DNA of 64,000 nt from NCBI GenBank assembly GCA_949297215.1, contig CASFRV010000004.1:1-64000 (forward strand). Direction: 5' to 3'. Position 1 is the stretch's first letter, and each line of letters opens with the position of its first letter. Source of the stretch: an uncultured Bacteroidales bacterium (GTDB lineage: Bacteria > Bacteroidota > Bacteroidia > Bacteroidales > Bacteroidaceae). Positions 1 through 64,000 of this stretch are shown here, piece after piece. Below the pieces are notes generated by a model, which saw only the letters and a program-made list of their open reading frames with translations, was not told the origin of the DNA and ran no database searches. A program made the translations under genes and the position numbers.

Positions 1-660
1 ACCCACCCTATAATGGGACCCCATAGGGGTCCAACTTCCCCTTACCGCGGGTAAGCCGCAGGCACACCCGCGGACAACGCTACGCGGTCATCCGCCAAGG
101 CCCCAAGCAACGCATCCCTGCGCCCGCACGACGTCGGGATGAAGTTCGACCCCCATGGGGTCGGAGTTGTGTGTGGTTCCTTTCCGCGGGTGCGCTACGC
201 TTACCCGCGGTTATAGAAAGTGCGACCCCTATGGGGTCGACAGCCTCGCTGCACTCACTTCACACCGCGCAGGTAGGCCGCGTAACTCGCGTCCCCATCG
301 TCAGTCCCTCCGTCGCACGAGCGGCCTCGAAGAGGCCGGGCTATCAGTAGCCGCGGGTGGAGCGAAGCGGAACCCGCGGTACGGGCCCACATAACGAAGA
401 GAGCCTCGAAGAGGCGTCTATGCCACAGGCCGCTACGGGCATAGCGACCTCTTCGAGGCCGACTTTATCGCCCGTCACCCCACCTCGGGTTCCGCTGCGC
501 TCCACCCGAGGTTACTCATAGCCCGGCCTCTTCGAGGCCGTCCGCCTCGCGGCAGCATTCCCCGCCACCCGCACGGAAAGTCCGCCACGTAGAGACGCGA
601 TTCATCGCGTCTCTCACCGCCCGGACGGCCCGGCGCAGGAGAAGGCACCCGCACGCACGG
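1..660. repeat. Palindrome cluster A, copy 1 (noncoding repeat island)
   Basis: No credible gene lies in this stretch. It is a chain of short inverted repeats. GGACCCCATAGGGGTCC-type palindromes lie at 16-32, about 148-164 and about 225-241. Hairpins with arms CCGCGGGT/ACCCGCGG lie at 45-73, about 184-211 and 351-379. A variant with arms CCTCGGGT/ACCCGAGG lies at 483-511. Several GCCTCTTCGAGGC palindromes occur between about 325 and 540, and a GAGACGCGAT/ATCGCGTCTC hairpin at 591-614. The same modules recur in the same order near 12.05-12.73 kb, partly near 46.43-46.74 kb, and rearranged near 61.1-61.78 kb. The island may begin before the window. Function is unknown; the short reading frames here look like chance. 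Confidence 0.85.
591..614. repeat. GAGACGCG hairpin, copy 1
   Basis: Perfect inverted repeat with 11-bp arms, AGAGACGCGAT and ATCGCGTCTCT, separated by two bases. Five other copies lie at 11881-11904, 11967-11988, 12705-12726 (imperfect), 34496-34517 and 61755-61778. Most copies are followed or preceded by a conserved CACCGCCCGGACGGCCCG-like stretch. Confidence 0.85.
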
Positions 661-762
661 CCTTTTCGTCACCCGGGATGGTGGAATATCGGAAGGAATG
701 GGAAGAAACAGCGCAAAAAGGAAGAAAATGAATAGCTGTTAACATTTTTTACCCCCCCCGAA

Positions 763-793
763 TTGATATTTTGAGGTTTACTCCCTACATTTG
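763..793 (+). promoter_or_regulatory. Bacteroidota-type promoter for the secreted protein gene
   Basis: TTG at 763-765, a 20-base spacer, then TACATTTG at 786-793, matching the TAnnTTTG -7 element of Bacteroidota. The implied leader is about 130 bases before the ATG at 933. A poly-C run (about 752-759) lies just upstream. Confidence 0.6.
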
Positions 794-932
794 CGACGCT
801 TGAACAATCGACAGCTTGGCTGCTATGGAAAAACACGCCGAGTGCTGCTCTACGCAAATCCCGGCACATCGAAGAGAAATCACATCCAATTATCGGTAGA
901 ACATACCTAACAACATCAAAAACCAATCATCT

Positions 933-3419
933 ATGCGAAAATCTACCTTTTTGTGTACCCTGCTCGCCACGGCTTTGTGCAGCGCGGCGCAGGCACAGAG
1001 CGACATGGTGTACAGCCTCGTCACCTCGCCCGGCGGACTGACCGACGGCGGGACGTATGTGTTGAAATACACCGGCCCCGGCAGCCCCGCCAACGTGTAC
1101 ATCTATGAAGAAACGCCTCACACGTGCGTCAACAACAACGAATGGTTTGGCAACGGCTGGGATGCTGCCACCATCCTTGGCGACAACCCGGGCATCGTGC
1201 GCCGCCAAACGACAGGTACAGCCGACGCCCCCGCGTTCAGCGCCGAGGAAACGCAATATTTCTTCACGCTCGAAGCAGGCGAGAACGGCACGTTCGCCAT
1301 CAAGGCCGCCAGCGGCAACTACGTGGACGGACGCGACCTGGCGCAAGTGACGTCGAGCAAGGGCGTGCCCGTGCACACGGTGAGCAGCACGGTCAACAAG
1401 TCGTTTTTCACCTTTGAATGGAACAGCAGCTCGAGCCGCTGGAACATCGGCAACGGGGCTACCAGCGGACGCAACTATCTGAACGTGGGCGGCGTGGACA
1501 ACGGCTGCGTCACGATGTGGAACTCCCCCAACGGCAACGACAAGGGCAACTGGCAGATCTATGCCCTGATGGACGACGCCGTATCGGTCTCCGTGACGAG
1601 CCAAGTGGACTTGGGCGGCGGCGACGTGCGCACATACAGCACCGAGACGGTGACATCGGCCGTGGGCGCCACGGTGGCAGCCCCCGACATCACCTACCTG
1701 ACGCTGGCCGAGGGACAGCCCTCGGAGGTGGAGGTGACAGAGAACGGACAGACCATCACGTTCACCTACGTGCAGAACCTGCCCTTCGAAACGACGGCCA
1801 TGGCCGACGGCAGCTTCCCCGCCGACACGAAATGGTACGGCGTGGACATGCACTCGAACCAGACGGCTGCCAACGGCGGGCAATTTACATGGCAATACAA
1901 CGCCGACGATGCCCGCCTGCTGACACCCGGCACGCCTAAGGCGCTCAGCACGGTCCTGCCCTACGAGCAGCAGTTCTGCTTCGACGGCAACATCATGGAC
2001 GGCTTCAAGATATACAACCGCGCCGCAGGCGCAGGTATGACGCTCGAAAGCACCGCCAACAACCCCACCCTGACCGCCAACAACGCCAACAACCTGTGGA
2101 AACTCGTGAAGTCGACGGCCATTGATGGCGCCTTCTGCTTCCAACAGCCGGGCGGAACACAATATCTGAACCACCAGACGGAAAACAACGGCGCCATCCA
2201 CGTTGCCAAATATTGGACGGATCCCGACAACGGCTCGTCGTGCCGCGCCTTCCCCGCCGCCTCGTTCAGCTACAACTACCTGAGCAACTTCGCAGCAGCG
2301 CCTGCCGGCGCCGTGGGCGGCCTCACGGATGAAAATGCAACGGCACAGGCCGTTGAAGCCGTAGCTGCCTACGAGGACAACAAGTTCAACAGCGACTACT
2401 TTGCCGACGCCTTGGCTGCTGTATCTGCCGCCGCCGGCGACACGGTGGCCTTCGTTCCGGGTGCTTACTACCGCCTCGTCAACGTTGGGCTGGCCAATGG
2501 TACCGTCACCTACGCCGACGGCGCTGCCAACCTGACGGGCAACATCACCGAGGCCGATGCCCTGGCCGAGCCGGGCACCGTCATCCGCTTCGAACCCGTG
2601 GAGGGTGTGGAAGGACAGTACCACCTGATGGTGCAGGGCCGCTACTTCGGCACCACGCGCGGCAGCGTGCCCGTCGCCCTGACGGACGCCGCCGGTGCTC
2701 CTGCCTATACCATCGCAAAAGCCAACGTTGGGGGCCGCTTCGTCATCAAGGACGTGACGGGCGGCGACCAGGCCTACCTCAACTTGCAGTCCTCCTCGCG
2801 CAACGTGCTGGGGTGGAACAGCGGCGAGGACGCCAGCCGCTGGTACATTGTGCCTGCCACGGAGCTCACCGTCGCGCTCAACAGCGCTGAGGGCAGCACG
2901 TGGGCCAGCCTCTACCTGCCCTTCGGCGTCGAGCTGCCCGACGGACTGAAAGCCTACACCGGCACGCGCAACGACGAGGCTCAGACCGTGACGCTCACGG
3001 CCATCGACGCCGTGCCCGCCGGGACGGGCGTCATCCTGGAAGGCTCGGAAGAGACCTACACGCTCCCCATCGCCGACGTGACAGCCGACGTAACGGACAA
3101 CGCCTTCAGCGGTACGAACGTCCAGCTCACCGACATCGACAAGAGCAACTACTACACCTTAGGCTACGGCTCGAACGGCCTGGGCCTCTACCACCCCAAC
3201 GAAACGACGCTGCGCGCCAACGTGGCTTTCCTGCAAGCAGGCGCACAAGGCGTGCAGGGCTACCGCCTCATGCTCGACGGAACGACGACGGGCATCGAGG
3301 GCACACCGACAGCCGGCGCCGACAAGGCCGACACGTGGTACGACCTGAGCGGCCGCCGCGTGACGGCTCCCACGAAGGGCGTCTACATCCAGAACGGACG
3401 CAAGGTAGTGGTGAAATGA
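933..3419 (+). CDS. Large secreted protein with Prevotella-type C-terminal tail
   Basis: 828 residues. A signal peptide covers about residues 1-21 (basic MRK, hydrophobic core, cleavage near AQA-QS). The middle has repeated Trp/Gly-rich, beta-rich segments (YVLKYTGPGS, WNIGNGATSGRNYLNVGG, GRYFGTTRGSVPV) resembling lectin-like beta-trefoil or jelly-roll repeats, but I cannot name a family. The segment ASLYLPFGVELPDGLKAYTG (around residue 655) is common in Bacteroidales surface proteins. The last 30 residues (WYDLSGRRV ... GVYIQNGRKVVVK) form the conserved tail seen on many Prevotella secreted proteins, a possible sorting or anchoring signal. Two larger proteins at 53652 and 57475 share this organisation. 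Exported location is well supported; ligand or substrate is unknown. Confidence 0.85.
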   Translation: MRKSTFLCTLLATALCSAAQAQSDMVYSLVTSPGGLTDGGTYVLKYTGPGSPANVYIYEETPHTCVNNNEWFGNGWDAATILGDNPGIVRRQTTGTADAPAFSAEETQYFFTLEAGENGTFAIKAASGNYVDGRDLAQVTSSKGVPVHTVSSTVNKSFFTFEWNSSSSRWNIGNGATSGRNYLNVGGVDNGCVTMWNSPNGNDKGNWQIYALMDDAVSVSVTSQVDLGGGDVRTYSTETVTSAVGATVAAPDITYLTLAEGQPSEVEVTENGQTITFTYVQNLPFETTAMADGSFPADTKWYGVDMHSNQTAANGGQFTWQYNADDARLLTPGTPKALSTVLPYEQQFCFDGNIMDGFKIYNRAAGAGMTLESTANNPTLTANNANNLWKLVKSTAIDGAFCFQQPGGTQYLNHQTENNGAIHVAKYWTDPDNGSSCRAFPAASFSYNYLSNFAAAPAGAVGGLTDENATAQAVEAVAAYEDNKFNSDYFADALAAVSAAAGDTVAFVPGAYYRLVNVGLANGTVTYADGAANLTGNITEADALAEPGTVIRFEPVEGVEGQYHLMVQGRYFGTTRGSVPVALTDAAGAPAYTIAKANVGGRFVIKDVTGGDQAYLNLQSSSRNVLGWNSGEDASRWYIVPATELTVALNSAEGSTWASLYLPFGVELPDGLKAYTGTRNDEAQTVTLTAIDAVPAGTGVILEGSEETYTLPIADVTADVTDNAFSGTNVQLTDIDKSNYYTLGYGSNGLGLYHPNETTLRANVAFLQAGAQGVQGYRLMLDGTTTGIEGTPTAGADKADTWYDLSGRRVTAPTKGVYIQNGRKVVVK

Positions 3420-3460
3420 GGCATTGCCTTTCCTTTACAAACCCCTAAAACTGAAACAAC

Positions 3461-3625
3461 ATGAAGAAAACATATATGGCTCCCGCATCGGAGAGCATCG
3501 AGCTGCAAAGCGAATCGTTGATGGCCACCAGCCTCAGCCTGAACGAGGACGAGGCCGCCGTGTGGAACAGACACAAAGAAGAAGGCGCCTGGGACTCCTC
3601 AAGGTGGACGACGGGCGAAGAATAG
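3461..3625 (+). CDS. Small MKKTY...APA-type peptide, 54 residues
   Basis: A short frame starting 41 bases after the preceding stop reads MKKTYMAPASESIELQSESL, then a Ser/Asp/Glu-rich middle with WNRHKEEGAWDSSRW and the end TTGEE. The pattern (MKKxY.AP at the start, an E.LMAxS segment, WD.SRW near the end) is one I know from unannotated small proteins of Bacteroidales, often beside secreted protein genes. There is no signal peptide or membrane segment. The gene is probably cotranscribed with the preceding secreted protein and is followed by a terminator. Function is unknown. The pattern and context support a real gene despite its size. Confidence 0.7.
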   Translation: MKKTYMAPASESIELQSESLMATSLSLNEDEAAVWNRHKEEGAWDSSRWTTGEE

Positions 3626-3647
3626 CCGCCCCGACGGCATGACAGCA

Positions 3648-3688
3648 AACGCGGGACACCCCACCGACCGGGGCGTCCCGCGTTTCGT
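3648..3688 (+). terminator. Intrinsic terminator after the small peptide gene
   Basis: Arms ACGCGGGAC...CCC and GGGGCGTCCCGCGT flank a short loop, followed by TTTCGTTT. It lies 22 bases beyond the small peptide stop. Confidence 0.7.
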
Positions 3689-3727
3689 TTGGCGCCGGGC
3701 ACGTGCCACGGCACGGCCCATACGCAA

Positions 3728-3763
3728 CGAGGGCGCACCGCTTGTTGTTGCGGTGCGCCCTCG
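3728..3763 (-). terminator. Perfect hairpin downstream of the tRNA-Asn pair
   Basis: 14-bp perfect arms CGAGGGCGCACCGC and GCGGTGCGCCCTCG with an 8-base loop. It sits just past the 3' end of the minus-strand tRNA pair, so it probably ends that transcript. There is no clear T tract on either side, so a processing or attenuating role is also possible. Confidence 0.5.
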
Positions 3764-3768
3764 CGTGG

Positions 3769-3842
3769 CGCTTCAGGATGGGCTTGAACCAACGACCCCC
3801 TGATTAACAGTCAGGTGCTCTAACCAACTGAGCTACTGAAGC
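3769..3842 (-). tRNA. tRNA-Asn (GTT), copy 2 of a tandem pair
   Basis: On the minus strand the 74 bases fold as a complete cloverleaf. The acceptor arm GCTTCAG pairs with CTGAAGC and is followed by discriminator G. The D arm contains AGCTCAGTTGGTTAGAGC, the anticodon loop CTGTTAA has anticodon GTT, and the T arm contains GGTTCAAGC. No CCA is encoded. It is identical to the copy at 3863-3936, with a repeat period of 94 bases. Confidence 0.97.
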
Positions 3843-3862
3843 AGGTTCCGAAGAGGCAGAAG

Positions 3863-3936
3863 CGCTTCAGGATGGGCTTGAACCAACGACCCCCTGATTA
3901 ACAGTCAGGTGCTCTAACCAACTGAGCTACTGAAGC
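3863..3936 (-). tRNA. tRNA-Asn (GTT), copy 1 of a tandem pair
   Basis: Same sequence and cloverleaf as the neighbour at 3769-3842, with G as discriminator base. It is the promoter-proximal copy of a two-gene transcript read on the minus strand. Confidence 0.97.
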
Positions 3937-3980
3937 AGGTTCGGTGCGGTAAAACACCCGCCATCTTCGGATTTGCGCTG

Positions 3981-4011
3981 CAAAAGTAAGGGTTATTTTT
4001 GAAATTAGCAA
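3981..4011 (-). promoter_or_regulatory. Promoter of the tRNA-Asn pair
   Basis: Read on the minus strand: TTG at 4011-4009, a 20-base spacer, then TACTTTTG at 3988-3981, a full match to TAnnTTTG. It starts about 45 bases before the first tRNA and abuts the oppositely directed element at 4012-4019. Confidence 0.65.
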
Positions 4012-4019
4012 TATCTTTG
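4012..4019 (+). promoter_or_regulatory. -7 element for the PfkB kinase gene
   Basis: TATCTTTG matches the Bacteroidota -7 consensus and lies 25 bases before the ATG at 4045. No clear -33 TTG was found at the right spacing. It is adjacent and divergent to the tRNA-Asn promoter. Confidence 0.5.
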
Positions 4020-4044
4020 CAGGAAAAACCGCGAAAAAAATTTC

Positions 4045-5019
4045 ATGAAACGACTCTTAGGGATGGGCAATGCCCTGGTGGACGCCCTGCTGCGCCTTGA
4101 AAACGACGACTTGCTGGCACGCCTGGGCCTGGCCAAGGGAGCCATGCAGCTCATCGACACCACGCGCTTCCACGAAATACGCCTCCGCTTGGAAGGCCTG
4201 CACATGGCACGCGCCACGGGCGGCTCGGCGGCCAACACGGTGCAGGCCCTGGCACGGCTGGGGGCCCGCCCGGGGCTGGTGGGCATGACGGGCCGCGACG
4301 ACGACGGCCGCTTCTTTGCACGCCAGTGCCGCCGGCTGGGCATCGCCCCCTACCTGCTCGAAAGCGACCTGCCCACGGGCGTGGCATCGACCTTCATCTC
4401 GCCCGACGGCCAGCGCACCTTTGCCACCTATCTGGGCGCCGCCGCGCAGCTGCGCGCCGAGGACGTGCGCCCCGACTGGTTCCGCGACTTCGACTACTTC
4501 TACGTCGAGGGATACCTCGTGCAAAACCACCAACTCATCGACCGGGCCATCGACACGGCGCGCGAGGCGGGGTGCAGCGTGTGCCTCGACCTGTCGAGCT
4601 ACAATGTCGTGGCGGCCGACCGCGACTTCTTTGCCAGCCTGCTCCCACGCACCGACATCGTCTTCGCCAACGAAGACGAGGCCTACGCCTTTACGGGCAA
4701 GACGGCCGAACGGGCCCTCGACGAACTGGCCCGCATCTGCCCCACCGTGGTGGTGAAAACGGGACCCGGCGGAGCCATGGCGCGCTGCGGGGGCGAGATG
4801 GCCGAGTCGCCCGCGCCCGACGTGGAGCGCGTGGTGGACACGACGGGGGCCGGCGACTTCTTTGCGGCGGGCTTCCTCTACATGCACGCGCTGGGAGCCG
4901 ACCTGGTGGAATGTATCGACGCGGGCAACCTGCTGGGCAGTCACGTCATACAGACCGTGGGCGCATCGCTCACGGACGAGGCCTGGGCCGAGATACGCGA
5001 AACGCTGCCACGCCCCTGA
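4045..5019 (+). CDS. PfkB-family carbohydrate/nucleoside kinase (adenosine kinase-like)
   Basis: 324 residues. Ribokinase-fold kinase that transfers a phosphate from ATP to a sugar or nucleoside hydroxyl. The N-terminal substrate lobe carries GGSAANTVQALARLG (about residues 59-73), PfkB signature 1. The C-terminal signature DTTGAGDFFAAGF contains the catalytic base Asp271 and the anion hole GAGD. The N-terminal GMGNALVD is typical of the Bacteroidales homologues usually annotated as adenosine kinase, but substrate cannot be read from sequence. It stands before the S41 protease gene, a pairing I recall from other Bacteroidales, and has its own -7 element 25 bases upstream. Confidence 0.88.
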   Translation: MKRLLGMGNALVDALLRLENDDLLARLGLAKGAMQLIDTTRFHEIRLRLEGLHMARATGGSAANTVQALARLGARPGLVGMTGRDDDGRFFARQCRRLGIAPYLLESDLPTGVASTFISPDGQRTFATYLGAAAQLRAEDVRPDWFRDFDYFYVEGYLVQNHQLIDRAIDTAREAGCSVCLDLSSYNVVAADRDFFASLLPRTDIVFANEDEAYAFTGKTAERALDELARICPTVVVKTGPGGAMARCGGEMAESPAPDVERVVDTTGAGDFFAAGFLYMHALGADLVECIDAGNLLGSHVIQTVGASLTDEAWAEIRETLPRP

Positions 5020-5109
5020 CCGGCCACCCGACGGCCACGACACCCGACGGACGAGGCTCCACTCCTTATTATATATACACCCCACTCACTCTTCCCGAAA
5101 CAAGCTGAC

Positions 5110-6783
5110 ATGAAACGTTTCCTCCTTTCGCTCCTGCTGACGGCCCCTGCGCTGACGGCGGTGGCGCAAAACCACAACTTCGACGTGGCCCGCAACCTGG
5201 ACATCTTCAACGCCCTGTACAAGGAGCTCGACCTGAGCTACGTCGACACCCTCGACGCCGACAAGAACATCGGCAACGCCATTAACTACATGCTCCACCA
5301 GCTGGACCCCTACACCGAGTTCTACAAAGAGGACGAGGCCACTGACCTCAAACAGCTCACCACGGGACGCTACGCAGGCATCGGGTCGCCCATCATCTAC
5401 CGCAAGCAGGACGACCGATGCCTCTTCTCCGACCCCTACGAGGGGATGCCTGCGGCACGGGCAGGCGTTCGCACGGGCGACGTCATCATGGCCATCGACG
5501 GCAAGGACGTGGGCACGTGCGGCGAGCAGCAGCCCGGCGACTACTCGTCGGCCGTGAGCGCAGCGCTGCGCGGCGAACCGGGCACGACCTTTGAGCTCAC
5601 GGTGAAGCGACCCGGGACGGAGACGCCGCTCACCTTCAAGCTGACGCGCGAAACCATCCAGCAGCCGTCGGTGGCCTACGCCTGCGTGCTGAGCGACAGC
5701 ATCGGCTACGTATCGCTGACGGGCTACACCGAAAACACAGCGCGCGAGCTGCGCCTGGCCGTGGCCGGCCTGCGCCGCGACGGGGCACGGCGCCTCGTGC
5801 TCGACCTGCGCGGCAACCCCGGCGGCCTGCTGCGCGAGGCCGTGACCATCGTCAACTTCTTCGTGCCCAAGGGGCTCGAAGTGGTGCGCACGCAGGGCAA
5901 ACTCAAAGAGCAGCGCTACGTCTACAAGACCGAGGAGGAACCGCTCGACACGCACACACCGCTCGTCGTCCTGGTGGACTACGCCACCGCCTCGGCCGCC
6001 GAAATCACCTCGGGCGCCTTGCAGGACTACGACCGCGCCGTCATCGTGGGGCAGCGCACCTATGGCAAGGGACTCGTGCAGGAACCGCGCGAACTGCCCT
6101 ACAACACGTTCATGAAGCTCACCACAAGCAAATACTTCATCCCGTCGGGACGCTGCATCCAGGCCTACGACTTCAAAAACCGCAACGCCGACGGGCAGCC
6201 CCGCCACCTGCCCGACAGCCTCTGCCGCCTGTTCCACACGGCAGCCGGGCGCCCCGTGCGCGACGGCGGCGGCATCACGCCCGACGTGGCCGTCGAGCCC
6301 GACAGCCTGCCCGGCCTCGTGGCCTACCTGCAACTGTCGGACGCGCTCTTCGACTGGTGCGTGCGCTACCGCAACTCGCACGAACGCATCGCCGCGCCCG
6401 ACAGCTTCCGCCTGACGGAGGCCGAGCTCAACGACTTCAAGCAATATGTCAAAGAGAGCGACTTCACCTACGACCGCCGCAGCAAGAGCCTGCTCGACCT
6501 GCTGCGCAAAGTGGCGGCCGACGAGGGATATGCCGAGGACGCCAAGGCAGAGCTCGACGCCCTTGAAAAAAAGCTGACGCACGACATCGACGACGACCTG
6601 TCGCGCTGGCAGGACGAGGTGCGCCGCGTGGTGGAGAGCGAAATCGTGGCCAACTACTACTACGACCGCGGCGTGGCAGAATATAACCTGCCCTACGACA
6701 AAGACCTGCGCGAGGCCATCGCCATCCTGCGCGACGACGCCCGCTACCGCAGCCTGCTGGCTGCCCCAAAGGGCGAAAAATAA
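5110..6783 (+). CDS. S41-family C-terminal processing peptidase with PDZ domain
   Basis: 557 residues, exported (signal peptide about 1-19, ending VAQ). An N-terminal helical segment is followed by a PDZ domain (about 85-180; GIGSPIIYR, GMPAARAGVRTGDVIMAIDG) and the S41 core with LVLDLRGNPGGLL. The catalytic dyad is visible: Ser295 in YATASAAEI and Lys320 in RTYGKGLVQ. The C-terminal 150 residues are charged and helical. Such proteases trim or degrade periplasmic and outer-membrane proteins. The gene begins 91 bases after the kinase and is followed 26 bases later by the GH2 gene, so one transcript is plausible. Confidence 0.92.
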   Translation: MKRFLLSLLLTAPALTAVAQNHNFDVARNLDIFNALYKELDLSYVDTLDADKNIGNAINYMLHQLDPYTEFYKEDEATDLKQLTTGRYAGIGSPIIYRKQDDRCLFSDPYEGMPAARAGVRTGDVIMAIDGKDVGTCGEQQPGDYSSAVSAALRGEPGTTFELTVKRPGTETPLTFKLTRETIQQPSVAYACVLSDSIGYVSLTGYTENTARELRLAVAGLRRDGARRLVLDLRGNPGGLLREAVTIVNFFVPKGLEVVRTQGKLKEQRYVYKTEEEPLDTHTPLVVLVDYATASAAEITSGALQDYDRAVIVGQRTYGKGLVQEPRELPYNTFMKLTTSKYFIPSGRCIQAYDFKNRNADGQPRHLPDSLCRLFHTAAGRPVRDGGGITPDVAVEPDSLPGLVAYLQLSDALFDWCVRYRNSHERIAAPDSFRLTEAELNDFKQYVKESDFTYDRRSKSLLDLLRKVAADEGYAEDAKAELDALEKKLTHDIDDDLSRWQDEVRRVVESEIVANYYYDRGVAEYNLPYDKDLREAIAILRDDARYRSLLAAPKGEK

Positions 6784-6808
6784 ACAGCGACATCCTAACT
6801 ACATCTAT

Positions 6809-9301
6809 ATGCGTACCTATCTGAAACCACTCTGGCTGCTCTCCCTGGCCCTGACGGCCGTCGGAGCAGCCGCACAGCGCAGCGAAACGCTGCTCGAACG
6901 GGGCTGGCGCTTCACCCACACGGACGACTCGGCCTGCGTGGCGCCGGCCTTCGACGACCGTTCGTGGCAGCAGGTGAGCGTGCCCCACGACTGGGCCATC
7001 ACGGGCCCTTTCAGCTACATGAACGACCGCCAGAACGTGGCCATCACGCAGGACGGGCAGAAAGAAGCCATGGAGCACGCCGGCCGCACGGGCGGCCTGC
7101 CCTTCGTCGGGACGGGCTGGTACCGCCTGACGTTCGACGTGCCCGACTATCGCCCCGGCAGCCGCGTCGAACTGCTCTTCGACGGCGCCATGAGCCATCC
7201 CCGCGTGTATGTCAACGGCCGCTATGCCGGGGGCTGGGAGTATGGCTACAATGCCTTCACCCTGGACGTCACGCCCTACGTCAAAGCCACGGGCAACACG
7301 CTGGCCGTGCGCCTTTACAACGAGACAGAGCAGTCGCGCTGGTATCCCGGCGCCGGCCTCTACCGTAACGTCCACCTCATCGTGACCGATCGCGCCCACA
7401 TCCCCACATGGGGCGTCCAGGTGCTCACGCCCCGCGTCACGGACGCCTCGGCCACCGTCGAGGTGCGCACGGCCCTGAGCATCCCCGGCAGCCGCAACGG
7501 CTACCGCCTTGAAACGGAAATACTCAACCCCGCGGGCCGCAGCGTCAGCTCGTCGAGCCTGGGCCTCGACGGCACGTCCGACAGCATTGTCCACGAGACG
7601 CTCCTCGTGAACCGCCCGCAGCGCTGGGACCTCGACACGCCGCGTCTCTACAACGTCGTGAGCCGTCTCTACCGGGGCGACCGCCTGTGCGACAGCGTCG
7701 TGACGCGCTTCGGCATACGCACCATCGAGCTCGTGGCCGACAAGGGCTTCCTGCTCAACGGGCGCGTCGTGAAGTTCAAAGGCGTCTGCAACCACGAAGA
7801 CCTGGGCCCGCTGGGCATGGCAGTCAACGAGAGCGCGCTGCGCCACCGCCTGCTCCAACTGAAAGACATGGGTGCCAACGCCATACGCACCTCGCACAAC
7901 ATGCCCTCGCCCGAGCTGGTGAGCCTGTGCGACGAGATGGGCCTGATGGTCATGGCCGAGTCGTTCGACGAATGGCGCTCGGCCAAGGTGGCCAACGGCT
8001 ACCACAAATGGTTCGACCGCTGGGCCGAGCGCGACCTGGTGAACCTCGTGCGCCACTTCCGCAACGCTCCGTCGGTCGTCATGTGGTGTGTGGGCAACGA
8101 GGTGCCCGACCAGTATAACCAGAAGGGCGGGCCCAAGATGTCGCGCTTCCTGCGCGACATCTGCCACCGCGAAGACCCCACGCGCCCCGTCACGATGGGC
8201 ATGGACGCCCCCGACGCCGTCGTGGCCAACGGCATTGCAGCCGTCTTCGACGTGCCGGGCTTCAACTACCGCCCCTTCAAGTATCAGACCAACTACGACA
8301 AACTGCCGCAGGCCCTTATCCTGGGCAGCGAGACGGCCTCGACCGTGAGCGCCCGCGGCGTCTACAAATTTCCCGTGGAACGCGCCGCCATGCGCAAGTA
8401 CGACGACCACCAGGCCTCCTCGTACGACGTGGAACACTGCGGCTGGTCGAACCTGCCCGAGGACGACTGGATATGGCACGACGAAAAGCCGTGGGCCATC
8501 GGCGAGTTCGTATGGACAGGCCACGACTATCTGGGCGAGCCCACGCCCTACTATTCCGACTGGCCCAGCCACTCGTCGCTCTTCGGCATCATCGACCTGG
8601 CCAACATCCCCAAGGACCGCTACTATCTGTACCGCAGCCACTGGAACCCGACGGCCGAAACCCTGCACATCCTGCCCCATTGGACGTGGCCCGGCCGCGA
8701 GGGCGAGGTGACGCCCGTCTTCGTCTACACCAACCATCCCACGGCCGAGCTCTTCGTCAACGGCAAAAGCCAGGGACGCGTGAGCAAAGACACGACCGTC
8801 ACGGTGGAAAACTCGGCCACCAAGGCCGACGAGCAGAGCTTCAAGCGCCAGAAGCGCTACCGCCTGATGTGGCCCGACGTCAAGTATGAGCCGGGCACGC
8901 TGCGCGTCGTGGCCTACGACGCCGAGGGCCGTGCCGTGGCCGAGAAGGAGGTACACACCGCCGGCGAGGCCTACCGCCTGGAAGCCGTGGCCGACACGCT
9001 GCCGCTCAAGGCCGGGGGCCGCGACCTGTGCTACATCCGCGTGCGCCTCGTGGACCGCGAGGGCAACCTCGTGCCCACCGACGGACGCCTCGTCGAGTTC
9101 AGCGTGAAGGGAGCAGGCGCCTTCCGTGCAGCCGCCAACGGCGACGCCACGTGCATCGACCTGTTCCACGAGCCGCGCATGCACCTCTTCAACGGGCAGC
9201 TCACGGCCATCGTGGCCACGGGCGACCGCCCCGGCACGTTCACCTTTACGGCCCGCGCCAAGGGCGTCAAGGCTGCCATCGTGGAGCGCCGCGTCGACTG
9301 A
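6809..9301 (+). CDS. Glycoside hydrolase family 2 beta-galactosidase-like enzyme
   Basis: 830 residues with a signal peptide (about 1-22), so periplasmic or surface. The order is typical of GH2: sugar-binding jelly roll (30-200; VPHDWAITGPF, GTGWYRLTF, RVYVNGRYAGGWEYGYNAF), an Ig-like domain (200-310), a TIM barrel (310-600) and C-terminal Ig-like domains. The catalytic acid/base is Glu431 in WCVGNEVPD; the nucleophile is Glu508 in LGSETAST. The late barrel motif GEFVWTGHDYLGEPTPYY is present. It probably releases terminal beta-linked galactose or a related sugar. No SusC/SusD pair is nearby, so it is not in a classical polysaccharide-utilisation locus. Confidence 0.92.
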   Translation: MRTYLKPLWLLSLALTAVGAAAQRSETLLERGWRFTHTDDSACVAPAFDDRSWQQVSVPHDWAITGPFSYMNDRQNVAITQDGQKEAMEHAGRTGGLPFVGTGWYRLTFDVPDYRPGSRVELLFDGAMSHPRVYVNGRYAGGWEYGYNAFTLDVTPYVKATGNTLAVRLYNETEQSRWYPGAGLYRNVHLIVTDRAHIPTWGVQVLTPRVTDASATVEVRTALSIPGSRNGYRLETEILNPAGRSVSSSSLGLDGTSDSIVHETLLVNRPQRWDLDTPRLYNVVSRLYRGDRLCDSVVTRFGIRTIELVADKGFLLNGRVVKFKGVCNHEDLGPLGMAVNESALRHRLLQLKDMGANAIRTSHNMPSPELVSLCDEMGLMVMAESFDEWRSAKVANGYHKWFDRWAERDLVNLVRHFRNAPSVVMWCVGNEVPDQYNQKGGPKMSRFLRDICHREDPTRPVTMGMDAPDAVVANGIAAVFDVPGFNYRPFKYQTNYDKLPQALILGSETASTVSARGVYKFPVERAAMRKYDDHQASSYDVEHCGWSNLPEDDWIWHDEKPWAIGEFVWTGHDYLGEPTPYYSDWPSHSSLFGIIDLANIPKDRYYLYRSHWNPTAETLHILPHWTWPGREGEVTPVFVYTNHPTAELFVNGKSQGRVSKDTTVTVENSATKADEQSFKRQKRYRLMWPDVKYEPGTLRVVAYDAEGRAVAEKEVHTAGEAYRLEAVADTLPLKAGGRDLCYIRVRLVDREGNLVPTDGRLVEFSVKGAGAFRAAANGDATCIDLFHEPRMHLFNGQLTAIVATGDRPGTFTFTARAKGVKAAIVERRVD

Positions 9302-9328
9302 GCGCACCGCCCACCCCATCCCCCACAC

Positions 9329-9380
9329 GCCCCGGAAGGAGCCTGCCCCGCAGCGGGCAGCCCCTTCCGGGGCTTTTTTT
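9329..9380 (+). terminator. Intrinsic terminator after the GH2 gene
   Basis: A long hairpin with outer arms GCCCCGGAAGG and CCTTCCGGGGC and an inner GCTGCCCGC stem, followed by seven T residues. It lies 28 bases after the stop codon. Confidence 0.85.
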
Positions 9381-9445
9381 GGCCACAGCCGCGGCGGAAG
9401 CGGCGTTTCGCCGCCGGATTTTCGCGATATGTGGCCGCAAGTTTG

Positions 9446-9453
9446 TATCTTTG
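9446..9453 (+). promoter_or_regulatory. -7 element for the SLC13/RCK transporter gene
   Basis: TATCTTTG is a full TAnnTTTG match. The -33 region is not clear. It implies a leader of about 140 bases, GC-rich and without an obvious riboswitch, before the ATG at 9600. Together with the preceding terminator it separates this gene from the GH2 unit. Confidence 0.5.
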
Positions 9454-9599
9454 TTTCATCAAGTCTGAAAGCGGCGCGGGCCCGCCGTGAAGCGGCAGCC
9501 CACCGCCCGCAGGGCCCCGCCCCGTTCAGCCTGTTTACAGCCGCGCCCGGCGGAGCCCTGCCCGCGGCACGCCCGACTCACCCATCCATACATACCACC

Positions 9600-11453
9600 A
9601 TGATGCTCATCACACTCATCGTTCTGGCCCTTGCCGCCCTGCTCTTCGTCACGGGCTGGGTGCGGGCCGACCTGACGGCCGTATGCGCCGCCCTGGCGCT
9701 CGTGCTCACGGGCGTGCTCACGCCCGAAGAGGCGCTGGCAGGCTTCTCCAACCCCGTTGTCATCATGATGGCCGGCCTCTTCATCGTGGGCGGCGGCATC
9801 CTGAGCACGGGTCTGGCCCACCGCATGGGCGGGCGCATCCTGGGCTGGGCCGGCGGCAGCGAGACGCGGCTCTTCGTCCTGCTGATGCTCACCACGTCGT
9901 TCGTGGGCGCCTTCGTGAGCAACACGGGCACGGTGGCCTTGATGATGCCCATCGTCGTTTCGGCGGCGCGCAGCGCGGGCGTGGCCCCCTCGCGCCTGCT
10001 CATGCCGCTGGCCTTTGCCGGCAGCCTGGGCGGCATGCTCACCCTCATCGGTACGCCCCCCAACCTCATCATCCGCGACGCCCTTGTGCAGGCGGGCTAC
10101 GAGCCCCTCACGTTTTTCTCGTTCACGCCCGTGGGCCTCATCTGCATCGCCGTGGGCATCGTGGCCCTCATCCCCCTGTCGCGCCGCTTCCTGGGGCGCC
10201 GCACGGCCGACGGCACGGAGCGCCCGGGCGGCAAGTCGCTCGAAGCGCTGGCCCGCGAATACCGCTTGGCCGAGGACGTACACTGCCTGCGCACCACGGC
10301 GGGCGCAGCCATCGTGGGCAAGTCGGTGCGCAGCCTCGACGTGCACGGCCGCTACGGGCTCACGGTGCTCGAGGTGCGCCGCACGGCATCGCCCCACGGC
10401 CTGCTCAAACGCGTCAACCAATACGTGGCGCCCGACGTCGACCTGGCCCCCGGCGACGAACTCTACGTCAAGGGCAGCCCCGACGCCGTACAGCGCTTTG
10501 CCCACGAGCAGGGCCTCAAGCCCGCAGGCACGGCCGAGGGCGAAGGGCTGCGCTTCTACGAAGTGGGCCTGGCAGAACTACTCGTGCTGCCCACCTCGCC
10601 GCTCGTCAACCTGCGCGTGGGCGAGGCCGACCTACGCAACCGCCACGGCGTGAACGTGCTCGGCGTGCGCCGCCACGACCAGTATTATCTGCACGGGCTG
10701 AAAGACGTGCGCCTGCACGCCGGCGACGTGATGCTCGTGCAGGGAGCATGGGACGACCTCACGCAGCTCGACCGCGAAGAGGGCAGCTGGGTGGTGATGG
10801 GCCGCCCCGCGCAGCAGGCATCGCGCGTCACGCTCGACTACAAGGCCCCGCTCGCCGCCATCATCATGCTGCTCATGGTGGTGTGCATGGCCGTCGACAG
10901 CATCCCCGTGGCCCCCGTCACGGCCGTCGTGCTGGCCGCCGTGCTCATGGTCTTCTCGGGCTGCCTGCGCAACGCCGAGGCCGCCTATAAGACGGTCAAC
11001 TGGGAAAGCCTCGTGCTCTTCGGCGCCATGCTGCCCATGTCGACGGCGCTCGAAAAGACGGGCGTGTCGACCCTCGTGTCCGACTCGCTCGTCGACACCT
11101 TCGGCGCACTCGGGCCCTACGGTCTGCTGGCAGCCATCTACCTCGTTACGTCCGTCATGACGCTCTTCATCAGCAACACCGTGACGGCCGTGCTCATGGC
11201 CCCCATCGCCCTCTCGGCCGCCACCCACCTCTCGGCCACGACGGGCCAGAGCGTAAGCGCCGTGCCCTTCCTCTTCGCCGTCACCGTGGCCGCCAGCATG
11301 TGCTTTGCCTCGCCCTTCTCGACGCCGCCCAACACGCTGGTCATGTCGGCCGGCGGCTACAAGACGGCCGACTATCTGAAAGTGGGCCTGCCGCTCCAAC
11401 TGCTCATCGGCGCGGCCATGGTGGCTCTGCTCCCCCTGCTCTTCCCCTTCTGA
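9600..11453 (+). CDS. SLC13-family (DASS) permease with two RCK_C domains
   Basis: 617 residues from the ATG at 9600. This start is chosen because the hydrophobic N-terminus MMLITLIVLALAALL begins there and upstream frame sequence is not protein-like. Ten or more membrane segments form two halves. Each half has the conserved SNT turn of the family (VGAFVSNTGTVALMMP near residue 105 and TLFISNTVTAVLMAP near 525), plus LIGTPPNLI. Between the halves are two cytosolic TrkA-C/RCK_C regulatory domains (about 227-307 and 320-390). It would be a sodium- or proton-coupled dicarboxylate, sulfate or other anion carrier; substrate is not predictable. Repeat element B starts 31 bases after its stop. Confidence 0.9.
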   Translation: MMLITLIVLALAALLFVTGWVRADLTAVCAALALVLTGVLTPEEALAGFSNPVVIMMAGLFIVGGGILSTGLAHRMGGRILGWAGGSETRLFVLLMLTTSFVGAFVSNTGTVALMMPIVVSAARSAGVAPSRLLMPLAFAGSLGGMLTLIGTPPNLIIRDALVQAGYEPLTFFSFTPVGLICIAVGIVALIPLSRRFLGRRTADGTERPGGKSLEALAREYRLAEDVHCLRTTAGAAIVGKSVRSLDVHGRYGLTVLEVRRTASPHGLLKRVNQYVAPDVDLAPGDELYVKGSPDAVQRFAHEQGLKPAGTAEGEGLRFYEVGLAELLVLPTSPLVNLRVGEADLRNRHGVNVLGVRRHDQYYLHGLKDVRLHAGDVMLVQGAWDDLTQLDREEGSWVVMGRPAQQASRVTLDYKAPLAAIIMLLMVVCMAVDSIPVAPVTAVVLAAVLMVFSGCLRNAEAAYKTVNWESLVLFGAMLPMSTALEKTGVSTLVSDSLVDTFGALGPYGLLAAIYLVTSVMTLFISNTVTAVLMAPIALSAATHLSATTGQSVSAVPFLFAVTVAASMCFASPFSTPPNTLVMSAGGYKTADYLKVGLPLQLLIGAAMVALLPLLFPF

Positions 11454-11468
11454 CGCCGCCCGCCACGC

Positions 11469-11484
11469 AGCCCCGCGCGGGGCT
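11469..11484. terminator. GC-only palindrome after the transporter gene
   Basis: A perfect 16-base palindrome, AGCCCCGCGCGGGGCT, 16 bases after the stop. It has no T tract, so termination is uncertain. A very similar GC palindrome abuts the same end of element B at 34915-34927 and a related one at about 61819-61832, so it may be part of the repeat. Confidence 0.4.
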
Positions 11485-11824
11485 GTGCGCTATATGGCAA
11501 ACCGTTAAAGCGGACGCCCGCGCCGACGCTCATTCCAGCGTTTTTTCCGTGCGTCCATGCGGCGGCCCAACCGATCCATGGGATGTTTCGGCCGAAGCAT
11601 CCCATGGATTTCTGTTTCCAAGGGATGGATTTCGTCATCCAAGGCCTGTTTCCGATGGAAAAATCGCCCCGAAACGTGCCATATAGTGGCGAAATTCGCA
11701 ATTTATAGTATCTTCGTAGCGGGGCATCGCGCAGATAGTCCTCACTATCAAGCGTTTCTGATTTTCGCGTATTTGCGAGCGACGGAGCAGTCGCGCGAAA
11801 ATAATCGATTCTCCGTGTTAAAAA
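11484..11824 (+). repeat. Element B, copy 1 (341 bp)
   Basis: Discrete noncoding repeat. The left end is TGTGCGCTATATGGCAAACC and the right end is CTCCGTGTTAAAAA; both ends recur in three other copies (34572-34914, 46041-46382, 61833-62174). In order inside: CCGTTAAAGCGGAC, a TCCATGCGGC box, several ATCCATGGGAT-type units around CCATGG, TGCCATATAGTGGCG (inverted relative to the left end), then an A/T-richer right half with ATTTTCGCG/CGCGAAAAT arms. The CTATATGGCA at 11490-11499 and TGCCATATAG at 11677-11686 form an inverted repeat. No transposase is encoded. Confidence 0.9.
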
Positions 11825-11880
11825 GCAGTTGTGGCGGGCAATCATCGATGGCAGCGCAGGGCAAAGGATGTCCGCCACGT

Positions 11881-11904
11881 AGAGACGCGATTCATCGCGT
11901 CTCT
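11881..11904. repeat. GAGACGCG hairpin, copy 2
   Basis: Same 11-bp perfect arms as copy 1 at 591-614, in the same orientation. It is followed by the same CACCGCCCGGACGGCCCG stretch. Confidence 0.85.
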
Positions 11905-11966
11905 CACCGCCCGGACGGCCCGCCGCGGTGGAAGAATGTCGTGGCGGGGCTGCGCCCCGTGCGGGT

Positions 11967-11988
11967 GAGACGCGATGAATCGCGTCTC
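11967..11988. repeat. GAGACGCG hairpin, copy 3 (inverted)
   Basis: Arms GAGACGCGAT and ATCGCGTCTC around GA. It is inverted relative to copy 2, about 60 bases away, so the two form a larger inverted pair. Confidence 0.85.
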
Positions 11989-12039
11989 TACGCAGCGGAC
12001 ATCCCTTGCGGCAGAATATCACCCAGACCCCGTAGCCAC

Positions 12040-12660
12040 ACCGTGAGGCAGGCGACCCCATAGGGGTCGAACTTTCTATAACCGCGGGTGAGCCATAGGC
12101 GAACCCGCGGACAGAACCCTCCCTGTAATGGGACCCCATGGGGGGCCAACTTCGCATTACCGCGGGTACGCCGCAGGCACACCCGCGGTCAGCGTGGTGC
12201 TGTCACACGCCAAGGCCCCATGCCACACATCCCGGCGCCCGCACGACCGCGGCATAAAGTTCGACCGCTATGGGGTCGGAGTTGTGTGGGGCTCCTGTCC
12301 GCGGGTGCGCTGCGCTTACCCGCGGTTATAGAAAGGCCGACCCCTATGGGGTCGGCAGCCTCGCGGCACTCACTTCACACCGCGCAGGTAAGCCGCGTAG
12401 CTCGCGTCCCCATCATCAGCCCTCCGTCGCACGAGCGGCCCCAAGGGGGCCGAGCTATCAGTAGCCGCGGGTGGAGCGAAGCGGAACCCGCGGAAAGGAA
12501 GCCCATAACGAAGATAGCCTCGAAGAGGCGTCTATGCCAGACGCCGCAGCGGGCATAGCGACCTCTTCGAGGCCGACTTCCTCACCATCCTACCCACCTC
12601 GGGTTCCGCTCCGCTCCACCCGAGGCTACTAATAGGCCGGTCTCTTCGAGGCCGCCAGCC
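12040..12660. repeat. Palindrome cluster A, copy 2
   Basis: Same modules in the same order as 1-540. GACCCC/GGGGTC palindromes lie near 12055, 12133, 12263 and 12340. CCGCGGGT/ACCCGCGG hairpins lie at about 12082-12110, 12160-12190 and 12298-12326, with another at 12465-12493 whose loop is GGAGCGAAGCGGA. The CCTCGGGT/ACCCGAGG variant lies at 12597-12625, and GCCTCTTCGAGGC palindromes near 12520, 12562 and 12643. No protein-like frame. The stretch 11454-12911 holds element B copy 1, this cluster, three GAGACGCG hairpins and a terminator, and no gene. Confidence 0.85.
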
Positions 12661-12704
12661 TCGCGGCTCACTTCCTCCCACCCGCACGGGAAATCCGCCA
12701 CGTA

Positions 12705-12726
12705 GATACGCGAGTCATCGCGTCTC
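12705..12726. repeat. GAGACGCG hairpin, copy 4 (degenerate)
   Basis: Reads GATACGCGAG with ATCGCGTCTC. One arm carries two changes, so pairing is imperfect. It has the same surroundings (CCACGTAGA before, TCACCGCCCGGATGGCCCG after) as copies 1 and 2. Confidence 0.7.
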
Positions 12727-12816
12727 TCACCGCCCGGATGGCCCGGCGTGGGGGAAGAATGCCGGGGCGGGGCTGCGCCCCGCGCGTGCGGCGGTGTGTC
12801 CTCCGCTTCGGGGCAT

Positions 12817-12849
12817 AAAAAAGGCCTCCCCCTGTACCACGGGGAGGCC
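12817..12849 (-). terminator. Terminator of the WYL regulator gene
   Basis: On the minus strand GGCCTCCCC and GGGGAGGCC form a 9-bp stem around a 9-base loop, followed by TTTTTT. It is about 60 bases beyond the regulator's stop codon. Confidence 0.85.
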
Positions 12850-12911
12850 CACCTTTTTCAGTTATCCAAATAACAAACGAGCTATCGGAGGTAGCCTGAA
12901 AAAGACCTGGA

Positions 12912-13841
12912 TTATTTTTTGCGCTTTACGGGCAGACTGTCCATCTTCTCGCTCATCTGAGCGACTCTTGCACGCAGCCATTCGATGAATTCGGGCGAAC
13001 CCAGCACCTCAATGTCGCTGAAAATGCCCAGAACGAAGCGCCCAACGCCGGAAAAGCTGCACACGGGCACGTCGAGCTCGTGGCGGCCGTCGTCGGCAAG
13101 CTTCATGTAGGCGTCGGCGCCGGGATAGTTTTCGAGCAGGAGCCCCGTGGCCACATGACCCATCAGGAGCTTGACGCGGAAACGCTGCTCGCCCGAGAAA
13201 TGGAACAGATCGGTGTAGAAGGGAGCATGGGCGGCCGTGTGGGTCCACAGCATGTCGAGCATCTCCACACGCCCGATGCTGTCGACGCGGAACGTGCGGT
13301 TGCAGCCCGTCGACAGCTCGTAGGCACGCACCTCCATGTTGTCGGCCATGAAGAGGTAGGGCTCCACGACATAGTCGGCCGGCTCGCCCTGCCGGGCCGA
13401 ACGGTAATCGTGGAACACGGCCATGCGCTCCTGCCGTACGGCCTGGAACAGCGTGGCCAGGTTGGTGGCCTGCACATCCTTGTAGCCCTGGCGGCGCAGG
13501 GCGTCCAGCTCGTAGAGCGAGGCCAGCTTGTCGCGCAGGGCCCGCTCGGCGGGCGTGGGGTCGAAGCGCTCGCTCAGCAGACGGGCCAGAATGGCGGCCT
13601 CGTCCTGCGAGAAGTGGATCTGATTGGAGATGTGTACGAAGAAAGGCGAGTCGCAATCGATGCTGTATCTCGTACCGACCTTACGGACGTTGAAGCCCAA
13701 GGCGCGGAAGGCGTCTATGTAGCGATAGATTGAGCGACGGCTCATGTCGAGCTTGCGGCTGATGTCGTCGACGGAGAGGCTGTGTTCCGTCGTCAGGAGC
13801 ACCAGCAGGCGAAGCTGTCGGTCGAATTTGTCAAGTTCCAT
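12912..13841 (-). CDS. WYL-domain transcriptional regulator (HTH plus WYL/WCX)
   Basis: 309 residues from the ATG at 13841. Upstream in-frame sequence is not protein-like, and a promoter lies 46 bases before this start. The N-terminal winged helix-turn-helix (about 1-60; LSVDDISRKLDMSRRSIYRYIDAFRALGF, DeoR/YafY type) is followed by a linker, a WYL ligand-sensing domain (about 130-210; VEPYLFMADNMEVRAYEL and TFRVDSIGRVEML, with variant residues at the WYL position) and a C-terminal WCX-like extension. Such proteins sense small molecules or nucleic acid and regulate stress, metabolism or defence genes. It stands alone between a repeat island and rlpA, and its targets are unknown. Confidence 0.85.
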   Translation of the reverse strand: MELDKFDRQLRLLVLLTTEHSLSVDDISRKLDMSRRSIYRYIDAFRALGFNVRKVGTRYSIDCDSPFFVHISNQIHFSQDEAAILARLLSERFDPTPAERALRDKLASLYELDALRRQGYKDVQATNLATLFQAVRQERMAVFHDYRSARQGEPADYVVEPYLFMADNMEVRAYELSTGCNRTFRVDSIGRVEMLDMLWTHTAAHAPFYTDLFHFSGEQRFRVKLLMGHVATGLLLENYPGADAYMKLADDGRHELDVPVCSFSGVGRFVLGIFSDIEVLGSPEFIEWLRARVAQMSEKMDSLPVKRKK

Positions 13842-13886
13842 GTCGTTGTTCGAGAAATAGAGGTTCTCTGCCCGTAAGGCATCGTG

Positions 13887-13894
13887 CAAATTTA
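13887..13894 (-). promoter_or_regulatory. -7 element for the WYL regulator
   Basis: Reads TAAATTTG on the minus strand, a full TAnnTTTG match, 46 bases before the start. The -33 element is unclear. Confidence 0.5.
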
Positions 13895-14322
13895 AAACCT
13901 TTTTGCCAAATGCGCACGAATGCGGCAAAGAAAAATGCAGATAAAGGGGCATTCTCCCGTTTTTCACCGACATTCGGGCTGAAAATATCGACAAGAGGGC
14001 GTTTTTATGGGATGAAAAGCGCTTTTTGCCGATTGTAGTGCACGCTGCGCGGCCGCACGACGCACGTCGCCGCGATGCCGCAGCCGCAGGGAGGCCCGTT
14101 GGCATCTCCACTTGGCATCGGCACGTTTAGGCCTTGAAACATTAAAAAATCAAAACGCCGCGAACGACGGGCGCCTCCCCTCCTCTTCTATTACGTACGC
14201 GCGCGAAAACGACGCGGCGCGAGGGGGCCCGAAAGGCCGCCCGGCAGGCCGCCCGAAGGCCCGCGCGAGGGGGCCTTCGGGGGCTTTCGAAACGTTAAAG
14301 TGGTGATAATTAGCACAAAGGA
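13895..14322. other. Noncoding gap with a GC-rich repeated patch
   Basis: No gene is supported. About 14213-14285 is extremely GC-rich and contains a direct repeat of GCGCGAGGGGGCC (about 14217 and 14263) and paired GGCCGCCCG units. CCTTGAAACATTAAA (about 14133) and CTTTCGAAACGTTAAAG (about 14284) flank the patch as an imperfect direct repeat. Their role is unknown. The remainder shows nothing I can name. Confidence 0.4.
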
Positions 14323-14354
14323 TTTCACCGAAACGGAAGAAAGCGCTACCTTTG
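14323..14354 (+). promoter_or_regulatory. Promoter for rlpA with a long leader
   Basis: TTTC at 14323-14326, a 20-base spacer, then TACCTTTG at 14347-14354. The leader is about 165 bases. Its start can fold GCACC with GGTGC (about 14354-14380), a feature shared with the orphan transcript near 53.3 kb. Confidence 0.55.
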
Positions 14355-14521
14355 CACCCGTAAACCTCGTGCGAACGGTGCGACACGCACACTCCGGCCG
14401 TCTGTCAACGGAACCGGAAGCCGCCGCGCCGCAGCGGGCCGCCTCCCCACGGAGGCATCCCACCGGGCAACAGCCTTTTTCTCCATTCGGGCAGTTGCCT
14501 TTGCACGAAAAAAACAATGGA

Positions 14522-15154
14522 ATGAAGCTTAAACATCTTTTTCTGACAGTAGTAAGCCTTTTTGTGTTCGCCGTGGCCGAACTTCCCGCCCAGACCAAGG
14601 GCAATGCCACGTATTACGGTAACAAATTTCACGGCCGCCGCACGAGCGACGGCTCCCGCTACCACCGGGACAGCCTGACGTGCGCCCACCGCACGCTGCC
14701 CTTTGGTACATATCTGAAAGTGCGCAACCCGAAAAACGACCGCGAGGTGGTGGTCAAGGTGACCGACCGCGGACCGTTCCGCCGGGGGGCCATCGTTGAC
14801 CTCTCCTACGCCGCCGCCGAAGAAATCGGCATACTGCAAGCCGGCGTGGCCCCCGTCGAGGTGACCGAGGTGGCCGCTCCCGCCACAGGCAAGAGCGCCG
14901 GCGGCTCGCTGCTGCCCGAGCTGCAGCTGCTCGACCCCGTCACGGGTAAATATTACACGGCATCGGAATGGGCCGAACGCGGCGAGCAAGACCGCGCACG
15001 CGCCAAAGCCGACGCCACACGCGCCTTCCGCACGCGCTATCTGAGCCGGGCCAAGAAAGAAGAGCCCCGCTGGCGCGTCCTGAACGACAAAATGACGGCC
15101 AGGGCCGCCGCTCCGCACAAGGCGGGCAGCGACGCCAAGGGCCACGGAAACTGA
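14522..15154 (+). CDS. rlpA: RlpA-family septal ring lytic transglycosylase
   Basis: 210 residues from the ATG at 14522, chosen because a signal peptide (about 1-23; KLKHLFLTVVSLFVFAVA) begins there. The double-psi beta-barrel domain spans about residues 27-105, with ATYYGNKFHGRRTSDGSRY, TCAHRTLPFGT and VTDRGPF, the conserved RlpA blocks. RlpA cleaves peptidoglycan glycan strands lacking stem peptides. There is no C-terminal SPOR domain. Instead a charged Arg/Ala-rich tail (about 140-210) follows, so septal targeting, if any, must differ from the E. coli protein. The gene is monocistronic or read through into metY 85 bases later. Confidence 0.88.
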   Translation: MKLKHLFLTVVSLFVFAVAELPAQTKGNATYYGNKFHGRRTSDGSRYHRDSLTCAHRTLPFGTYLKVRNPKNDREVVVKVTDRGPFRRGAIVDLSYAAAEEIGILQAGVAPVEVTEVAAPATGKSAGGSLLPELQLLDPVTGKYYTASEWAERGEQDRARAKADATRAFRTRYLSRAKKEEPRWRVLNDKMTARAAAPHKAGSDAKGHGN

Positions 15155-15239
15155 CGCTGAGCGGCACGCACCGCATCACGCCGCAGCCCGGGCACAGGCC
15201 GTCCGCTTTCATACCAACAACCACATCCATCCATCATCA

Positions 15240-16511
15240 ATGAAAAAAGGAACCATTTGCGTGCAAGGCGGCTGGCAACCCAAGAATGGAGAAGCCCGCG
15301 TGCTGCCCATCTACCAGAGTACGACGTTCAAATACGACTCGTCCGAACAAATGGCCCGTCTCTTCGACTTGAAAGAAACGGGCTATTTCTATACCCGCCT
15401 GCAAAACCCCACGTGCGACGCCGTGGCCGCCAAGATTGCCGCCCTCGAAGGTGGCTCGGCAGCCATGCTCACCTCGTCGGGCCAGGCGGCCAACTTCTAC
15501 GCCGTCTTCAACATCTGCTGCGAGGGCGACCATTTCCTGGCTGCCAACAACATCTATGGCGGAACGTTCAACCTCTTCGGCGTCACCATGCGGCGCATGG
15601 GCATCGAGTGCACCTTCTACGACCCCGACCAGCCCGACCAGGAGATTGAAAAGCTCATCCGCCCCAACACGAAGTGCATCTTCGGCGAAACCATCACCAA
15701 CCCCGCCTGCCACATCTTCGACATTGAGCGCTTTGCACGCCTGGCCCACCGCCACGGCATCCCCCTCATCGTCGACAACACGTTTCCCACACCCGTCAAC
15801 TGCCGGCCCATCGAGTGGGGCGCCGACATCGTGACCCACTCCACCACCAAGTATATGGACGGCCACGCCACGGCCGTGGGCGGCGCCGTCGTGGAGAGCG
15901 GCCGCTTCGACTGGAAAGCCTCGGCCGACAAGTTCCCGGGCCTGTGCACGCCCGACGCCAGCTACCACGGCCTGACGTTTGCCGACGCCTTCGGCCCCAC
16001 GGCCTACATCACCAAGGCCACGGCACAGCTCCAACGCGACTTCGGCTCGGCCCAGAGCCCCGAAAACGCCTTCCTGCTGAACCTGGGCCTCGAAACGCTC
16101 CACCTGCGCATGAAGCGCCACTGCGAGAACGCTCAGGCCGTGGCCGAGTTTCTCAGCGCCGACCCGCGCGTGGCCTGGGTGAGCTTCTCGGGCCTGCCGG
16201 GCGACAAATATCACGCGCTGGCTGCGAAATACTGCCCCAACGGCGGCTGCGGCGTGCTGGCCTTCGGCCTGAAAGGCACGCGCCAGGAGGCCATCCGCTT
16301 CATGGACAGCCTGCGTCTGGTGAGCATAGCCACCCATGTGGCCGATGCCCGCTCGTGCGTACTGCACCCCGCCAGCCACACCCACCGGCAGCTCTCCGAC
16401 GAGCAGCTTCGCGCCGCCGGCATCGCCCCCGACCTCATCCGCTTCTCGGTGGGCATCGAGGACATCGACGACATCCTGGCCGACGTGCGTCAGGCCCTCG
16501 ACAAGATCTGA
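15240..16511 (+). CDS. metY: O-acetylhomoserine sulfhydrylase/aminocarboxypropyltransferase
   Basis: 423 residues, full length for the Cys/Met metabolism PLP family (fold type I). It converts O-acetyl-L-homoserine and sulfide (or methanethiol) to homocysteine (or methionine). SGQAAN (about residues 80-85) contributes to cofactor phosphate binding; DNTFPTPVNCRPIEWGADIV carries the Asp that pairs with the pyridine nitrogen. The Schiff-base lysine is Lys204 in HSTTKYMDGH. The GYFYTRLQNPT block fits the OAH-sulfhydrylase branch rather than MetB/MetC. A hairpin follows it and no other sulfur-assimilation gene is adjacent. Confidence 0.92.
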   Translation: MKKGTICVQGGWQPKNGEARVLPIYQSTTFKYDSSEQMARLFDLKETGYFYTRLQNPTCDAVAAKIAALEGGSAAMLTSSGQAANFYAVFNICCEGDHFLAANNIYGGTFNLFGVTMRRMGIECTFYDPDQPDQEIEKLIRPNTKCIFGETITNPACHIFDIERFARLAHRHGIPLIVDNTFPTPVNCRPIEWGADIVTHSTTKYMDGHATAVGGAVVESGRFDWKASADKFPGLCTPDASYHGLTFADAFGPTAYITKATAQLQRDFGSAQSPENAFLLNLGLETLHLRMKRHCENAQAVAEFLSADPRVAWVSFSGLPGDKYHALAAKYCPNGGCGVLAFGLKGTRQEAIRFMDSLRLVSIATHVADARSCVLHPASHTHRQLSDEQLRAAGIAPDLIRFSVGIEDIDDILADVRQALDKI

Positions 16512-16534
16512 CACGCACGCCGCGCTCCACATAG

Positions 16535-16590
16535 CGTTCCGCGCGCACCGGCGCCCCTCGGGCCCCGGGCGCGCGGAACGTCGTCTTTCG
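16535..16590 (+). terminator. Terminator after metY
   Basis: Arms CGTTCCGCGCG and CGCGCGGAACG enclose a GC-rich inner stem and are followed by TCGTCTTTCG. The T tract is weak, but position and stem length fit. Confidence 0.65.
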
Positions 16591-16769
16591 CCCTCAGGCC
16601 CCGCCTGTCGCGGCCTACCCTGTGCGGGCCGCCGGCCCTCCACCGCCCCACGCGGAGGAGAGCTGGCGCCCCACTTTTAACACAAGGCGATAACCGTTTA
16701 CCAATCAGCCCATTATGAACAGCACTATGCCGGGCACAGCTCACAATCCTTAAAAAATTATATACCGGG

Positions 16770-16801
16770 TGGGGAATTGTGGGGAAAATGTCGTAATTTT
16801 G
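16770..16801 (+). promoter_or_regulatory. dcw promoter with tandem MraZ-type operator boxes
   Basis: Two TGGGG boxes at 16770-16774 and 16780-16784 are separated by exactly five bases. MraZ is known to bind direct TGGG repeats with 5-base gaps upstream of its own gene. The -7 element TAATTTTG is at 16794-16801, 18 bases before the mraZ ATG, so the boxes fall in the -10 to -35 zone where a bound protein would block initiation. The other bases in 16512-16818 hold the metY terminator and nothing else I recognise. Confidence 0.65.
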
Positions 16802-16818
16802 AAAATCCTAACGCCGTT

Positions 16819-17274
16819 ATGCGATTTACCGGTACGATAGAGGCAAAAACTGACGCAAAGGGCCGCGTGTTCCTGCCGTCGGCGTTCCGCAAGGCCCTGG
16901 CCGACACGGACGGACGCCTCGTGCTGAAACCCGACGTGTTCGAGCTCTGCCTCGTGGTCTACCCCTTCGCCGTCTGGGAAGCCGAGGTGACGGCGCTGCG
17001 CAGCCGCCTGAACCGCTGGAACGCCCGCGAAGCCATGGTGCTGCGCCAGTTTATGGCCGACGCCGAGGTGCTTGAGCTCGACGCCAACGGCCGTTTCCTC
17101 ATTCCTCGCCGCTACCTGCACGCCGCCGCCATCGAGCACGCCGTGACCTTCATCGGTCTGGACGACCGCATCGAGATATGGGGCGGACAGCGGGGCGAAA
17201 CGCCCTTTATGCCGCGCGAAGCCTTCGGCGCCGCCCTCGAACAACTCATGACTCCCTCACCCGAAACGCCATGA
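16819..17274 (+). CDS. mraZ: Transcriptional regulator MraZ
   Basis: 151 residues from the ATG at 16819, giving the canonical start MRFTGTIEAKTDAKGRVFLPSAFRKAL. Two SpoVT/AbrB-like repeats (about 5-50 and 80-125; DAKGRVFLPSAFR and DANGRFLIPRRYL) match the MraZ architecture. It is a DNA-binding autoregulator of the division and cell-wall cluster. The stop TGA overlaps the next ATG (ATGA at 17271-17274), implying translational coupling with rsmH. TGGGG boxes just upstream fit autoregulation. Confidence 0.93.
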   Translation: MRFTGTIEAKTDAKGRVFLPSAFRKALADTDGRLVLKPDVFELCLVVYPFAVWEAEVTALRSRLNRWNAREAMVLRQFMADAEVLELDANGRFLIPRRYLHAAAIEHAVTFIGLDDRIEIWGGQRGETPFMPREAFGAALEQLMTPSPETP

Positions 17275-18191
17275 CCACAGCTCCCACCTATCATGTCCCC
17301 GTGCTGCTGCACGAAAGCGTCGACGCCCTCGTGGGCCGACGCGACGGCATCTACGTCGACGCCACCTTTGGCGGAGGCGGCCACTCGCGCGAGATACTGA
17401 CCCGCCTCAGCCCCGAGGGCCGTCTCTACGCCTTCGACCAGGACGCCGACGCCGAACGCAACGTGCCCGCGGGCGATGGGCGGCTGACGTTCGTGAGGAG
17501 CAACTTCCGCTTCCTGGACAACTGGATGCACTACTACGGCGTCGAGGCGCTGGACGGACTGCTGGCCGATCTGGGCGTGTCGAGCCACCACTTCGACGAC
17601 GAGCAGCGCGGCTTCTCCTTCCGCTTCGACGCTCCGCTCGACATGCGCATGAACGGACGCGGCGGAGCGACGGCGGCCGACGTGGTCAACAGCTACGACG
17701 AAGAACGCCTGGCCGACCTCTTCCGCCTCTATGGCGAGATGAAGCAGGCCCGACGGGCCGCCGCGGCCATCGCGAAGGCACGCAGCGCCCAGCCCCTGAC
17801 CACCGTGGGCCGGCTGCTCGACGTGCTCACGCCCCTCATGCCGCGCGAGCGCGAAAAGAAAGAACTGGCCAAAGCCTTCCAGGCCCTGCGCATCGAGGTG
17901 AACCACGAGATGGACGCCCTGCACGACCTGCTTGACGCGGCCATACGCCGCCTGCGGCCCGGCGGCCGCCTGGTGGTGCTGACCTACCACTCGCTGGAAG
18001 ACCGCCTCGTCAAGAACTACATGCGCGCAGGCAACGCCGAGGGCCGCGTCGAGCAGGACTTCTATGGCAACAGGCTGGCCCCGCTGCGCCCCGTCAACAC
18101 GAAGGTAATCGTGCCGTCGGCCGCAGAACAGGAAGAAAACCCGCGCAGCCGCAGCGCCAAACTGCGCATTGCTGAAAAAATAGCCGACTGA
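17271..18191 (+). CDS. rsmH: 16S rRNA (cytosine(1402)-N4)-methyltransferase RsmH
   Basis: 306 residues from the ATG that overlaps the mraZ stop. It uses SAM to methylate N4 of C1402 in 16S rRNA. The N-terminal HVPVLLHESVDAL, SAM-binding DATFGGGGHSREIL, DGLLADLGVSSHHFDD, GFSFRFDAPLDMRMN and the C-terminal TYHSLEDRLVKNYMR are all family signatures. It is the second gene of the dcw cluster; ftsL follows after 41 bases. Confidence 0.95.
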   Translation: MTTAPTYHVPVLLHESVDALVGRRDGIYVDATFGGGGHSREILTRLSPEGRLYAFDQDADAERNVPAGDGRLTFVRSNFRFLDNWMHYYGVEALDGLLADLGVSSHHFDDEQRGFSFRFDAPLDMRMNGRGGATAADVVNSYDEERLADLFRLYGEMKQARRAAAAIAKARSAQPLTTVGRLLDVLTPLMPREREKKELAKAFQALRIEVNHEMDALHDLLDAAIRRLRPGGRLVVLTYHSLEDRLVKNYMRAGNAEGRVEQDFYGNRLAPLRPVNTKVIVPSAAEQEENPRSRSAKLRIAEKIAD

Positions 18192-18232
18192 CGCCCTCCA
18201 ACCTCTGGACCCACGACATAAACAGGACGAAA

Positions 18233-18754
18233 ATGGATGAAAAAAAGCACGAAAACATCGATGAAATCGTAGAAAAAGCCCTCACGCCCGTGCCCGACGA
18301 CGACGAGGCGACGCCCACAGCGCCCCGGGACGCCGCGACGGACGGAAACGACGGCAAAACCGACGAAAAGCCCGAAGAAAAACGTGCCCGGGCCAGCTTC
18401 AGGCGCCTCACGGACGAGGACGACGGGGAAGGCAACGTCAACGTGTCGCTGCGCACCATCCTGGGTGGCGACATCCTGGCCGGGCGGTGGTTTCGCCGTC
18501 AGTTTGGCTTCATCCTGCTCCTGGTCTTTTTCGCCATCATCTACGTGGCCAACCGCTACGCCTGCCAGCAGGAAATGATAGACCGCATCAACCTGTCGGA
18601 CACGCTGCTCGACGCCCGCTACAAAGCCCTGACACGGTCGAGCGAACTGCTCGAAAAAACCCTGCGCAGCCGCGTCGAAGAGTCGCTGGCCGACTCGACG
18701 CTGCGCACGCCCACCACGCCTCCGTATCTCCTTAAAATTGAAGAAGAACCATGA
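18233..18754 (+). CDS. ftsL: FtsL-like cell division protein
   Basis: 173 residues. An acidic, disordered cytoplasmic N-terminus of about 95 residues (rich in Asp, Glu, Pro, Ala) precedes a single membrane segment (about 96-116; FGFILLLVFFAIIYVANRYA). A short periplasmic part of roughly 57 residues with coiled-coil potential (LDARYKALTRSSELLEKTLRSRVEESL) ends the protein. Assignment as FtsL rests on size, bitopic layout and position between rsmH and the division transpeptidase, not on sequence identity. The last codons overlap the ftsI start (ATGA at 18751). The unusually long cytoplasmic tail is common in Bacteroidota homologues. Confidence 0.8.
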   Translation: MDEKKHENIDEIVEKALTPVPDDDEATPTAPRDAATDGNDGKTDEKPEEKRARASFRRLTDEDDGEGNVNVSLRTILGGDILAGRWFRRQFGFILLLVFFAIIYVANRYACQQEMIDRINLSDTLLDARYKALTRSSELLEKTLRSRVEESLADSTLRTPTTPPYLLKIEEEP

Positions 18755-21015
18755 AGTTTCCATCGAAAAGCGTAATGCCGCGCTACTTTCTCGTCGTAGC
18801 GCTGATGTGTCTGCTGGGCCTCATCGTGCTGTGGCGCGCGGGCTACATCATGTTTGTCGAGCGCGACTTCTGGCTCGAAGCCGGGAAACACTACGTGCGC
18901 ACCAACCGCACGCTGCCCGCCACACGCGGCAACATCCTGGCCGACGACGGTCAGGTGCTGGCAGCCTCCATTCCCGAATACAAAATGTTCATGGACTTCA
19001 TGTCATGGGAAAAGAAAGACACCGCCCGCCGCGACCGCGAACAGCACTGGCGCGACTCGGTGCTCACGGCCGACCTGCCCGCCATTGCCGAGGGCATGAA
19101 GCAGCTCTTCCCCGAAATAGACACCGAAGAATTCATCGCCCACATGAAGGAAGGCCGGCAGCGGAAGAGCCACCACTGGCCCATCTACCCGAAACGCGTG
19201 ACCTACATACAATATTGCGAGGTGAAAAAGCTGCCCCTCTTCTCCTTCTCGGCCAACAAGGGCGGCTTCCACGTCGAGGACTTCCAGACGCGCAAAAACC
19301 CCTACGGACGCCTGGCAGCCCGCACCATCGGCGACCTCTATAAGGGCATCGACTCGGCCCGCTGCGGCATTGAGCTCAGCTTCGACTCCATTCTGCGCGG
19401 CAAGCCCGGCAGCTACCGGCGGCAAAAGGTGCGCGGGCGCTTCATCCCCTTTGTGGAACGCCCGGCCGTGGACGGCCTCGACGTGCAGACCACCCTCAAC
19501 GTCAACATGCAGGACATCTGCGAGAAAGCCCTGGGCGACCAGCTGAAAGAGCTGAATGCCGAGATGGGCGTGTGCATCCTGATGGAGGTGGCCACGGGCG
19601 ACATCAAGGCCATCACCAGCCTGACGCGACAGGCCGACGGCAACTACCGCGAAACGTGGCCTTATGCCGTCAGCGGACTGTATGAACCGGGCTCGGTCTT
19701 CAAGCCCATGAGCTTCATGGTGGCCATGGACGACGGCTACCTCAAAACGACCGACCAGGTGGACGTGGGCAACGGCATCAGGGAAATGTACGGACGCTTC
19801 ATGCGCGACCACAACTGGCGCAGCGGTGGCTACGGCGTGCTCACCGTGCCGCAGGTGCTGCAAAAATCGTCGAACATCGGCGTGAGCCATTTCATCGATA
19901 AATTCTACCACGAGCAACCCGAAAAATTCGTGGACGGCCTGTATCGCATCGGCGTGGCCGAGGACCTGAAAGTGCCCATCCCCGGCGCTGCCAAACCACG
20001 CATACGACGCCCCCTGCCCGACGGCAGCAACTGGTCGCGCACGGCCCTGCCGTGGATGAGCATCGGATACGAAACACAGCTCCCGCCCCTCTCCACACTG
20101 AACTTTTATAACGGTGTGGCCAACGGAGGCAAGCTCCTGCGCCCCCGCCTGGTGAAGGCCATACTGAAGGACGGCGAGGTGGTGCGCGAGTTCCCCGTGA
20201 CGGTGCTGCGCGAGCAGATGGCCAAGCCCGAAGTGGTGAAAGACATTCAGGACATGCTGGAATCGGTAGTCAGCGTGGGCCTGGGCAAAAAGGCCGGCTC
20301 GCCACAGTTTCACGTCTCGGGTAAGACGGGAACCGCGCAGATATGGACAAAGGCAGGCTTCTCCTCGCAATACCTCGTCTCGTTTGCAGGCTACTTTCCC
20401 TCGGAAAAACCGCTCTATTCGTGCATCGTCTGCATCCAGAAGCATGCTCCCGCCTCGGGCGGCGGGCATTGCGGCCCCGTGTTCCGACGGGTGGCCGAAA
20501 TGGTCATGGCCCAGCGCTTCAACACCGACTATTCCGCCGCCCGCGACACGCTGCACGTGTCGGCCCCCGTCGTGTGCGACGGCAACCTGACGGCTGCGGC
20601 CGACGCGCTGAGCAGCTTGGGCGTGACCTACACGGCCCGCTTCGAAAGTCCTACGGGCGAAATCGTATGGGGAAGCACCGAAACGCTCGACAACTCCGTA
20701 GAAATGGAGCGCGACGAGACGCAGCCGGGCATCATGCCCGACCTAGAAGGCTACGGCCTGCGCGACGCCGTGTTCCGCCTCGAAAAGATGGGGCTGCGCG
20801 TCAAGGCCACCGGCGTGGGCCGCGTGACGAAACAGAGCCTGCGGCCGGGCGAAAAAACAACGCGGGGCGAAACCGTGGAACTGACGCTCGACCTGCCGAA
20901 GGGCACCCGACGGAAAGCTACGGCACCCGCGGCATCCACCCAGACAAAGCCGAAAGCAACCCCAGCATCCGGCCGCGACACCACTCAGAAGCGCGACAGC
21001 GTGAAACACCACTGA
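18751..21015 (+). CDS. ftsI: Division-specific penicillin-binding protein (FtsI/PBP3) with PASTA domain
   Basis: 754 residues. One N-terminal membrane anchor (about 7-27) is followed by a PBP dimerisation domain (about 45-230) and the transpeptidase domain (about 245-595). Its catalytic motifs are SxxK in EPGSVFKPMSF (near 315), SSN in KSSNIGVS (near 371) and KTG in SGKTGTAQIW (near 524). C-terminal PASTA-type sequence (about 600-720; MPDLEGYGLRDAVFRLEKMGL) and a basic Thr/Lys tail complete it. It cross-links septal peptidoglycan with FtsW. The start overlaps ftsL by four bases. Confidence 0.94.
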   Translation: MKFPSKSVMPRYFLVVALMCLLGLIVLWRAGYIMFVERDFWLEAGKHYVRTNRTLPATRGNILADDGQVLAASIPEYKMFMDFMSWEKKDTARRDREQHWRDSVLTADLPAIAEGMKQLFPEIDTEEFIAHMKEGRQRKSHHWPIYPKRVTYIQYCEVKKLPLFSFSANKGGFHVEDFQTRKNPYGRLAARTIGDLYKGIDSARCGIELSFDSILRGKPGSYRRQKVRGRFIPFVERPAVDGLDVQTTLNVNMQDICEKALGDQLKELNAEMGVCILMEVATGDIKAITSLTRQADGNYRETWPYAVSGLYEPGSVFKPMSFMVAMDDGYLKTTDQVDVGNGIREMYGRFMRDHNWRSGGYGVLTVPQVLQKSSNIGVSHFIDKFYHEQPEKFVDGLYRIGVAEDLKVPIPGAAKPRIRRPLPDGSNWSRTALPWMSIGYETQLPPLSTLNFYNGVANGGKLLRPRLVKAILKDGEVVREFPVTVLREQMAKPEVVKDIQDMLESVVSVGLGKKAGSPQFHVSGKTGTAQIWTKAGFSSQYLVSFAGYFPSEKPLYSCIVCIQKHAPASGGGHCGPVFRRVAEMVMAQRFNTDYSAARDTLHVSAPVVCDGNLTAAADALSSLGVTYTARFESPTGEIVWGSTETLDNSVEMERDETQPGIMPDLEGYGLRDAVFRLEKMGLRVKATGVGRVTKQSLRPGEKTTRGETVELTLDLPKGTRRKATAPAASTQTKPKATPASGRDTTQKRDSVKHH

Positions 21016-21081
21016 TGCCTGCCGCCGGGCCCGGCGGCTTTTAGAAAACAACTTCAACAAAACTCTTCAAGATATACGACA

Positions 21082-22539
21082 ATGAAACTGTCAGAAGTCA
21101 TCAAGAAAGTGAGCCCCGTGGAAACACGCGGCAACTTGGATATGGAAATCACGGGCGTTGCCACCGACTCGCGACGGGTGGCCACCGGCAACTTATTCGT
21201 GGCCGTCAAAGGGACGCAAACCGACGGCCATGCCTACATCCCCATGGCCCTGGAAAAAGGAGCGACCGCCGTCATGATATGCGAAGAGCCGTCGGCACCG
21301 CTGCCCGAGAACGTGGCCGTCGTACGCGTGGACGACACAGAGGATGCCGTGGGCAAGGTGGCCACGCAGTTCTGGGGCGACCCCACGGCACGGATGAAGC
21401 TCGTCGGCGTGACGGGCACCAACGGCAAAACCACCATCGCCACGCTGCTCTACCGCCTCTTCACAGCGCTGGGCCACAAGTGTGGCCTCTGCTCCACCGT
21501 GTGCAACTACATCGACGGCGAGGAAATACCCGCCGACCACACCACGCCCGACCCCGTGACGCTCAACAACCTGCTGGCACGCATGGCCGACGCAGGATGC
21601 GAGTATGCTTTCATGGAATGCAGCTCGCATGCCATTCATCAGAAGCGTATCGGCGGCCTGCGCTTCGCCGGGGGTATCTTTACGAACCTTACCCGCGACC
21701 ATTTGGACTATCATAAAACGTTTGAGAACTATCGCGACGCGAAAAAGGCCTTCTTCGACGGGCTGGGTAAGGACGCTTTCGTCATCACCAACGCCGACGA
21801 CAAGAACGGCATGGTGATGGTGCAGAACACCCGCGCCACGGTAAAGACCTACTCCACACGCACGGCGGCCGACTTCAAGGGGCGCATTCTCGAAGAGAGC
21901 ATCGAGGGAATGCTGCTCGACATCGATGGCCACGAAGTGAGCGTCCATTTCGTGGGGCGCTTCAACGTGTCGAACCTGCTGGCCGTCTACGGAGCTGCCG
22001 TACAGCTGGGCGTCGAACCCGTCGAGGCCCTGCGCGTGCTGTCGTCGCTCCACCCCGTCAACGGACGCTTCGAAACCATCCGATCGCCCAAGGGCGTGAG
22101 CGCCGTCATCGACTATGCCCACACCCCCGACGCCCTGGCCAACGTGTTAGGCGCCATACGCGAAGTGCTCCGCGACAAGGGGCAGATCATTACCGTCTGC
22201 GGCGCGGGAGGCAACCGCGACAAGGGCAAACGCCCCCTCATGGCGCGTGAGGCGGCCGACCGCAGCGACCGCGTGGTCATCACAAGCGACAACCCGCGCT
22301 TCGAAGAGCCGCAAGCCATCATCGACGACATGCTGGCCGGCCTCGACGCCGAGCAGGCTGCCAAGACCATCAGCATTGCCGACCGCCGCGAGGCCATCCG
22401 TGCCGCCGTCATGATGGCCCGCCCGGGCGACGTCATCCTCGTGGCGGGCAAAGGCCACGAACCCTACCAGGAAGTGAAAGGCGTAAAGCACCATTTCGAC
22501 GATCATGAGGAGGTGCGCGCAGCCTTCGGCCTGGCCTGA
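21082..22539 (+). CDS. murE: UDP-MurNAc-L-Ala-D-Glu:meso-diaminopimelate ligase
   Basis: 485 residues. Cytosolic ATP-dependent Mur ligase adding the third stem-peptide residue. The N-terminal UDP-binding domain has [16 protein letters not shown], the ATP loop is [15 protein letters not shown] (about 109-123), and the central domain has [14 protein letters not shown] with the carbamylated-lysine region. The C-terminal signature DNPRFEEP (near 403) is the DNPR motif that selects meso-diaminopimelate over lysine. It begins 66 bases after ftsI. Confidence 0.96.
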
Positions 22540-22565
22540 CCTCATCCATCCAAAGCTACGACGTT

Positions 22566-23837
22566 ATGCTCTACTATTTCTTCCGTTTCCTCGAACAGTT
22601 TGGTGTGCCCGGCTCAGGCCTGTGGTCGTACATCTCCTTCCGCTCGCTGTTGGCCCTGATGCTGGCGCTCATCGTTTCCATGTGGTTTGGCGAATACTTC
22701 ATCAAATGGATGAAACGCCACAACATCAGCGAAGTGCAGCGCGACGCATCGATCGATCCGTTCGGCGTGCAGAAGCTGAACGTCCCGTCAATGGGCGGCA
22801 TCATCATCATCGTTTCGACGCTCATCCCCTGCCTGCTGCTGGGCCGCCTGCGCAACATCTACATGATCCTCATGATTGTGACGACGGTATGGCTCGGCCT
22901 GCTCGGTTTCCTGGACGACTACATCAAAAACTTCAAGAAAAACAAGGACGGCCTGCCGGGCAAGTTCAAGATACTGGGCCAGGTGACACTGGGACTCATC
23001 GTGGGTCTGACGCTCTATTTCAGCCCCGACGCCGTCATCCGCGAGAACGTGGAAATGCAACGCAACGGAACCACCACGGAGATCGTACACAAAAGCGAGG
23101 CCGTCAAGTCGACAAAGACAACCATCCCCTTTGTCAAAAACAACAACCTCGATTATGCCGAGATCATGGCTTTCTGTGGAAAATACAAGACGCAGGCCGG
23201 CTGGATTCTCTTTGTCATCGTGACCATCTTCGTCATTACGGCCGTCTCGAACGGAGCCAATCTGAACGACGGCATGGACGGCATGGCCGCGGGCAACTCT
23301 GCCATCATCTGCATCGCGCTGGGCGTACTGGCCTACGTGTCGAGCCACATCGAGTTCGCCAGTTACCTCAACATCATGTACATCCCGCGCTCCGAGGAGC
23401 TGGTGGTTTTCATCGCAGCCATGGTGGGAGCGCTCATCGGCTTCCTGTGGTATAACGCCTATCCCGCCCAAATCTTCATGGGCGACACGGGCTCGCTCAC
23501 CATCGGCGGCGTCATCGCCGTGCTGGCCATCATCATCCACAAGGAACTGCTCATCCCCATCCTTTGCGGCATCTTCCTCATCGAGAGCCTGAGCGTTATT
23601 CTGCAAGTGGAGTATTTCAAGACGGGAAAGCGCAAGGGCATCAAGCGACGCATCTTCAAACGCACGCCCATCCACGACAACTTCCGCGTGCTGCCCGGGC
23701 AGCTCGACCCCGAGTGCCGCTACCTGCTGCGCAACTGGCCGCAGGGCGCCTGGCATGAGTCGAAAGTGACCGTTCGCTTCTGGATTACCACCATTCTGCT
23801 GGCTGCCGCCACCATCATCACCCTGAAAATCAGATAA
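22566..23837 (+). CDS. mraY: Phospho-N-acetylmuramoyl-pentapeptide-transferase
   Basis: 423 residues, polytopic inner-membrane enzyme with about 10 membrane segments. It transfers phospho-MurNAc-pentapeptide to undecaprenyl phosphate, giving lipid I. Visible family motifs are PSMGGIIII near the N-terminus, FLDDYIKNFKKNKDGLPGKFK (the aspartate-rich DD motif), NLNDGMDGMAAGNS, and FMGDTGSLTIGG followed by the histidine motif KRTPIHDNFR. It is longer than the E. coli protein (360) owing to an inserted periplasmic loop (about 160-205), usual for Bacteroidota. Transcribed with its neighbours (26-base gap to murE). Confidence 0.96.
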   Translation: MLYYFFRFLEQFGVPGSGLWSYISFRSLLALMLALIVSMWFGEYFIKWMKRHNISEVQRDASIDPFGVQKLNVPSMGGIIIIVSTLIPCLLLGRLRNIYMILMIVTTVWLGLLGFLDDYIKNFKKNKDGLPGKFKILGQVTLGLIVGLTLYFSPDAVIRENVEMQRNGTTTEIVHKSEAVKSTKTTIPFVKNNNLDYAEIMAFCGKYKTQAGWILFVIVTIFVITAVSNGANLNDGMDGMAAGNSAIICIALGVLAYVSSHIEFASYLNIMYIPRSEELVVFIAAMVGALIGFLWYNAYPAQIFMGDTGSLTIGGVIAVLAIIIHKELLIPILCGIFLIESLSVILQVEYFKTGKRKGIKRRIFKRTPIHDNFRVLPGQLDPECRYLLRNWPQGAWHESKVTVRFWITTILLAAATIITLKIR

Positions 23838-23861
23838 AGAAACCAACAAACCACACATATC

Positions 23862-25229
23862 ATGGCTCGTATCGTCATACTGGGAGCCGCCGAAAGCGGT
23901 GTAGGCGCCGCCATCCTAGCACAAAAGGAGGGCTTCGACGTTTTCGTTTCGGACAAAGGCTCCATCCAAGACAAATACAAAGCACTGCTCGACAGCCACG
24001 GGCTGCCATGGGAGGAGCATCAGCACACCGAAAGCCTCATCCTCAACGCCGACGAGGTCATCAAGAGCCCGGGCATCCCCGAAAATGCTCCAATGGTGCT
24101 TAAAATAAAGGAAAGGCGCATTCCCATCATCAGCGAAATCGAGTTTGCTGGCCGATTCACCGACGCCCGCATGATTGGCATCACGGGCAGCAACGGCAAG
24201 ACCACCACCACCTCACTCATCTACCACATCCTACGCTCGGCAGGCTTCAACGTGGGGCTGGCAGGCAACATCGGTCGCAGCCTGGCCCTGCAAGTGGCGG
24301 AGGAACCGCACGACTGGTACGTCATCGAACTCTCGTCCTTCCAGCTTGACGGCATGTACACGTTCCGAACCAACGTGGCTGTGTTGCTCAACATCACGCC
24401 CGACCACCTCGACCGCTACGACAACTGCATGCAGCACTACGTCGACGCCAAAATGCGCATCCTGCGCAACCAGCAGCCCGACGATTGCTTCATCTATTGG
24501 GCACAGGACTACCACGTGGGCCACGAACTGGCGAAATACGACGTGGAAAGCCGCGTCTGCGCCTTCTCCGACACCGAGAGCCCGGGCTTCGACGCCTTCC
24601 CCACCGACGGCATGCTCCACATCGCGGCTCCCGTGCCGTTCGAGATGCCGCTGGCCGAGCTTTCGCTGCCGGGACGCCACAACCTGCGCAATTCCATGGC
24701 GGCCGCCATGGCCGCTCTGGCCGCAGGCGTCGCTCCTGCCAACGTGCGCCGCGGCCTGTCGGACTTCCCGGGCGTGGAGCACCGCCTCGAAAAGGTGTGC
24801 GACGTCGACGGCGTCCATTACGTCAACGACTCTAAGGCCACGAACGTCGACGCCTGCCGCTGGGCTCTCGAAAGCATGACCACCCCCGTGGTGCTCATCC
24901 TCGGCGGAACCGACAAAGGCAACGACTATAACGACATCAAGGCGCTGGTGGCCGAGAAATGCCACGCCCTCGTCTATCTTGGGGCCGACAACGGGAAACT
25001 GCACCGTTTCTTCGATGAAATGGGCCTTGCCGTGGCCGATACCCACTCGATGGCCGACTGCGTCGAAGCCTGTGCCCGCCTGGCCCGCCCGGGCGACACC
25101 GTGCTGCTCAGCCCCTGCTGCGCCAGCTTCGACTTGTTTAAGAACATGGCCGACCGCGGCTGCCAGTTCAAGGCCTTGGTGCGCGCACGGCTTGAAGCGT
25201 CAGCTTCCAACACTCCCACCGAGCCATGA
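23862..25229 (+). CDS. murD: UDP-N-acetylmuramoylalanine:D-glutamate ligase
   Basis: 455 residues. Mur ligase adding D-Glu to UDP-MurNAc-L-Ala. The Rossmann-like N-terminus ILGAAESGVGAAILA, the ATP loop GITGSNGKTTTTSLIYH (near 109), ELSSFQLDGM, NITPDHLDRYD, and the C-terminal NDSKATNVDACRWALES and LSPCCASFDLFKNMADRG blocks are all typical of MurD. Its stop overlaps the ftsW start (ATGA at 25226-25229), so the two are translationally coupled. Confidence 0.96.
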   Translation: MARIVILGAAESGVGAAILAQKEGFDVFVSDKGSIQDKYKALLDSHGLPWEEHQHTESLILNADEVIKSPGIPENAPMVLKIKERRIPIISEIEFAGRFTDARMIGITGSNGKTTTTSLIYHILRSAGFNVGLAGNIGRSLALQVAEEPHDWYVIELSSFQLDGMYTFRTNVAVLLNITPDHLDRYDNCMQHYVDAKMRILRNQQPDDCFIYWAQDYHVGHELAKYDVESRVCAFSDTESPGFDAFPTDGMLHIAAPVPFEMPLAELSLPGRHNLRNSMAAAMAALAAGVAPANVRRGLSDFPGVEHRLEKVCDVDGVHYVNDSKATNVDACRWALESMTTPVVLILGGTDKGNDYNDIKALVAEKCHALVYLGADNGKLHRFFDEMGLAVADTHSMADCVEACARLARPGDTVLLSPCCASFDLFKNMADRGCQFKALVRARLEASASNTPTEP

Positions 25230-26479
25230 TACGCTTGAAATTCAGCAAAATTTTCCAAGGCGACAAGGTGATATGGGTCGTATTCTTTTTCCTTTGCATC
25301 ATATCCCTCGTCGAAGTGTTCAGCGCTGCCAGCACGCTTTCCTACAAGTCGGGCAGCTTCTGGACGCCATTTTGGCGCCAGGCCCAGTTTCTCGGGCTGG
25401 GCGCCCTCGTGGTCATCTGCATCCACAACATCCCTTGCCGCTGGTTCAAGCTCGTTCCGCTGTTTTTCCTCGTCTTCACGTGGCTGCTCCTGCTCATTAC
25501 GCTCTTCTTTGGCAACGACACGAACGAAGCCAAGCGCTGGCTCGACATCTTCGGCCTCTCGTTCCAGCCGTCCGAGCTGGCCAAGGGCGTTGTCGTGACC
25601 ACGGTGGCGCTCATCCTCGCCGCCATGCAGCACGAGGAGGGGGCCGACCGTCGGGCCTTCAAGTTTGTGCTCATCATTACGTTCATCACGTGCGGACTCA
25701 TCGTGGCCGAAAATCTCTCTACGGCGGCCCTGCTCTTTGCTGTGGTGTTCATCATGATGTTTGTGGGGCGCGTATCACTCGTCCAGATGGGGAAGCTGCT
25801 GGGCGCCTGCGCGCTTTTCATCGGTCTGTTTGTTGCCGTGATTTTCCTTGTCTTCCCCGACAACCGCGACGCTCAAATCTACAAAACGCGGCCGTTTCAT
25901 CGCGTTTTGACGTGGAAGGACCGCATCAGCGACCACCGCGAAGCCACCAAGGTGGTGTCGCCCAAAGATCTCGACTTTGATAACGACGCACAGGCCATAC
26001 ACGCCAACATCGCCATCGCATCGAGCGGGGGCATAGGCCGCATGCCTGGCAACTCCGTCGAGCGCGACTTTCTGAGCCAGGCCTTCTCCGACTTCATTTT
26101 TGCCATCATCATCGAAGAAATGGGCCTGTGGGGAGCCATCATTGTCGTTTTTCTCTACCTGGTCCTCATGTTCCGGGCGGGGCGCATCGCCAGTCGCTGC
26201 GAACGCAACTTCCCTGCGTTTCTCATCATGGGCCTGGCGTTGCTCCTGGTCTTCCAGGCGTTCACCAATATGCTCGTGGCGGTGGGCATTCTCCCCGTTA
26301 CGGGGCAGCCTCTGCCCCTCATCAGCCGCGGAGGCACCTCGACCATCATCACCTGCGCCTACTTCGGCATGATGCTCAGCGTGAGCCGCTACGCCCGCAA
26401 GACCGACACGCGCGACGAGCAGCAACAAAACACCGACTTGGCCCAGGCTGAATTTCAAAACGACAAAGACCTGGTCTGA
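25226..26479 (+). CDS. ftsW: FtsW, lipid II polymerase of the SEDS family
   Basis: 417 residues with about 10 membrane segments. SEDS glycosyltransferase that polymerises septal glycan together with FtsI. Recognisable blocks: AKRWLDIFGLSFQPSELAKG (near 105-125), the long periplasmic loop with SSGGIGRMPGNSVERDFLSQAFSDFIFAIIIEE (the SEDS signature, including the Glu and Asp region), and GQPLPLISRGGTSTI near the end. It is the last gene of this cluster. A hairpin follows 14 bases after its stop, whereas murG and the other usual downstream genes are absent here. Confidence 0.95.
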   Translation: MIRLKFSKIFQGDKVIWVVFFFLCIISLVEVFSAASTLSYKSGSFWTPFWRQAQFLGLGALVVICIHNIPCRWFKLVPLFFLVFTWLLLLITLFFGNDTNEAKRWLDIFGLSFQPSELAKGVVVTTVALILAAMQHEEGADRRAFKFVLIITFITCGLIVAENLSTAALLFAVVFIMMFVGRVSLVQMGKLLGACALFIGLFVAVIFLVFPDNRDAQIYKTRPFHRVLTWKDRISDHREATKVVSPKDLDFDNDAQAIHANIAIASSGGIGRMPGNSVERDFLSQAFSDFIFAIIIEEMGLWGAIIVVFLYLVLMFRAGRIASRCERNFPAFLIMGLALLLVFQAFTNMLVAVGILPVTGQPLPLISRGGTSTIITCAYFGMMLSVSRYARKTDTRDEQQQNTDLAQAEFQNDKDLV

Positions 26480-26492
26480 GACGTCCCTACAC

Positions 26493-26540
26493 GAACGGAC
26501 CCGCCCCTTCCGACGTAAAGGGCGGGCCCGCTCGTTCTTT
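26493..26540 (+). terminator. Terminator ending the dcw-type operon after ftsW
   Basis: Arms GAACGGACCCGCCC and GGGCGGGCCCGCTCGTTC with a 13-base loop, then TTTAAAG. It separates ftsW from the cyclophilin gene. Confidence 0.75.
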
Positions 26541-26604
26541 AAAGGAATGACGCGCCGCGACGTCCACGGCCGTTCCCTACTGTTCCATTACAATCATTTC
26601 CATC

Positions 26605-27396
26605 ATGCACTTCTCATCATTTACCTACAAGCTTACGACAGTGGCCACCGCTCTGTTCCTTTCCATCCCCCTGCTTACGGCCCACGCCGGCTGCCCCGCA
26701 GAACGTTCCCGCCAGCTTCCCGTGGCCGACAGCCTGGCTGCCGACAGCGCCACGAGCCTCGTCCGTTTCGAGACGACGCTGGGCACGTTCGACATCGCTC
26801 TCTACAACGACACACCGCTCCACCGCGACAACTTCCTGCGCTTGGTGCGCAACGGCTACTACGACGGGGTGCTTTTCCACCGCGTCATCCGCGATTTCAT
26901 GGTGCAAACGGGCGACTCCACCTCGCGCACGGCCGCTCCGGGCACACCGCTTGGCGAGGGCGACGCGGGCTACACGCTGCCCGCCGAGATCGTCTTTCCC
27001 ACCCACTACCACCACCGCGGCGCCGTGGCGGCCGCCCGCACGGGCGACGACGTCAACCCCGAGCGACGCAGCAGCGGGGCGCAGTTTTACGTGGTCTGGG
27101 GCACGACGTATGCCAAGCCAGCCCTGTCGCCCATCCGCCGTCGCGTGCGCATGGCCACGGGCGGAAAGGCCCGTTTCACCGATGAAATGGTGACCGACTA
27201 TGCCACGCGCGGCGGCACGCCCCACCTCGACGGTCAATACACCGTTTTCGGCGAGGTGGTGCGCGGCCTCGACGTCATCGGGCGCATCCAGGCTGTAGCC
27301 ACCGACGCTGCCGACCGCCCGCTGACGGACGTACGCATCACGCGCGCCAACATCGTGCGTCAGGCCGGCTCCCAGCCCGCCAGCAAGCGGCAATAG
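26605..27396 (+). CDS. Exported cyclophilin-type peptidyl-prolyl isomerase
   Basis: 263 residues. The N-terminal signal sequence (about 1-30) ends LLTAHAGC; this may be a weak lipobox, so a lipoprotein or a soluble periplasmic protein are both possible. The cyclophilin domain (about 50-250) has FETTLGTFDIALYNDTPLHRDNFLRLV, YYDGVLFHRVIRDFMVQTGD with the catalytic Arg, and DGQYTVFGEVVRGLDV. An inserted segment (about 170-215) separates the two halves, as in other Bacteroidales homologues. It catalyses proline isomerisation in exported proteins. Its last 37 bases overlap the 3' end of the convergent M20 gene. Confidence 0.9.
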   Translation: MHFSSFTYKLTTVATALFLSIPLLTAHAGCPAERSRQLPVADSLAADSATSLVRFETTLGTFDIALYNDTPLHRDNFLRLVRNGYYDGVLFHRVIRDFMVQTGDSTSRTAAPGTPLGEGDAGYTLPAEIVFPTHYHHRGAVAAARTGDDVNPERRSSGAQFYVVWGTTYAKPALSPIRRRVRMATGGKARFTDEMVTDYATRGGTPHLDGQYTVFGEVVRGLDVIGRIQAVATDAADRPLTDVRITRANIVRQAGSQPASKRQ

Positions 27397-28445
27397 AAAG
27401 CGATGGCCCGGCGTATTTCGTCGATGCATATGTACTCGTCGGCCGTATGCGAGCGGGCGGAGTCGCCGGGACCCAGCTTGAGCGACTGACACGGCAGCAA
27501 AGCCTGGTCGCTCAGCGTGGGCGAGCCAAAGGGACGGCCGCCCAGCGCCATGCACCGGGCCACAAGCGGGTGGTCGGTTGCGATGTGCGACGAGTTGAGA
27601 CGTGTGGAGCGGGCCACGACCGCGCTCCGCACGTTTTTCTTGATTTCATCGAGCAATTCCTCGTTCGTATAGAGCTCGTTGCTCCGCACGTCGACGGTGA
27701 ACGCACACGTGTCGGGCACGACGTTGTGCTGCGTCCCGGCATAAACAACGGTCACCGTCGTCTTGACCTCGCCCAGCAGGGGCGACACGCGGGCAAAGCG
27801 GTGCGTTCGGAACCATTCGATGTCGGGCAGGGCCTCGTAGATGGCGTTCACGCCCTCGTTGCGTGCCGCGTGGCCCGAACGCCCGTGGGCCGTGACGTCG
27901 AGCACCATCAGTCCCTTCTCGGCTATGGCCGGCTGCAACCCCGTGGGCTCGCCCACGATGGCCACGTCGGGCCGTGGCAACTGCGGCAGCACGCTCTCGA
28001 TACCGCCGCGGCCCGACACCTCCTCTTCGGCCGAGGCCAGATACACCATATTATATGGGCGCTCCGCAGCTTCGAGCACACGAAACGCCTGCAAGAGCGC
28101 CACGAGGCCTCCGCCGCAGTCGTTGCTGCCCAGACCATACAGGCGGTCGCCCTCGCGCTGCGGCACGAAGGGGTCTCTCTGCCAGCCCGCCACGGGGCGC
28201 ACCGTGTCGATGTGGGCGTTGAGCAGCAGCGTGGGGCGCCCGTCGGCAAAGCCGCGCGCCACGGCCCAGCAGTTGTGGCCGCTGCGCTGCACGTCCAGCC
28301 CTGCCCGGCGCATAAAGGCTTCCATAAAGTCGGCAGCCGCCCACTCGTCGCGGCTCACCGAGGGGCGGGCTATCAGCCCCGAAAGCAGCCCGACGGCCTC
28401 GGCCGTAAGCGCTTCCAGACGTTGTTCTGAAAGATCGATGTTCAT
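27360..28445 (-). CDS. M20-family deacylase, ArgE/acetylornithine deacetylase-like
   Basis: 361 residues from the ATG at 28445; sequence upstream in frame is not protein-like. It is a zinc-dependent amidohydrolase: LLNAHIDTVRPV carries the first metal His and Asp, EEEVSGRGGIE the general-base Glu and a metal ligand, and HGRSGHAARNEGVNAIYEAL lies in the dimerisation lid domain (about 165-270). In Bacteroidota the homologue in arginine synthesis acts on N-acylated citrulline or ornithine; succinyl-diaminopimelate desuccinylase is the main alternative, so no symbol is given. It is monocistronic and converges on the cyclophilin gene. Confidence 0.82.
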   Translation of the reverse strand: MNIDLSEQRLEALTAEAVGLLSGLIARPSVSRDEWAAADFMEAFMRRAGLDVQRSGHNCWAVARGFADGRPTLLLNAHIDTVRPVAGWQRDPFVPQREGDRLYGLGSNDCGGGLVALLQAFRVLEAAERPYNMVYLASAEEEVSGRGGIESVLPQLPRPDVAIVGEPTGLQPAIAEKGLMVLDVTAHGRSGHAARNEGVNAIYEALPDIEWFRTHRFARVSPLLGEVKTTVTVVYAGTQHNVVPDTCAFTVDVRSNELYTNEELLDEIKKNVRSAVVARSTRLNSSHIATDHPLVARCMALGGRPFGSPTLSDQALLPCQSLKLGPGDSARSHTADEYICIDEIRRAIAFYCRLLAGWEPA

Positions 28446-28477
28446 CTGTCTCTGTTGTTTTGATGGATGTCTGCCGG

Positions 28478-28485
28478 CAAAGATA
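28478..28485 (-). promoter_or_regulatory. -7 element for the M20 deacylase gene
   Basis: TATCTTTG on the minus strand, 32 bases before the ATG at 28445. No convincing -33 element. Confidence 0.5.
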
Positions 28486-28630
28486 TGCTTTCCCTGGCAA
28501 ATGCAGGCACATCCCAGCGGCAAGCGGGCCACATTTTCCACGCCGTGCGTCCCCGCCTGCCGCCACCGAGGTGCGCAGGCGCTGTTTGGTGCCGCCGGGC
28601 GCGCACAAGGCGCACATTTCGAGCAAAATG

Positions 28631-28663
28631 TTTGGCCGGATCGGAATTTTCTTCGTATCTTTG
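28631..28663 (+). promoter_or_regulatory. Promoter of tRNA-Gln
   Basis: TTTG at 28631-28634, a 21-base spacer, then TATCTTTG at 28656-28663: one of the best consensus promoters in the window, ending 29 bases before the tRNA. Confidence 0.75.
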
Positions 28664-28692
28664 CCGCGTCATCTGGCGATGACACCCAAGTT

Positions 28693-28764
28693 TGTTCCAT
28701 GGTGTAATGGTTAGCACTAGAGTTTTTGGTTCTCTCAGTCCCCGTTCGAATCGGAGTGGAACAA
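28693..28764 (+). tRNA. tRNA-Gln (TTG)
   Basis: 72 bases. The acceptor arm TGTTCCA pairs with TGGAACA, with discriminator A. The D arm has GGTGTAATGGTTAGCAC, the anticodon loop TTTTGGT has anticodon TTG, and the T loop is TTCGAAT. There is a T-T pair at the top of the anticodon stem and a C-A mismatch in the T stem. No CCA is encoded. It has its own promoter and strong terminator. Confidence 0.93.
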
Positions 28765-28775
28765 CTTACAGCCAA

Positions 28776-28809
28776 GAGAGCCTTGCCCCGTGGGGCAAGG
28801 CTCTCTTTT
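28776..28809 (+). terminator. Strong terminator after tRNA-Gln
   Basis: 14-bp perfect stem GAGAGCCTTGCCCC / GGGGCAAGGCTCTC with a 2-base spacer, followed by TTTTC. Confidence 0.9.
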
Positions 28810-28831
28810 CGTATCGCAAAGCGCCGTCATC

Positions 28832-29356
28832 ATGCTCACCCGTTTCGACTTGAATTTCCGCGTTCAGACCGACCTGTTGCGCCTCAGCCTGTTGCAGGGC
28901 AGCAGCGAAACGGCTCTTTTGCGCCGTGAGGCCGACGGCTGCGTCATCGTGCTGCCCGCCTCGTTCCGCTTCGCCGACGCGCGCCACAACGCCTGGCTGC
29001 GCCGCGTGGTGGCCGGCCGCCTGCGCGAGGCCGCCATCGGGCGGCTGCCCGCCCGCACGCGCATGATGGCCGAAGCCTATGGTTTCCGCTATTTCAACCG
29101 CATCACCATCAAGGACATCCGTTCGCGCTGGGGCAGCTGCTCGTCGCTGGGCAACATCAACCTTTCGCTCTGGCTCATGCTCCTGCCCGGCGAATTTTCC
29201 GACTACGTCATCAAGCACGAACTGGCCCATCTCGACGAGATGAACCACGGGCCACGTTTCTGGGCCCGCCTCGACGCCATGACCGACGGCCGTGCCCGCA
29301 GCCTGCGGCGCGGCCTCAGCGCCTATTTTACGGAACACTACGGCCGCTACCGCTGA
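28832..29356 (+). CDS. YgjP/SprT-like zinc metallopeptidase (DUF45)
   Basis: 174 residues from the ATG at 28832. An in-frame ATG at 28790 exists but lies inside the tRNA-Gln terminator hairpin, so it is rejected. The conserved SRWGSCSSLGNINLSLWLMLLP precedes the zinc site HELAH (His129, Glu130, His133) in VIKHELAHLDEMNHGPRFW, with the third ligand expected at the following MNHG His. This fits the M48-related YgjP family, predicted cytosolic metallopeptidases of poorly known substrate. It has no visible promoter of its own. Confidence 0.88.
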   Translation: MLTRFDLNFRVQTDLLRLSLLQGSSETALLRREADGCVIVLPASFRFADARHNAWLRRVVAGRLREAAIGRLPARTRMMAEAYGFRYFNRITIKDIRSRWGSCSSLGNINLSLWLMLLPGEFSDYVIKHELAHLDEMNHGPRFWARLDAMTDGRARSLRRGLSAYFTEHYGRYR

Positions 29357-29376
29357 GCCCCGGAGCAAGCGGTGCG

Positions 29377-29907
29377 TCAGAGCAGGGCTTCGAGCTCTGC
29401 CGGCGACGAAACGACCGTCAGCAGGTCGGAAACGGCCGATGAAACCAGCCTTTTCTGCCGCAGCTCTTCGAGCAGGGCCAGCAGGCTGTCCCAGCAGCCG
29501 TCTACGTTGTAGAGCACGACGGGCTTTGCCGTGAGGCCGATGGTGCGCGCCGCCAGCACGGTGAAGAGCTCGTCGAGCGTGCCGACGCCTCCCGGCAACA
29601 CCACGAACACGTCGGCCTCGCGCATCATGATGGCCTTGCGGTCCGACAGGTCGACGCAACGGAACGCCACGTCCACGCACGTGCTCACCTGCCCGCGCTG
29701 CTCGATGATGTCGGGCACGACGCCATAAACGCGGGCCCCGGCCTCCTTGGCGGCACGTGCCAGCGTTTCCATGAGTCCCTTGGCCGCTCCGCCGTAGACG
29801 AGCGTGCGGCCCGTGCGGCCGATGAGGGCCCCCACCTCGGCGGCTGCCCTTGCGTAGCTTTCGAGCAGCTCCCGGGCCGAAGAAAGAAAAACAGCGATGT
29901 TCTGCAT
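29377..29907 (-). CDS. LOG-family (TIGR00730) phosphoribohydrolase-like protein
   Basis: 176 residues from the ATG at 29907. Rossmann-like fold of the lysine-decarboxylase-like/LOG family, with the near-canonical LPGGVGTLDELFTV motif (about 100-113) and SSARELLESYARAAAEVGALI at the start. The usual glycine-rich YGGGxxGLM is YGGAAKGLM here. Members hydrolyse nucleoside 5'-monophosphates (cytokinin activation in plants). In bacteria they likely act on purine nucleotides, so the older name lysine decarboxylase is misleading. It lies downstream of ridA behind a terminator. Confidence 0.85.
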   Translation of the reverse strand: MQNIAVFLSSARELLESYARAAAEVGALIGRTGRTLVYGGAAKGLMETLARAAKEAGARVYGVVPDIIEQRGQVSTCVDVAFRCVDLSDRKAIMMREADVFVVLPGGVGTLDELFTVLAARTIGLTAKPVVLYNVDGCWDSLLALLEELRQKRLVSSAVSDLLTVVSSPAELEALL

Positions 29908-29956
29908 CTCGATAAAACGGTGTAAAAAAGTTCGATGAAACGGGGATATTTCCCAT

Positions 29957-30020
29957 AAAAAAGCGGGGACGGCTCTCGCCGCCGGCAGCATGCCGCGCGA
30001 AGAGCCGTCCCCGCCGTTTT
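29957..30020. terminator. Bidirectional terminator between ridA and the LOG gene
   Basis: Arms GCGGGGACGGCTCT and AGAGCCGTCCCCGC around a 25-base loop. A six-base A tract on the left side (T tract for the minus strand) and TTTTT on the right give it the properties of a two-way terminator. It serves ridA. Confidence 0.85.
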
Positions 30021-30026
30021 TCAGCC

Positions 30027-30410
30027 TCAACGGCAGGCGATACACTCTATTTCGACGCGTGCCCCCTTGGGCAGCGTTTTCACGGCCATGGCCGAACGTG
30101 CCGGGGCCACCCCTTCGAAGAAGGAGGCATAAGCCTCGTTCATCTCGGCAAAGTCGGCCATATCTGCTAGGAAGACGGTTGTCTTCACGACGTGCTCCAT
30201 CGTGAGGCCCGTGGCGGCCAGTATGTTCTTGATGTTGGTGAGCGAGCGGCGCGTCAGCTCCTTGACTCCGCCGGGCTCAAACTCGCCCGTGGCGGGATCG
30301 ACGGGCAGCTGGCCCGACACGAACACCATGTCGCCCACCTCGATAGCCTGGCTGTAAGGGCCGATGGCCGCGGGGGCGTTTTTCGTTGCAATTGCCTTTT
30401 TCATATCCAT
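30027..30410 (-). CDS. ridA: RidA family enamine/imine deaminase
   Basis: 127 residues, the normal length for the YjgF/YER057c/UK114 family. AIGPYSQAIEVGDMVFVSGQLPVDPATGEF, KNILAATGLTMEHVVKTTVFLADMADFAEMN and PARSAMAVKTLPKGARVEIECIA are family blocks, including the active-site Arg in PARSA and the terminal Glu in EIECIA. It hydrolyses reactive 2-aminoacrylate-type enamines made by PLP enzymes. The ORF start MDMKK could equally be the second ATG two codons on. A terminator follows. Confidence 0.93.
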   Translation of the reverse strand: MDMKKAIATKNAPAAIGPYSQAIEVGDMVFVSGQLPVDPATGEFEPGGVKELTRRSLTNIKNILAATGLTMEHVVKTTVFLADMADFAEMNEAYASFFEGVAPARSAMAVKTLPKGARVEIECIACR

Positions 30411-30440
30411 ATAGTTTTAGGTCTTTTCGTTTGTCGTTGT

Positions 30441-30475
30441 GGCCCGAATGTGCGGTTTCATCGCAGGTTCGGGCC
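30441..30475. repeat. Inverted repeat between the DPP-type gene and ridA
   Basis: GGCCCGAA and TTCGGGCC arms flank a 19-base loop, 25 bases past the peptidase stop. It could be a terminator for that gene, but there is no T tract on the minus strand. Confidence 0.4.
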
Positions 30476-30500
30476 CTGTATGTTCATGCCGCGGGCGGGG

Positions 30501-32675
30501 TCACTTCAAGTAATCCTCGAAGTAGCGCGTGATGCGCTCGTGCAGGTGTATCATGTCGCGGCCCATCATGTTGTGCTCCTGGCCGGGATAGACGAAATAG
30601 TCGGGCTGCGTGCCGGTGTCCTCGCAGGCGCGCAGGAAGCTCAGGCTGTGCTGCATGACGCAGACGGGGTCGTTGTATCCCACGATAATCTGCAAGCGTC
30701 CCTTCAGGTTTTTGGCTTTGCCCAGCAGGCTCGACGACGCATATCCGTCGGGGTTTTCCTGCGGCGTGTCCATGTAGCGCTCGCCGTACATCACTTCGTA
30801 GAATTTCCAGTCGATGACGGGGCCGCCGGCCACGCCCACCTTGAACACGTCGGGATGCGAGCACATGAGGTTCACCGTCATGAAGCCGCCGAACGACCAT
30901 CCGTGCACGCCGAGGCGGTCCATGTCGACATAGGGCAGCGTGCGCAAAAAGTCGACGCCGCGCATCTGATCCTTCATCTCCTCGTCGCCCAGATGGCGGA
31001 AGGTGCAGTTTTCAAAGGCCAGTCCGCGGTCGGTCGAGCCGCGGTTGTCGAGCACGAAAATCACATAGCCCTTCTGCGCCATGTAGGCCTCCCAGCCGCG
31101 CATCATGTAGTGGCGGCTCTCGTCGACGTTGCGCAGGCCGGGGCCTCCGTAGACGTAGACCACGGTGGGATATTTCTTCGTCGGGTCGAAGTTGACGGGC
31201 TTCACCAGGCGGTAGTAGAGGTCGGTCGAGTCGTCGGCGGCCTTGATGCTGCCGCACGTCACCTCGGGCACGGCGTATCCTTCCCACGGGTCGGCCGAGG
31301 TGACGAGGTTGAGCTGCGTGGCCTTGGCCGTGCTGACCAGGTCGGTCTTCAGCACCACGTCGGGCGACGACCAGCGGTCGCACAGATAGGCGCCCGAGGC
31401 CGAGAGCGTGGCGTTGTGTACGCCCGTGCCGCCGTCGAGCAGCGTGCGCCGGCCGTTTTTCAGGCTCACGGCGTAGTAGTTGTAGCGCAGGGGCGACGCC
31501 TCGGTGCTGCGTATGATGACGCTGCGCGTTTTTTCGTTGAAGCCCACCAGGTCGGTCACGACGAAGCTGCCGCTGGTGAGCTGCTTGAGCTCGCGTCCCT
31601 TCACGTCGAAGAGATACAGGTGGTTATAGCCGTCGCGCTCGCTCTGATAGATAAACTTTTCGTCGTCCCAGGGCAGGAAGGTGATGGGGTGCATCGGGTG
31701 CACATATTTGGGGTGCGTCTCGGTGTAGAGCACGGCGCGGCGCTCGCCCGTTGCGGCGTCGTAGGCCACGAGCTCGGCCTTGTCCTGCGTGCGCGGCAGC
31801 TCAATCATATAGATGGTGCGGCCGTCGGGTGCCCAGGCGATGTTGGTGAAATAGCGGTCGGTCGGGTCGCCAGCCTGCAAATAGACGGTGGTGCCGGCCT
31901 CGACGTCGTAGACGCCCACCGTCACCTTGTGGCTCGTCATGCCGGCCATGGGATATTTCTCGGGGGCGGGTTGCGCCACGCGGTGGGCGATGTCGACCAG
32001 TGGAAAGTCGGTCACCATGCTCTGGTCCATGCGGTAGAAGGCGAGCTTGCTGCCGTCGGGGCTCCAATAGGTGCCCTTGCTGATGCCAAACTCGTCGCGG
32101 TGAACCGAGCGGCCATACACGAGCTCGCGCGAGCCGTCGGTCGTCACCTGGTGTTCGCGGCCGTCGGCCGTGGCTACGTAGAGGTTCCAGTTGCGCACGT
32201 AGGCCTCGCTGTACGACGCCGTGCTCAGGTCGCGGGCCTCGCCGGCCTTGCGGGCGATGCGGCGCAGCATCTTGCCGGCCTGCCAGTCGAAGAGCAGGGT
32301 TTCGCGGGCCGTCGTGAGCAACACGTGTGGCTTGCCGGCCTCGGGGAAGCGGGCATAATAGAGACTGCGCACCACGGCGTCGGAAGCCACGCCCTCGCCC
32401 AGCGCCTTGTTGACGTCGGACAGATGGAACAGAGCCTTAGGCTCCGTCTTGCGCCCGCGCTCGTCGGTGAGCAGGCGCACTTCGTCCTGGTCGAGCTCCA
32501 CCAGGCAGTCGCCCCACCAGGCTGTAAAGAGGGTTTTGGGCCGCAGGTTCCAGAAGGTGTCGCCCCCGGAAAGCAGGTCGTTGAGGGTGAACGTTTTTTT
32601 CGTCTGTGACATAGCAGGAAGGCAGGCCAGCAGGAGCGCAATGGCCGTCAGCCAGATTGATTTCCGTTTAAACAT
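30501..32675 (-). CDS. Exported S9 prolyl oligopeptidase, dipeptidyl peptidase IV type
   Basis: 724 residues from the ATG at 32675; the signal peptide (about 1-23, MFKRKSIWLTAIALLLACLPAMSQ) fixes this start. A seven- or eight-bladed beta-propeller (about 30-480) is followed by an alpha/beta hydrolase domain. The catalytic triad is visible: Ser594 in HGWSFGGFM, Asp669 in VGYNDPV and His701 in PGQEHNMMG. It removes X-Pro dipeptides or related oligopeptides from periplasmic or surface peptides. The start lies only four bases after the rlmL-like stop, so both share a transcript. Members of this clade serve peptide catabolism in asaccharolytic Bacteroidales. Confidence 0.93.
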   Translation of the reverse strand: MFKRKSIWLTAIALLLACLPAMSQTKKTFTLNDLLSGGDTFWNLRPKTLFTAWWGDCLVELDQDEVRLLTDERGRKTEPKALFHLSDVNKALGEGVASDAVVRSLYYARFPEAGKPHVLLTTARETLLFDWQAGKMLRRIARKAGEARDLSTASYSEAYVRNWNLYVATADGREHQVTTDGSRELVYGRSVHRDEFGISKGTYWSPDGSKLAFYRMDQSMVTDFPLVDIAHRVAQPAPEKYPMAGMTSHKVTVGVYDVEAGTTVYLQAGDPTDRYFTNIAWAPDGRTIYMIELPRTQDKAELVAYDAATGERRAVLYTETHPKYVHPMHPITFLPWDDEKFIYQSERDGYNHLYLFDVKGRELKQLTSGSFVVTDLVGFNEKTRSVIIRSTEASPLRYNYYAVSLKNGRRTLLDGGTGVHNATLSASGAYLCDRWSSPDVVLKTDLVSTAKATQLNLVTSADPWEGYAVPEVTCGSIKAADDSTDLYYRLVKPVNFDPTKKYPTVVYVYGGPGLRNVDESRHYMMRGWEAYMAQKGYVIFVLDNRGSTDRGLAFENCTFRHLGDEEMKDQMRGVDFLRTLPYVDMDRLGVHGWSFGGFMTVNLMCSHPDVFKVGVAGGPVIDWKFYEVMYGERYMDTPQENPDGYASSSLLGKAKNLKGRLQIIVGYNDPVCVMQHSLSFLRACEDTGTQPDYFVYPGQEHNMMGRDMIHLHERITRYFEDYLK

Positions 32676-32679
32676 ATCG

Positions 32680-34272
32680 TCAGTCGTTTTCAGGTTTGTC
32701 GTCAAAAGGCGCATGGCCGTTGCCCCGGCGGCCATAGCCTCCCTCACGGCGACCGTAGCCCCCCTCGCGGCGGCCGTAGCCCCCCTCGCGGCGGCCGTTG
32801 TCGCCGTCGCGGCGGCCATAACCTCCCTCGCGGCGGGGGGCGTCGTCGTTGCGGCGGCCGTAGCCTCCCTCGCGGCGGGCGGGCCGTCCTCCGTCGCGTG
32901 CGTCGCCGCGGAAGCGGGCACCGCGTCCGCCCTCACCGCGCTGGCCGCGGGCGGAGTTGAAGTTGCGCTCAAACTCGATGTGCTTGCGGCGCAGATAGTC
33001 GGCCAGCTCGTCGTTTTCGCCGGCCTCGTCGTCGGTCTTGCGGTTGAAGTCGCGGTTTTGCTTAAAGCGCTTTTTCTCCGCCATGCGGCGGCGCTCCTCG
33101 GCCGTCTTGATGTCGCCGCCACCGGCCCGGAAGCGGTCCATGGCGCCGTCGAAGAGCTGGTATTTTCTAAACTCGCAGTCGATCGAGCCGTTCACCAAAG
33201 GCACCTTGAAACTGGGGCGCAGGCCCATCTCGTCGAAGAGCTCTTCCTTGCCCGAGATCACCCAGGCATCGTTTCCCGTGAAGGCATGCTTCAGGCGCTC
33301 GCCCAGGGCGCGATACACGGCGTGGAGGTCGGCCGGCGCCAGGCGCTCGCCATAGGGCGGGTTGGTAATCATGATGGCGGGTGCCGCGGGCTGGGCAAAC
33401 TTGCGCACGTCCTGCTGCTGCAAGACGATGCAGTCGGCCACGCCGGCGCTTTTGGCGTTGGCCGTGGCGGCCTCGATGGCCGGCAGGTTCAGGTCGTAGC
33501 CATATATCTTGTGGTCGAAGGGGCGTTCCTGCGAGTCGTCGTTGTAGATGCGGTCGAGCAGGTTGCGGTCGAAGTCCTTCCACCGCTCAAAGCCGAAGCT
33601 CTTGCGAAACACGCCCGGATAAATGTTTCGGGCCATGAGAGCGGCCTCGATGAGGATGGTGCCCGAGCCGCAGAAGGGGTCGACGAGGTCTTTCTGGAAG
33701 TCCCACCGCGAGAGCTTCACGAGAGCGGCCGCCAGCACCTCGTTGATGGGCGCCTCGACGGTGGCCACGCGGTAGCCGCGCAGGTGGAGGCTGTCGCCCG
33801 AGGAGTCGAGCGAGAGCGTGCAGCTGGTTTCGGCCACGTGTATGTTGAGACGGATGTCGGGGTTGGTGATGCAGATGTTGGGGCGCTTGCCTTGGGTCTC
33901 GCGGAAATAGTCGACGATGGCGTCCTTCACCTTATAGGCCACGAACTTGGAGTGGCGGAACTCCTGCGAGTAGACCACGGAGTCGACGGCGAACGAGGTT
34001 TCCAGGTCGAGATAGCGGCTCCAATCGATCGACTTCACGGCCTGATAGACGTCGTCGGCATCTTTCGCCTCGAAGTGCTTGATGGGTTTCAGGATGCGCA
34101 CGGCCGTGCGCAGACAGAAGTTGGCTCTGTACATCATCTCGCGGTCGCCGCTGAACGACACCATGCGGCGGCCAATCTGTATATCGTCGGCACCCAGCTC
34201 CGTCAGCTCTTGCGCCAAGACCTCTTCAAGGCCTTGAAAAGTCTTGGCGATGAGTTCAAATTTTTCTTCCAT
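32680..34272 (-). CDS. THUMP-domain rRNA (guanine-N2) methyltransferase, RlmL-like, with Arg/Gly-repeat tail
   Basis: 530 residues. A THUMP RNA-binding domain (about 45-165) precedes a class I SAM methyltransferase (about 165-395) with DPFCGSGTILIEAALMARNI and the catalytic NPPYGERL motif (near 300), as in the N-terminal half of E. coli RlmL (m2G2445 of 23S rRNA) and YpsC. From about residue 440 the chain becomes a low-complexity tail with five or six copies of RREGGYGRR, rich in Arg, Gly and Asp. This is an RGG-box-like RNA-binding extension, not a standard domain of the family. The peptidase gene follows after four bases. Confidence 0.9.
   Translation of the reverse strand: MEEKFELIAKTFQGLEEVLAQELTELGADDIQIGRRMVSFSGDREMMYRANFCLRTAVRILKPIKHFEAKDADDVYQAVKSIDWSRYLDLETSFAVDSVVYSQEFRHSKFVAYKVKDAIVDYFRETQGKRPNICITNPDIRLNIHVAETSCTLSLDSSGDSLHLRGYRVATVEAPINEVLAAALVKLSRWDFQKDLVDPFCGSGTILIEAALMARNIYPGVFRKSFGFERWKDFDRNLLDRIYNDDSQERPFDHKIYGYDLNLPAIEAATANAKSAGVADCIVLQQQDVRKFAQPAAPAIMITNPPYGERLAPADLHAVYRALGERLKHAFTGNDAWVISGKEELFDEMGLRPSFKVPLVNGSIDCEFRKYQLFDGAMDRFRAGGGDIKTAEERRRMAEKKRFKQNRDFNRKTDDEAGENDELADYLRRKHIEFERNFNSARGQRGEGGRGARFRGDARDGGRPARREGGYGRRNDDAPRREGGYGRRDGDNGRREGGYGRREGGYGRREGGYGRRGNGHAPFDDKPEND
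32727..32880. repeat. In-frame DNA repeat encoding the RREGGYGRR tail
   Basis: Tandem and near-tandem copies of CCCTCGCGGCGGCCGTAGCC (written on the plus strand) occur five to six times. They are multiples of three bases apart and keep the reading frame of the methyltransferase. Copy number could vary by slippage or recombination. Confidence 0.85.
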
Positions 34273-34386
34273 TTATATTTTTAATCGTTGTATGCTATGT
34301 CGGGCGCAACACGGGCCGGGCCCTGCCTTCCGCCACGTACGGGCACGCCCCGGCCGCCGGCCTGCACGCACCCCACGCTATTCGTG

Positions 34387-34394
34387 CAAAGGTA
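34387..34394 (-). promoter_or_regulatory. -7 element for the RlmL-like operon
   Basis: TACCTTTG read on the minus strand, 114 bases before the ATG at 34272. No clear -33 element was found. Confidence 0.5.
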
Positions 34395-34495
34395 AATATT
34401 AATTTCTGAACGATGCGCATCTGGGGACGTAAAACGGCCGCGGGGAACGTCCGGCGGGCGGGTGTGCAGCCATGACGCCGGATGCCCGGGCGGGT

Positions 34496-34517
34496 GAGAC
34501 GCGATGAATCGCGTCTC
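34496..34517. repeat. GAGACGCG hairpin, copy 5
   Basis: Perfect arms GAGACGCGAT and ATCGCGTCTC around GA, 55 bases from element B copy 2. Orientation matches copies 3 and 6. Confidence 0.85.
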
Positions 34518-34571
34518 TACGCGGCGGACGCCCCCTGCTGCGGGGCTGCGGGTGTTTCCGGCGCGGCGCCA

Positions 34572-34914
34572 TTTTTTTAACACGGAGAATGCGGAATTTT
34601 CGCCCGCACGCTCCGTCGCTCACAAATGGGAGAAAATCAGAAACTCCTCATTTCCAACCACATCCGTGCGACGCCTCGCCGCATGGACGCCCGAAAACGC
34701 GATTTTCGCCGCTATATGGCACGTTTCGGGGCTATTTTTCCATTAGAAACATCCCATGGATCGGAATTTCCATGGGATGGATCGGCGATTCCATGGGATG
34801 GAATTCGAAATCCAGGGGATGGATCGACGAATCAGCCGCATGGACGCACGAAAACAACGCTAAAAAGCGGACGGCCATGGCCGTCCGCTTTAACGGTTTG
34901 ACATATAGCGCACA
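34572..34914 (-). repeat. Element B, copy 2 (343 bp, inverted)
   Basis: Right end TTTTTTTAACACGGAG at 34572 and left end ...ATATAGCGCACA at 34914, i.e. inverted relative to copy 1. It carries four CCATGGGATGGA-type units and the ATTTTCGCCGCTATATGGCACG block. A 91-codon frame (34626-34901, plus) spans most of it and has an equal-length counterpart in copy 3. A GC palindrome (34915-34927) abuts the left end as at copy 1. The left end is 24 bases from the 3' end of the phosphoesterase gene. With the hairpin at 34496 it fills the gap 34273-34938. Confidence 0.9.
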
Positions 34915-34938
34915 GCCCCGCGCGGGGGCCTGGCTGTC

Positions 34939-36132
34939 TCAGAGCTCGATGGTGCGCACGGTGGCTCCCTCGGTGTTGCGCACGTGGAGCGTCAGGCGCT
35001 TGCCCTGGCGCACGAGCACGAGCATCGTGGCGCCCTTCATGCTCGGGCCGCCGCCGCGCACCACGGGGAAGGGATTGCCCTTGCTCCCGGCTTCGAGGTA
35101 GCCAAAGCTGTGGACGTGGGCGCACAGGTCGACGTCGAACGCCATGCCGCTGACGATGGGCTGCCAGAGCTCCGTGCAGGGCTGGTATTTGTCGGTGTTG
35201 AGCCAGAGGGGTATGTGGTGTACGAGCACGCGGCGCCCGGCGCGGCGGAAGGGGCGGCTGCGGCGCTCGGCCTGCAGGAAATCGACCTGCTCGCGGCGCA
35301 GGGCGGTGAAGTCGTTGAGCCCGTAATAGACCCACGTGCTGTCGGGCTTGTCTTCGCCGCAGTCGAGCATGACGAAGCGCGTGTCGCCCCAGCTGAACGC
35401 GCCGTAGGTGCGTCCGCCGGGATTGCCCAGCAGCGTGTGCATGCCCGAGGAATAGGCGTTGCGTATCTCGTGGTTGCCGCGCAGGAACCACGTGGGGTGC
35501 TCGTCGCTGCGGGCCATGTCGGCGCAGGCGGCTATCATGCGCATGGCGTCGGCGCGCGTGGAGGGCTCGGGCAGGCAGTCGCCGTTGAAGATGACGAAGT
35601 CGTAGCGCATCGTGTCGAGCTGGGCGGCAAAGGCCGCCATCACCGGGGCCGACATGTGCAGGTCGTTGACGATGACGGCGGTGAAGCTTTCCTCGCCGGG
35701 CCCGGGCAGGCGGAAGCTGCGGAAGGGCGTGCGCGCCGTGTCGCCGAAGGTTTTGTGATAGGCGTGGTTTTCGAGCAGTTCGACGGCGCAGACGCGGTAG
35801 ACGTAGCGCTGGCCGGGCGTCAGGCCCGAAAGGTGGATGCGATGGGCCACGTCGTGCACGGCCTGCTGGCCGTCGACCAGCGTGCGGGCGCGCTGCAAAC
35901 GGGCCGTGTCGGGCCCCAGCTCGACCCACGTCACGGCGGGCCGCCGCGTCTGGAAGAGCACGTCGATGCTTGTGGCCTGCATGTCTTGCAGATAGGGGGC
36001 GGCATAGATGAGGGAGTCGGCCCCCGGCGGTGTGGAGGCCGGGGCTGCGGCGGCCGACGGCCGGGCAGCAAAAAAACTGCCGGCGGCCAGGCCGGCCGCC
36101 AGCAGACGTGTGAGGGAAATGCGTGAACTCAT
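34939..36132 (-). CDS. Exported calcineurin-like metallophosphoesterase
   Basis: 397 residues from the ATG at 36132, chosen because a signal peptide (about 1-29) begins there. An N-terminal fibronectin-III-like domain (about 40-140; TWVELGPDTARL, LSGLTPGQRYVYRV), as in purple acid phosphatases, precedes the metallophosphoesterase domain. The metal-site motifs appear in order: VNDLH, FNGDCL, LRGNHEIRN, VHHIPLWL and HVHSFG. The DxH of motif I is NDLH, with the Asp and His kept. It hydrolyses phosphomonoesters or diesters in the periplasm. It is the last gene on the minus strand downstream of the cyd genes, 39 bases after the small membrane protein gene. Confidence 0.88.
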   Translation of the reverse strand: MSSRISLTRLLAAGLAAGSFFAARPSAAAAPASTPPGADSLIYAAPYLQDMQATSIDVLFQTRRPAVTWVELGPDTARLQRARTLVDGQQAVHDVAHRIHLSGLTPGQRYVYRVCAVELLENHAYHKTFGDTARTPFRSFRLPGPGEESFTAVIVNDLHMSAPVMAAFAAQLDTMRYDFVIFNGDCLPEPSTRADAMRMIAACADMARSDEHPTWFLRGNHEIRNAYSSGMHTLLGNPGGRTYGAFSWGDTRFVMLDCGEDKPDSTWVYYGLNDFTALRREQVDFLQAERRSRPFRRAGRRVLVHHIPLWLNTDKYQPCTELWQPIVSGMAFDVDLCAHVHSFGYLEAGSKGNPFPVVRGGGPSMKGATMLVLVRQGKRLTLHVRNTEGATVRTIEL

Positions 36133-36170
36133 AATGGGAATAATGGGTGGTTGTGCCCCGTCGGGGCGGA

Positions 36171-36440
36171 TTATATCCAATGGAGATCGACGGCTGCCGC
36201 GAAAATGAGCCACGAAGGCATCACCAGGTCGAACACAAGCGCCCGCACGAAGCGGCCCAAGCGGTGACGGCGGGCGCGGCCCGAGAGCAGATGGCGCACG
36301 AAGAGCCACAGCCCCGACGCCATGAGGCAGCAGCCGACGACAAGCAGCAGGCGGCTGAGCCCGGCGCTCTCCAACGCCCAACGGTTGAAACCGTAGAGGA
36401 TGTAGGAGAGCGTCCAGATGAGGTTGTGCGTTTCCTGCAT
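36171..36440 (-). CDS. Small membrane protein downstream of cydB (unknown)
   Basis: 89 residues. I do not recognise the family. Three hydrophobic stretches are visible (about 5-18, 26-48 with LSRLLLVVGCCLMASGLWLFV, and 65-85), with a basic loop SGRARRHRLGRFVR between the last two. It follows cydB by 36 bases on the same strand, so it is probably part of the cyd transcript. It could be an accessory subunit or assembly factor of cytochrome bd, but it is much longer than CydX (about 37 residues) and that role is inference only. Confidence 0.7.
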   Translation of the reverse strand: MQETHNLIWTLSYILYGFNRWALESAGLSRLLLVVGCCLMASGLWLFVRHLLSGRARRHRLGRFVRALVFDLVMPSWLIFAAAVDLHWI

Positions 36441-36475
36441 GGCTTTCCTGCTGTTCTACACGGGGAGAGGCTGCC

Positions 36476-37624
36476 TCAATAACGGTGCTCGTCCTTGTCC
36501 AGTTCGCTGCGGGTGAGCGAGCGGCGGTCGATGGCGTGCCAGGCGTAGGCTATGTAGGCCAGCACGACGGGTATGAGCAGCGACACCCAGGCCATCGTGC
36601 GCAGCGTAAACTCGCTCGAACAGCTGTTGCGCAGCGTGAGGGAGCTTTGCAGGTCGGCCGTCGAGGGATAGAAGGCCGTGTCGTTGTAGCCCACGAGCAG
36701 CAGCAGGGCCAGCACGGCCAGCACCGTGCCGGCGCCGGCCGTCCAGATGCCGCGCACGAAGCGGGGGCTCATGAGGGTGCGCACCACGCCGTAGAGCACG
36801 AGCACGACGCCCAGCACAAAGACGACGGCCACGGCGGGCATGGCCACGAGGTTGTGCCAGTACTTATGGGGTGCAAGGCTCACGGCCTGCGTAACGGGGT
36901 CGACGGCATATCCCTCCTTGGTGAGCACGTAGACGACGAAGGCCACGAAGAGCACGACGAAAGGCACGGCGTCGGTGAGCACCTGCCGGCGGATGCGGGG
37001 CGCCAGGGCGGCATCGTCGACGTTGTTGATCAAGTAGAGGCTGCCCAGCGTGCGCGCCAGAAAAACGACGGCCAGGCCCAGGAGCCACACCCACGGGTTG
37101 GCCAGCGCGTCGAGGCCGTGCCAGGCGTTGGCCCAGCGGCTGATGACGGGGGCCGCCACGTCGGCCATGGCGCTCTTGCCCACAACGAAGGCCGAGCCCG
37201 TGAAGAACGTGGCCACCGCCGCACCCAGCAGGAAGGGGCCCACAATGCCGTTGACAACGAGGAAGCGCCGGTAGACCGTGCGGCCCAGCACGTTGCCGGG
37301 CTTCGACTGGAACTCGTAGGCCACGGCTTGCAGCACGAAGCTCACGAGGATGAGCATCCACAACCAGTAGGCCCCGCCGAAACTCGTGCTGTAAAACAGC
37401 GGGAACGAGGCGAAGAAGGCGCCGCCGAACGTGACGAGCGTCGTAAAGGTGAACTCCCACTTGCGGCCCGTGGAATTGACGATGAGGCGGCGCTCCTCTT
37501 CGTTGCCGCCTAGGGCAAAGATGAGCGAGTTGGCCCCCTGCACAAAGAGCAAGAAGACCAGCAGGCCGCCCAGCAGGGCTACGAGAAACCACCAGTATGC
37601 TTGGAGAAATGCGTATGTTATCAT
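36476..37624 (-). CDS. cydB: Cytochrome bd ubiquinol oxidase subunit II
   Basis: 382 residues, about nine membrane segments, normal for CydB. The start MITYAFLQAYWWFLVALLGGLLVFLLFVQGANSL is typical. The segment TLVTFGGAFFASFPLFYSTSFGGAYWLW and the late VMSLLIPVVLAYIAYAWHAI-like end also fit. With CydA it forms the high-affinity terminal oxidase that reduces oxygen to water with menaquinol as donor, protecting anaerobes in nanaerobic niches. It lies 37 bases after cydA. Confidence 0.94.
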   Translation of the reverse strand: MITYAFLQAYWWFLVALLGGLLVFLLFVQGANSLIFALGGNEEERRLIVNSTGRKWEFTFTTLVTFGGAFFASFPLFYSTSFGGAYWLWMLILVSFVLQAVAYEFQSKPGNVLGRTVYRRFLVVNGIVGPFLLGAAVATFFTGSAFVVGKSAMADVAAPVISRWANAWHGLDALANPWVWLLGLAVVFLARTLGSLYLINNVDDAALAPRIRRQVLTDAVPFVVLFVAFVVYVLTKEGYAVDPVTQAVSLAPHKYWHNLVAMPAVAVVFVLGVVLVLYGVVRTLMSPRFVRGIWTAGAGTVLAVLALLLLVGYNDTAFYPSTADLQSSLTLRNSCSSEFTLRTMAWVSLLIPVVLAYIAYAWHAIDRRSLTRSELDKDEHRY

Positions 37625-37661
37625 GTCGTGTCCGTTTGTTTAGGGGTCAGTAATGTTGCGT

Positions 37662-39188
37662 TCAACGGCCTTCGCCAGCGGGGAGCAGTTCGTCGCCCTC
37701 GGGGCCCTTGCGTATGGCACCGCACAGGATGCGCACCTCGGCCACGAGGAGCACGGTGAACAGCACGAGGAAGAGCCAGAACGTGGTCTGCACCGAGGCG
37801 GGCGAGAGCTGCGACACGGCGGCGTTGACGGGCAGCAGGTCCTGGATGGCCCAGGGCTGACGGCCCACCTCGGCCACCACCCAGCCGGCCTGCCCGGCCA
37901 GATACACCAAGGGGATACTCCAAAGGCCCGCCATGAGGAGGGGACGCTTTGCGGCCAGACGGCCGCCCCGGCCATACCACAGCATGGCCGCCAGCACGAG
38001 CAGCAGCAGGCAGCCGGCCCCCACCATGACACGGAAGGCCCAGTAGACAAGCGTGACGGGCGGCACGAGGTCGGAGCGCGAGGCTATGTAGCCGTAGCCG
38101 AAGTGGTTCATGTGCTCGTCCATCACCTTGCGGGCGGCAGCGGCGGCCGCGGGGTCGCTCTTGGCGTGGGTGCGATAGGTGGCAAAGGCATCGAGCGCCA
38201 GCCGGCCGCGGCGCATGCGCTCCTCGGCCGGGAGATGGCGCGTGCCGTCGGGGGCGGTGTAGCCATCGAGCAGGTCGTCGATACCCGGCACGAAGCCGTC
38301 GACGTCGTGGGTGGCCAGCACCGAGAGCATGCCGGGCACCTCAACGCCCGGCACGATGGAGAAGGGGGCCTGCGTGCCGCCCCGCCGCAGCCCTTCGGCG
38401 GCGGCCAGCTTCATGGGCTGATGGCGCGCCACGTCGATGCCCGAGCGGTCGCCCGTGAACATGACGCCGAGCGTGGCCACGAGGCCCGTCACGGCGGCCA
38501 CGCGGATGCTGGCCAGCGCAAAGGCCCGCTCGCGCCGCCGCAGCAGATACCAGCAGCTCACGCCCACCACGAAGACGGCACCCGTCATCCAGCCCGACAG
38601 CACCGTGTGGAAGAACTTGACGACGGCCACGGGGCTGAACGCCACGGCGAAGAAGTCCATCATTTCGTTGCGCACGGTGTCGGGGTTAAAGGCCATGCCT
38701 ACGGGATGTTGCATCCAGCTGTTGGCCACAAGTATCCACCAGGCCGAGAGCGTGGCGCCCAAACCCGTGAGCCACGTGGAGGCCAGATGGAAACCGCGGC
38801 TCACCTTGTTCCAACCAAAGAACATGACGGCGATAAACGTGGCCTCCATAAAGAAAGCCACGATGCCCTCGATGGCCAGCGGGGCGCCGAAGATGTCGCC
38901 CACGAACCAGGAATAGTTGGACCAGTTGGTTCCAAACTCAAATTCGAGGATGATGCCCGTGGCCACGCCGATGGCGAAGTTGATGCCGAAGAGCTTCATC
39001 CAAAACTGCGCGGTGCGCTTCCAGAAGGGGTCTTTCTTCCAGACGTAGAGCGTTTCCATGATGCCCATCACCACGGCCAGACCGAGCGTGAGGGGAACGA
39101 AAAGCCAGTGGTAGCACGCCGTGAGCGCAAACTGCGCGCGCGACCAGTCTATCAGGGCGGGGTCGATGATGTTCAGTAGCATATGCAA
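37662..39188 (-). CDS. cydA: Cytochrome bd ubiquinol oxidase subunit I
   Basis: 508 residues. The quinol-oxidising subunit carrying hemes b558, b595 and d. DWSRAQFALTACYHWLFVPLTLGL includes the first heme His; GTNWSNYSWFVGDIFGAPLAIEGIVAFFMEATFIAVMFFGW includes the conserved Glu residues of the heme and proton site. GDRSGIDVARHQPMKLAAAEGL starts the periplasmic Q-loop that binds quinol. The first two ATGs (39188 and 39182) are both possible starts. It follows the DUF4492 gene by 32 bases in a DUF4492-cydA-cydB order seen widely in Bacteroidales. Confidence 0.95.
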   Translation of the reverse strand: MHMLLNIIDPALIDWSRAQFALTACYHWLFVPLTLGLAVVMGIMETLYVWKKDPFWKRTAQFWMKLFGINFAIGVATGIILEFEFGTNWSNYSWFVGDIFGAPLAIEGIVAFFMEATFIAVMFFGWNKVSRGFHLASTWLTGLGATLSAWWILVANSWMQHPVGMAFNPDTVRNEMMDFFAVAFSPVAVVKFFHTVLSGWMTGAVFVVGVSCWYLLRRRERAFALASIRVAAVTGLVATLGVMFTGDRSGIDVARHQPMKLAAAEGLRRGGTQAPFSIVPGVEVPGMLSVLATHDVDGFVPGIDDLLDGYTAPDGTRHLPAEERMRRGRLALDAFATYRTHAKSDPAAAAAARKVMDEHMNHFGYGYIASRSDLVPPVTLVYWAFRVMVGAGCLLLLVLAAMLWYGRGGRLAAKRPLLMAGLWSIPLVYLAGQAGWVVAEVGRQPWAIQDLLPVNAAVSQLSPASVQTTFWLFLVLFTVLLVAEVRILCGAIRKGPEGDELLPAGEGR

Positions 39189-39220
39189 GCGGAATAGAGG
39201 GTTGGTCGATGTTTTTCAGC

Positions 39221-39439
39221 TCACCTCCGGTCGGTCAGGGCGGCTCCCACGGCTTCGCTGCGCTCCCTTTCGTCGAGCCCGGCCAAAGCGGGGCGGAAGA
39301 AGAAGGCGCGCAGCACGACGAACATGACGAACAGCTTCACAAGGATGATGACCCAGAGCGTGCGGCCCCAGGTCATGGCGCGAAAACCGTCGCGATAGAA
39401 ACGCCAGACGCCGGCGATGCTGTCGGAAAGACCGGACAT
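39221..39439 (-). CDS. DUF4492 small membrane protein of the cyd operon
   Basis: 72 residues from the ATG at 39439. The sequence FYRDGFRAMTWGRTLWVIILVKLFVMFVVLRAFFF matches what I know of DUF4492: an amphipathic start, one membrane segment (about 30-48) and a polar tail. The family is found in Bacteroidota directly before cydA, suggesting a role in assembly or stability of the oxidase, but no function has been shown to my knowledge. It starts the cyd transcript, just after the tpx terminator. Confidence 0.85.
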   Translation of the reverse strand: MSGLSDSIAGVWRFYRDGFRAMTWGRTLWVIILVKLFVMFVVLRAFFFRPALAGLDERERSEAVGAALTDRR

Positions 39440-39455
39440 GATGCGCAAAATAAAC

Positions 39456-39493
39456 CAAAAAACCGCGAAACGCCAAGGGCTTCGCGGTTTTTT
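39456..39493 (-). terminator. Terminator between tpx and the cyd operon
   Basis: Arms AAAAAACCGCGAA and TTCGCGGTTTTTT enclose a 10- to 12-base loop. The symmetrical A/T ends make it active in either direction; its position fits tpx on the minus strand. Confidence 0.88.
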
Positions 39494-39537
39494 GTCCGTT
39501 TTTGGGCCCGCAGGGGGCCGTTCTGGGGTGTTTCGCC

Positions 39538-40038
39538 TCACTTCAAGGCGGCCAGGGCGGCTTCGTAGTTGGGCTCCTGCGTGATTTCGGGCACGAGCTC
39601 CTCGTAGACGATGGTGCCCTCCTCGTCGATCACGATGACGGCGCGGGCCAGCAGGCCTTTGAGCGGGCCGTCGGTCATGACGAGGCCATACTTCTCGTCG
39701 AAGCAGCGGCAGCGGAACGTCGAGACGGCCGTTACGTTCTCGATGCCCTCGGCCGTGCAGAAGCGGGCCTGGGCAAAGGGCAGGTCCTTTGAGACGCAAA
39801 GCACGGTCACACCGGGCAGCGAGGCAGCTTCCTGGTTGAAGCGTCGCACCGAGGCGGCGCAGACGGGCGTGTCGAGGCTGGGGAAAACGTTCAGCACGAC
39901 GCGGCGGCCGAGCAAATCGGGGAGGTGAAGGACGGAGAGGTCGCCCCGAACGCCACCAAACTTGGGCGCCTTGGTGCCAACGGCGGGCAGGGGGCCACCC
40001 AGCGCGACAGGCTTTCCCTGGAATGTCACTTGGTTCAT
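39538..40038 (-). CDS. tpx: Thiol peroxidase
   Basis: 166 residues, an atypical two-Cys peroxiredoxin reducing hydrogen and alkyl peroxides with thioredoxin. The N-terminal VTFQGKPVALGG matches Tpx. The peroxidatic Cys60 is in FPSLDTPVCAASVRRFN, with the Thr and following Arg of the active site, and the resolving Cys94 is in ARFCTAEGI; this is the standard Tpx spacing. It is last in the flippase-M16-NUDIX-tpx unit, four bases after the NUDIX stop, and next to the cyd operon, which suits an oxygen-defence context. Confidence 0.95.
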   Translation of the reverse strand: MNQVTFQGKPVALGGPLPAVGTKAPKFGGVRGDLSVLHLPDLLGRRVVLNVFPSLDTPVCAASVRRFNQEAASLPGVTVLCVSKDLPFAQARFCTAEGIENVTAVSTFRCRCFDEKYGLVMTDGPLKGLLARAVIVIDEEGTIVYEELVPEITQEPNYEAALAALK

Positions 40039-40042
40039 ACGT

Positions 40043-40564
40043 TTATCGGTTTAGAAGTTTACAGATGCCCGCCCGTATCGACGCCAGGCCGAAGCGGTCG
40101 GGGTGAATGTCGGTGGGAGGGAGCCAGAGGAGGGCGCCGGCGTCGTCGCCCGCGGCCCACGCTGTGCCGGGCTCGGGGCGGCACAGGAAAAAGCTGTCGG
40201 TGGTGTGTACCTCGTAGCCCGAGTAGAGATAGGTGTTGGGCAGCGAGAACAGATAGCGCTCCACGGTGGCGCGGGCGCCCGTTTCCTCGCGCAGCTCGCG
40301 CAGGCAGGCGGCTTCGAGCGTCTCGCCGGCGTCGACAAAGCCGCCCGGCAGGTCGAGCGTGCCGGCCGCGGGCGCCAGGCGGCGGCGCACGGCGAGCAGA
40401 CGGCCCGCCTCGTCGTAGACAACGGCCACGACGGCGGCTGCCGCGTTGTGATAGAGCACGAAGCCGCAGGCCGGACAGCGCTTCGACTTGAAGTCGTTTT
40501 CGACGAAGCCGGCCGCCCCGCAGCGGGGACAATGGGTGAAAAGGTGCAGGGGATGGGCGTTCAT
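40043..40564 (-). CDS. NUDIX hydrolase with N-terminal zinc ribbon
   Basis: 173 residues from the ATG at 40564, which places a zinc ribbon (CPRCG ... CPACG, about 11-32) at the N-terminus; that argues against the longer frame. The NUDIX box GGFVDAGETLEAACLRELREETG (about 75-97) is intact, with the metal-binding REETG. It hydrolyses nucleoside diphosphates linked to another group, and this architecture resembles NADH pyrophosphatase (NudC) and related ADP-sugar enzymes. The M16 protease gene ends seven bases upstream and tpx begins four bases downstream. Confidence 0.9.
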   Translation of the reverse strand: MNAHPLHLFTHCPRCGAAGFVENDFKSKRCPACGFVLYHNAAAAVVAVVYDEAGRLLAVRRRLAPAAGTLDLPGGFVDAGETLEAACLRELREETGARATVERYLFSLPNTYLYSGYEVHTTDSFFLCRPEPGTAWAAGDDAGALLWLPPTDIHPDRFGLASIRAGICKLLNR

Positions 40565-40571
40565 GGCGCAA

Positions 40572-41807
40572 TCAGTGATAGACAAGCGTGGTGAGCCCTT
40601 CGGAGGCATACACCTCGGCGGCGATGGCTTGCAGCGCCTCGGCGCTCACGGCGTCGATGGCGCGGCAGAGGGCCCCGACGTCGCGGTGGCACCCGTAGTG
40701 GGCGTAGGTTTTTCCCAAGGCCAGGGCGTAGCTCTCGCGGGCCTCACAGGAGATGCCAATCTGCCCTTTCAGCTGCTTTTTGGCCGCCGCCAGCCGTGCC
40801 GGCGTAAGGGCCGTATCGGTCAGGCGGCGCAGCTCGCGGCCCACCAGGCGGCGGCAGCGCTCCACGTCGGCCGCGTCGCAGCCGAAATAGACGTTCCAGG
40901 CGCCCGTGTCGGGGTAGGTGGAGAGATAGGCGTCCACCGAATAGACCAGCCCGGCGTGCTCGCGCAGACTCAGGTTGAGGCGCGAGTTCATGCCCGGCCC
41001 GCCCAGGATGTTATTAAGGAGCATGAGCCCGTGGCGACGCTCGTCGCGGCCGCCGAACGTGCGTGCCCCGACGACCACGTGGGCCTGGTGCGTGCCCCGC
41101 TCCACGTAGCGCGTCTCGGGCCGGTAGGGAGGCAGCGGAGGCATGGGCTTCGTCACGGTGGCGGCGGGCAGGTCGGCCGTGAGGCGCTCCATCGTGCGCA
41201 CAAGGCGGCCGAAGTCGACATCGCCCAGCACGTAGAACACGGCGTTCGATGGGCGGTAGTAGCGGTCGGCGAAGCGCCGCGCGTCGGCCGTGCGGTAGGA
41301 ACGCAGCCGCGCGGCATCGCCCAGCACGTCGCGCCCAAGGGGGTGGCCACGGAAGAGCATGGCCTCGAATTCGTCGAAGATGAGTTCCGAGGGAGAGTCC
41401 TTGTAGCTGTCTATCTCGTCGCAGATTACCTCCACTTCACGGTCGATCTCGTGCTGCGGGTACGTGCTGCGGAACACAATGTCGGTGAGCAGGTCGGCCG
41501 CCCGGCCGAAGTCGGGGCGCAGCACGGTGGCATAATAGACAGTCTCCTCTTTGTTGGTGTAGGCGTTCAGGTCGCCGCCCACGCGTTCCAGGCCGTTGGT
41601 GATGTGGCAGGCTCGTCGGCGCGCCGTGCCCTTGAAGCTCATGTGTTCCAGGAAGTGGGCCATGCCCGTGTCGGCCTCGTCCTCGTGGCGGGTGCCGGCG
41701 CAGACCACGTAGCCGCAGTAGACCACGGCCGAGGCGGCCTCTTCGTGGATGATGCGCAGCCCGTTGGCGAGCCGGTAGGTATGGAAGATGGGGGCAGAAG
41801 CGGTCAT
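40572..41807 (-). CDS. M16-family zinc peptidase (insulinase/processing peptidase type)
   Basis: 411 residues from the ATG at 41807. The inverted zinc site HFLEH is in GMAHFLEHMSFKGT (about 48-61), and the distal Glu lies in NKEETVYYATVL (about 90). The C-terminal domain carries GGPGMNSRLNLSLREHAGLVYSVDAYLSTYPDTG with the family R/Y motif. It probably acts in the cytosol or periplasm on short peptides; no signal peptide is visible, so cytosolic is likelier. It starts four bases after the flippase stop. Confidence 0.92.
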   Translation of the reverse strand: MTASAPIFHTYRLANGLRIIHEEAASAVVYCGYVVCAGTRHEDEADTGMAHFLEHMSFKGTARRRACHITNGLERVGGDLNAYTNKEETVYYATVLRPDFGRAADLLTDIVFRSTYPQHEIDREVEVICDEIDSYKDSPSELIFDEFEAMLFRGHPLGRDVLGDAARLRSYRTADARRFADRYYRPSNAVFYVLGDVDFGRLVRTMERLTADLPAATVTKPMPPLPPYRPETRYVERGTHQAHVVVGARTFGGRDERRHGLMLLNNILGGPGMNSRLNLSLREHAGLVYSVDAYLSTYPDTGAWNVYFGCDAADVERCRRLVGRELRRLTDTALTPARLAAAKKQLKGQIGISCEARESYALALGKTYAHYGCHRDVGALCRAIDAVSAEALQAIAAEVYASEGLTTLVYH

Positions 41808-41811
41808 GGCG

Positions 41812-43320
41812 TCAGGGGCGTTGGCGGAAGTAACGGCCCACCACGGGCCACGCCCGCAGCGGGAAGTCGTAGTGGACGGCGTGGGCGGCAAAGAGCCCGA
41901 TGAGCACCGTGTTGGCGCCCAAGCGGGCCCACAGCGGCCACGAGGCCGGCAGCCATTGCATCACGGCAAAGAACGCCGCGGCCAGAAGCACGTACACACC
42001 GATGCTGCGCAGCGGGTAATGGATGGGATAGTAGCGGCGGCCCACGAAATAGCTCAGCAGCATGGCCGTGGCGTAGCCTGCCACGCCGGCCCAGGCGCAG
42101 GCCATGTAGCCGTAGGTGGGGATGAAGGCCACGTTGACAGCCACGAGCACCACGCAGCCCGCCCCCGAGAACCACGCGCCCCAGATGGTGCGGTCGATGA
42201 GCTTATACCAGAACGACAGGTTGAAGTAGATGCCCATCAATATCTCGGCGGCCATGACGATGGGCACCACGCGCAGCCCGGCCCAATAGCCCGGGGCGAT
42301 GATGTGCTTGATGACGTCGAGATAGCCCACGACGATGAGAAAGGCCAGCAGGGTGAAAATGACGAAATACTTCATGGCGCGGGCGTAGGTGTCGCGGTTG
42401 TCGCCCTCGCGGTCCTTGCCGAAGACGAAGGGCTCGTAGGCATAGCGGAAGGCCTGCGTTATCATGGCCATGATCATGGCTATCTTCACGCAGGCACCGT
42501 AGATGCCGAGCTGCACCTTGCCCTCGGGGCCCTCGACGATGCGGGGGAAAATCATCTTGTCGGCCGTTTGGTTGAGGATGCCCGCGATGCCCAGGATGAG
42601 GATGGGCCAGGCATAATGCCACATGCGACCCATGAGCCGCCGGTCGAAGACGTAGCGGAAGCCCGTGAGCTCGCGGCGGAAGAACAGGGTGACCAGCGCC
42701 GTGCACGCCAGGTTGATGAAGAACGCATAGCCCACGCCCACCGACGGGTCGTAGACGCAGCTCACGGCCTCGCGCCATGCCGGCCGCGCATACAGGGCGG
42801 GCAGCAGCAGGAAGTAGACGAGGTTGAGCCCGATGTTGAGTCCGATGAAGAGCAGCTTGAGGGCGGCAAACTTGATGGGGCGCCGCCGGTAGCGCAGATA
42901 GGCAAAGGGAATGCACTGGAAGGCGTCGATGGCCACGCACACGGCCATCGTGCCCACATACTCGGGGTGGTCGGCATAGTCGAGCGCGTCGGCCACCTGC
43001 GGCAGGAAGCCCAGCACGAGGGCCACGAAGGCCAGCCCCACCCCGCCCACGGCGATGAGCGTCGTGGAGTAGACGCGCATAGGGTCGCGCTCGCCCTCTT
43101 TGTTGACGAAGCGGAAGAACGTTGTCTCCATGCCGAAGGTGAGCAGCACAAGCAGGAGGGCCGTGTAGCTGTACACCTCGGTGATGACGCCGTAGCCGCC
43201 CGACGAGGCGGCCAGGCGGGCCGTGTAGAGCGGCACGAGCAGATAGTTGAGGAAGCGCCCCACGATGCTGCTCAGCCCGTAGATGGCGGTGTCCTTGGCC
43301 AGCGATTTCAGGTTTGCCAT
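41812..43320 (-). CDS. Oligosaccharide flippase family membrane protein (MOP superfamily)
   Basis: 502 residues from the ATG at 43320, with about 14 membrane segments. The N-terminus MANLKSLAKDTAIYGLSSIVGRFLNYLLVPLYTARL and the long hydrophobic run match the polysaccharide biosynthesis protein (Wzx-like) family that flips lipid-linked sugars across the inner membrane. No glycosyltransferase genes are adjacent, so it may serve an envelope glycan made elsewhere. A lone MATE/MurJ-type role is an alternative. It heads the four-gene unit with M16, NUDIX and tpx. The longer frame to 43398 is rejected, as it lacks membrane character. Confidence 0.85.
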   Translation of the reverse strand: MANLKSLAKDTAIYGLSSIVGRFLNYLLVPLYTARLAASSGGYGVITEVYSYTALLLVLLTFGMETTFFRFVNKEGERDPMRVYSTTLIAVGGVGLAFVALVLGFLPQVADALDYADHPEYVGTMAVCVAIDAFQCIPFAYLRYRRRPIKFAALKLLFIGLNIGLNLVYFLLLPALYARPAWREAVSCVYDPSVGVGYAFFINLACTALVTLFFRRELTGFRYVFDRRLMGRMWHYAWPILILGIAGILNQTADKMIFPRIVEGPEGKVQLGIYGACVKIAMIMAMITQAFRYAYEPFVFGKDREGDNRDTYARAMKYFVIFTLLAFLIVVGYLDVIKHIIAPGYWAGLRVVPIVMAAEILMGIYFNLSFWYKLIDRTIWGAWFSGAGCVVLVAVNVAFIPTYGYMACAWAGVAGYATAMLLSYFVGRRYYPIHYPLRSIGVYVLLAAAFFAVMQWLPASWPLWARLGANTVLIGLFAAHAVHYDFPLRAWPVVGRYFRQRP

Positions 43321-43375
43321 AAGCCGGTTGTCAATGTTTATGCCAGCGCCCTGCACGCGGACAGGCGCAGACATG

Positions 43376-43383
43376 CAAAGGTA
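43376..43383 (-). promoter_or_regulatory. -7 element for the flippase-M16-NUDIX-tpx unit
   Basis: TACCTTTG on the minus strand, 55 bases before the flippase ATG. No clear -33 element. Confidence 0.5.
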
Positions 43384-43475
43384 AGGCCTTTTTTGCAACC
43401 GCGGGCGGGCGGCCGCGCTAAAAAGCGTCGGTCTCCCTCGTATGCACCCCGCGCCGGTGGGGCAGGCGTCTCATG

Positions 43476-44516
43476 TCAAACGTTTTCATCCCCCGGTTCT
43501 TTCAAAGAAGCGAGGCGTTTGGCTTCGTTTATCTCATGAATGAGCTGTTCGGAGGTGGGCAGGTAAAGTTCGTACTTGCTGGTGTAGATGGTTCGGTTGT
43601 TCTCTGGCAAAGCGAGCCTGACGGCTGTGTCGTTCTTACTGGTGCAGAGCAATATGCCTATGGTCGGATTTTCGTCCTCGGCCTTCTCATTCCGATCATA
43701 ATGGTTCACATACATCTGCATCTGGCCGAGATCCTGATGAGTAAGCTTGCGTGTCTTCAAATCGATGAGCACGAAACACCGCAACAGGCGATTGTAGAAC
43801 ACCAGATCGATGAAATATTCGTCATCTTCCACCAGAAAGCGCTTCTGTCGCGCCACAAACGAAAACCCCTTGCCCATTTCGAGCAAGAAGTCGGCAAGGT
43901 GCGAGATGATGGCGGCCTCCAAATCTTTTTCGTAATATGCCGGCCGGCGTTCCAGTCCTAAGAATTCGAGGAACATGGGGTCTTTGATGATTTCCGTCGG
44001 CCGTTCCGGCTGACGCTCGCCGCGCGCCACGGCCAGCACCGCCTCTTTGTCGTTGCTCATCAGCAGGCGCTCGTAGAGCAGGGAGTTGATTTGCCGTTCC
44101 AATTGGCGACCGGTCCAACCTTCATTGACTGCCTCCAATTCATAATACTCACGCTTGTCCTTGTCAGGGATGGCTATGAGCAGCTTATACTGCGACCAGC
44201 TCAATTGCGTCCGCAGTGTGGACGCAATTGGATAGAGCCTGTAAAACTGCCTGCTGCGTTCCAACTGCCTCACCGAGAAGCCGCTACCATACTCTGGCAT
44301 GATCTGTTTGGAAAGGTTGCGGATGAGGTAGGTTCCATAGTTGGCACGCTGCTTCCCCTGCTGCTCTTTCTCGAAGATGCGCTTGCCGATGTTCCAATAC
44401 ATCTGCACGCGGCAAAAGTCCACGCTGCGCACCGCGTTTTGACGGGATTCATCGATGATTTGTCTGATTTCCGCCACAAACCCTTTGTCGTTTTCTACGA
44501 TTTCCCCTGCTTTCAT
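43476..44516 (-). CDS. DUF1016/YhcG-family PD-(D/E)xK nuclease
   Basis: 346 residues from the ATG at 44516. The N-terminal DUF1016 domain (about 10-140; VQMYWNIGKRIFEKEQQGKQRANYG, RQFYRLYPIASTLRTQLSWSQYKLL) is followed by a YhcG nuclease domain (about 180-335; FLVEDDEYFIDLVFYNRLLRCFVLIDLKTRKLTHQDLGQMQMYVNHYD). The Asp of YFIDLVFYN and the Asp-x-Lys of LIDLKTR are the likely catalytic residues; most members have Glu in place of that Asp. Members are often found in defence islands or with restriction systems, although none is adjacent here. Its base composition is visibly lower in GC than its neighbours, suggesting transfer. It contains a perfect 11-bp inverted repeat at 44202-44230. Confidence 0.88.
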   Translation of the reverse strand: MKAGEIVENDKGFVAEIRQIIDESRQNAVRSVDFCRVQMYWNIGKRIFEKEQQGKQRANYGTYLIRNLSKQIMPEYGSGFSVRQLERSRQFYRLYPIASTLRTQLSWSQYKLLIAIPDKDKREYYELEAVNEGWTGRQLERQINSLLYERLLMSNDKEAVLAVARGERQPERPTEIIKDPMFLEFLGLERRPAYYEKDLEAAIISHLADFLLEMGKGFSFVARQKRFLVEDDEYFIDLVFYNRLLRCFVLIDLKTRKLTHQDLGQMQMYVNHYDRNEKAEDENPTIGILLCTSKNDTAVRLALPENNRTIYTSKYELYLPTSEQLIHEINEAKRLASLKEPGDENV

Positions 44517-44625
44517 TGTTTTTCTGTTTTTGCTGGTTAAAGATGTAGCCTCGGCTCTTGCCCCGCTGCCGCCGCCACCTTTCCTCCCCACCCTTCTTTC
44601 CGCAAGGCGGGCGCGGCCTGCCTTG

Positions 44626-44633
44626 CAAATATA
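44626..44633 (-). promoter_or_regulatory. -7 element for the DUF1016 nuclease gene
   Basis: TATATTTG on the minus strand, 110 bases before the ATG at 44516. No clear -33. Confidence 0.45.
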
Positions 44634-44724
44634 CGACAATCGGCTGAATCGGCGGGAGCGCCGCCCGACAAAGCCGCGGTGGGGGCCCGGGGCAGGAAGG
44701 GGCGCGCATTTCCGCCCCGCCCGC

Positions 44725-44755
44725 TTGGCCCGACCGTCCGCTTACTGTAACTTTG
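44725..44755 (+). promoter_or_regulatory. Promoter for the SpmA/SpmB-like gene
   Basis: TTG at 44725-44727, a 20-base spacer, then TAACTTTG at 44748-44755, 24 bases before the ATG. Confidence 0.65.
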
Positions 44756-44778
44756 CGGCCGCTAACTCATTTGCTCGC

Positions 44779-46014
44779 ATGGTACTCAATTATATATGGC
44801 TCGCCTTTTTCCTCGTGGCATTTGCCATTGCCACGGTGAAACTGCTGTTTTTTGGCGATGTAGACGTCTTCCCGGCCATCATGAACTCCACGTTCGACAC
44901 GGCGCGCACGGCGTTCGAGATTTCTCTCGGCCTCACGGGCGTGCTTTCGCTGTGGCTCGGCGTGATGAAGATCGGCGAGCGCGGCGGCGTGGTCGACGTG
45001 CTGGCGCGCTGGCTCAGCCCGGTCTTTACGAAGCTCTTTCCCGACGTGCCCAAGGGCCATCCCGTCGTGGGCAACATCTTCATGAACATCGCGGCCAACA
45101 TGCTGGGGCTCGACAACGCGGCCACGCCCCTCGGCCTGAAGGCCATGGAGGGCCTGCAACAGCTCAACCCCAGGAAGGACACGGCCACCAACCCGATGAT
45201 TATGTTCCTGGTCATCAACACGTCGGGCCTCACCATCATCCCGGTGAGCATTATGGTGTATCGTGCACAGGCCGGCGCGGCGCAGCCCACCGACGTTTTC
45301 ATCCCCATCCTGCTTGCCACGTTCTGCTCGACGCTGGCCGGCATCGTGGCCACGAGCCTCTATCAGCGCATCAACCTGCTCAACCGCACGTTGCTCCTCA
45401 CGCTGGGCGGCATGTCGGCCGGCGTGGCCGCCGTCATCTGGGGCTTCAGCCGCATGGACCGCGCCATGATGAACACCGTGGGCACCACCACGGCCAACGT
45501 GCTGCTCTTCACCATCATCATCCTGTTTCTGCTGGCGGGCGTGCGGCGGCGCGTCAACGTGTACGACGCCTTCATCGAGGGAGCCAAGGAGGGCTTCACC
45601 ACGGCCGTGCGCATCATCCCCTACCTGGTGGCCATCCTGGTGGGCGTGGGCGTGTTCCGTGCCTCGGGGGCGATGGACTGGCTCGTCGACGGCCTCGCGT
45701 GGCTCGTGCGACTGAGCGGCCTGCCGTCCGACTGGGTGACAGCCCTGCCCACGGCGCTCATGAAGCCCCTGAGCGGCAGCGGAGCCCGCGGCATGATGGT
45801 CGATGCCATGGCCACCTACGGCGCCGACTCGTTTGCAGGCCGCCTGAGCTGCATCTTCCAGGGAAGCACCGACACGACGTTCTACATCCTGGCCGTCTAC
45901 TTCGGCAGCGTCGGCATACGCTACACGCGCCATGCCGTGGCCTGCGGCCTGCTGGCCGACCTGGCCGGCGTCGTGGCCGCCATCGGCGTGTGCTACCTTT
46001 TCTTCGGAGCCTGA
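44779..46014 (+). CDS. Nucleoside-recognition (Gate) membrane protein, SpmA-SpmB fusion type
   Basis: 411 residues from the ATG at 44779, placed by the promoter and by the hydrophobic start MVLNYIWLAFFLVAFAIATVKLLFF. Two Gate (nucleoside recognition) domains occur in tandem (about 45-190 and 270-400); GHPVVGNIFMNIAANMLGLDNAATPLGLKAM is the SpmA-like block and GSGARGMMVDAMATYGADSFAGRLSCIFQGSTDTTFYILAVYFG the SpmB-like block. In Bacillus these are two spore-maturation proteins; in Bacteroidota they are fused and probably transport an unknown solute. No sporulation gene is nearby. Element B copy 3 lies 27 bases after its stop. Confidence 0.88.
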   Translation: MVLNYIWLAFFLVAFAIATVKLLFFGDVDVFPAIMNSTFDTARTAFEISLGLTGVLSLWLGVMKIGERGGVVDVLARWLSPVFTKLFPDVPKGHPVVGNIFMNIAANMLGLDNAATPLGLKAMEGLQQLNPRKDTATNPMIMFLVINTSGLTIIPVSIMVYRAQAGAAQPTDVFIPILLATFCSTLAGIVATSLYQRINLLNRTLLLTLGGMSAGVAAVIWGFSRMDRAMMNTVGTTTANVLLFTIIILFLLAGVRRRVNVYDAFIEGAKEGFTTAVRIIPYLVAILVGVGVFRASGAMDWLVDGLAWLVRLSGLPSDWVTALPTALMKPLSGSGARGMMVDAMATYGADSFAGRLSCIFQGSTDTTFYILAVYFGSVGIRYTRHAVACGLLADLAGVVAAIGVCYLFFGA

Positions 46015-46040
46015 GGCGCCGCCCGTCCGCTCCTACGCTG

Positions 46041-46382
46041 TTTTTTAACACGGAGAATCGATTATTTTCGAGCGCCAGCGCCGACGCTCGCAAATGAGCG
46101 AAAATCAGAAACCGCTGACGTTCAGCCACATCCGTGCGAAGCCCCGCCGCACGGACGCCCCAAAACGCGATTTTCGCCACTATATGGCGCAAATCGACCC
46201 CCATTTTCTCTTGAAAACAGGCCTTGGATACGAAAATCCAAGGGATGGATCGGCCGATCCATGGGATGGAAACAGAAATCCATGGGATGGATCGACGGGG
46301 CAGCCGCATGGACGCACGAAAATAACGCTAAAAGGCGGCGCAACACGCGCGTCCGCATTAACAGAGTGACATATAGCGCACA
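46041..46382 (-). repeat. Element B, copy 3 (342 bp, inverted)
   Basis: Same ends as copy 2 (TTTTTTAACACGGAG at the low coordinate, ATATAGCGCACA at the high one). The interior has three CCATGG-type units and the block ATTTTCGCCACTATATGG. A 91-codon frame (46094-46369, plus) has the same length and boundaries as one in copy 2. On the opposite strand a frame with repeated SIPWI runs through it. The GC palindrome seen beside the left end of the other copies is missing here. Confidence 0.9.
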
Positions 46383-46433
46383 AGGGGTGCGGCCTTCCGA
46401 TGACAACATCGCGTGCTGAAAAGGAATCGCGAG

Positions 46434-46740
46434 GCCTGCGACCCCATAGGGGTCGAACCATCTATAACCGCGGGTGAGCCAAAGGCGAACCCGCGGACAG
46501 TCCTCACCCTACAATGGGACCCCATGGGGGTCCAACTTCCCCTTACCGCGGGTAAGCCGCAGGCATACCCGCGGACAACGCGGAGCAGTCATCCGCCAAG
46601 GCCTAAAACAACACATCCCGGTGCCCGCACGACGCTGTGAGGAAGTTCGACCCCCATGGGGTCGGAGTAGTGTGGGGTTCCTGTCCGCGGGTGCGCTGCG
46701 CTTACCCGCGGTTATAGAGTAGTGCGACCCCCTTGGGACC
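46434..46740. repeat. Palindrome cluster A, copy 3 (short)
   Basis: Contains GACCCC/GGGGTC palindromes near 46440, 46517, 46648 and (decayed) 46728. Three CCGCGGGT/ACCCGCGG hairpins lie at about 46469-46497, 46547-46576 and 46684-46712, in the order of copies 1 and 2. It lacks the second half (the GGAGCGAAGCGGA-loop hairpins and GCCTCTTCGAGGC palindromes) and has no GAGACGCG hairpin. Element B copy 3 and this cluster fill most of 46015-46910. Confidence 0.85.
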
Positions 46741-46851
46741 GTCAGCCACACGTTAAACAGCCGGCTCCCCATCGGCGGGCCCCTCCCCCGTCCCCGCCGC
46801 CCGCAAAGGGCGTTTCTTTCAGCCGCTTGCGGGATGTTCGTGAAAAAAGTA

Positions 46852-46859
46852 GTACCTTT
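46852..46859 (+). promoter_or_regulatory. -7 element for the GNAT-like gene and probably parE-coaD
   Basis: TACCTTTG, 51 bases before the ATG at 46911. The nearest TTG (46826-46828) is spaced 23 bases away, slightly long. Confidence 0.5.
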
Positions 46860-46910
46860 GCACGCGGTATACCGTTTTTTATTTTATACAGCAAACAGCC
46901 ACCGGGAGAA

Positions 46911-48044
46911 ATGTCCGTCGAAATCAAGAAAGTCACGAGCAGAAAGGAGCTGAAACAGTTCATCCGTTTCAATTACGAGTTCTACAAAAACAATCCCTAC
47001 GCCGTCCCCGACCTGTACGAGGACATGCTGCAAACGTTCTCGCCGGGCAAGAACGCCGCGCTCGACTTCTGCGAGGCCGACTATTTCCTGGCCCTGCGCG
47101 AGGGACGCATCGTGGGCCGCGTGGCAGCCATCATCAACCGCCGCGCCAACGCCACGTGGAAAAAGCGTCAGGTGCGCTTCGGGTGGATCGACTTCATCGA
47201 CGACATCGAGGTGAGCCGCGCCCTCATCGACACCGTCAGGCAGTGGGGACGCGAGCGCGGCATGGACACCATCGAGGGTCCGCTGGGCTTCACCGACCTC
47301 GACGCCGAGGGCATGCTCATCGAGGGCTTCGACCAGCTCTCCACCATGGCCACCACGTACAACTATCCCTACTACCCCCGCCACATGGAGCAGCTGGGCC
47401 TCGCCAAGGCGGTCGACTGGGTGGAGATGAAAATCTTCGTGCCCGACGAAATACCCGAGAAGCACCGGCGCATTGCCGACATCATACGGCGCAAGTATAA
47501 CCTGCGCGTGCGCAAGCTCAGCGGCAAGCGCGGGCTGCGCCGCTCGGGCGTGGTGCATGACATTTTCCGCCTCATCAACCAGGCCTACGCCCCCCTCTTC
47601 GGCTACTCGGAGATGACCGACCGGCAGATCGACCAGTACGTCGGCAACTACCTGCCCGTGCTCGACCTGCGCATGGTCACCGTCGTCGAAAACGCCGAGG
47701 GCGAGCTCGTGGCCGTGGGCATCTCGATGCCCTCGCTCTCGCGCGCCCTGCAACGGGCCCGGGGCCGCCTGCTGCCCTTCGGGTGGTTCCACCTGCTGCG
47801 CGCCCTGCGCTGGCGGCGCCCCGAGACGCTCGACCTGCTCCTGGTGGCCGTGCGCCCCGACTATCAGAACAAAGGCGTCAACGCCCTGCTCTTCACCGAC
47901 CTCATCCCCGTCTACCAGCAGCTCGGCTTCAAGTATGCCGAGAGCAACCCCGAACTCGAGGTCAACGAAAAGGTGCAGAGCCAGTGGCAATACTTCCACA
48001 CGGAGCAACACAAGCGCCGCCGCTGCTTCACGGCCCCCCTCTGA
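46911..48044 (+). CDS. GNAT-like N-acetyltransferase-fold protein
   Basis: 377 residues from the ATG at 46911 (preceded by GGGAGAA; the upstream in-frame part lies in repeats). It begins [35 protein letters not shown], written here in two parts. The C-terminal half has an acetyl-CoA-site-like [20 protein letters not shown] (around residue 305-325; R/Q-x-x-G-x-G/A form, here QNKGV) and [18 protein letters not shown]. This matches a conserved Bacteroidota family usually described as a GNAT-like hypothetical protein; the acceptor is unknown. It lies 77 bases before parE and may be cotranscribed. Confidence 0.8.
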
Positions 48045-48121
48045 CGCCCGCACCCCCGGCAGCCGCCACGGCGCGGCCCGCGGCCATGGGGCCGCCCCTC
48101 CCTCCCTTTCCCCGCACCCTT

Positions 48122-50182
48122 ATGCAAGAAGAACAGAACATACAGCAACCCGCACGCTCCGCCGCCGACTACACGGAGAAGAACATACGCACGCTCGAAG
48201 GGGCCGAACACATCCGCCGCCGGCCGGGCATGTACATCGGCCGGCTGGGCGACGGCTCGCACGCCGAGGACGGCATCTACGTGCTGCTGAAGGAAACCAT
48301 CGACAACAGCATCGACGAGTTTAACGAAGGCTTCGGCAAGCGCATCGAGGTGGACATCGACGACGACCTGCGCGCCTCCGTGCGCGACTATGGCCGGGGC
48401 ATCCCCCTGGGCAGCCTGGTCGACGCCGTTTCGAAGCTCAACACGGGCGCCAAGTACGACACGGCCGTCTTCACCGCCAGCGTGGGCCTCAACGGCGTGG
48501 GCATCAAGGCCGTCAACGCCCTGAGCTCGCGCTTCACGGCCCGCAGCTTCCGCGACGGGCAGATGCGCGAGGCCGTCTTCGAGCGCGGCAGCCTCGTGTC
48601 CGACACCACCGGGCCCACCGACGAGGAGAACGGCACCTACGTTTTCTTCGAGCCCGACGCCACGCTCTTCCAGGGCTACCGCTTCCACGCCGAGTTTGTC
48701 GAGACAATGCTGCGCAACTACACCTACCTCAACACGGGGCTCGCCATCTTCCACAACGGCCGCCGCATCATCAGCCGCAACGGCCTCGAAGACCTCCTGC
48801 GCGACAACATGACGGCCCCGGGCCTCTACCCCATCGTCCACCTGCGCGGCGAGGGCATCGACATCGCCTTCACCCACACCTCGCAGTATGGCGAGGAGTA
48901 CTACTCGTTCGTCAACGGCCAGCACACCACCCAGGGCGGCACCCACCAGAGCGCCTTCAAGGAGCACATGGCCCGCACCATCAAGGAATATTTCGGCAAA
49001 AACTTCGACGTGCAGGACGTGCGCAACGGACTGGTGGCCGCCATCGCCGTGCGCGTCATCGAGCCCCTCTTCGAGAGCCAGACCAAGATCAAGCTCGGCT
49101 CGCTCGTCATGGCCCCGCCCAAGGACGCTGAGGGACGGCCCTTCCCCCTCTCGGGCGTGAGCGTCAACAAGTTCGTGGGCGACTTCGTCAAGGAAAACGT
49201 CGACAACTATCTCCACAAGCACCTGGACGTGGCCGACGTCATCCTGCAAAAAATACAGGAGAGCGAAAAGGAGCGCAAGGCCATTGCCGGCGTGACAAAG
49301 CTGGCCCGCGAACGCGCCAAAAAGGCCAACCTGCACAACCGCAAGCTGCGCGACTGCCGCATCCACCTGAACGACCCCGCGCCCAAAAGCCGCAAGGACG
49401 ACGACGACGAGGGCGCCGACCCACGCATGGAGAGCGCCATCTTCATCACCGAGGGCGACTCGGCCAGCGGCTCCATCACCAAGAGCCGCGACGTGAACAC
49501 GCAGGCCGTCTTCTCCCTGCGCGGCAAGCCCCTCAACTGCTACGGGCTCACCAAAAAGGTGGTGTACGAGAACGAGGAGTTCAACCTGCTGCAAGCCGCC
49601 CTCAACATCGAGGACGGCCTCGACGGGCTGCGCTACAACAAGGTCATCGTGGCCACCGACGCCGACGTGGACGGCATGCACATCCGCCTGCTCATGATCA
49701 CGTTCTTCCTGCAATTCTTCCCCGAGCTCATCAAGAAGGGCCACGTCTTCATCTTGCAGACACCCCTGTTCCGCGTGCGCAACAAGAAGAAAAAGACGGG
49801 CCGCGCAGCCGCCGCGGGCAAGGCCACAGCCGGCGAGGCCGTGCTCCGCAAGGTGCGCACGAGCGACCGCTCCGAGTTTGAAACGGTCTACTGCTACAAC
49901 GACGAGGAGCGCCAGGCAGCCATACGGCGCCTGGGCCCCGACCCCGAGATTACGCGCTTCAAGGGGCTGGGCGAAATCTCGCCCGAGGAGTTCAAGCACT
50001 TCATCGGCCCCGACATACGCCTCGAACAGGTGACGCTCCACAAGGGCGACCAGGTGGCCAGCCTGCTCGAATACTACATGGGCAAAAACACCCCCGAGCG
50101 CCAGAACTTCATCATCGATAACCTCGTGGTCGAGGAGGATCCCGTCGAAGAGGAGCCCGCCCCGGCCGCAGCAACCCGTTAA
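48122..50182 (+). CDS. parE: DNA topoisomerase IV subunit B
   Basis: 686 residues from the ATG at 48122. GHKL ATPase domain (about 15-240): [22 protein letters not shown] with the magnesium-binding Asn, and [12 protein letters not shown] transducer domain is followed by TOPRIM with [11 protein letters not shown] and [14 protein letters not shown]. The C-terminal [15 protein letters not shown] ends the shared GyrB/ParE core. The TOPRIM variant EGDSASG rather than EGDSAGG, and the sequence difference from the gyrB at 62309, support ParE. With ParA/ParC it decatenates daughter chromosomes; parC is not in the window. coaD follows after 10 bases. Confidence 0.93.
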
Positions 50183-50192
50183 AACCCCGGTC

Positions 50193-50684
50193 ATGGACTC
50201 TCACGACCCCCAACGCAAAGTAGCCATCTTCCCGGGCTCGTTCGACCCCTTCACCGTGGGCCACGCCAGCATCGTGGAGCGCGGCCTGCCCCTGTTCGAC
50301 GAAATAGTCATCGGCGTGGGCATCAACGAAAACAAACGCGCCCTGTACAGCAGCGACCGCCGCGTCGAGGCCATCAGCCGCCTCTATGCCCACGAGCCCC
50401 GCGTGCGCGTCGAGGCCTACGACGACCTCACCGTCGACTTTGCCCGCCGCTGCGGCGCCAGCTTCATCCTGCGCGGCCTGCGCTCGGTCAAGGACTTCGA
50501 GTATGAGCGCGACATCGCCAACATGAACCACCGCCTCACGGGCATTGAGACGGTGCTACTCTTCACCGAGCCCCACTATTCGAGCATCTCGTCGAGCGTC
50601 GTGCGCGAGCTCATCGCCTTTGGCAAGGACGTGCGCGACTTCCTGCCCGCACCCCGCCCCGAGGCCGGCGCCGACGCGCGCTGA
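50193..50684 (+). CDS. coaD: Phosphopantetheine adenylyltransferase
   Basis: 163 residues. Nucleotidyltransferase catalysing 4'-phosphopantetheine plus ATP to dephospho-CoA, the penultimate CoA step. FPGSFDPFTVGHASIVERGL (about 13-32) has the HxGH-class nucleotide site (here TVGH), FILRGLRSVKDFEYERDIANMN binds pantetheine, and SISSSVVRELIAFGKDV is the ISSxxxR block. The parE-coaD gene order is familiar from other Bacteroidales. Confidence 0.95.
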   Translation: MDSHDPQRKVAIFPGSFDPFTVGHASIVERGLPLFDEIVIGVGINENKRALYSSDRRVEAISRLYAHEPRVRVEAYDDLTVDFARRCGASFILRGLRSVKDFEYERDIANMNHRLTGIETVLLFTEPHYSSISSSVVRELIAFGKDVRDFLPAPRPEAGADAR

Positions 50685-50752
50685 CGGCAGCGGACTCGCG
50701 CGCACGCGTATATATATAATGTGTCACACCCCTTTTTACCCCTTATACTGAT

Positions 50753-52543
50753 TTGAAAACGTTTGAAGAACTTGGCGTCTCGGAGGAAATCCGCCGCGCC
50801 ATCAGCGAAATGGGCTACGAAAACCCCATGCCCGTACAAGAAGAAGTGATCCCCTACCTCCTGGGCACGGGCAACGACGTCATCGCCCTGGCACAGACGG
50901 GTACGGGCAAGACGGCCGCCTACGGCCTGCCCGTGCTCCAAAAAGTCGACCCCGCCGACCGCCGCACGCAGGCCGTCATCCTGAGCCCCACACGCGAGCT
51001 CTGCCTGCAAATTGCCGGCGACCTGAAAGACTATTCGCGATACATTGACGGCCTGCACGTGCTGGCCGTCTACGGCGGCTCAAGCATCGAGAGCCAGATA
51101 CGCACCCTGCGCAAGGGGGCCCAGGTCATCGTGGCCACCCCGGGACGCCTCATCGACCTCATGAAGCGCGGCGTGGCCAAGCTCGACGCCGTCGAAAACG
51201 TCGTGCTCGACGAAGCCGACGAAATGCTCAACATGGGCTTCACCGACAGCATCGACGCCATCCTGGCGGGCGTGCCCGAAGAGCGCAATACGCTCCTCTT
51301 CTCGGCCACCATGAGCAAAGACATCGAGCGCATCGCCAAAAACTATCTGCACGACTACAAGGAGATAGTCGTCGGCTCGCGCAACGAGGGCGCCGAGAAC
51401 GTCAACCACATCTACTACCTGGTGCACGCCAAAGACAAGTATCTCGCCCTGAAACGCCTCGTCGACTACTATCCCAAAATCTACGCCATCATTTTCTGTC
51501 GCACCCGCCTCGAAACGCAAGAGGTGGCCGACCTCCTCATACGCGACGGCTACAACGCCGACTCGCTCCACGGCGACCTCTCGCAGGCCCAGCGCGACCT
51601 GACGATGCAGAAGTTCCGCCAGCACCGCCTGCAACTGCTCGTGGCCACCGACGTGGCCGCACGCGGACTGGACGTCGAGGACCTCACGCACGTCATCAAC
51701 TACGGCCTGCCCGACGACGTCGAAAACTACACCCACCGCAGCGGGCGCACCGGGCGCGCGGGCAAGCGCGGCACGAGCCTCAGCATCATCCACCTACGCG
51801 AGAAGGGCAAGGTGCGCGTCATCGAAAAGGTCATCGGCAAGAAGTTTGAGGCCGGGCAGCTCCCCGAACCCAAAGAGATATGCACCAAGCAGCTCTACCA
51901 CGTCATCGACCAGCTCGAACGCACGGCGGTCGACGACGCACAGATAGCCCCCTTCCTGCCCGAGGTGTACCGCAAGCTCGAATGGCTCACCAAGGAAGAC
52001 CTCATCAAGCGCGTCGTGAGCCGCGAGTTCGGACGCTTCCTGCAATACTACGCCAACGCACCCGAAATTGAGGTGCCCGCCGACCGCTCGCGCCAGCGCG
52101 ACAAGGAGCGCCGCCCCGCACGCGAGCCGCGCAGCGGCGAGGCCCGTCCGCGCACCGAGCGCAACCGTGCCGACCGCACACCCGAGGAGGGCTACACGCG
52201 CCTCTTCATCAACCTGGGCAAGCGCGACAACTTCTACGCCCGCGAAATCATCAACCTCGTCAACCGCTACGTCAAGGGACAGGTGGAGATAGGCCGCATC
52301 GACCTGACCACCAACTGCTCTTTCTTCGAGGTGCCCAGCGAATATGCCGAGACCGTCATGCACAAGATGGCCCGCGCCAAGGTGGGCGAGCGACGCGTCG
52401 TTGTCGACTGGGCCGACCGCGAGCCGCGCGACGCCGCACGGCGCCCCCGCCGCCCGCGCGCCGAGGCCGACGCGGCCGGCAGCAAGGGCAAGAAGGCGAA
52501 AACGTATAAGAAAGACGACTGGAAACAGTTTTTCGAAAGCTGA
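50753..52543 (+). CDS. DEAD-box RNA helicase, DeaD/CsdA type
   Basis: 596 residues starting at TTG 50753; no in-frame ATG or GTG lies between the previous stop and this codon, and KTFEELGVSEEIRRAI is the expected N-terminus. Helicase motifs: the Q motif (MPVQEEVIP), AQTGTGKT (about 46-53), PTRELCLQIA, DEAD (from residue 153), SAT, FCRTRLETQEVADLL, and HRSGRTGRAGK. A basic, disordered linker (about 445-480) precedes a C-terminal DbpA-type RNA-binding domain (about 480-560; TRLFINLGKRDNFYAREIINLVNRYV) and a Lys-rich end. It probably acts in ribosome assembly or cold adaptation. Confidence 0.92.
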   Translation: MKTFEELGVSEEIRRAISEMGYENPMPVQEEVIPYLLGTGNDVIALAQTGTGKTAAYGLPVLQKVDPADRRTQAVILSPTRELCLQIAGDLKDYSRYIDGLHVLAVYGGSSIESQIRTLRKGAQVIVATPGRLIDLMKRGVAKLDAVENVVLDEADEMLNMGFTDSIDAILAGVPEERNTLLFSATMSKDIERIAKNYLHDYKEIVVGSRNEGAENVNHIYYLVHAKDKYLALKRLVDYYPKIYAIIFCRTRLETQEVADLLIRDGYNADSLHGDLSQAQRDLTMQKFRQHRLQLLVATDVAARGLDVEDLTHVINYGLPDDVENYTHRSGRTGRAGKRGTSLSIIHLREKGKVRVIEKVIGKKFEAGQLPEPKEICTKQLYHVIDQLERTAVDDAQIAPFLPEVYRKLEWLTKEDLIKRVVSREFGRFLQYYANAPEIEVPADRSRQRDKERRPAREPRSGEARPRTERNRADRTPEEGYTRLFINLGKRDNFYAREIINLVNRYVKGQVEIGRIDLTTNCSFFEVPSEYAETVMHKMARAKVGERRVVVDWADREPRDAARRPRRPRAEADAAGSKGKKAKTYKKDDWKQFFES

Positions 52544-52578
52544 CAGCGCCAACCACACCTTATATATATAGCACCATC

Positions 52579-53259
52579 ATGACCCGAACGCTACGCACCG
52601 CGCTGCTCGCCGCCACGCTCTGGGCGGCAGCCGCCACGCTGCCCGCCCAGAACCTGCTGCTCAGGCTCGGCGGCGGACTGGCCTCGCAGGGCACCGACGC
52701 ACGCCCCGTGGGCGCCTTCCAGATAGGCGTGGGCTACGAATACGAGTTCGACCAGCACTGGACGTTCGCCCCCTCGCTCGTGTTCTACGGCAAGGGGTGG
52801 AAGGAGAAAGACCGCCTCGTGCCCGTGCTCGACGACAACGGAGCGCCCGTGACCGGCGACGACGGCGAGCCCGCCCAAAGCATCATGGACCGCTCGGCCA
52901 CGGCCAACTATCTGGCCCTACCCCTCGCGTTCAACTACTACCTGCGCACGGGCACGAGCGGCTACGTGGTCTTCACGGCCGGCCCCTACGTGGCCTGCGG
53001 TCTGGGCGGAAAAATAAAAACGCGCGGCGACGCACGCGAACCCGGCAGCCGCAAGATGTACTACGAGGACAAAACCTTCGACGCCCCCGGCGCACGGCGC
53101 TTCGACGCCGGCATCACCTTCGGCGCGGGCTACCAGTTTCGCGGAGGCATCACCGTGGGCCTGCAAGGCGACTTCTCGCTCACGCCCTTTACCAGCGGGG
53201 GCGGGCGCAACCGCTCGGGCCTCATCACCCTGGCCTACAACTTCGGCTCCCGCCTCTGA
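52579..53259 (+). CDS. Outer-membrane beta-barrel protein (OmpA/porin-like, PorT family)
   Basis: 226 residues with a signal peptide (about 1-24, ending LPAQ). Alternating hydrophobic strands such as FQIGVGYEYEFDQHWTFAPSLVFYGKGW, YLALPLAFNYYLR, YVVFTAGPYVACGLGG, AGITFGAGYQFRGGITVGLQGDFSLTPF and the terminal LITLAYNFGSRL form a small (about 8-strand) barrel of the Bacteroidota outer-membrane type. Ligand and role are unknown. It follows the helicase by 35 bases. Confidence 0.87.
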   Translation: MTRTLRTALLAATLWAAAATLPAQNLLLRLGGGLASQGTDARPVGAFQIGVGYEYEFDQHWTFAPSLVFYGKGWKEKDRLVPVLDDNGAPVTGDDGEPAQSIMDRSATANYLALPLAFNYYLRTGTSGYVVFTAGPYVACGLGGKIKTRGDAREPGSRKMYYEDKTFDAPGARRFDAGITFGAGYQFRGGITVGLQGDFSLTPFTSGGGRNRSGLITLAYNFGSRL

Positions 53260-53288
53260 CGGCCGCACGAAATACCCACATTTAGGTA

Positions 53289-53319
53289 TTGCACACGCGT
53301 GCCGACGGCCCTATCTTTG
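53289..53319 (+). promoter_or_regulatory. Promoter of the orphan RNA unit
   Basis: TTG at 53289-53291, a 20-base spacer, then TATCTTTG at 53312-53319: a full Bacteroidota promoter, 330 bases before the next gene. Confidence 0.65.
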
Positions 53320-53325
53320 CACCTG

Positions 53326-53470
53326 TGAACTTACCACCTCCCGCGCGAGGGAACGGTGCGGAACCCGCAGCGTCGCGACGACAGCCGGGGACGACGAAGT
53401 TAAGTGAGAATTTAAATTGTTATGTCCATGTTCGCAAAAGGCCACCCGCCACAAGCCGGGTGGCCTTTGC
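53326..53470 (+). ncRNA. Candidate small noncoding RNA (about 145 bases)
   Basis: A strong promoter feeds a stretch with no credible gene that ends at a 12-bp hairpin (AAAGGCCACCCG / CGGGTGGCCTTT, 53437-53468). The 5' part can pair GCACC (near the start) with GGTGC around an inner CCTC/GAGG hairpin, and CGTCGCGACG is self-complementary. An A/U-rich linker follows (AGTTAAGTGAGAATTTAAAT). I do not recognise it as SRP RNA, tmRNA, RNase P or a known riboswitch; 6S-like or regulatory RNA remain possible. There is only a weak T tract after the hairpin, so the 3' end is uncertain. An alternative is a long 5' leader of the 53652 gene with an attenuator. Confidence 0.5.
53437..53468 (+). terminator. 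Hairpin ending the orphan unit
   Basis: 12-bp perfect stem AAAGGCCACCCG / CGGGTGGCCTTT with an 8-base loop. The T residues are within the stem, so strength is uncertain. Confidence 0.6.
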
Positions 53471-53582
53471 CATTGTAAGGGCCCGGCCTCCGCCCTTCGC
53501 CACAACGCGCCGCAAAGCTTAAACTTCGTCAAAAACGATGATTTTCCCGGACCGTCCGCATTCTCGGCCCATTATTAATCCC

Positions 53583-53590
53583 TATATTTG
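53583..53590 (+). promoter_or_regulatory. -7 element for the first large secreted paralogue
   Basis: TATATTTG, 62 bases before the ATG at 53652. The -33 position shows only TTC (53561-53563, spacer 19). Confidence 0.5.
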
Positions 53591-53651
53591 TGCGCGATTT
53601 AAATCTACCATCAATCTATAACTTAACTTACAACCAACAAATTCTACTTCA

Positions 53652-56600
53652 ATGAAAAAGTTGCATTACCTCTCAGCGTTCTTGCTGTTGGCAGCAGGGG
53701 CCACGAGTTCGTACGCACAGAAGTGGGTCGTAAACGACGGGGACGAGTACCTCACGTCCATCCCTGTTGGAGTTCCGGTTGCCCTCCACTCGGTCACCGG
53801 CAACGCCTACTTATGCGGAACGGGCAACGGCGTGTCCAACATTACGGACAACTGCGCTTTCGTATTCGAAGATGCCGGCAACGGCACCTATCGTCTGAAG
53901 CAATATGAAACAAATCTGTACTTTGGCGACCAGGAATTGGGCGGCACCTCCGACAGTTCCGACACACCTCCCTCGCAGAACCCGAGCGACTTCACGTGGA
54001 TGACGGAAAATCCCGATGAAGCTTTCACATTCTTCGCCAACAACCCCAATCCAGAAGCCAGCGGCGAAGCAGGGGAAGTTGATTATGAAACAGCAAAGGG
54101 GCTGACAAGCGTCACCTACGAGGCTGAAAACATAACGCGCTACTTCATCTTCACGCGTTCCCCGCTGAAGAGCGACAACGTGGCCACATACCTCGGCTAC
54201 TACAGCGCCAAGCCGTTCCTCTCTCCGTGGGTCGACACGAACCTCTGGACCGTCAGCAAGCTGAGCGAGGCCCCCGCCTTCTCGCAGCTGACGACCGTGT
54301 TGTCGGAGCTCTTCCCCAACAACGTCACGGCCGACAACTACCCCGTGGGCACCAACCCCGGCCAGATCTCGCAGGAGCTCTTCAACGAAGCCTCGGCCCT
54401 CGTGACCGAAGCACGCGGCTACACCTCTTCGACTGACGACGCAACCATCCTCGCCATGATCGAGAAGCTGCGCGCCATGAAGGAGCGCCTGAGCACGGAA
54501 TACAACCCCGTTGTGGCCGGCTACTACTACTTCAAGAACTTCCGCTCCGACAACATCGGCGTCTATGCCGCTGCTAACGGTGTGAAGTGGACAGCTTCGT
54601 ACGACTTCCCCGCTGAACCCGAAGTGGCCGACGCTGCTTACTTGTGGGAGCTCATCGAGGTGGACGGCGGCTTCGCCATCCGCAACTACGCCAACGGCGA
54701 GTATGTGAACGACTTCGCAAGCAACTCCACAATCATTCCGTTCACGGATACGCCCGTGGCTCACAAGTTCACCTACCAGCCCGGTAACGAAATGGGCCGT
54801 GGCGATGTGTTCAACATCTCCGCTGCCGATCACGCAAACGCCGCAACCTGGAACGCCGACCCCAACGGCAACATCGTTTACTGGGGCGCCATTGAGGCAT
54901 CGGGCAACAGCTTCACGCTCCACCGCGTGGACGAGAGCGCCCTCGGCGGCTTGGCCGAACTGGTTGAGCAGAACCGTCTGAACGAAAACCTGACGAGCCT
55001 TTACAACGACGCCTTCTCCCTCTATCTGAGCGGCCGCCGCTTCACGAGCGATGCCACGCCCGACGGCGAATACCTCGCTCCCGGCTTGGCCGAAGACGGC
55101 TCGCTGCTGAGCTCCAACGCTCCTGAAACGACCGAAGGCGAAATTGCCAACGCTGTCGACCTTGACTTCGGTACCTACTTCCACTCTGCTTGGAGCAGCG
55201 ATGCTTCTGTCGAAGCCGAGAACACGCCTCACTACATCCAGGCCAACCTGGCAGAGCCCGTTGAGACGGGTGCCATCACGTTGAAGATGACTCAGCGCTG
55301 GAAGAACGCCAACCAGGCCAACAACGCCCCCTCGGTTGTTGAGATCCAGGCTTCGACCGACGGTTCGACCTTTACGACCGTTCCCGGCTACATCAACACC
55401 ACCGTTAACTACGCTTACAGCGCTACCCACAACGAAGAGACGCGCGAAAACGTGACGGCTCTGCTCAGCGTGGACGGTGTTCCCGCCGGCACCCAGGCCA
55501 TCCGTATGATTGTCAAGGACACGCCTTCGCACGGCAAGAACGGCAAGGGCAACGTGTTCTTCTCGCTCTCCGAGTTCCACGTTTACGCTGCTACGTACAA
55601 CACGGCTTCGCCCTACGAGCAGGTACCTGCCGAGATGCGCGCCGAGTTTGAAAAGCAGCTGGCTGCCGCCGAGGCTGAGCTCACCGCCGAGGCTGCTACG
55701 CAGGCCACCATCGACGCTCTGCAAGCTGCCTACAACAACATCCACGACAACATGCCCGAGCCCTCGATTGCCCGCGAAGCTGTTGAGGATGCCCGCACCT
55801 ATCTCGAAACTGCCCAGGAAGGCGACGGTATCGGCTACTTCCGCGCAGGTGGCAAGGATGCCTTCAAGGCTGCCATCGACGAGCAGGAGGCTCTCATCTC
55901 CGACAACATGACGCTCGATCAGGTGAACTCCGTTGTCAGCGCCATCGACGCTGCCACCGCAGCCTTCGATGCTTACCTCATCCTGCCCGAAGAGGGTACG
56001 CTCTACACGGTTCAGGCCGGAACGAGCACGGCTGCTCTCGCCAACCAGTATCTCTACGCCGTCAACGTGAACACGGCTGCCAAGTGGGGTGGCTACGACT
56101 CGACGCCCGACGACGACCAGGATACGAGCGTTGACCCCGCTACCAACTATGCATACCTCTGGTTCGTTGAGAGCGTGGACGGCACCAACGTAACGCTGCG
56201 CAACCTCGGTACGGGCCTCTACGTGGGCAACCAGAACCAGCGCAACAGCGCCGTGCCCGTCACGATTGAGCCCACCACCGTCACGCTGCGCTATGCACGC
56301 ACGGCCGGCCTGCTCAACGTCGTTGTGGGCGATGGCATGTACCTCAACTCGCAGGAAGGCTCGGGCAACTGGGTAGCCTGGAACGAGGCCAACGGCACCG
56401 ACAACAGCGCCGTTAAGTTCACCGAGTTCACGGGCGACCTCACCACCACCTATGGCGCAACGAGCTTCACCCTCCCCGAAGGCAACGAAGTGCAGCTCCT
56501 CTGCATGCCGTACCAGATCTGGAACGGTACCGAGCAGAGCACGTTCTACACCGTGGCCGGTAAGGTTGGCGAAAACCTCTACTTCAGCCCCATCGAAGAC

Positions 56601-57107
56601 GATTATGTTGAGGCAGGCGTGCCCTTCCTCTACGTTCCCGAGGCTACGCACACGGGCAACACCGACAACTTCAACGTAGCCGAGATTGGCGACGCCGTCA
56701 GCACCATCCCGACCTACGTAACCGAAGGCAAGAGCCTGAACGGTCTCTACGGTACGTTCACGAGCGTCACGCTCGGCTCGAGCTGCGGTACGTTCCACGC
56801 CGGCGACTTCTACGTAACCGACGCCAACATGGCCGACTACATCAAGGGCGTAGCTCCCTACCAGGGCTATCTGGGCGCAGGTATTCCTGAGATCGCCGAA
56901 AGCGAAGTGACGGACGACATGTACGTCGTAGCTGGTGGCGGCAACGTAACGGCCATCGAGAACGTAACGATCCAGAAGAACGAGAAAGTTGACGTCTACA
57001 CCACCTCGGGTGTGCTCGTCCGCAAAAACGTTCTCTTCGGTACGGCCACGAACGGCCTGCCCGCCGGCATCTACATCGTTGGCGGCCAGAAAGTGCTCGT
57101 GAAATAA
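53652..57107 (+). CDS. Large secreted protein with F5/8-type (discoidin) and FIVAR-like domains, paralogue 1
   Basis: 1151 residues. Signal peptide about 1-22 (ending SSYAQ). The N-terminal and middle regions hold repeated Trp/Gly beta-rich modules (GVKWTASYDFPAEPEVADAAYLWELIEVDGGFAIRNYANGEYV). A discoidin-like carbohydrate-binding module follows (about 495-650; FGTYFHSAWSS, LKMTQRWKNANQANN APSVVEIQAS, split here). Next is a FIVAR-like helical region (about 665-780; AEAELTAEAATQATIDALQAAYNNI and ALISDNMTLDQVNSVVSAIDAA), then the C-terminal tail VDVYTTSGVLVRKNV ... GIYIVGGQKVLVK. It probably binds or processes host or dietary glycans at the surface, with no catalytic motif seen. Codons end in T more often than in its neighbours, which may mean high expression. 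Its paralogue is next to it. Confidence 0.85.
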   Translation: MKKLHYLSAFLLLAAGATSSYAQKWVVNDGDEYLTSIPVGVPVALHSVTGNAYLCGTGNGVSNITDNCAFVFEDAGNGTYRLKQYETNLYFGDQELGGTSDSSDTPPSQNPSDFTWMTENPDEAFTFFANNPNPEASGEAGEVDYETAKGLTSVTYEAENITRYFIFTRSPLKSDNVATYLGYYSAKPFLSPWVDTNLWTVSKLSEAPAFSQLTTVLSELFPNNVTADNYPVGTNPGQISQELFNEASALVTEARGYTSSTDDATILAMIEKLRAMKERLSTEYNPVVAGYYYFKNFRSDNIGVYAAANGVKWTASYDFPAEPEVADAAYLWELIEVDGGFAIRNYANGEYVNDFASNSTIIPFTDTPVAHKFTYQPGNEMGRGDVFNISAADHANAATWNADPNGNIVYWGAIEASGNSFTLHRVDESALGGLAELVEQNRLNENLTSLYNDAFSLYLSGRRFTSDATPDGEYLAPGLAEDGSLLSSNAPETTEGEIANAVDLDFGTYFHSAWSSDASVEAENTPHYIQANLAEPVETGAITLKMTQRWKNANQANNAPSVVEIQASTDGSTFTTVPGYINTTVNYAYSATHNEETRENVTALLSVDGVPAGTQAIRMIVKDTPSHGKNGKGNVFFSLSEFHVYAATYNTASPYEQVPAEMRAEFEKQLAAAEAELTAEAATQATIDALQAAYNNIHDNMPEPSIAREAVEDARTYLETAQEGDGIGYFRAGGKDAFKAAIDEQEALISDNMTLDQVNSVVSAIDAATAAFDAYLILPEEGTLYTVQAGTSTAALANQYLYAVNVNTAAKWGGYDSTPDDDQDTSVDPATNYAYLWFVESVDGTNVTLRNLGTGLYVGNQNQRNSAVPVTIEPTTVTLRYARTAGLLNVVVGDGMYLNSQEGSGNWVAWNEANGTDNSAVKFTEFTGDLTTTYGATSFTLPEGNEVQLLCMPYQIWNGTEQSTFYTVAGKVGENLYFSPIEDDYVEAGVPFLYVPEATHTGNTDNFNVAEIGDAVSTIPTYVTEGKSLNGLYGTFTSVTLGSSCGTFHAGDFYVTDANMADYIKGVAPYQGYLGAGIPEIAESEVTDDMYVVAGGGNVTAIENVTIQKNEKVDVYTTSGVLVRKNVLFGTATNGLPAGIYIVGGQKVLVK

Positions 57108-57136
57108 GCCGCACGGCTCACATCCAACCCCTTTCA

Positions 57137-57171
57137 GCGGGGCTGCTCCCACGGGAGCAGCCCCGCTTTTT
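57137..57171 (+). terminator. Strong terminator after paralogue 1
   Basis: 14-bp stem GCGGGGCTGCTCCC / GGGAGCAGCCCCGC with a 2-base spacer, then TTTTT. The rest of 57108-57468 holds the next promoter and no other feature I can name. Confidence 0.92.
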
Positions 57172-57402
57172 GTTGCCCGCCTGCGGGGAAGCACCGGCAT
57201 GGCCCGCCCCTGCGACGGAACAGCCCGCCGCACGCCTATTATAATATTACCGCCATGCGGCCCGCGGCGGAACGCGCCAGTTCAGCTGCACAAAGGGGCC
57301 CGAAATGGGCAAGTGGACTTGACAAACAGAGGGGGAAAAACGCCGAAAACAAGAAATGCAGGGGTTTCGGCCCGAAAACGTCCGTTTTTTCCGCAAAAAC
57401 GC

Positions 57403-57434
57403 TTGGTGCGGCTTTGAAAAAAGCGGTACTTTTG
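57403..57434 (+). promoter_or_regulatory. Promoter of secreted paralogue 2
   Basis: TTG at 57403-57405, a 21-base spacer, then TACTTTTG at 57427-57434, 40 bases before the start. Confidence 0.65.
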
Positions 57435-57474
57435 GAGCGATAAACACTAAGTTTCACACAAAGTCTAAATGCAC

Positions 57475-60400
57475 ATGAAAAAAGTTCACTTATTTCTGTC
57501 GGCATTGGCGCTTTCGCTGATACCGGGAGGAAGCGATCTTTCCGCCCAAGACTACCAGTGGCGGGAAGACAAGCCCGTGAGTACGATCACACCCGGGCAA
57601 CAAGTGGTTCTGCGCAGTGGTCAAGGCACGCAGAGCTTCTTGCAGGGAGGGTCGGTGTCGACTGACGGCAACAACAACAATGCTGTCTACACTTTTGAGG
57701 CAGCCGAACCTCTGGAAGACGGAACGTTGACGTACTACTTGAAGCAAGTCTCTACCGACAAGTACATTGCCAACGGACCCAACAACACTTCTTCAACGCC
57801 GACCTACACGGACGACCTGAACGACGCTTTCCGTTTCACGGCCAAAGCAGCGGTTTACTATACAACAAGCCAGGAGGCCGACCAGAACGACCTCTCCTGC
57901 GCCACCATCACGCCGCTCATCGAAGGTCAGACGGGTTTCATCTTCACGAACGTAAGCTTTTATGAAGGTGAGTCGGTACAGTGGATTTGCCACAACGGCG
58001 GTACGGGTGCCCTCCTGTACATGTACATCGACACGAATCTCTGGTATCTCTACGAAACGGAGAAGGCATCGGGCTACACGCTGTTGCGCAACACCATTAC
58101 GTCGCTCTTCCCCGCCGGCGTAACGGAGGACAACTGGCCCGTGGGCGACGACCCCGGCCACATCAGCGCCGACGTGTTCCAGTCGTTGGTGGACGCTTAC
58201 AGCGAGGCCAACCAGATGACGTCGTCGACGCCCGCCGAGGAATGCAACGCCATGGTTGAACGCCTCAAGCAGGTGTATGAAGAAGCCATGGCAGCCATGA
58301 AGCCCGTCGTGGCAGGCTACTACTACATGACGAACCATCGCGACGCAACGATGGGTGTACATGCAGGTACGAACGCCAACGGCGTGGAAGGCGTGCGCTG
58401 GACCTCGGGCTACGACTTCCCCGAAACGCCCGACATCGACGACGCCGCCTACATCTGGCAGCTCGAAGAGGCCGACGGCGGCTTCACCATCAAGAACTTC
58501 AGCAACGGACGCTACGTTGCCGACCGCAACGACATCTCGGTAATGTTGGAGTTCACCGACGAGCCCGTGGTTCACACCATCGTGCCCCAGACGGCCAACA
58601 ACAAGGGTGCCCGCTTCAACATCCAGGCAGCCGACCATCCCAACATCAACACGTGGAACGCCGACCCGCAGGGGAACATCGTATATTGGGCCGGCAACAA
58701 CGGTCAGGCCGACGGCAACTGCTTCACGCTCTACTCCATCGACGCCGCAGCCTTGGAAGGCATGACCGAAACGGTGCAGCAGAACAACCGCAACACGCAG
58801 CTCACCAAGCTCGTGGAAAACGCCAAGGCCAGCTTGAAGAACGCCCGCGGCTACGCCACCGAAGCTGAAAAGAACAGCGACTACACCGTGCCCGGCCTGG
58901 CCGACGCTGTCGAGTTCCTCTCCACCAACGCTCAGGAGCCCACCGAAGGCGCCATGGCCAACATCGTCGATGCCGACCTGAGCACCTACTTCCACTCCAT
59001 TTGGAGCGCAGGCTGGGCCGAAGGCCACGACGAGAGCGAGGGCAACGCACCCCACTACCTGCAAGTGACGCTGCCGCAGCCCGTTTCGGGCGTAGCCCTG
59101 AAAATGACGAAGCGCTGGAAGAACGCCAACCAGGCCGACAACGCCCCGACGGTTGTCGAAATCCAGGCCTCGACCGACGGCGGCACGAGCTTTGCCACCG
59201 TCCCCGGCTACGAAGAAGCCACCATCAACTACCAGTATCCCGCCACGGTGGCCGAGGAAACGCGCCAGAACGTCACGGGCATCCTCTACGTTGAAGGCCT
59301 GCCCGAGGGCACGAACGCCCTGCGCATGGTTGTGCTCCACACCGTGAGCGACGGCGCCAACAAGATATCGGGTGCCGTGTTCTTCTCGCTCTCCGAGTTC
59401 CGCGTTTACGAGGCAGCCTACGATCCCGAGCTCTCCATCCTTGAAAAGGTGCCGGCCGAGATACGTGAAGCCTTGAACAACGCCATCGCCAAGGCCGAAG
59501 CCGAGCTGGCCGAAGAGAAAGCCACCGACGCCACCATCGCCGAACTGAGCGAGGCTTACGACGCATTCTTGGAGAACCTGCCCGACCCGCAGCGTGCCAA
59601 GGACGCCCTCGAGGCAGCCCGCTCGCTGCTCGAAACAGCCGTTGAGGGCGAAGGCCTCGGCTACTTCACCGCCGGCAGCAAAGCCACGTTCGAAGCAGCC
59701 ATCAACGCCCAGGCCGGCCTCATCAAGGAAGCCATGACGCTCGACGAAGTGGAAAGCGTGACGGCAGCCATCGACGCCGCCACCGAGGAGTTCCTCAACG
59801 CCCTCATCACGCCCGAAGTCAACACGTTCTATGTCATCCGCAGCGCCACGTCGTCCACCGGCAACAACTACATGCTCTATGCCCAGAGCAACAGCGACGC
59901 CCAGAACCCCGTACGCGCCGGAGGCTACAACAGCGAGACGCAGGAAAGCACGGTCAACCCGAGCCAGAACCTCAACTACCTGTGGTACGTCGAGAGCAAG
60001 GAGGGCCGCAACATCACGCTGCGTAACGCCGGTACGGGCCTCTACATGGGCCATCAGGACGGCCTGAGCCAGCCCGTCTACTTCACCACCGAACCCACGC
60101 AGCTGCCCATCCAGTATGCCCGCACCGAGGGCTGCTTCAACATCGTCGTGGGCGCCGATGCCTCGGGTGCAAACATGTATTGCAACCTGCAAGGCGGCAC
60201 GGGCCCGAACATGGTGGGCTGGACGTCGGCCAATGGTAACGACAACAGCGCCCTCAAGTTCGAGGCTACGTCGTTCGACTTCTACGGCATGAACGAACAT
60301 GCCATCGACGGCAACGATGCCCAGATCATGTGCCTGCCCTACTCGATCTACGGCTACAACGACAATGCTGCCTTCTACGACATCGCCGGCTCCAGCACCG

Positions 60401-60930
60401 ACGGCACGAAGCTCTACCTGCAACCCACGACCGACGAAATCCTCGAACCGGGCCGCCCGTTCGTCTACATCCCCAACGAGGGTGTTGAGCTCGACGGCTC
60501 CGACTACTTCTACGTAGTTGAAACGGGCGAGGACGGCACGACCATCCCGCAGCTCACGCTGACGGGCCTGAGCCACAACGGCCTGCAAGGCACCATCACG
60601 GGCGACACGATTGCCAACGGCCTGGGTGTCGTATCGAACGGCAAGCTGTATGTCACGACGGGCAACTACCGCAACAACGTAGGCGCCAACAGCGGCTGGG
60701 TAACGCCCGAGTATCCGAAAGACTTCGAGCCGGCAGAAGACCTGCCCTACTTCGAAATCAACGGTGAAATCAACGCCATCGACAACGTGACCCTCGTGAA
60801 GAACGAACGCGTCAACGTCTACACCGTAACGGGCGTAGCCGTACGCAAGGGCGTTCTGCGCAGCAATGCCACCGACGGCCTGCCTAAGGGCGTCTACATC
60901 GTGGACGGACAAAAGGTACTGAAGAAATAA
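57475..60930 (+). CDS. Large secreted protein with discoidin and FIVAR-like domains, paralogue 2
   Basis: 1151 residues from the ATG at 57475, preferred to the ATG at 57469 because MKKVHLFLSALALSL starts the signal peptide directly. Same domain order as the gene at 53652, with closely matching blocks: VGDDPGHISADVFQSLVDAYSEA, SGYDFPETPDIDDAAYIWQLEEADGGFTIKNF, STYFHSIWSAGW, LKMTKRWKNANQADNAPTVVEIQ, AKAEAELAEEKATDATIAELSEAYDAF. The end is VNVYTVTGVAVRKGVL ... GVYIVDGQKVLKK. Each paralogue has its own promoter and terminator, so they can be regulated separately. No catalytic motif was found. Ligand is unknown; the discoidin module suggests glycan or glycoprotein binding. Confidence 0.85.
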   Translation: MKKVHLFLSALALSLIPGGSDLSAQDYQWREDKPVSTITPGQQVVLRSGQGTQSFLQGGSVSTDGNNNNAVYTFEAAEPLEDGTLTYYLKQVSTDKYIANGPNNTSSTPTYTDDLNDAFRFTAKAAVYYTTSQEADQNDLSCATITPLIEGQTGFIFTNVSFYEGESVQWICHNGGTGALLYMYIDTNLWYLYETEKASGYTLLRNTITSLFPAGVTEDNWPVGDDPGHISADVFQSLVDAYSEANQMTSSTPAEECNAMVERLKQVYEEAMAAMKPVVAGYYYMTNHRDATMGVHAGTNANGVEGVRWTSGYDFPETPDIDDAAYIWQLEEADGGFTIKNFSNGRYVADRNDISVMLEFTDEPVVHTIVPQTANNKGARFNIQAADHPNINTWNADPQGNIVYWAGNNGQADGNCFTLYSIDAAALEGMTETVQQNNRNTQLTKLVENAKASLKNARGYATEAEKNSDYTVPGLADAVEFLSTNAQEPTEGAMANIVDADLSTYFHSIWSAGWAEGHDESEGNAPHYLQVTLPQPVSGVALKMTKRWKNANQADNAPTVVEIQASTDGGTSFATVPGYEEATINYQYPATVAEETRQNVTGILYVEGLPEGTNALRMVVLHTVSDGANKISGAVFFSLSEFRVYEAAYDPELSILEKVPAEIREALNNAIAKAEAELAEEKATDATIAELSEAYDAFLENLPDPQRAKDALEAARSLLETAVEGEGLGYFTAGSKATFEAAINAQAGLIKEAMTLDEVESVTAAIDAATEEFLNALITPEVNTFYVIRSATSSTGNNYMLYAQSNSDAQNPVRAGGYNSETQESTVNPSQNLNYLWYVESKEGRNITLRNAGTGLYMGHQDGLSQPVYFTTEPTQLPIQYARTEGCFNIVVGADASGANMYCNLQGGTGPNMVGWTSANGNDNSALKFEATSFDFYGMNEHAIDGNDAQIMCLPYSIYGYNDNAAFYDIAGSSTDGTKLYLQPTTDEILEPGRPFVYIPNEGVELDGSDYFYVVETGEDGTTIPQLTLTGLSHNGLQGTITGDTIANGLGVVSNGKLYVTTGNYRNNVGANSGWVTPEYPKDFEPAEDLPYFEINGEINAIDNVTLVKNERVNVYTVTGVAVRKGVLRSNATDGLPKGVYIVDGQKVLKK

Positions 60931-60973
60931 GGTAAAGAGAAAATCTGAACCGACCTTTTCATAATCTACCCTG

Positions 60974-61012
60974 AAGGGGGCCGGCGCACACCAAGCGCCG
61001 ACCCCCTTCTTC
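60974..61012 (+). terminator. Terminator after paralogue 2
   Basis: Arms AAGGGGGCCGGCGC and GCGCCGACCCCCTT around ACACCAA, followed by CTTCG. There is one mispaired position on each side. Confidence 0.75.
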
Positions 61013-61099
61013 GTATGGCCGTGGGGCAGCGCGGGTGAGTGGCGGACTTCCCGTGCGGGTGGGGGCGTGACGCTTACCACGCGGCTCACGGTGTGCGGG

Positions 61100-61705
61100 C
61101 TGCGTGGCTGCCGACCCCATAGGGGTCGCACTATTGATAACCGCGGGTAAGCGAAGCGCACCCGCGGACAGGAACTTCCACACAACTCCGACCCCAGGGG
61201 GGGTCGCACTTCACTTCCGCACCGTGCGGGCTCAGATTGGCATTGCTTGGGGCCTTGGCGGATGGTTTGTACAGCGCCCGCCGCGGGTGCGCCTACGGCT
61301 TACCCGCGGCGACTGACGTTGGACCCCTATGGGGTCCTCATATCTATATGGCTCCTTTCCGCGGGTTCGCCTATGGCTCACCCGCGGTTATCAATGGTTC
61401 GACCCCTATGGGGTCGTCTGCCTCGCGGTGTGGCTTCGCGCTGTGGCGGACATTCTGCCGCACGGGGGATGCTGTGCAGCGAGGCGTGGCGGCCTCGAAG
61501 AGGCCGAGCTATGAGTAGCCTCGGGTGGAGCGAAGCGGAACCCGAGGTGAGCGGTCAGAGGAGATGGCGGCCTCGAAGAGGTCGCTATGCCCGCGGCGGC
61601 GTATGGCATAAACGCCTCTTCGAGGCTCTTCGCAGAGGAGGAGCCCGTTCCGCGGGTTCCGCTTCGCTCCACCCGCGGTTACTGATAGCTCGGCCCCCTT
61701 GGGGC
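61100..61705. repeat. Palindrome cluster A, copy 4 (rearranged)
   Basis: Modules as in copies 1 and 2, but partly inverted. GACCCC/GGGGTC palindromes lie near 61115, 61190, 61322 and 61399. CCGCGGGT/ACCCGCGG hairpins lie at about 61138-61167, 61279-61309 and 61358-61387. The GGAGCGAAGCGGA-loop hairpin has CCTCGGGT/ACCCGAGG arms at 61519-61547 and CCGCGGGT/ACCCGCGG arms at 61650-61678. GCCTCTTCGAGGC-type palindromes lie near 61492, 61571 and 61614. No gene occurs between 60931 and 62308; that gap holds this cluster, a GAGACGCG hairpin and element B copy 4. Confidence 0.85.
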
Positions 61706-61754
61706 CGCTCGTGCTGCGCCCCCACAATCCCATCTGTGGGCCATCCGGGCGGTG

Positions 61755-61778
61755 AGAGACGCGATGAATCGCGTCTCT
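61755..61778. repeat. GAGACGCG hairpin, copy 6
   Basis: Perfect 11-bp arms AGAGACGCGAT and ATCGCGTCTCT around GA, between cluster A copy 4 and element B copy 4. Confidence 0.85.
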
Positions 61779-61832
61779 ACGTGGCGGACTTCCCCTGCGG
61801 GTGGGTGGCTATGACGGGCCGCCGCGCGCGGC

Positions 61833-62174
61833 TGTGCGCTATTTGGCAAACCGTTAATGCGGACACCCAGCTCCGCCCGCATTCCAGCGTTGGAAAGGCG
61901 GCGCGATGGGGTGCGCGGGGCGATCCATCCCATGGATGCGCCGACCCATCCCTTGGATCGGCCGATCCATCCCTTGGATTTTCGCTTCCATGGGCACTTT
62001 CGGGGTGAAAATTGGGGCCGATTTGTGCCATATAGTGGCGAAAATGGCGTTTTTCGGCGTCCTTGCGGCGGGACTTCGCAGGGATATGGCTGAAACACAA
62101 GGGTTTCCATTTTTCGCTTATTTGCGAGCGTCGGCGCGGGCGCTCGCAAATAAGCGATTCTCCGTGTTAAAAAA
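61833..62174 (+). repeat. Element B, copy 4 (342 bp)
   Basis: Left end TGTGCGCTATTTGGC and right end CTCCGTGTTAAAAAA, same orientation as copy 1. It holds four ATCCATCCC(A/T)TGGAT units. Near the right end is a perfect 16-bp stem, CGCTTATTTGCGAGCG (62115-62130) with CGCTCGCAAATAAGCG (62141-62156); the matching place in other copies has shorter or decayed arms. The right end is 69 bases before the gyrB -7 element. Confidence 0.9.
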
Positions 62175-62218
62175 CGAGGGGCGGACGGCGTTTTGTGGGG
62201 CTCGAAATGGGCGGGAGG

Positions 62219-62250
62219 TTTCGCCGTGTCGCAAAATTTCGCTACCTTTG
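62219..62250 (+). promoter_or_regulatory. Promoter of gyrB
   Basis: TTTC at 62219-62222, a 20-base spacer, then TACCTTTG at 62243-62250, 58 bases before the ATG. It lies just outside element B copy 4. Confidence 0.6.
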
Positions 62251-62254
62251 CTAA

Positions 62255-64000
<1,746 letters not shown>

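Follow-up and report, generated by a model that had tools for sequence, protein, structure and literature searches.

Element B, a non-coding sequence of about 341 bp dispersed through two genomes of the genus Alloprevotella, appears, on a narrow balance of probability, to be a DNA-level nucleoprotein platform that organises or marks the chromosome. This reading is drawn from the geometry of the element, which is kept amid sequence change, from the preservation of its spacing and of its chromosomal places, and from a large zone of the chromosome that is devoid of full copies. The analysis suggests that B is neither a gene nor an ordinary jumping element but a building block with which the chromosome is folded or marked. 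A first-pass annotation of this DNA had offered three readings, a MITE-like element moved in trans, a structured RNA and a chromosome-organising site. The last of these is the best fit in view of the minimum spacing between copies, the copy-free zone and the helical phasing, and we infer it on those grounds; the MITE in its standard form and the structured RNA are both disfavoured.

Copies, distribution and anatomy of element B

The window, as the term is used here, is the whole stretch of 64,000 nucleotides that was analysed, C4:1-64000 of a 2.40-Mb draft genome in 33 contigs (G000, genus Alloprevotella). The four copies of element B that had been reported in it were recovered at the same places (Table 1), with the conserved ends TGTGCGCTAT and GTGTTAAAAA in all four and with flanks that do not align. 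Of the lengths originally given, 341, 343, 342 and 342 bp, the first stands; measured to the shared right end all four copies are 341 bp, the larger figures having arisen because one or two flank A's were included. The fixed, sharp ends that had been described hold for strong conservation, which breaks off abruptly there, and a weaker consensus extends beyond them by about 8 bp on the left and about 20 bp on the right. Three copies had also been placed 24-31 bases past the 3' end of a gene, and the distances in the window are indeed 30, 24 and 27 bp (for copy 3 it is the right end of the element that faces the gene). Such proximity is not a general rule, however, because all four gene orientations occur among the 69 of 97 copies for which both neighbours could be called with a simple ORF score (17 '>B>', 23 '<B<', 16 '<B>' and 13 '>B<').

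Table 1. Positions of the copies of element B in the window, and of the parts of copy 1
Feature	Position	Strand	Description
Element B copy 1	11484-11824	+	341 bp, measured to shared right end
Element B copy 2	34574-34914	-	341 bp, measured to shared right end
Element B copy 3	46042-46382	-	341 bp, measured to shared right end
Element B copy 4	61833-62173	+	341 bp, measured to shared right end
Left end, copy 1	11484-11515	+	TGTGCGCTATATGKCA-N4-GTTAAWGCGGAC, element positions 1-32
21-bp unit array, copy 1	11572-11640	+	type ATCCATCCCATGGAT, partly in flipped GGG form
Internal GCCATATAGTGGCGAAA motif, copy 1	11678-11694	+	inverted relative to left-end CGCTATATGGC
Right module, copy 1	11752-11824	+	imperfect palindrome CGCnTATTTnCG...CGnAAATAnnCGATT, then CTCCGTGTTAAAAA

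A DNA search with element B matched 2 of 101 genomes, G000 itself and G015, the draft genome of a sister species in the same genus. An exact-pattern scan of named species genomes, which may omit records very near the window's own, returned five stretches, all in the MAG uncultured Alloprevotella sp. BRZ_LB bin49, and two 500-base checks match this genome to G015; viral contigs gave no exact matches to the element. Near-full matches to copy 3 within G000 had BLAST E-values from 2.7e-105 to 1.6e-50 (best 40 of 100 candidates) and are therefore far above chance. A sequence-only profile, R1, made from 25 copies over 341 columns without a gap, found whole and partial matches at E<=1e-3, at least 128 in G000 (best 150 of 874 candidates) and at least 138 in G015 (best 150 of 884). 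Near-full positions, as used in the spacing analysis, number 53 in G000 and 58 in G015, or about 55 copies per genome. Among 58 genomes of the genus R1 was strong in these two only, with one weak match of 20 bits in each of G038 and G011. A literature search by titles and the starts of abstracts, mostly outside the subscription journals, found no paper on element B.

The left end (element positions 1-32), an imperfect dyad, is nearly invariant among 25 aligned copies, and the other invariant or nearly invariant blocks are GTTAAWGCGGAC, GCCATATAGTGGCGAAA, TTTTCGC..ATTTGCG, CGAAAATAATCGATT and GTGTTAAAA; between the blocks lie alternative alleles of equal length that are swapped among copies. 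Length steps of 21 bp in other copies fall in two arrays with unrelated units, one of the ATCCATCCCATGGAT type at about positions 90-150, which is the array of Table 1, and one upstream of it with the unit TTTTCGTGCGTCCATGCGGC near position 80. The right module is the part of B that recurs in the families of G011 and G038/G001, which otherwise differ from it. A protein-coding repeat was rejected, since all six frames are interrupted by stops in 13 of 30 copies; another 15 of these copies are open in one minus frame only, and no period of 3 was found in the conservation of B.

The absence of obvious terminal inverted repeats (TIRs), noted in the first-pass annotation, was confirmed, as the first 20 bases agree with the reverse complement of the end at only 5 positions and the only subterminal pair is TTAAwGCGGA/TCCGTGTTAA. 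Target-site duplications (TSDs) were sought in 94 copies, where no k of 2-9 was clearly above shuffled flanks (at k=3, 11 were counted, where shuffling gave a mean of 6.7 and at most 11). The lack of both features, together with the orthologous sites in two species, argues against a MITE-like element of the standard form.

Other repeats lie close to the copies. A second composite repeat, at 1-553, 12043-12786, 46429-46801 and 61093-61832 of the window, consists of arrays of the palindromes GACCCCATAGGGGTC, CGGCCTCGAAGAGGCCG and ACCCGCGG...CCGCGGGT; it adjoins three of the four copies in the window and occurs in both orientations, direct and inverted. A short dispersed repeat, GTGAGACGCGATGAATCGCGTCTCTACGYRGCGGAC, is found near three copies (11956-12012, 34485-34541 and 61745-61801), and a related end, GTCCGCCACGTAGAGACGCG, in several right flanks. 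Several G015 copies are directly followed by a hairpin repeat, TTAGGAGGGGCGGCATTCCTGCCGCCCCTCCTAA, of which the right flanks in G000 (60 nt) hold only pieces such as TTAGGAGGG.

Length, helical phase and chromosomal spacing

The unit had been proposed to be copied, or maintained, as a whole, and its concerted evolution and the quantisation of its length in steps of 21 bp strongly support this. Among 97 copies of 150 bits or more, 91 measure 341+21n bp (69 of 341 bp, 21 of 362 bp and 1 of 383 bp), and the six off-class copies are of 324, 340, 342 (three copies) and 361 bp. MAFFT alignment of the element in 37 ortholog-position pairs from G000 and G015 yielded 2910 substitutions and 23 indels, 17 of them of 21 or 42 bp, leaving 6 non-21n indels or one per 485 substitutions. 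The flanks (34 alignments of 300-341 bp, retained if more than 70% identical) yielded 1595 substitutions and 51 indels, 3 of them of 21 bp, so that the 48 non-21n indels amount to one per 33 substitutions. With a permissive aligner the contrast between element and flank is small (164 indels and 2528 substitutions in the elements versus 198 and 1731 in 37 flank alignments), and this count was set aside because compensating gaps had been opened even between copies of equal length.

The length of 341 bp corresponds to about 32.5 helical turns, and the layout of B follows the helix in that AT-rich positions recur every 10.5 bp. The spectrum of AT bases in the consensus peaks at 10.5 bp, with a power at 10-11 bp that is reached by 1 of 3000 dinucleotide shuffles; for AT runs the figure is 22 of 3000. 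The variable columns alone share the 10.5-bp phase that is set by the conserved columns (p 0.0006-0.0024), and the information content of the element peaks at 22 bp, about two turns. The control is weaker on genomic windows than on shuffles, as 41 of 2168 genomic 341-bp windows, some of them holding copies, reach the AT-run power of the consensus. AT-rich positions every 10.5 bp are also the mark of phased A-tract curved DNA and of nucleosome- or gyrase-type wrapping sequences. What sets B apart from these is that many dispersed bacterial copies hold the phase over 341 bp, and that the phase is found again in two other families whose sequences are largely different.

The copies also keep a minimum distance from one another. 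The closest neighbours are 6104 bp apart in G000 and 6082 bp apart in G015, and none of 42 intervals in the former and none of 56 in the latter is shorter than 6 kb, where random placement gave means of 11.9 and 16.5. For the two genomes, which are not independent, 0 of 98 intervals compares with about 28 expected, and zero was not reached in either in 10000 runs of a placement model that ignores gene boundaries. The test covers the listed matches, with the weakest R1 matches outside the list; it took in degenerate matches (65 positions in G000 and 73 in G015) and counted overlapping opposite-strand matches once. Three matches of 27-33 bits that were left out (C12:21121 and C18:5997 in G000, C4:59203 in G015) lie more than 10 kb from their neighbours, and some intervals go unseen because ten G000 contigs end less than 1 kb from a copy. 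Selection against deletion between direct repeats is insufficient to explain the spacing, because the minimum distance is equal, 6.1-6.4 kb, for direct, convergent and divergent neighbours (62 intervals).

Full copies are absent from 916 of 2400 kb in G000 and from 857 of 2250 kb in G015, with probabilities of about 1e-11 and 1e-12 under uniform placement for a zone whose bounds were set after seeing the data. This zone of about 0.9 Mb makes up over a third of the genome, and the copies cover roughly 60% of the chromosome. No copy is listed on contigs C3, C5 and C15 of G000, and the 689-kb C1 has a single one, at 28.7 kb. The contigs of G015 without copies are C1, C5, C10 and C12; a full copy stands at the start of its C3, which at 82 kb (C3:81926) also bears a weak, partial match, so that weak partial matches do occur inside the free zone. 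The copy-free contigs of the two genomes correspond where the sampled stretches overlap.

It is plausible that the copy-free zone includes the terminus. The evidence comes from a change of GC skew along C1 of G000, which, as estimated from sampled 20-kb stretches of the drafts, is mostly positive at 0-520 kb (one stretch being slightly negative) and slightly negative at 590-689 kb. GC content is 0.575 in the free zone (25 stretches) versus 0.619 elsewhere (49 stretches; p=5e-6), and absolute GC skew does not differ significantly between the zones (p=0.12). An attempt to place ori and ter by setting the G000 contigs on the complete genome G004 found an order too scrambled for the purpose.

Orthologous places, concerted evolution and sister families

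Copies of element B occupy orthologous places in G000 and G015 and have persisted there while diverging by about 23%, with few indels that are not of 21n. The 37 ortholog-position pairs were hand-picked; some rest on one flank, and two are only 56-61% identical. No clean empty site was seen in these pairs, for which many of the G015 stretches were chosen around copies. Fourteen of the 51 G000 copies are unpaired, among them window copy 2, whose locus is orthologous to G015 C18:28407-32227 at 96% over a 3801-bp query, with the copy inside.

Paralogs are generally closer than orthologs: for 32 of the 37 pairs, the ortholog was more distant than the closest of 50 G000 paralogs, and in only 10 was it the best of 46 G015 copies. 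Furthermore, the 362-bp form accounts for 20 of 51 copies in G000 and 1 of 46 in G015. The closeness of paralogs and the near confinement of the longer form to G000 show concerted evolution, and in our reading copies stay put for long periods while exchanging sequence by recombination or gene conversion. Several breakpoints of gene order between the two genomes fall on copies (G015 C2:91642/97803/105533 versus G000 C2:155693/161895/169476, and G015 C7 versus G000 C10/C13).

The weak R1 matches in G011 and G038 proved to fall in other dispersed families. The G011 family has at least 56 matches to its locus and the G038 family at least 79, mostly partial in both, with about six and about five near-full, respectively (best 40 candidates in each case). 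The right module of both families aligns with B without a gap through CGCnTATTTnCG...CGnAAATAnnCGATT. A 73-nt model of the right module, R2, which included one sequence from each of the two families, had 83 matches in G000, 80 in G015, 22 in G011 and 9 in G038, some copies being scored on both strands owing to the palindrome. G001, which lay outside the model, had 5 matches, the best at 3.6e-9; five further genomes gave only E-values of 0.005-0.009, and 48 of 58 gave none. Strong matches to the module are thus confined to 5 of the 58 Alloprevotella genomes, so that either the function is not universal or other versions of the element went unrecognised.

The B profile aligned to the sister families only in part (positions 238-339 and 157-329), and the right module and, in G011, a GTTAA(W)GCG motif are the only likenesses to B that were seen by eye. 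A left end in G038 that resembles that of B (TGTACGCTATA) was dropped, as it lies outside the family alignment and in one copy only. Between conserved end motifs, six copies in G011 span 341-344 bp. The AT spectrum of these copies has its peak at exactly 10.5 bp, with five of the six at or above 99.8% of shuffles and one not above its shuffles, and the best self-match lag is 21, followed by 42, with an unrelated unit, TTAGTTTCAACTnACGCCC. For G038, all five measurable copies have 331-332 bp between two flanking repeats (a count that leaves out the G001 locus), the mean spectrum again peaks at 10.5 bp, and the top lag is 21; 10.5 bp is the individual top in three of six G038/G001 sequences, two being near-identical across G038/G001. 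The end points of both families were set by motif rather than by empty sites. Two further lineages of the genus carry families that combine largely different sequence with a B-like design of about 330-344 bp, 10.5-bp phase and 21-bp units, the palindromic right module being common to all.

Proposed role and competing explanations

In the mechanism that we propose, conserved putative protein-binding motifs would be held in constant helical register for about 32.5 turns, which would allow a putative multimeric DNA-binding or DNA-wrapping protein to engage one face of the helix. A putative nucleoid protein would wrap or bridge the copies, and the chromosome would most likely be organised or marked as a result, each copy serving as a domain boundary, a bridging or wrapping point, or a site for the segregation or division machinery. 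PF02195 ParB and PF01797 Y1 transposase were considered as partners, and the presence of neither tracks that of element B.

A broader proposal, which we advance only tentatively as a whole, is that B may represent a new class of chromosome-architecture element, in which geometry (about 330-344 bp, a 10.5-bp motif phase, 21-bp modules and a 6-kb exclusion over the non-terminus chromosome) stays constant while the sequence is replaced between species, and to which a putative lineage-specific nucleoid protein would bind and with which it would co-evolve. If this is true, selection can act on the helical geometry of long dispersed DNA rather than on its sequence, and the Bacteroidota gain a concrete chromosome-organising candidate. 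We know of no nucleoid-occlusion or macrodomain site described in the Bacteroidota, and a search of titles and the starts of abstracts found nothing on point. The 6-kb minimum distance and the zone free of full copies are quantitative rules that can be tested by Hi-C, ChIP and marker frequency.

The chief rival of the platform reading, though itself unlikely, is a passive one: B would be an ancient non-autonomous repeat of the MITE, BIME or BrickBuilt kind, once mobilised in trans under target immunity and by now immobile, gene-converted and of no benefit to the cell. B is intergenic, dispersed, multicopy and concerted and has no gene of its own, and in being short, non-coding and without an internal transposase it agrees with the definition of a MITE. 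Target immunity, as in Mu, Tn7 and Tn3, would also give rise to a minimum distance like that seen. Matches to the Y1 transposase family (PF01797) are present in the carriers G000, G015 and G038, but among the eight genomes checked they also occur in all three without strong family matches (G004, G037 and G053) and were not found in the carriers G011 and G001, both incomplete drafts; the first 20 kb of G000 C21, where the better Y1 match lies, holds no copy of B. The lack of TIRs and of TSDs clearly above shuffled flanks, and a region of about 0.9 Mb without a full copy, also speak against an old repeat, and persistence at orthologous places at such divergence with few non-21n indels is unlike that of neutral relics. 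Even as an old repeat, an element with concerted evolution at fixed sites and a helix-turn-quantised length would be unusual.

Repeats of this type are known in the Bacteroidales. The BrickBuilt MITE of Porphyromonas gingivalis has 23-nt tandem units with a leader and a tail and IS-matching TIRs, and is present in 19 copies, 4 with both TIRs intact, with TSDs in some and with units gained or lost between strains (PMC4596501). BrickBuilt and B are alike in being intergenic, multicopy Bacteroidales elements with no gene, in having a non-repetitive leader and tail, and in the variable number of roughly two-turn units, 23 nt versus 21 (PMC4596501). Unlike BrickBuilt, B has 21-bp units of other sequence, neither TIR nor TSD, about 55 mostly intact copies, lengths of 341+21n bp, a minimum distance between copies and a zone without full ones. 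B lacks both the TIRs and TSDs of a MITE and the TIR-bearing ends of BrickBuilt. The REP/BIME sequences of E. coli are, like B, intergenic palindromic dispersed repeats, with proposed gyrase or IHF binding and a role in supercoiling; a BIME is a short mosaic that varies in length and is linked to RAYT, whereas B is a single long unit whose helical length is fixed.

The boldest specific function that the platform reading could take, and an improbable one, is that of nucleoid-occlusion or segregation-timing sites, at which a bound putative protein would restrain division wherever copies lie, with the copy-free terminus releasing it. The presence of about 55 copies with a free and possibly terminal zone is in keeping with this role, as is the location of the dnaA and ParB-family genes of G015 on copy-bearing contigs (C21 and C2, respectively). 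Noc (NBS) and SlmA (SBS) sites likewise occur in tens of chromosomal copies, about 70 NBS and 24-52 SBS, under-represented in Ter, with a 14-bp NBS consensus (PMC4726725). Both kinds of site are short palindromes to which known proteins bind and have no fixed frame of 341 bp, and B is a long multi-motif element. By analogy, B would resemble the NBS and SBS in distribution and BIME or gyrase-type sites in working. A single PF02195 ParB-family match was found in each of 9 of 10 genomes checked and none in the G000 draft, with no Noc-like second ParB seen; members of the genus without recognisable copies must divide too, and that the free zone is the terminus is itself something we infer.

Less probable again is a site-specific or preferred recombination site, a crossover point for inversions and cassette exchange. 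The breakpoints that fall on copies, the swapping of equal-length allele blocks and the dyad at the left end could all be read in this way, but ordinary RecA recombination between repeats accounts for the breakpoints, no convincing dif-like site was found in the sampled sequence, and the 341-bp phased frame far exceeds the recombination core sites known to us. A relation of the left end (GTGCGC...GTTAAA) to dif/Xer sites was also considered and given up as a resemblance and no more, a generic dif scan of the sampled sequence being unconvincing.

A multi-copy structured non-coding RNA is very improbable: the RNAalifold energy has a z of about -7 versus column shuffles on both strands, and the right-module palindrome of the G011 and G038 families has different complementary stems, but alifold covariation is near zero, the top covarying column pairs among 85 non-redundant copies are local and mostly non-Watson-Crick allele blocks, the stem tested in B pairs in 0.39 of cells in register and in 0.63 two bases off, compensatory changes were not found in B and have partial support only between species in the right module, all gene orientations occur, and Rfam at gathering threshold has no match on the element and only three tRNAs in the whole window.

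Some further repeats were noted in the window and the genus. Tandem tRNA genes at 3769-3842 and 3863-3936, on the minus strand, lie inside an identical 81-nt direct repeat. At 32705-32923, also on the minus strand, an RlmL-type rRNA methyltransferase gene (Pfam) has tandem 21-nt coding repeats at its 3' end, which by eye read as a Gly/Arg-rich tail. The adjacent ORFs at 53652-57107 and 57469-60930, of 1151 and 1153 aa, are paralogs with repeated DNA blocks in common at 73-89% identity, and the second of them has no Pfam match. G004 holds many other dispersed repeats (e.g. L119 14384-14536), including one of about 150 bp with the ends GAAAGTGTATCAAAA/TTTTGATACACTTTC and MITE-like TIRs, as well as GAAGTTATCGAAGTTAACG islands.
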